Below, one piece after another: positions 1-10,817 of a stretch of 10,817 bases of DNA. The notes below the pieces were generated by a model. It made no database searches, was not told where the DNA came from, and was given only the letters and a program-made list of their open reading frames with translations. The DNA lies in contig NZ_ML142850.1 of the NCBI RefSeq assembly GCF_004138495.1, positions 505,159-515,975 on the forward strand, in the 5' to 3' direction. The first letter of the stretch is position 1. Every line of letters starts with the position of its first letter. The DNA comes from Phytoactinopolyspora endophytica (GTDB lineage: Bacteria > Actinomycetota > Actinomycetes > Jiangellales > Jiangellaceae). Made by a program: the position numbers and the translations under genes.

Positions 1-4
1 TCCT

Positions 5-26
5 TTGAGGAACACGTTTTCCTCAA
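5..26. promoter_or_regulatory. Palindromic operator, probably LacI-family
   Basis: A 22-bp palindrome has perfect 8-bp arms (TTGAGGAA and TTCCTCAA) and an ACGT centre, with only one mismatched pair (13 with 18). Even symmetry around a central CpG is typical of LacI-family operators, and a LacI-type gene starts about 135 bp downstream. I infer autoregulation, or control of a gene left of the window. A terminator of an upstream gene is the alternative, but no T-run follows on either strand. Confidence 0.5.
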
Positions 27-46
27 CGTACGACCAAGGAGGTGCC

Positions 47-124
47 GTGTCAATACGCCCATTTATCACTGTTCATGCGCGTGCGATGTACACTTTGAAA
101 AGACGAGGGAAAGACCTCTGTTGA
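47..124 (+). CDS. Possible 25-codon leader ORF
   Basis: A near-perfect Shine-Dalgarno sequence (AAGGAGG, 36-42) lies four bases before a GTG at 47. That GTG opens a 25-codon frame (MSIRPFITVHARAMYTLKRR...) ending in TGA at 122-124, 37 bases before the LacI-type gene. The peptide is basic and I recognise no family. It could be a leader peptide for the repressor or a chance ORF. The only support is the ribosome-binding site and the position between the palindrome and the regulator. Confidence 0.25.
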   Translation: MSIRPFITVHARAMYTLKRRGKDLC

Positions 125-161
125 GACTGAGGAAATACCGGAAATCATCAAGGGGTGGGGG

Positions 162-1184
162 ATGACTCAAGGGAGACAGCCAGTCCGTATCATCGACGTC
201 GCCGCACTCGCGGGCGTCTCCGCGAGCACCGTCTCCAAGGCATTGAACAACACGGGCGCGCTCCACGACAGCACCCGGGAGCGGGTACGGGCGGCAGCCG
301 AGAAGCTGGGATTCGTACCGGACACGCGTGGCCGTGCTCTGTCGTCCCGACGCAGTTTCGCGGTCGGGCTGTTGAGCACCGACTCTGCCGGCCGGTTCTC
401 ATTGCCGGTCGTCTTGGGAGCCGAGAGCGCCCTCGCCGTCGGTGAGATCTCCGCTTTGCTCGCCACGGCCCGCCACGATCCAGTCCGCGAGCAACACCAC
501 GTCCGTACACTTGTGGCCCGCCATGTCGATGGCATCATCGTCACGGGCCGCACCACCGATCCTCGGGAGCCGATCCGGGTCGCGGTGCCCGTGGTGTATG
601 CCTTCGCCCCGTCGTCGGACCCGGACGACGCGTGTGTCGTACCGGATGACGCGGACGGCGTGCGGCAGGTCATCGCACACCTGCATTCGCTCGGCCATCG
701 ACGCGTCGCCCACGTCGGGGGACGCCCGGACCAGCGCACGTCACACATTCGCAGGGACGCCGTCATCCGGGCACTTGACGACACCGGCATGGAGCTCGTC
801 GGCGAACCGCTGTTCGGCGAGTGGAGTGAGAGGTGGGGCCGCCACGCCGTCGATATCCTGCTCAGTTCCCACCGGCCGGATGAACCGTTGCCGGTCGACG
901 CGATCGTCTTCGCTTCGGACCAGCTTGCACGCGGCGGCTGTGACCGGCTGCGCGAGCGCGGGCTGCGGGTTCCCGCGGACATCGCCGTCACCGGTTACGA
1001 CAACTGGGAAGTCATGGCATTGGCAAGCCGGCCCCCGCTGACCACGGTCGACATGCGGCTGGAAGAACTCGGACAGCGGGCAGGCGAACTACTCTTGAAC
1101 GCGATCGCGGGCCGGCCGTCCCACGGCACGGAGATGGTCGCACCGCGACTGATCACGCGCGAGTCGACCCTGGGCACCGACTGA
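162..1184 (+). CDS. LacI-family transcriptional regulator
   Basis: This 340-residue protein has the usual family length. Residues 11-29 (IDVAALAGVSASTVSKALN) form the LacI helix-turn-helix, and the hinge follows at about 48-60 (GRALSSRRS). The rest is a periplasmic-binding-protein-like effector domain, with VDGIIVTG in the first lobe and DAIVFASDQLARG and IAVTGYDNWEVM in the second. Such proteins are cytoplasmic dimers that usually repress carbohydrate-use genes and release DNA on binding a sugar or sugar phosphate; the ligand cannot be read from the sequence. ATG at 162 follows an AGGGG six bases upstream and gives a standard N-terminus. No sugar genes follow, so its targets are probably left of the window, and the palindrome at 5-26 is a candidate operator. 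It is convergent with the next gene. Confidence 0.95.
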   Translation: MTQGRQPVRIIDVAALAGVSASTVSKALNNTGALHDSTRERVRAAAEKLGFVPDTRGRALSSRRSFAVGLLSTDSAGRFSLPVVLGAESALAVGEISALLATARHDPVREQHHVRTLVARHVDGIIVTGRTTDPREPIRVAVPVVYAFAPSSDPDDACVVPDDADGVRQVIAHLHSLGHRRVAHVGGRPDQRTSHIRRDAVIRALDDTGMELVGEPLFGEWSERWGRHAVDILLSSHRPDEPLPVDAIVFASDQLARGGCDRLRERGLRVPADIAVTGYDNWEVMALASRPPLTTVDMRLEELGQRAGELLLNAIAGRPSHGTEMVAPRLITRESTLGTD

Positions 1185-1213
1185 TACGAGCGACATTTCA
1201 GGGTAAGCGGCCC

Positions 1214-1468
1214 TCACCTGCGCAGGTTGCGGATCTGCCAGCACACTGCGGCTACCGCCAACCATATGATCAGCATCACCAAGCCGACCCCCGCCAGCCC
1301 TGCGCCGGCGGCAATCTCGCTGGACATGTCATTGTGCGGCGAATCTTCACCGACAGCATGGGTGTACAACATCAAGCCGACTGCGGTGGACACCAGGCCG
1401 AGGCCGACAATCACGGTCAGCCAGGGATTGGCCGGTGTGCTGGTCACAGGCTGCACGTGGTGGTTCAT
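1214..1468 (-). CDS. Small two-helix membrane protein of unknown function
   Basis: The 84-residue product has two predicted membrane segments, about residues 16-36 (WLTVIVGLGLVSTAVGLMLY) and 53-78 (AGLAGVGLVMLIIWLAVAAV). A short acidic loop (GEDSPHND) separates them, and the tail is basic (RNLRR). I do not recognise a family. I chose ATG at 1468 because AGGGGG lies about nine bases upstream; a longer in-frame version from 1546 would add a charged, non-coding-looking stretch. It is divergent from the DUF6506-like gene and shares a 247-bp intergenic region carrying a Fur/Zur-type box and a SoxR-type box. Which of these act on this gene is unknown. Confidence 0.6.
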   Translation of the reverse strand: MNHHVQPVTSTPANPWLTVIVGLGLVSTAVGLMLYTHAVGEDSPHNDMSSEIAAGAGLAGVGLVMLIIWLAVAAVCWQIRNLRR

Positions 1469-1603
1469 GCTGCGTATCCCCCTGTTCTCCGCCCTGTACC
1501 GCACCCCCCTTGTTAAAGCTATGCACAGACCAGACATTTGACGCAAGGGGCCAAACGACCCCCTTTGCCGACGATCAAGACCTGACGACCGACCAGTTAC
1601 GTA

Positions 1604-1618
1604 TGATAACGATTATCC
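1604..1618. promoter_or_regulatory. Fur/Zur-type metal-regulator box
   Basis: TGATAACGATTATCC matches the Fur-superfamily 7-1-7 consensus TGATAATNATTATCA at all but two positions and contains a perfect GATAA/TTATC inverted repeat. In actinomycetes this motif is best known for the zinc repressor Zur. A second, similar box lies before the zinc-independent L31 gene at 2500-2514, which favours Zur over Fur. It lies 98 bp before the DUF6506-like start and 136 bp before the divergent membrane-protein start, so it could serve either gene. Confidence 0.6.
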
Positions 1619-1636
1619 ACTGCTCTGATCCGGAGG

Positions 1637-1667
1637 TTTACCTCAAGCTATATTGAGGTTATAGAGT
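1637..1667 (+). promoter_or_regulatory. SoxR/MerR-type promoter with operator in a 19-bp spacer
   Basis: The 18-bp element at 1641-1658 (CCTCAAGCTATATTGAGG) agrees at 15 of 18 positions with the SoxR box CCTCAAGTTAACTTGAGG as I recall it. TTTACC (-35, 1637-1642) and TAGAGT (-10, 1662-1667) flank it with a 19-bp spacer. That over-long spacing, with the operator inside, is typical of MerR-family activated promoters, including soxS. Transcription would start near 1674 and read the DUF6506-like gene. No SoxR gene lies in the window. An alternative -10 (TATAGA, 1660) would give a normal 17-bp spacer. Confidence 0.6.
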
Positions 1668-1715
1668 CAGCACTGTTCGGCGGATCCACCGCATAGCCAA
1701 CCCTGAGGAGCTCCC

Positions 1716-2066
1716 TTGACGATCAGCTGGGCCTATATCTACGAACACGTCGGCACGGACTCAGTCGCCGACCGCGCGGTCATCGAGCGGGCAGGTCAGC
1801 GCACTGTCCTGGCACCCGTCCCTGACGCGGCCGAAGCACCGGCGCTAGCTCGCACGCTCGTCGAAGACTATGACGTCACACTGATAGAGCTATGCGGCGG
1901 CTTCAGCCTTGCGGACGCGGCGAGAGTGGCCGAGGCCGTGGGCGACCGGGTCGCTGTCGGGCACGTGACGTTCGCGGTCGACTCGGTCGCTGCGGCTGCG
2001 GCCTACGGCGCGGCCTTCGAATCTGCTGTCACACAACCCCCAGGCCAGGCACCTACCCCTGCATAG
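1716..2066 (+). CDS. DUF6506-like small protein
   Basis: This 116-residue soluble protein has no signal peptide or membrane segment. The most distinctive stretch is VTLIELCGGFSLADAARVAEA (about 55-75), followed by VGDRVAVGHVTFAVDSV. I recall this IELCGGF-type pattern and length from the DUF6506 family, whose biochemical role I do not know. The single cysteine, in the CGGF motif, is a plausible functional residue. The start is a TTG at 1716, chosen because GAGGAG (1705-1710) lies five bases upstream. A SoxR-like promoter and a Fur/Zur-type box precede it, suggesting induction by redox-active compounds or a link to metal status. The terminator at 2104-2142 ends the unit. Confidence 0.75.
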   Translation: MTISWAYIYEHVGTDSVADRAVIERAGQRTVLAPVPDAAEAPALARTLVEDYDVTLIELCGGFSLADAARVAEAVGDRVAVGHVTFAVDSVAAAAAYGAAFESAVTQPPGQAPTPA

Positions 2067-2103
2067 GGTTCAGACAACCCGCGGAGGATATGCCCCATCA
2101 GCC

Positions 2104-2142
2104 CGTCTGCCCTTCGGCGGCCCGGACGCCGAAGGGCAGACG
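2104..2142. terminator. Strong bidirectional intrinsic terminator hairpin
   Basis: Perfect 16-bp arms (2104-2119 and 2127-2142) around a 7-base loop lie between two convergent genes, the DUF6506-like gene (+, ends 2066) and rpmE2 (-, ends 2207). There is no clear T-run, which is common for actinobacterial terminators. The position and perfect pairing support termination in both directions. Confidence 0.85.
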
Positions 2143-2206
2143 CACGAATGACCCGGCGTCGCAGCGCGGACGACCGTCGATCGGCACCGCGCGGCGACGC
2201 CACACA

Positions 2207-2458
2207 TCATGAGCGGCCGGCCCCGAACCGGCGACGGAACTTCTCCACCTGACCCGCCGTGTCGAGTATCTTCGCCCGCCCCGTGTAGAAGGGATGGCTC
2301 GCGGACGAGATCTCGACGTCCACCACCGGGTACGTCTGACCGTCCTCCCACGTGATGGTCTTGTCCGAGGTCGCGGTGGAACGGGTCAGGAACGCCGTGT
2401 CAGCGCCGCTGTCCCGGAACACCACGGGGTGGTAATCGGGGTGGATCCCCTTCTTCAT
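2207..2458 (-). CDS. rpmE2: Ribosomal protein L31 type B, zinc-independent
   Basis: The 83-residue protein begins [16 protein letters not shown] and contains [12 protein letters not shown] and a basic VEKFRRRFG end, the classic L31 pattern. It has no cysteine at all, so it is the zinc-free paralogue that replaces the zinc-ribbon L31 in the 50S subunit during zinc shortage. I chose ATG at 2458, preceded by GGGAG with good spacing, over an in-frame TTG at 2470 that would add four residues. The box at 2500-2514 suggests Zur repression when zinc is adequate. The other zinc-free ribosomal paralogues sometimes found beside it are absent here. It lies downstream of the ABC permease on the same strand but seems to have its own promoter. 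Confidence 0.95.
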
Positions 2459-2499
2459 CAGCTCTCCCAACGGTGAACGCGCATGCGATTACATGCTTA

Positions 2500-2514
2500 T
2501 GATAATCACTTTCA
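2500..2514. promoter_or_regulatory. Zur-type box upstream of rpmE2
   Basis: TGATAATCACTTTCA matches the 7-1-7 consensus TGATAATNATTATCA except at two positions. It lies 42-56 bases before the rpmE2 start, just upstream of a possible -10 (TGTAAT on the minus strand, 2493-2488). Repression of alternative L31 genes by Zur is established in several actinomycetes, and the position fits. Confidence 0.75.
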
Positions 2515-2530
2515 TCACCGTCGACGAACC

Positions 2531-3313
2531 TCACTTCATCTCGCTGCGCATCACGCGGGCCAGGCCCAGCGCGAAGGGCAACGCCAGCCAGACCGCCACG
2601 GACGTTCCCAACTGTGCCCAATCCTTGGAGTTCATCGCTTCCTCCAGTAACGGCTCGGTCGTCGATGCCAAGTCGAGCCATTGCGCAGGTCCCTCCAGCG
2701 CGGAGCTGAGCCCCGTAAGGATGCTCCATAGCGTCGGCAGGACGAAGTACAGAACGATGGCGAGCGGCGAGCTGAGGAACACCAGACCGAACGCGATACC
2801 CACGAGAACGTTGATCAGCTGGAACAGCGCCGCGAACCCCAGCACATTCCCTCCGAGCGACCAGCTACCCGACGCGTCGGTCACCAGCGGCGCAACAACG
2901 TTCGCCAGCGCGGCCAGGCTCACGCACGTCACCAACACACCGGCGACCAGTACCGCGGCCGCGGCTGTCTTCGCCGCCACGACCATCTGCCGTCTCGGTT
3001 CGAGCGCGAACGTCGTCAGTGCCGTGCGCTGCGACCACTCGCTGGTCACCGCCAGGATGCCCAGAACCGGAAGCAGGATGCCCACACCTAGCTGTGCGAT
3101 CTGGAAGAAGCCGCTCAACGACAGGTCTTCCGCATCGCCGGCGACCATCAGGCCGATCATCAAGCCCACCTCGCTGAGCAGGACGATCACCAGCAGGGCC
3201 ATGCCCGCACGCGTGTTGGTCATCTTGCGCAGCTCGACCCCGGCCAATCGTGCCAGCGACGGCGGAGCCGGCCGGTCGGTACGGACGGAGCCGGAAACAG
3301 TCACAGCGGACAT
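2531..3313 (-). CDS. ABC-2-type transporter permease
   Basis: This 260-residue integral membrane protein has about six hydrophobic helices. They include segments near MALLVIVLLSEVGLMIGLMV, GVGILLPVLGILAVT, AAAAVLVAGVLVTCVSLAAL, LINVLVGIAFGLVFL, and a last one near WLALPFALGLA. After the second helix it has TSEWSQRTALTTFALEPRR, a segment common in ABC-2 permeases of BcrB/NatB type. It should form an exporter with the ATPase encoded just upstream. The ATG at 3313 overlaps the ATPase stop by one base (TGATG) and has GGAGG seven bases before it; a GTG one codon earlier is possible. The overlap implies translational coupling. The substrate is unknown; a lipid, peptide or antibiotic is typical of the family. 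Confidence 0.9.
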   Translation of the reverse strand: MSAVTVSGSVRTDRPAPPSLARLAGVELRKMTNTRAGMALLVIVLLSEVGLMIGLMVAGDAEDLSLSGFFQIAQLGVGILLPVLGILAVTSEWSQRTALTTFALEPRRQMVVAAKTAAAAVLVAGVLVTCVSLAALANVVAPLVTDASGSWSLGGNVLGFAALFQLINVLVGIAFGLVFLSSPLAIVLYFVLPTLWSILTGLSSALEGPAQWLDLASTTEPLLEEAMNSKDWAQLGTSVAVWLALPFALGLARVMRSEMK

Positions 3314-4266
3314 CACACGGCCTCCCTGTCGAGCTCGGACGGTTGCACGGGCCGTGTCACCTCAGGCGGCGGCCCGTCGGACGAGGGCGGGCCCGACGAG
3401 GTCAGACGCAAGAACATCTCTTCCAGCCCGGCCGAGTCGGCCGGACGGAGCTCGAGCAGGACGATCCCGGCCGCAGCCGCAACCCGTCCCACCGTCTCCG
3501 CATCGGACTCGACGGCGAAAGCACCGTCGCGCGTGGCCTTGGCCGTGACGCCGGCATCGGCCAGCACCCTCTCCAGCGCGGACGGCTCCAGCGCACGGAC
3601 CACCAGCCCGCCCTGGGTCAGCAGCTCGTCCTTGCCGCCGTCCGCGACGATCTGGCCGTGGCCGATGACGACCATGTGATCGGCCACGGCCTCGACCTCA
3701 CGCAGCAGGTGCGACGAGAGCATCACGGTCCCGCCTCGATCGGCGAAGTCGCGCAGCAGACCGCGCATCCAGAAAATGCCCTCCGGATCCAGGCCGTTGG
3801 CCGGTTCGTCGAGGATGAGCACGCTCGGGTCCCCCAGCAATGCATGTGCGATTCCGAGCCGTTGGCGCATGCCCAGCGAGTAGTTGCCCACCCGTCGTTT
3901 CGACGCGGCGCCGGACAGGCCTACCTGCTCAAGGATCTCCTCTACCCGGGCAGAGCCGACGCCCAGCAGCTGACCGGAGACGGTCAGCACTTCATGGCCG
4001 GTACGACCCGCATGCTGTGCCGACGCATCGAGCAGCACGCCCACGTGCCGCCCGGGGTTGGGTAGGTCACGGTAGGCGACACCGTTGACCGTGGCCGTAC
4101 CGGACGACGGACGGGTCAGCCCGCAAATCATCCGCATCGTGGTCGACTTCCCGGCGCCGTTCGGGCCGAGGAACCCGGTCACGGTGCCCGGGTGGCAGCT
4201 GAACGACACGTCGTTCACGGCCGCGACCGGCCCGTAACGCTTCGTGAGGTGTTCGACAGTGATCAT
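3313..4266 (-). CDS. ABC exporter ATPase, BcrA/drug-resistance type
   Basis: This 317-residue ATP-binding subunit has Walker A GPNGAGKST (34-42), signature YSLGMRQR (129-136), Walker B VLILDEP (149-155), D-loop GLD (158-160) and H-loop SSH. The Q-loop region reads GVLLDA, with Asp80 where many ABC proteins have Gln; as I recall this is usual in the actinobacterial BcrA-like branch. A C-terminal extension of about 100 residues follows the ATPase core. ATG at 4266 gives the standard start MITVEHLTKRYG. An in-frame ATG at 4347 would add a low-complexity, non-homologous stretch inside the inverted repeat at 4325-4360, so I did not use it. It forms an operon with the permease and is divergent from the sensor kinase. 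Confidence 0.93.
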   Translation of the reverse strand: MITVEHLTKRYGPVAAVNDVSFSCHPGTVTGFLGPNGAGKSTTMRMICGLTRPSSGTATVNGVAYRDLPNPGRHVGVLLDASAQHAGRTGHEVLTVSGQLLGVGSARVEEILEQVGLSGAASKRRVGNYSLGMRQRLGIAHALLGDPSVLILDEPANGLDPEGIFWMRGLLRDFADRGGTVMLSSHLLREVEAVADHMVVIGHGQIVADGGKDELLTQGGLVVRALEPSALERVLADAGVTAKATRDGAFAVESDAETVGRVAAAAGIVLLELRPADSAGLEEMFLRLTSSGPPSSDGPPPEVTRPVQPSELDREAV

Positions 4267-4324
4267 GAGATCTACTCTGTCGCCGCCACCCGGCCCGGCG
4301 CGTCGCCCAGGAGGCGAACGTTCC

Positions 4325-4360
4325 GCAACCAAAGTCGGGTTCTCCATCGACCTTGGTTGC
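4325..4360. promoter_or_regulatory. Long inverted repeat between divergent exporter and two-component operons
   Basis: The arms 4325-4337 (GCAACCAAAGTCG) and 4348-4360 (CGACCTTGGTTGC) pair at 12 of 13 positions around a 10-base centre. The repeat lies between the ATPase start (4266) and the kinase start (4398), in a short region that must hold both promoters. A likely reading is the operator of the adjacent LuxR-type response regulator, since NarL-family regulators often bind inverted repeats, but no site for this regulator is known. Confidence 0.5.
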
Positions 4361-4397
4361 TCCCCGCTCCGTCATCAGGTCCGTACCGTTGTCCAGT

Positions 4398-5660
4398 GTG
4401 AACTCCCGACCGTCCCTGGACACCCGCGGTGCATCCGGTGCTGAGCTGCCCGGCCTGCTGCCTGGACTGCTGCGAACCGATGCGGACATCGACCGCAGCA
4501 CGCGACGCACGCGCCGCACGCTGCGGGACTGGATCATCGACGTCGTCTGCTTCCTGATCGCCATCGGGATCGGCCTGGCGGGATTCGACGCGGCCGCCGT
4601 ACACATGACGAGCGAAACGACTGAGCTTGCCGACCTGGTCGCCGGGGCCGCGGCCTGTATCGCGTTGTGGTGGCGACGGCGCTGGCCGGTCGCGCTCGCT
4701 GTAGCGGTCGCACCCGTCTCGATCGTCGCGTCCTCTGCCGGGGGCGCCTCGATCATCCTGCTGTTCACCGTCGCCGTGCATCGCCGCTTCACGGTCACCA
4801 TGGCCGTCGCCGGCCTGCACATGGTCTGCGGGATGCTCTTCTACGGCATTTACCCCGACCCGGAGCTCTCTCCCAGGATGTCGCTCGCGGTGAGCGCCCT
4901 GGTGGTCGTCGCCGTCACGACGTGGGGGCTGTTCGTCCGAGCCCGCCGTCAGCTGGTCATCTCACTGCGGGAGCGCGCGCGGCAGGCCGAGTCGGAGGCC
5001 TCGCTCCGCGTCGAGCAGGCCCGGCACCTGGAGCGGGAACGCATCGCACGGGAGATGCACGACGTGCTGGCGCACCGGATCTCGCTCCTCAGCGTGCACG
5101 CGGGCGCTCTGGAGTACCGTCCAGGCGCCCCCGAGAAGGAGATCGCCGCCGCGGCGTCGGTGATCCGCTCCAGCGCGCACCAGGCCCTACAGGACCTGCG
5201 AGACATCATCGGCGTTCTTCGGTCGCAGCCCATAGACCAGGCCGACCCGGAAGGGCCGCAGCCGACGCTCGAACAACTCCCGGCGCTGGTCGAGGAGTCG
5301 CAGCAGGCGGGGATGCGGGTCAGCCTCGACGACCATCTCGACGACGGCGCGCAACCGCCGCCGTCCACGGTGGCCCGCTGCGCCTACCGCGTCGTCCAGG
5401 AAGGTCTGACGAACGCACGCAAGCACGCCCATGGTGCCGGGGTCCGGGTGACGCTCGACGGCCGGCCCGACGACGGCCTCCAGGTCGAGGTCCGCAACCG
5501 CATGCCGGTCGGATCGGCGGCCCGGCCGGAGATCCCAGGCGCCGGCACCGGACTGATCGGGCTGCGCGAACGGGTCGGTCTGGCCGGCGGACGACTCGAG
5601 CACGGCACGACACCGGATGGCGACTTTCGCGTGTCCGCTTGGCTACCGTGGCCCTCGTGA
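4398..5660 (+). CDS. NarL-type (HisKA_3) sensor histidine kinase
   Basis: The protein is 420 residues from GTG at 4398. A basic N-terminus leads into about four to five membrane helices (roughly residues 45-185), with almost no extracellular domain, so sensing is probably within the membrane. A coiled linker rich in Arg and Glu follows. The HisKA_3 helix REMHDVLAHRISLL carries the phospho-accepting His221. The ATPase domain has N-box NARKHA (Asn339) and a GAGTG motif (381-385). The protein would pass phosphate to the response regulator that overlaps its 3' end. Start choice is uncertain: a TTG at 4353 adds 15 residues and falls in the inverted repeat. The GTG at 4398 has no good ribosome site but may be leaderless, with TACCGT about nine bases upstream. 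Confidence 0.93.
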   Translation: MNSRPSLDTRGASGAELPGLLPGLLRTDADIDRSTRRTRRTLRDWIIDVVCFLIAIGIGLAGFDAAAVHMTSETTELADLVAGAAACIALWWRRRWPVALAVAVAPVSIVASSAGGASIILLFTVAVHRRFTVTMAVAGLHMVCGMLFYGIYPDPELSPRMSLAVSALVVVAVTTWGLFVRARRQLVISLRERARQAESEASLRVEQARHLERERIAREMHDVLAHRISLLSVHAGALEYRPGAPEKEIAAAASVIRSSAHQALQDLRDIIGVLRSQPIDQADPEGPQPTLEQLPALVEESQQAGMRVSLDDHLDDGAQPPPSTVARCAYRVVQEGLTNARKHAHGAGVRVTLDGRPDDGLQVEVRNRMPVGSAARPEIPGAGTGLIGLRERVGLAGGRLEHGTTPDGDFRVSAWLPWPS

Positions 5661-6355
5661 CCACCGATTCTCCCGCCCCGAGTCCGGCAGCCACGCCGGC
5701 CATCCGAGTCCTCATCGTCGACGACGACGCGCTCGTCCGCGCGGGCCTGTCCATGATGCTGGCGGGAGCCCCCGACGTCGAGATCGTCGGTGAGGCCGCC
5801 GACGGCACCGACGTCCCGGCAGCGGTCGAGTCTGCGGAACCCGACGTCGTCCTGATGGACATCCGCATGCCCCGCATCGACGGCCTCGCGGCGACGGAGA
5901 CGCTACGCAGCCGTCGCGACCCTCCCGAGGTCGTGATCCTCACGACGTTCGACACCGACGAGCACGTCCTGCGTGCCCTGCGGGCCGGTGCCACCGGTTT
6001 CCTGCTGAAGGACACGCCACCGGCCGACATCGTCGCCGCCATCCGGCGAGCGGCGGCCGGAGAGCCGATCCTCTCCCCCGCCGTCACCAGGCAGCTCATC
6101 GCACACGTCGCCGGCGGCACCGGCGGCGACGGCGGCCGGCAGGTCCGGGCGGCAGCAAGGCTCGCGGACCTGTCCGAGCGCGAACACGACGTCGCGCTCG
6201 CCATCGCGCACGGCAAGTCGAACGCCGAGATCAGCCACGAGCTCTACATGAGCGTGGCCACCGTCAAGGCGCACGTCTCCCGGATACTGACCAAACTCGA
6301 GCTCAACAACCGGGTCCAGATCGCGCTACTGGTTCACGACGCCGGCCTGGCGTGA
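5657..6355 (+). CDS. NarL/LuxR-type response regulator
   Basis: This 232-residue regulator has a receiver domain at about 16-135, with acidic pocket VDDD (21-24), phospho-acceptor Asp68 in VVLMDIRMP, Thr96 or Thr97 in VVILTTFD and Lys118 in LLKD. A GxP- and Gly-rich linker precedes the LuxR-type DNA-binding domain at about 170-228 (LSEREHDVALAIAHGKSNAEIS... then SVATVKAHVSRILTKL). The GTG at 5657 overlaps the kinase stop as GTGA, so the two are translationally coupled. An in-frame GTG at 5648 is also possible. Its likely target is the divergent exporter, through the inverted repeat at 4325-4360. It is convergent with the first binding-protein gene. Confidence 0.95.
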   Translation: MTTDSPAPSPAATPAIRVLIVDDDALVRAGLSMMLAGAPDVEIVGEAADGTDVPAAVESAEPDVVLMDIRMPRIDGLAATETLRSRRDPPEVVILTTFDTDEHVLRALRAGATGFLLKDTPPADIVAAIRRAAAGEPILSPAVTRQLIAHVAGGTGGDGGRQVRAAARLADLSEREHDVALAIAHGKSNAEISHELYMSVATVKAHVSRILTKLELNNRVQIALLVHDAGLA

Positions 6356-6410
6356 CCACCGGTCTGGCTCCCGGTCCGGCGGCAAGGCGCCGCACGAGCG
6401 ACGCGCTGCC

Positions 6411-7592
6411 TCAGCTGGCGGCCGCGCTCCCCTCGACGGCGTCCGCGAGCATCGGGACGAGCTCCTCGAGCAGCAACGGCAGGCTCAACACGGTCACGAA
6501 CGACGTGGCCGCACCCAGTGGATCACTGGACTCAAGGAAGACCTCCCGCTGCTCGGTGTGCACCGGCAACGACTCGTACAGCGCACCACCCACGTCCTCC
6601 GCCTCGGCAGCATCCAGCCAGACGATCGCGTCCACGTCGAGCATCTCGACCCGCTCCTCGCTGAGGTTCGCGCCGAACTCGTCGCCGGTCACGTCCGCCA
6701 AGCCGTCCGGCAGCTCGAATCCCAGGGCGGTGAGGAACTGGCCGCGAGGGTCGTCCGGGCCATACACGAAGATGCCCTCGTACGGCGTGGCCATGACGGC
6801 GGTAGCCTCGGCGAACGCCGGATACTCGGCACGCGCGGCATCGAACTGGGCTTCGACGTCGTCGATCAGCGCCTCCGCCTCGTCCGCCATACCGACAGCC
6901 CGGCCCGTCGTGCGGGTGAGCTCCGCCCACCCGATGCCGTAGTCAACCTGGCCCGCCGGATGGCCGACCGTCGGAGCTATCTCCGACAACCTCTCGTACT
7001 CCTCCTCCGTCACGCCGGAGTACAACGCGAGAATCAGGTCCGGATCCTCGGCAGCGATACCCTCGTAGTTGATGTCGGTCGAGTCGCCGACCACGACGGG
7101 GGCCTCCCCTCCGGCCGCTTCCAGCTCGTCGGCCGCCCACGGCCAGATCGCACCCGGCTGCTCGCCGAACCATTCGGTCGTTGCCACGGGCACGATCCCG
7201 AGTGCCAGCAAGGCGTCCTGGTCCATCAGCCCAACGGCCGCGACCCGCTCAGGCCGCTCGGGCACCGTCGTGCTTCCATACGTGTGCTCGATGGTCACCG
7301 GAAACGCCGCATCGCCCGTATCACCGCCCGCGTCACCGCTCGACTCTCCGCCTGCGTCGCCGCCCCCTTCGTCGCCTTCGCCCGTACTCACGTCGTCGGT
7401 CGCGTCGTCGCCCGCATCATCCGAGCCGCAGCCGGCGAGCAGGAGCACGCCACACACCAGAGCCGCAAATGCGGCACGGGCCACAGGGCCATGGCCTGGG
7501 AACCGCAGAGCCACCCCCACGCTCGCACCCGCGCTCGCACCCGCACCTGAGCTCGCGCGGCCCCCACGCTCGTCCATTCGCAGTCTTCTCAC
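6411..7592 (-). CDS. Ferric-siderophore ABC transporter substrate-binding lipoprotein (first)
   Basis: This 393-residue FecB/FhuD-class binding protein has a lipobox (LAGC, Cys55) after the hydrophobic stretch AAFAALVCGVLLLAGC, so it is exported and lipid-anchored. An acidic Asp/Gly/Glu-rich linker (56-96) follows, then VTIEHTYGSTTVPERPERV, the family's usual opening. Later motifs are LILALYSGVTEEEYERLSEIAPTV and a helical hinge region. It would deliver ferric siderophore to a permease not in this window. The GTG at 7592 has GGGAG about eight bases upstream but gives an unusually long 36-residue n-region; a GTG at 7484 would give a normal signal peptide but lacks a clear ribosome site. Two iron boxes upstream imply repression by a DtxR/IdeR/DmdR-type regulator. 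Confidence 0.93.
   Translation of the reverse strand: MRRLRMDERGGRASSGAGASAGASVGVALRFPGHGPVARAAFAALVCGVLLLAGCGSDDAGDDATDDVSTGEGDEGGGDAGGESSGDAGGDTGDAAFPVTIEHTYGSTTVPERPERVAAVGLMDQDALLALGIVPVATTEWFGEQPGAIWPWAADELEAAGGEAPVVVGDSTDINYEGIAAEDPDLILALYSGVTEEEYERLSEIAPTVGHPAGQVDYGIGWAELTRTTGRAVGMADEAEALIDDVEAQFDAARAEYPAFAEATAVMATPYEGIFVYGPDDPRGQFLTALGFELPDGLADVTGDEFGANLSEERVEMLDVDAIVWLDAAEAEDVGGALYESLPVHTEQREVFLESSDPLGAATSFVTVLSLPLLLEELVPMLADAVEGSAAAS
7520..7547. repeat. 12-bp tandem repeat near the start of the first binding protein
   Basis: The 12-base unit CGCTCGCACCCG occurs twice in tandem (7520-7543), with part of a third copy. On the minus strand it encodes the low-complexity Ala/Gly/Ser stretch AGASAGAS between the GTG at 7592 and the signal-peptide core. 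A multiple-of-three unit keeps frame if copy number changes. The same stretch would be untranslated leader if the GTG at 7484 is the real start. Confidence 0.6.
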
Positions 7593-7638
7593 ACCACAAC
7601 TCCCGTCTCGTCGATAGGTGGCACACCATCGGCCAAAG

Positions 7639-7672
7639 TATCATTAGCCTCACCTTACTTAGGCATACCTTA
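7639..7672. promoter_or_regulatory. Two overlapping DtxR/IdeR/DmdR-type iron boxes
   Basis: TTAGCCTCACCTTAC (7644-7658) and TTAGGCATACCTTAC (7659-7673) are adjacent 15-bp direct repeats with 12 identities. Each belongs to a 19-bp window (7639-7657 and 7654-7672) that matches the iron-box consensus TTAGGTTAGGCTAACCTAA or its complement at 13 and 12 positions. They lie 47-80 bases before the first binding-protein gene, as expected for iron-dependent repression. The region is more AT-rich than its surroundings. Confidence 0.7.
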
Positions 7673-7704
7673 CGGGACCCCGAACAGTCCGCATAAACCA
7701 CCGG

Positions 7705-7772
7705 GGTTCGTGGCCTCACGTAACGTTTGGCGGGCCTGGAGATCGTTGTAGCGTTACCTGAGGCCACGAACC
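7705..7772. repeat. 64-bp palindromic intergenic element, copy 1
   Basis: The core element is 7707-7770. Its arms (7707-7725, TTCGTGGCCTCACGTAACG, and 7752-7770) pair with a single mismatch (7719 with 7758), and two further G-C pairs extend it to 7705-7772. The 26-base centre is unlike those of the other two copies. It lies between the iron boxes of the first binding protein and the AbiEi-like gene. Confidence 0.9.
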
Positions 7773-7793
7773 GACCGAGGCCCGGCCTTCAGG
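7757..7793 (+). other. Alternative hairpin sharing the right arm of palindrome copy 1
   Basis: Bases 7757-7765, part of the right arm of the 64-bp palindrome, can also pair with 7784-7793 through nine base pairs with one bulged base (7788). The two foldings exclude each other. In a plus-strand transcript toward the AbiEi-like gene this resembles an attenuator, but nothing else supports that. Confidence 0.4.
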
Positions 7794-7908
7794 TCGCACC
7801 AGAGCCGTCTATCCACAGCTGCCGTCGTCGGACGTATGCGCCCCGGGGTTCTCCACATTCGGCCAGGTGACCTTCCCCGCGTGTCTCTGGTCGCGAACGA
7901 TAGGCGAC

Positions 7909-8917
7909 GTGCCCGAACGCGTGAACCACCTGTCAGGTGACGTGGAAGACCTGCTTCTCATCGGCGACGGTCTACTCACGGTTGCCGGCGCACGCGAGGC
8001 GGGTATCACGCGGCCGCGGCTTCAACGGCTCGTGCAGGCCGGACTTCTGATCCGGCTAGCCAAGGGCATCTATGCCCGCCGTGAGGATTACGAGAACGCG
8101 GAACCGTGGCACGCATTCGCGCTACGCTCACGGGCGTTCACGACGGCGTGCGGCCCGGACGCATACGCAGCCGGCTGGTCGGCCGTGGCAGTTCGCGGCC
8201 TGCCCACCGTCAGCCCACCGCCGGAGAAGCCGATGGTCGTGGTTCCCCTGGAAGCGGGGTGGGCGAAGAACTCCACATTCGGCGAGATCAGAAGGGCGGA
8301 CTTGCCGCCGGAGCAACGTTCCGTCGTCGGCCGCTGTCCGACAGTGACCGACGCCCGGCTGGTCGTTGACATCGCTCGCACCCAGCCCCCGAGAGGACGC
8401 ATTGGTCCTCGCCGACGCTGCACTGGCATCGGGCACCACCGTGGAGAAACTCACCCATGTCCTCGGGATGCAACTCGGCTGGCCAGGAGCATCCGCGGCG
8501 AGATGGGTCGTTGAGCACGCGGACGCCTATGCGGAGTCCCCGCTTGAGGCGTTGGGACGGCTCACGTTCATCGAACACGACCTGCCCGTCCCCGTCTCGA
8601 ACGCCTGGATCGAGCTCGGCCCGGTGCGGCTCCGCCCGGACCACCTCCTCGACGACCGATGGCTGATCTTCGAAGGCGACGGCGACACTAAGTACAACAA
8701 CCGTCTCGACGCCGCGACCGTGATCCGTCATCAGCGTGAGCGGGAATGGCAGCTCCGTGAGCACGGACTCGAGGTTCACCGCTATGGCTGGCCGGACGCT
8801 CGTCACAGCCGTGGGCAACTTGCCGAGCGGTTCCGGGCGGTGATCGCCGCACACCCGCCACGTACCCACCCGTGTCCTTGGTACCGGGAACGCAGGACGT
8901 ACCGGCACGTGGCCTAG
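7909..8917 (+). pseudogene. Frameshifted AbiEi-like / DUF559-domain gene
   Basis: Two overlapping frames make one family-like protein. The first gives a winged-helix domain (LLTVAGAREAGITRPRLQRL to AKGIYAR, about 22-56) and a middle part ending VTDARLVVDIARTQP. The second continues PREDALVLADAALASG and a DUF559 (VSR-like endonuclease fold) end with SPLEALGRLTFIEHDLP and LIFEGDGDTKY. The frames join if one C is removed from CCCCC at 8386-8390, which would give about 335 residues. This actinobacterial family is usually labelled type IV antitoxin AbiEi-like, although no AbiEii toxin gene is adjacent. The start is uncertain; GTG at 7909 has AGG just upstream, and GTG at 7867 is also in frame. It may be a pseudogene, a sequencing error or a phase-variable gene. 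Confidence 0.75.
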
Positions 8918-8947
8918 AAGGCTCGTGGCCCGAAGGACTTCGTGGCC
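8908..8947 (+). repeat. Three spaced CGTGGCC motifs at the end of the AbiEi-like gene
   Basis: CGTGGCC occurs at 8908-8914, 8924-8930 and 8941-8947, 16 and 17 bases apart. The third copy is the left arm of palindrome copy 2. The second (extended to 8931) could pair perfectly with 8993-9000 of its right arm. This looks like repeated or decayed arm sequence beside the element. Confidence 0.55.
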
Positions 8948-9003
8948 TGACGTAACGTGTGAAGCTCTGGCGGATGCGCGCAGCGTTACGACGGGCCACG
9001 AAG
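8938..9003. repeat. 64-bp palindromic intergenic element, copy 2
   Basis: The core element is 8939-9002. Its arms (8939-8957, TTCGTGGCCTGACGTAACG, and 8984-9002) pair with one mismatch (8950 with 8991) and one G-T wobble (8948 with 8993); one more C-G pair extends it. The centre is again 26 bases with unrelated sequence. It lies between the convergent AbiEi-like gene and the second binding-protein gene, where it could serve as a terminator in both directions. Confidence 0.9.
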
Positions 9004-9032
9004 GCGAGCGCACCGGCGCCCCGCGCGGGCAG

Positions 9033-10049
9033 TCATCGCGTGGCGTCGGCGAGCAACGGCACGATGCCGTCGATCGCGTACTGCGTCGCCAGCGTCGTGC
9101 CGATCGCATAGGCAGCCGCCAAGTCGCCGTCGATGACGACAGAGCGTCCATCGGCGACGGCCGGCACGGACTGGAACTGGCGGTCCTCGGTGATGTCGGT
9201 GGTCGGTATGTAGATGGGAAATGCGACGACGACGTCGGCGTCCAACAGGTCAAGCCGTTCCGGAGAGATGTCCACCGAGAAGCCCTCAGGGCCGGGTTCG
9301 AGCTCCTCGATAGTGGGACTCTGCTGGAAGCCGAGCCTCTCCAGGAACACCACCCGCTGAGCGCCCTCGACGTACGCGCCCCAGCCCTCGCTGGTCTTCG
9401 GCGCGGCCACCACGGTCTTGCCCTGCCACTCCGGGTGCTCGGCCGCGGCGGCCTCGAAGGCCGCGTCCACCTCGTCGAGCAAGGCGTCGCCCTGCTCCGC
9501 CAGGCCCAGAGCTGTGGAGATCATCCTCACCTGTTGCTCGGGGCTGGTGAGGTAGCTGTCGCCGCCGTCAGGCACACCGACGGTCGTCGCGATGGACGAA
9601 AGCCGGTCGTAACGCTCCTGGTCACCCGAGCTTTTGACGTCGAGGATGAGATCAGGCTGGAGAGCGGCGACCGCCTCATAGGAGGGCTCGAGCGTCTCGA
9701 TGATCTCCGGAGGCTCGTCGTACAGCCCTTCCGCCCAGGGCCCGACTCCCTCGCCGCCGAACGCAAGCCAGTCTGAGGCGCCGACCGGTTGCACACCCAG
9801 CGCCAGCGCGGTCTCCGCATCGCCCCACCCGAGAGCCACCACACGTTCAGGCTGCTCATCAATGGTGACCTCACCGAACTTGGTCTCGACAACCGCCGGG
9901 AACGTGCCGTCGGGTGCGCGCTCACTGTCATCCGCCGAGCCGTCCGGCGCGCTTCCTCCGCCCTCCGTGGCGGTGTCATCGCTCCCGCAAGCAGCGAGGA
10001 CGAGAGCAGCGGCGCCGGCCGCGATCACCGCGATGCGCGTGAACCTCAT
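9033..10049 (-). CDS. Ferric-siderophore ABC transporter substrate-binding lipoprotein (second)
   Basis: This 338-residue protein has a textbook lipoprotein signal: MRFTRIAVIAAGAAALVLAAC with Cys21 as the lipid-modified residue. An acidic Gly/Asp/Ser linker (22-49) leads to FPAVVETKFGEVTIDEQPERV, typical of FecB/FhuD-class proteins. Later stretches are ALGWGDAETALALGVQPVGA, LQPDLILDVKSS and DLLDADVVVAFP. It should bind a ferric siderophore outside the membrane and work with the FecE-type ATPase encoded just upstream. It differs from the first binding protein in linker and loops, so the two may serve different ligands. ATG at 10049 is preferred, with AGGAAGG about eleven bases before it; the in-frame upstream extension to 10124 runs through palindrome copy 3. 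No iron box is visible between it and the ATPase gene. Confidence 0.95.
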   Translation of the reverse strand: MRFTRIAVIAAGAAALVLAACGSDDTATEGGGSAPDGSADDSERAPDGTFPAVVETKFGEVTIDEQPERVVALGWGDAETALALGVQPVGASDWLAFGGEGVGPWAEGLYDEPPEIIETLEPSYEAVAALQPDLILDVKSSGDQERYDRLSSIATTVGVPDGGDSYLTSPEQQVRMISTALGLAEQGDALLDEVDAAFEAAAAEHPEWQGKTVVAAPKTSEGWGAYVEGAQRVVFLERLGFQQSPTIEELEPGPEGFSVDISPERLDLLDADVVVAFPIYIPTTDITEDRQFQSVPAVADGRSVVIDGDLAAAYAIGTTLATQYAIDGIVPLLADATR

Positions 10050-10074
10050 GCTGTGAAGAACCTTCCTGTCGTGT

Positions 10075-10106
10075 CGAAACCCGCTGCACCCTCGGGCCGG
10101 GTTTCG
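10075..10106 (-). other. Hairpin overlapping palindrome copy 3, in the leader of the second binding protein
   Basis: Perfect 9-bp arms, CGAAACCCG (10075-10083) and CGGGTTTCG (10098-10106), enclose a 14-base loop. The right arm shares bases 10103-10106 with the left arm of palindrome copy 3, so both cannot fully form at once. It lies 26 bases before the gene's start. Attenuation between the ATPase and binding-protein genes, or partial termination that sets their ratio, are possible roles. Confidence 0.55.
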
Positions 10107-10168
10107 TGGGCTCAGGTAACGCACGCGGCTCGGGGAACGCTGCCAGGAGTTACGTCAGCCCACGAAGC
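10101..10168. repeat. 64-bp palindromic intergenic element, copy 3
   Basis: The core element is 10103-10166. Its arms (10103-10121, TTCGTGGGCTCAGGTAACG, and 10148-10166) pair with three mismatches (10113, 10115 and 10121 with their partners); a wobble and a G-C pair extend it to 10101-10168. The centre is 26 bases. Where copies 1 and 2 have C paired with G in the arm, this copy has G (10110) paired with C (10159), a compensatory double change. It lies between the ATPase and second binding-protein genes on the same strand. Confidence 0.88.
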
Positions 10169-10183
10169 CGCCGGTACACCGGC

Positions 10184-10817
10184 TCACGCGTGTCCGGGCC
10201 GCGTGCGGTCACGTCCGAGCGGGGCGACCATGGGCGTCGCGGTGACCGGGTCGGGTACCACCCGGCACTGCAGGCCGAAGACCTCTTCGACGAGGTCGGC
10301 GGTGACGATCTCCCGCGGCGCTCCTTCGGCGACGACGCGCCCGTCCTTCATCGCGATCAGGTGGGTCCCGTAACGGGCCGCGTGGTTCAGGTCATGCAGG
10401 ACCGCCACCAGGGTGTTGCCGTCATGGTGCAGATCGGTGAAGAGCTCCAGCAGCTCGATCTGGTGCGTGATGTCCAGGAACGTCGTCGGCTCGTCGAGCA
10501 GAAGCAGGGGCGTCTGCTGCGCCAGCACCATCGCCACCCAGACCCGCTGACGCTGGCCACCGGAGAGCTCGTCGACGAGCCGCGCCGACAGATCCGAGAC
10601 CCCGGTCGCGGCCATAGCGTCGAGAACGGCCTGCTCGTCGGCGTCGCTCCACTGGCGGATGAGCTTCTGATGCGGGTATCGGCCCCGGGCCACCAGGTCC
10701 GCGACCGAGATCCCGTCCGGCGCGATCGAGCTCTGTGGCAGCAACCCGAGCCGGCGGGCGACCTCTTTGGCCTTGTACGAGGTGATCGACTTCCCGTCGA
10801 GCACCACTGATCCGGCC
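10184..10817 (-). CDS. Ferric-siderophore ABC transporter ATPase, FecE/FepC type (5' end missing)
   Basis: The visible 210 residues are the C-terminal part. The reading frame is open to the right edge (AGSVVLDGKSIT...), so the N-terminus with Walker A lies beyond the window. Present are the Q-loop (GLLPQSS), YPHQ-type helical region, signature LSGGQRQR, Walker B LLLLDEPTTFLD, and H-loop VLHDLNHA, followed by the FecE-like end (HLIAMKDGRVVAEGAPREIVTADLVEEVFGL). It supplies ATP-driven import of ferric siderophore across the cytoplasmic membrane. The second binding protein follows it on the same strand after 134 bases; the permeases may be encoded upstream, outside the window. Confidence 0.95.
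   Translation of the reverse strand, partial: AGSVVLDGKSITSYKAKEVARRLGLLPQSSIAPDGISVADLVARGRYPHQKLIRQWSDADEQAVLDAMAATGVSDLSARLVDELSGGQRQRVWVAMVLAQQTPLLLLDEPTTFLDITHQIELLELFTDLHHDGNTLVAVLHDLNHAARYGTHLIAMKDGRVVAEGAPREIVTADLVEEVFGLQCRVVPDPVTATPMVAPLGRDRTRPGHA

What the first reader, a model, noticed from the sequence alone, without database searches (positions are those of the whole stretch)
7705..10168. Family of three fixed-length 64-bp palindromes with variable 26-bp cores in successive intergenic gaps
Elements at 7707-7770, 8939-9002 and 10103-10166 share 19-bp inverted arms (TTCGTGGSCTSASGTAACG type). Each is exactly 64 bp with a 26-base centre, yet the centres are unrelated. They occur about 1.2 kb apart in three consecutive gaps of the siderophore locus. 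Fixed length with conserved ends and a free centre could mean a non-autonomous mobile element (REPIN- or MITE-like), a paired protein-binding site, or a structured terminator or leader. I do not recognise it as a named family.
Basis: partly seen in the sequence, partly recalled or inferred. Interest (0 to 1): 0.78.

Follow-up and report, generated by a model that had tools for sequence, protein, structure and literature searches.

The report
Palindromes paired with an AbiEi-nuclease gene
The three 64-base palindromes belong to a family scattered through this bacterium and its relatives, and genes for an unstudied, probably DNA-cutting protein are often flanked by matching palindromes, which suggests an unrecognised kind of mobile DNA that works like, but is unrelated to, the known REP/RAYT repeats.

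Summary
The 64-bp palindromes form a genome-wide family: 31 places in this Phytoactinopolyspora genome, about 34 in each of two congeners. Length is nearly fixed (21 of 25 exactly 64), arms covary, the inner 18 bases are almost free. Between elements 1 and 2 lies a frameshifted gene for an AbiEi-type DNA-binding protein fused to a Vsr/EDxHD homing-endonuclease-like domain (fold of an intact relative). Relatives of this gene, in Jiangellaceae and another family of the class, are often flanked on both sides by matching palindromes whose arms are specific to the gene lineage. Solo copies and one whole unit are present in one species and absent at the matching place in another. A hipA gene with a palindrome on each side sits at different places in a collinear region of two species. 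No Y1/RAYT transposase was found. Best reading: a REP-like mobile system built on an AbiEi-nuclease instead of a HUH transposase. The association is well supported; movement and mechanism are inferred. Solo copies favour gene 3' ends, so effects on transcript ends remain possible.

The parts
7707..7770 (.). Palindromic element 1 (64 bp); left border of the AbiEi-nuclease unit
7867..8917 (+). Gene for an AbiEi-type (winged helix + AbiEi domain) protein fused to a Vsr/EDxHD-like nuclease domain; broken into two frames (N-terminal piece 7867-8514, C-terminal piece 8366-8917; the frame changes near 8385-8387)
   Evidence: AbiEi_4 hit on the N-terminal piece, none on the C-terminal piece; the two pieces match an intact relative at 64% and 73% identity in adjacent frames; fold taken from an intact relative
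8939..9002 (.). Palindromic element 2; right border of the AbiEi-nuclease unit, 21 bp past its stop
9033..10049 (-). Second periplasmic binding-protein gene (Peripla_BP_2), lying between elements 2 and 3; absent from the matching locus of P. halotolerans (possible passenger)
10103..10166 (.). Palindromic element 3 (solo copy, or right border of a passenger segment)

Best explanation
The palindromes are the DNA part of a REP-like mobile system. The autonomous unit is palindrome - gene - palindrome, where the gene encodes an AbiEi-type DNA-binding protein fused to a Vsr/EDxHD-type nuclease; solo palindromes are its non-autonomous copies or leftovers. SHOWN by comparison: a dispersed family, cognate pairs around many of the genes, arms that differ between gene lineages, both borders changing together, solo copies and one whole unit present in one species and absent in another, and a palindrome-flanked hipA at different places in two species. 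INFERRED: a dimer of the AbiEi half grips the two arms, which would explain fixed length and free centre; the nuclease half nicks or cuts at or near a palindrome; repair against another copy then spreads palindromes, inserts or inverts the gene between two palindromes, and carries passenger genes. The gene copy in the window is frameshifted and probably inactive, so movement here would depend on an unbroken copy elsewhere in the genome, of which at least three are present (C5:375936, C5:396570, C3:437122).
Against: No binding or cutting has been tested. No target-site duplication or clean junction was found; flanks are too diverged. Presence/absence could be loss rather than gain, and the hipA pattern could come from duplication and differential loss. 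15 of 36 AbiEi-type genes did not reach the flank threshold; a strict palindrome near the gene was found in 24 of 42 named loci against 13 of 94 controls; of 25 units with a detected palindrome 12 have one on each side, 2 of these unmatched. Protein and arm similarity correlate only weakly (rho 0.23; 2 of 2000 permutations). G004 has matches of the palindrome model without a close relative of the gene, and G006 the reverse. The nuclease motif seems to have Lys where EDxHD enzymes have His (motif recalled; alignment). The P. halotolerans AbiEi-type copy beside hipA carries an in-frame stop, as the window copy is broken.
Confidence: 0.66

Rival explanations
1. The palindromes are fixed operator sites: the AbiEi-type protein represses its own gene and a scattered regulon, and nothing moves.
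For: AbiEi of Streptococcus agalactiae autoregulates through a similar inverted repeat (PMC3985639, passages); arms are specific to each gene lineage; 7 of 44 solo copies lie between divergent genes.
Against: Many units have copies on both sides of the gene. 28 of 44 solo copies lie within 60 bp of a gene 3' end against 26% of random intergenic positions, and 10 of 44 near a 5' end against 36%; convergent gaps are enriched (16 of 44 against 15%). Solo copies, one unit and a palindrome-flanked hipA differ in place between species.
Confidence: 0.15
2. Ordinary MITEs or REPINs moved by an unrelated transposase; the AbiEi-type genes merely sit beside them.
For: Multi-copy, short, inverted-repeat, intergenic.
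Against: No Y1_Tnp in the genome. Different AbiEi lineages have different arms, matched left and right, in two families. Centres are nearly random although length is fixed, whereas MITE interiors are usually shared (recalled). Other transposase families were not searched for matching ends.
Confidence: 0.08
3. Transcription terminators or 3' end stabilisers shared by descent.
For: Strong hairpins and placement just past stop codons and in convergent gaps.
Against: No terminator-like site was found in 7560-10250, but that scan allows loops of 3-8 only and needs a T run, so it could not see these hairpins as such. Conserved arm sequence, fixed length, pairing with one gene family, and 7 of 44 solo copies between divergent genes stay unexplained.
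Confidence: 0.06
4. Recombination sites for cassettes (integron-like), with an integrase elsewhere.
For: Genes between two elements (hipA, second binding protein, AbiEi-type gene) vary between species, and an Rpn-type nuclease gene is also bracketed.
Against: The sites track the AbiEi-type gene. No integrase was looked for, and attC core sites were compared from memory only.
Confidence: 0.05

Closest known systems
REPtron: REP/REPIN repeats with TnpA-REP (RAYT)
   Same: Dispersed intergenic palindromes; cognate copies around a nuclease gene; solo copies outnumber genes; lineage-specific sequence.
   Different: Protein is AbiEi plus Vsr/EDxHD-like, not a HUH/Y1 enzyme (no Y1_Tnp in the genome); elements are about 57-80 bp with free centres, against REPs of tens of bases with a GTAG motif (PMC8266576, passages). 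A GTAG-like tag was not looked for here.
AbiE type IV toxin-antitoxin system (AbiEi)
   Same: Winged helix and AbiEi domain; the known AbiEi site is an inverted repeat of 11-bp arms with N27 (PMC3985639, passages).
   Different: Extra C-terminal nuclease domain; neighbours of the window copy are binding-protein genes, not a toxin; sites often on both sides of the gene and dispersed.
EDxHD homing endonucleases (I-Bth0305I) and Vsr
   Different: DNA-binding half is AbiEi-like; gene lies between two complete palindromes in intergenic DNA; Lys seems to stand in place of the recalled His.
DUF559 / MTES_1575 restriction-endonuclease-like proteins
   Same: Three more distant members (L149, L107, L144) match these Pfam models, all below the curated cut-offs; L147 matches MTES_1575 only marginally.
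   Different: The 14 papers listed for DUF559 show no palindrome link in title or abstract start (listing only).

Membership tests
REP/REPIN-RAYT | A Y1 (HUH) REP-associated transposase in the genome | tested here: not met
   PF01797: 0 matches at E 0.001 in the own genome (94% complete); positive in 5 of 14 control genomes
REP/REPIN-RAYT | Dispersed intergenic palindromes, many copies | tested here: met
   31 places; 0 of 57 lie wholly inside a predicted gene
REP/REPIN-RAYT | GTAG-type tag beside the palindrome | not tested
   no call looked for it
AbiE type IV toxin-antitoxin | AbiEi antitoxin fold | tested here: met
AbiE type IV toxin-antitoxin | Adjacent AbiEii nucleotidyltransferase toxin gene | tested here: not met
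   window copy only: both neighbours are Peripla_BP_2 proteins; neighbours of other units were not annotated
EDxHD homing endonuclease | Catalytic fold of I-Bth0305I/Vsr | tested here: met
EDxHD homing endonuclease | EDxHD catalytic residues | tested here: inconclusive
   E212 and D243 invariant, E254, D256 and K260 in at least 90% of 29; assignment to the motif is mine and the motif is recalled
EDxHD homing endonuclease | Cuts an allele lacking the gene and is copied into it | not testable with these tools
   needs biochemistry or crosses
MITE | Ends shared with an autonomous transposon | not tested
   only Y1_Tnp was searched
MITE | Target-site duplication | tested here: inconclusive
   orthologous sites without the element are too diverged

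The most novel reading that the evidence does not exclude
A new class of mobile element, widespread in Actinomycetes: an AbiEi-type DNA-binding domain fused to a homing-endonuclease-like nuclease, bounded by cognate palindromes that serve as landing pads. A cut at a solo palindrome is repaired from a unit, turning one palindrome into palindrome-gene-palindrome; the reverse event leaves a solo scar; a gene caught between two pads (hipA, a binding protein, perhaps an Rpn nuclease) travels as a passenger.
Probability: 0.4. Interest if true: 0.92.

Novelty: new variant of a known kind. Interest (0 to 1): 0.8.

Why it matters
REP-like palindromes are known to be tied to one enzyme family (RAYT). 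A second, unrelated protein family with its own lineage-specific palindromes would show that the repeat-plus-nuclease arrangement arose more than once, would give a testable role to lone AbiEi/DUF559-type genes of Actinomycetes, and would explain a class of intergenic palindromes and local gene shuffling. It makes a clear prediction: protein and palindrome form a specific binding and cutting pair.

Tried and rejected
Rfam at gathering thresholds: no hit in the window. Y1/RAYT mobiliser: not found. The arm pattern in viral contigs: no match. Terminator-like and sigma-70-like sites in 7560-10250: none, with a scan that cannot see 26-base loops. Sequence search of solved structures gave two weak AbiEi/AbiGI-type hits for the protein profile and none for the N-terminal piece of the window gene. 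NCBIfam gave no family for the clade of the window gene. Target-site duplications: sought by eye, none clear. In one search I compared L043 and L050 with the wrong P. halotolerans loci; redid them. L043 is left out of the four places judged, because its two flanks are about 600 bp apart in P. halotolerans. A first count of 24 of 39 against 1 of 133 counted two genes twice; it is replaced by 22 of 37 against 1 of 133. A test that protein and arm similarity track each other gave only a weak correlation. I read the variable centre as a free spacer; 20 centres of 26 nt share 34% against 30% for shuffled letters over the inner 18 bases, so a faint common signal remains. The class of the 178-bp insert in L044 was not pursued. 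Foldseek alone ranked I-Bth0305I at E 0.24, so the nuclease match rests on the second look. Literature: 9 counted searches of CC0/CC BY/CC BY-SA PubMed Central (titles and abstract starts of the listed papers seen) listed nothing describing these palindromes or their link to AbiEi/DUF559-type genes; most subscription papers and preprints are not held, so this is not proof of novelty.

Full report
OBSERVATION. The window holds three 64-bp imperfect palindromes at 7707-7770, 8939-9002 and 10103-10166. The window lies at G000:C2:505159-515975 of a 7.6-Mb genome.

A GENOME-WIDE FAMILY. In 20 stretches fetched around arm matches, a scan found 25 palindromes: 21 of exactly 64 bp, three of 65 and one of 66. 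A covariance model built from 24 of them gives 61 strand-wise matches in the own genome, 31 distinct places, and 68 and 67 strand-wise matches in G001 and G002, hence about 34 places each; 14 of 40 genomes, the own one included, have at least one match, the weakest (G034) at E 4.8e-4. The tool scored only part of its first-look candidates, so the counts may be low. One weak place, C25:19282, belongs to another arm family. Arm columns average 88% and 86% identity, the loop 47%. Pairing is under constraint: 15 of 27 pairs carry changes on both sides, and the covariation score is 0.223 against 0.121 for shuffles (0 of 500 reach it) and at most 0.104 for slid partners; the rows are paralogous copies, so relatedness inflates such scores. 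One copy of 240 bp (L044) is a 64-bp element interrupted by a 178-bp segment with 20-bp terminal inverted repeats beginning TA; leaving it out, with one TA kept, gives exactly 64 bp.

PLACEMENT. Of 57 elements matched in 40 fetched stretches, none lies wholly inside a predicted gene (genes from my own simple caller, which misses some). After dropping 12 that border AbiEi-type genes and one weak match, 44 solo copies remained: 28 lie within 60 bp of a gene 3' end (random intergenic positions 26%), 10 near a 5' end (random 36%), 16 between convergent genes (random 15%) and 7 between divergent genes (random 32%) (binomial p 2e-7 and 4e-4 for the first and third). The model and the fetched set were both seeded from strong arm matches.

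COGNATE PALINDROME PAIRS. Scanning the flanks of 44 loci with AbiEi-type genes showed pairs whose arms agree left and right but differ between genes, though some genes had a palindrome on one side only or none. A test that needs no palindrome detection compared 300 bp left with 300 bp right of each gene: 21 of 36 AbiEi-type genes score 40 or more (one further locus was too short), against 4 of 136 control genes. Three of those four controls are AbiEi/DUF559-type genes (two of them also sit in the AbiEi set, and L107 matches only below the curated cut-offs); the fourth is an Rpn-type nuclease gene bracketed by this palindrome family. Without double counting: 22 of 37 against 1 of 133 (Fisher 8e-17). 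A stricter palindrome criterion finds at least one in 24 of 42 named loci against 13 of 94 controls, and both sides in 6 of 42 against 1 of 94. In another family of the class, 16 of 61 genomes have a relative of one such gene at E 1e-20; 22 of the 30 loci fetched reach a flank score of 40, against 0 of 33 neighbouring genes in the same loci and 10 of 870 swapped left/right flanks. Two genomes there carry dispersed 57-bp versions with 18-bp arms and a 21-nt centre, 10 copies listed, 4 of them bordering a unit. The threshold of 40 was chosen after seeing the first data.

SPECIFICITY AND CONCERTED CHANGE. Of 26 units examined, 25 have a detected palindrome and 12 have one on each side; in these 12 left-right similarity has median 96.5, between units 15 (95th percentile 25), and the unit's own partner is best in 10 of 12. 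Protein identity and arm similarity correlate weakly over 25 units (rho 0.23; 2 of 2000 permutations). Among 14 genomes G000-G013, palindrome-model matches occur in 8 of 9 with a gene at least 50% identical and in 1 of 5 without (my classification; Fisher 0.023).

MOBILITY BY COMPARISON. (a) Solo copies: of four places that could be judged in P. halotolerans, three lack the element (L036 at 5070 and 12635, L050) and one has it (L053); the covariance model agrees. (b) Whole unit: the L162 unit lies in a stretch of about 2 kb, with some 700 bp of other sequence, that is absent in P. alkaliphila, where the two flanks are 19 bp apart; P. halotolerans has the unit. (c) Passenger: genes X-P-Q-R-S-T-U-V are collinear between this genome and P. 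halotolerans; a hipA gene (HipA_C; 77% identical) with a palindrome on each side lies between S and T here and between X and the AbiEi-type gene there, where the S-T gap holds two other predicted genes and no match of the palindrome model. Its borders are 98.4% and 95.3% identical within species, 58-66% across. The AbiEi-type gene lies between X and P in both, in opposite orientation; the P. halotolerans copy has an in-frame stop. (d) Window locus: P. halotolerans keeps the first binding-protein gene and the ATPase gene, but has only a remnant of about 95 bp of the AbiEi-type gene, a decayed palindrome (31 bits), and no second binding-protein gene.

MECHANISM (inferred). Two established facts fit. 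AbiEi binds an inverted repeat with 11-bp arms and N27, extendable to 23-bp arms (PMC3985639, passages). I-Bth0305I dimerises on a target of nearly 60 bp (PMC3943268, passages). A dimer gripping both arms would fix the length and leave the centre free. A nuclease cut repaired from another copy would homogenise neighbouring palindromes, insert or invert the gene, and carry genes lying between two palindromes. None of these steps has been tested.

COMPARISON WITH KNOWN SYSTEMS. The arrangement works like a REPtron (PMC8266576, passages), but the genome has no Y1 transposase match, so it is not filed as one. It is not filed as an AbiE toxin-antitoxin system: the antitoxin fold is present, the window copy has no toxin neighbour, and the nuclease domain is extra. 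It has a homing-endonuclease-like fold, but homing was not tested.

LIMITS. One genome per species; no strain series. Gene predictions are mine. The genome is 94% complete. Several thresholds were chosen after looking at the data. Novelty rests on nine counted literature searches in an open-licence library.

Noticed in passing
L044 (G000:C9:33200-43500), 5019-5258: A 64-bp palindrome interrupted by a 178-bp segment with 20-bp perfect terminal inverted repeats starting TA; looks like a second miniature element with a TA duplication (class recalled, not tested).
   Followed up: partly
L096 (G001:C1:1290000-1309900), 6519-7922: An Rpn/YhgA-type nuclease gene is bracketed by two similar palindromes of this family; G001:C1:1296519-1341999 holds 10 copies in about 45 kb.
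   Followed up: partly
window 2104-2142: A 19-bp inverted repeat (95% complementary) with 1 base between the arms; looks like an ordinary hairpin, unrelated to the finding.
   Followed up: no
window 7640-7676: A/T-rich, partly palindromic stretch upstream of the first binding-protein gene, resembling an iron-regulator (DtxR/IdeR) box; recalled, not tested.
   Followed up: no
window 1600-1622 and 2495-2516: Similar TGATAA-rich stretches upstream of a small gene and of a ribosomal protein L31-like gene, resembling zinc-regulator boxes; recalled, not tested.
   Followed up: no
window 8904-8946: Three CGTGGCC repeats in about 40 bp reaching into element 2, as if partial arm copies.
   Followed up: no
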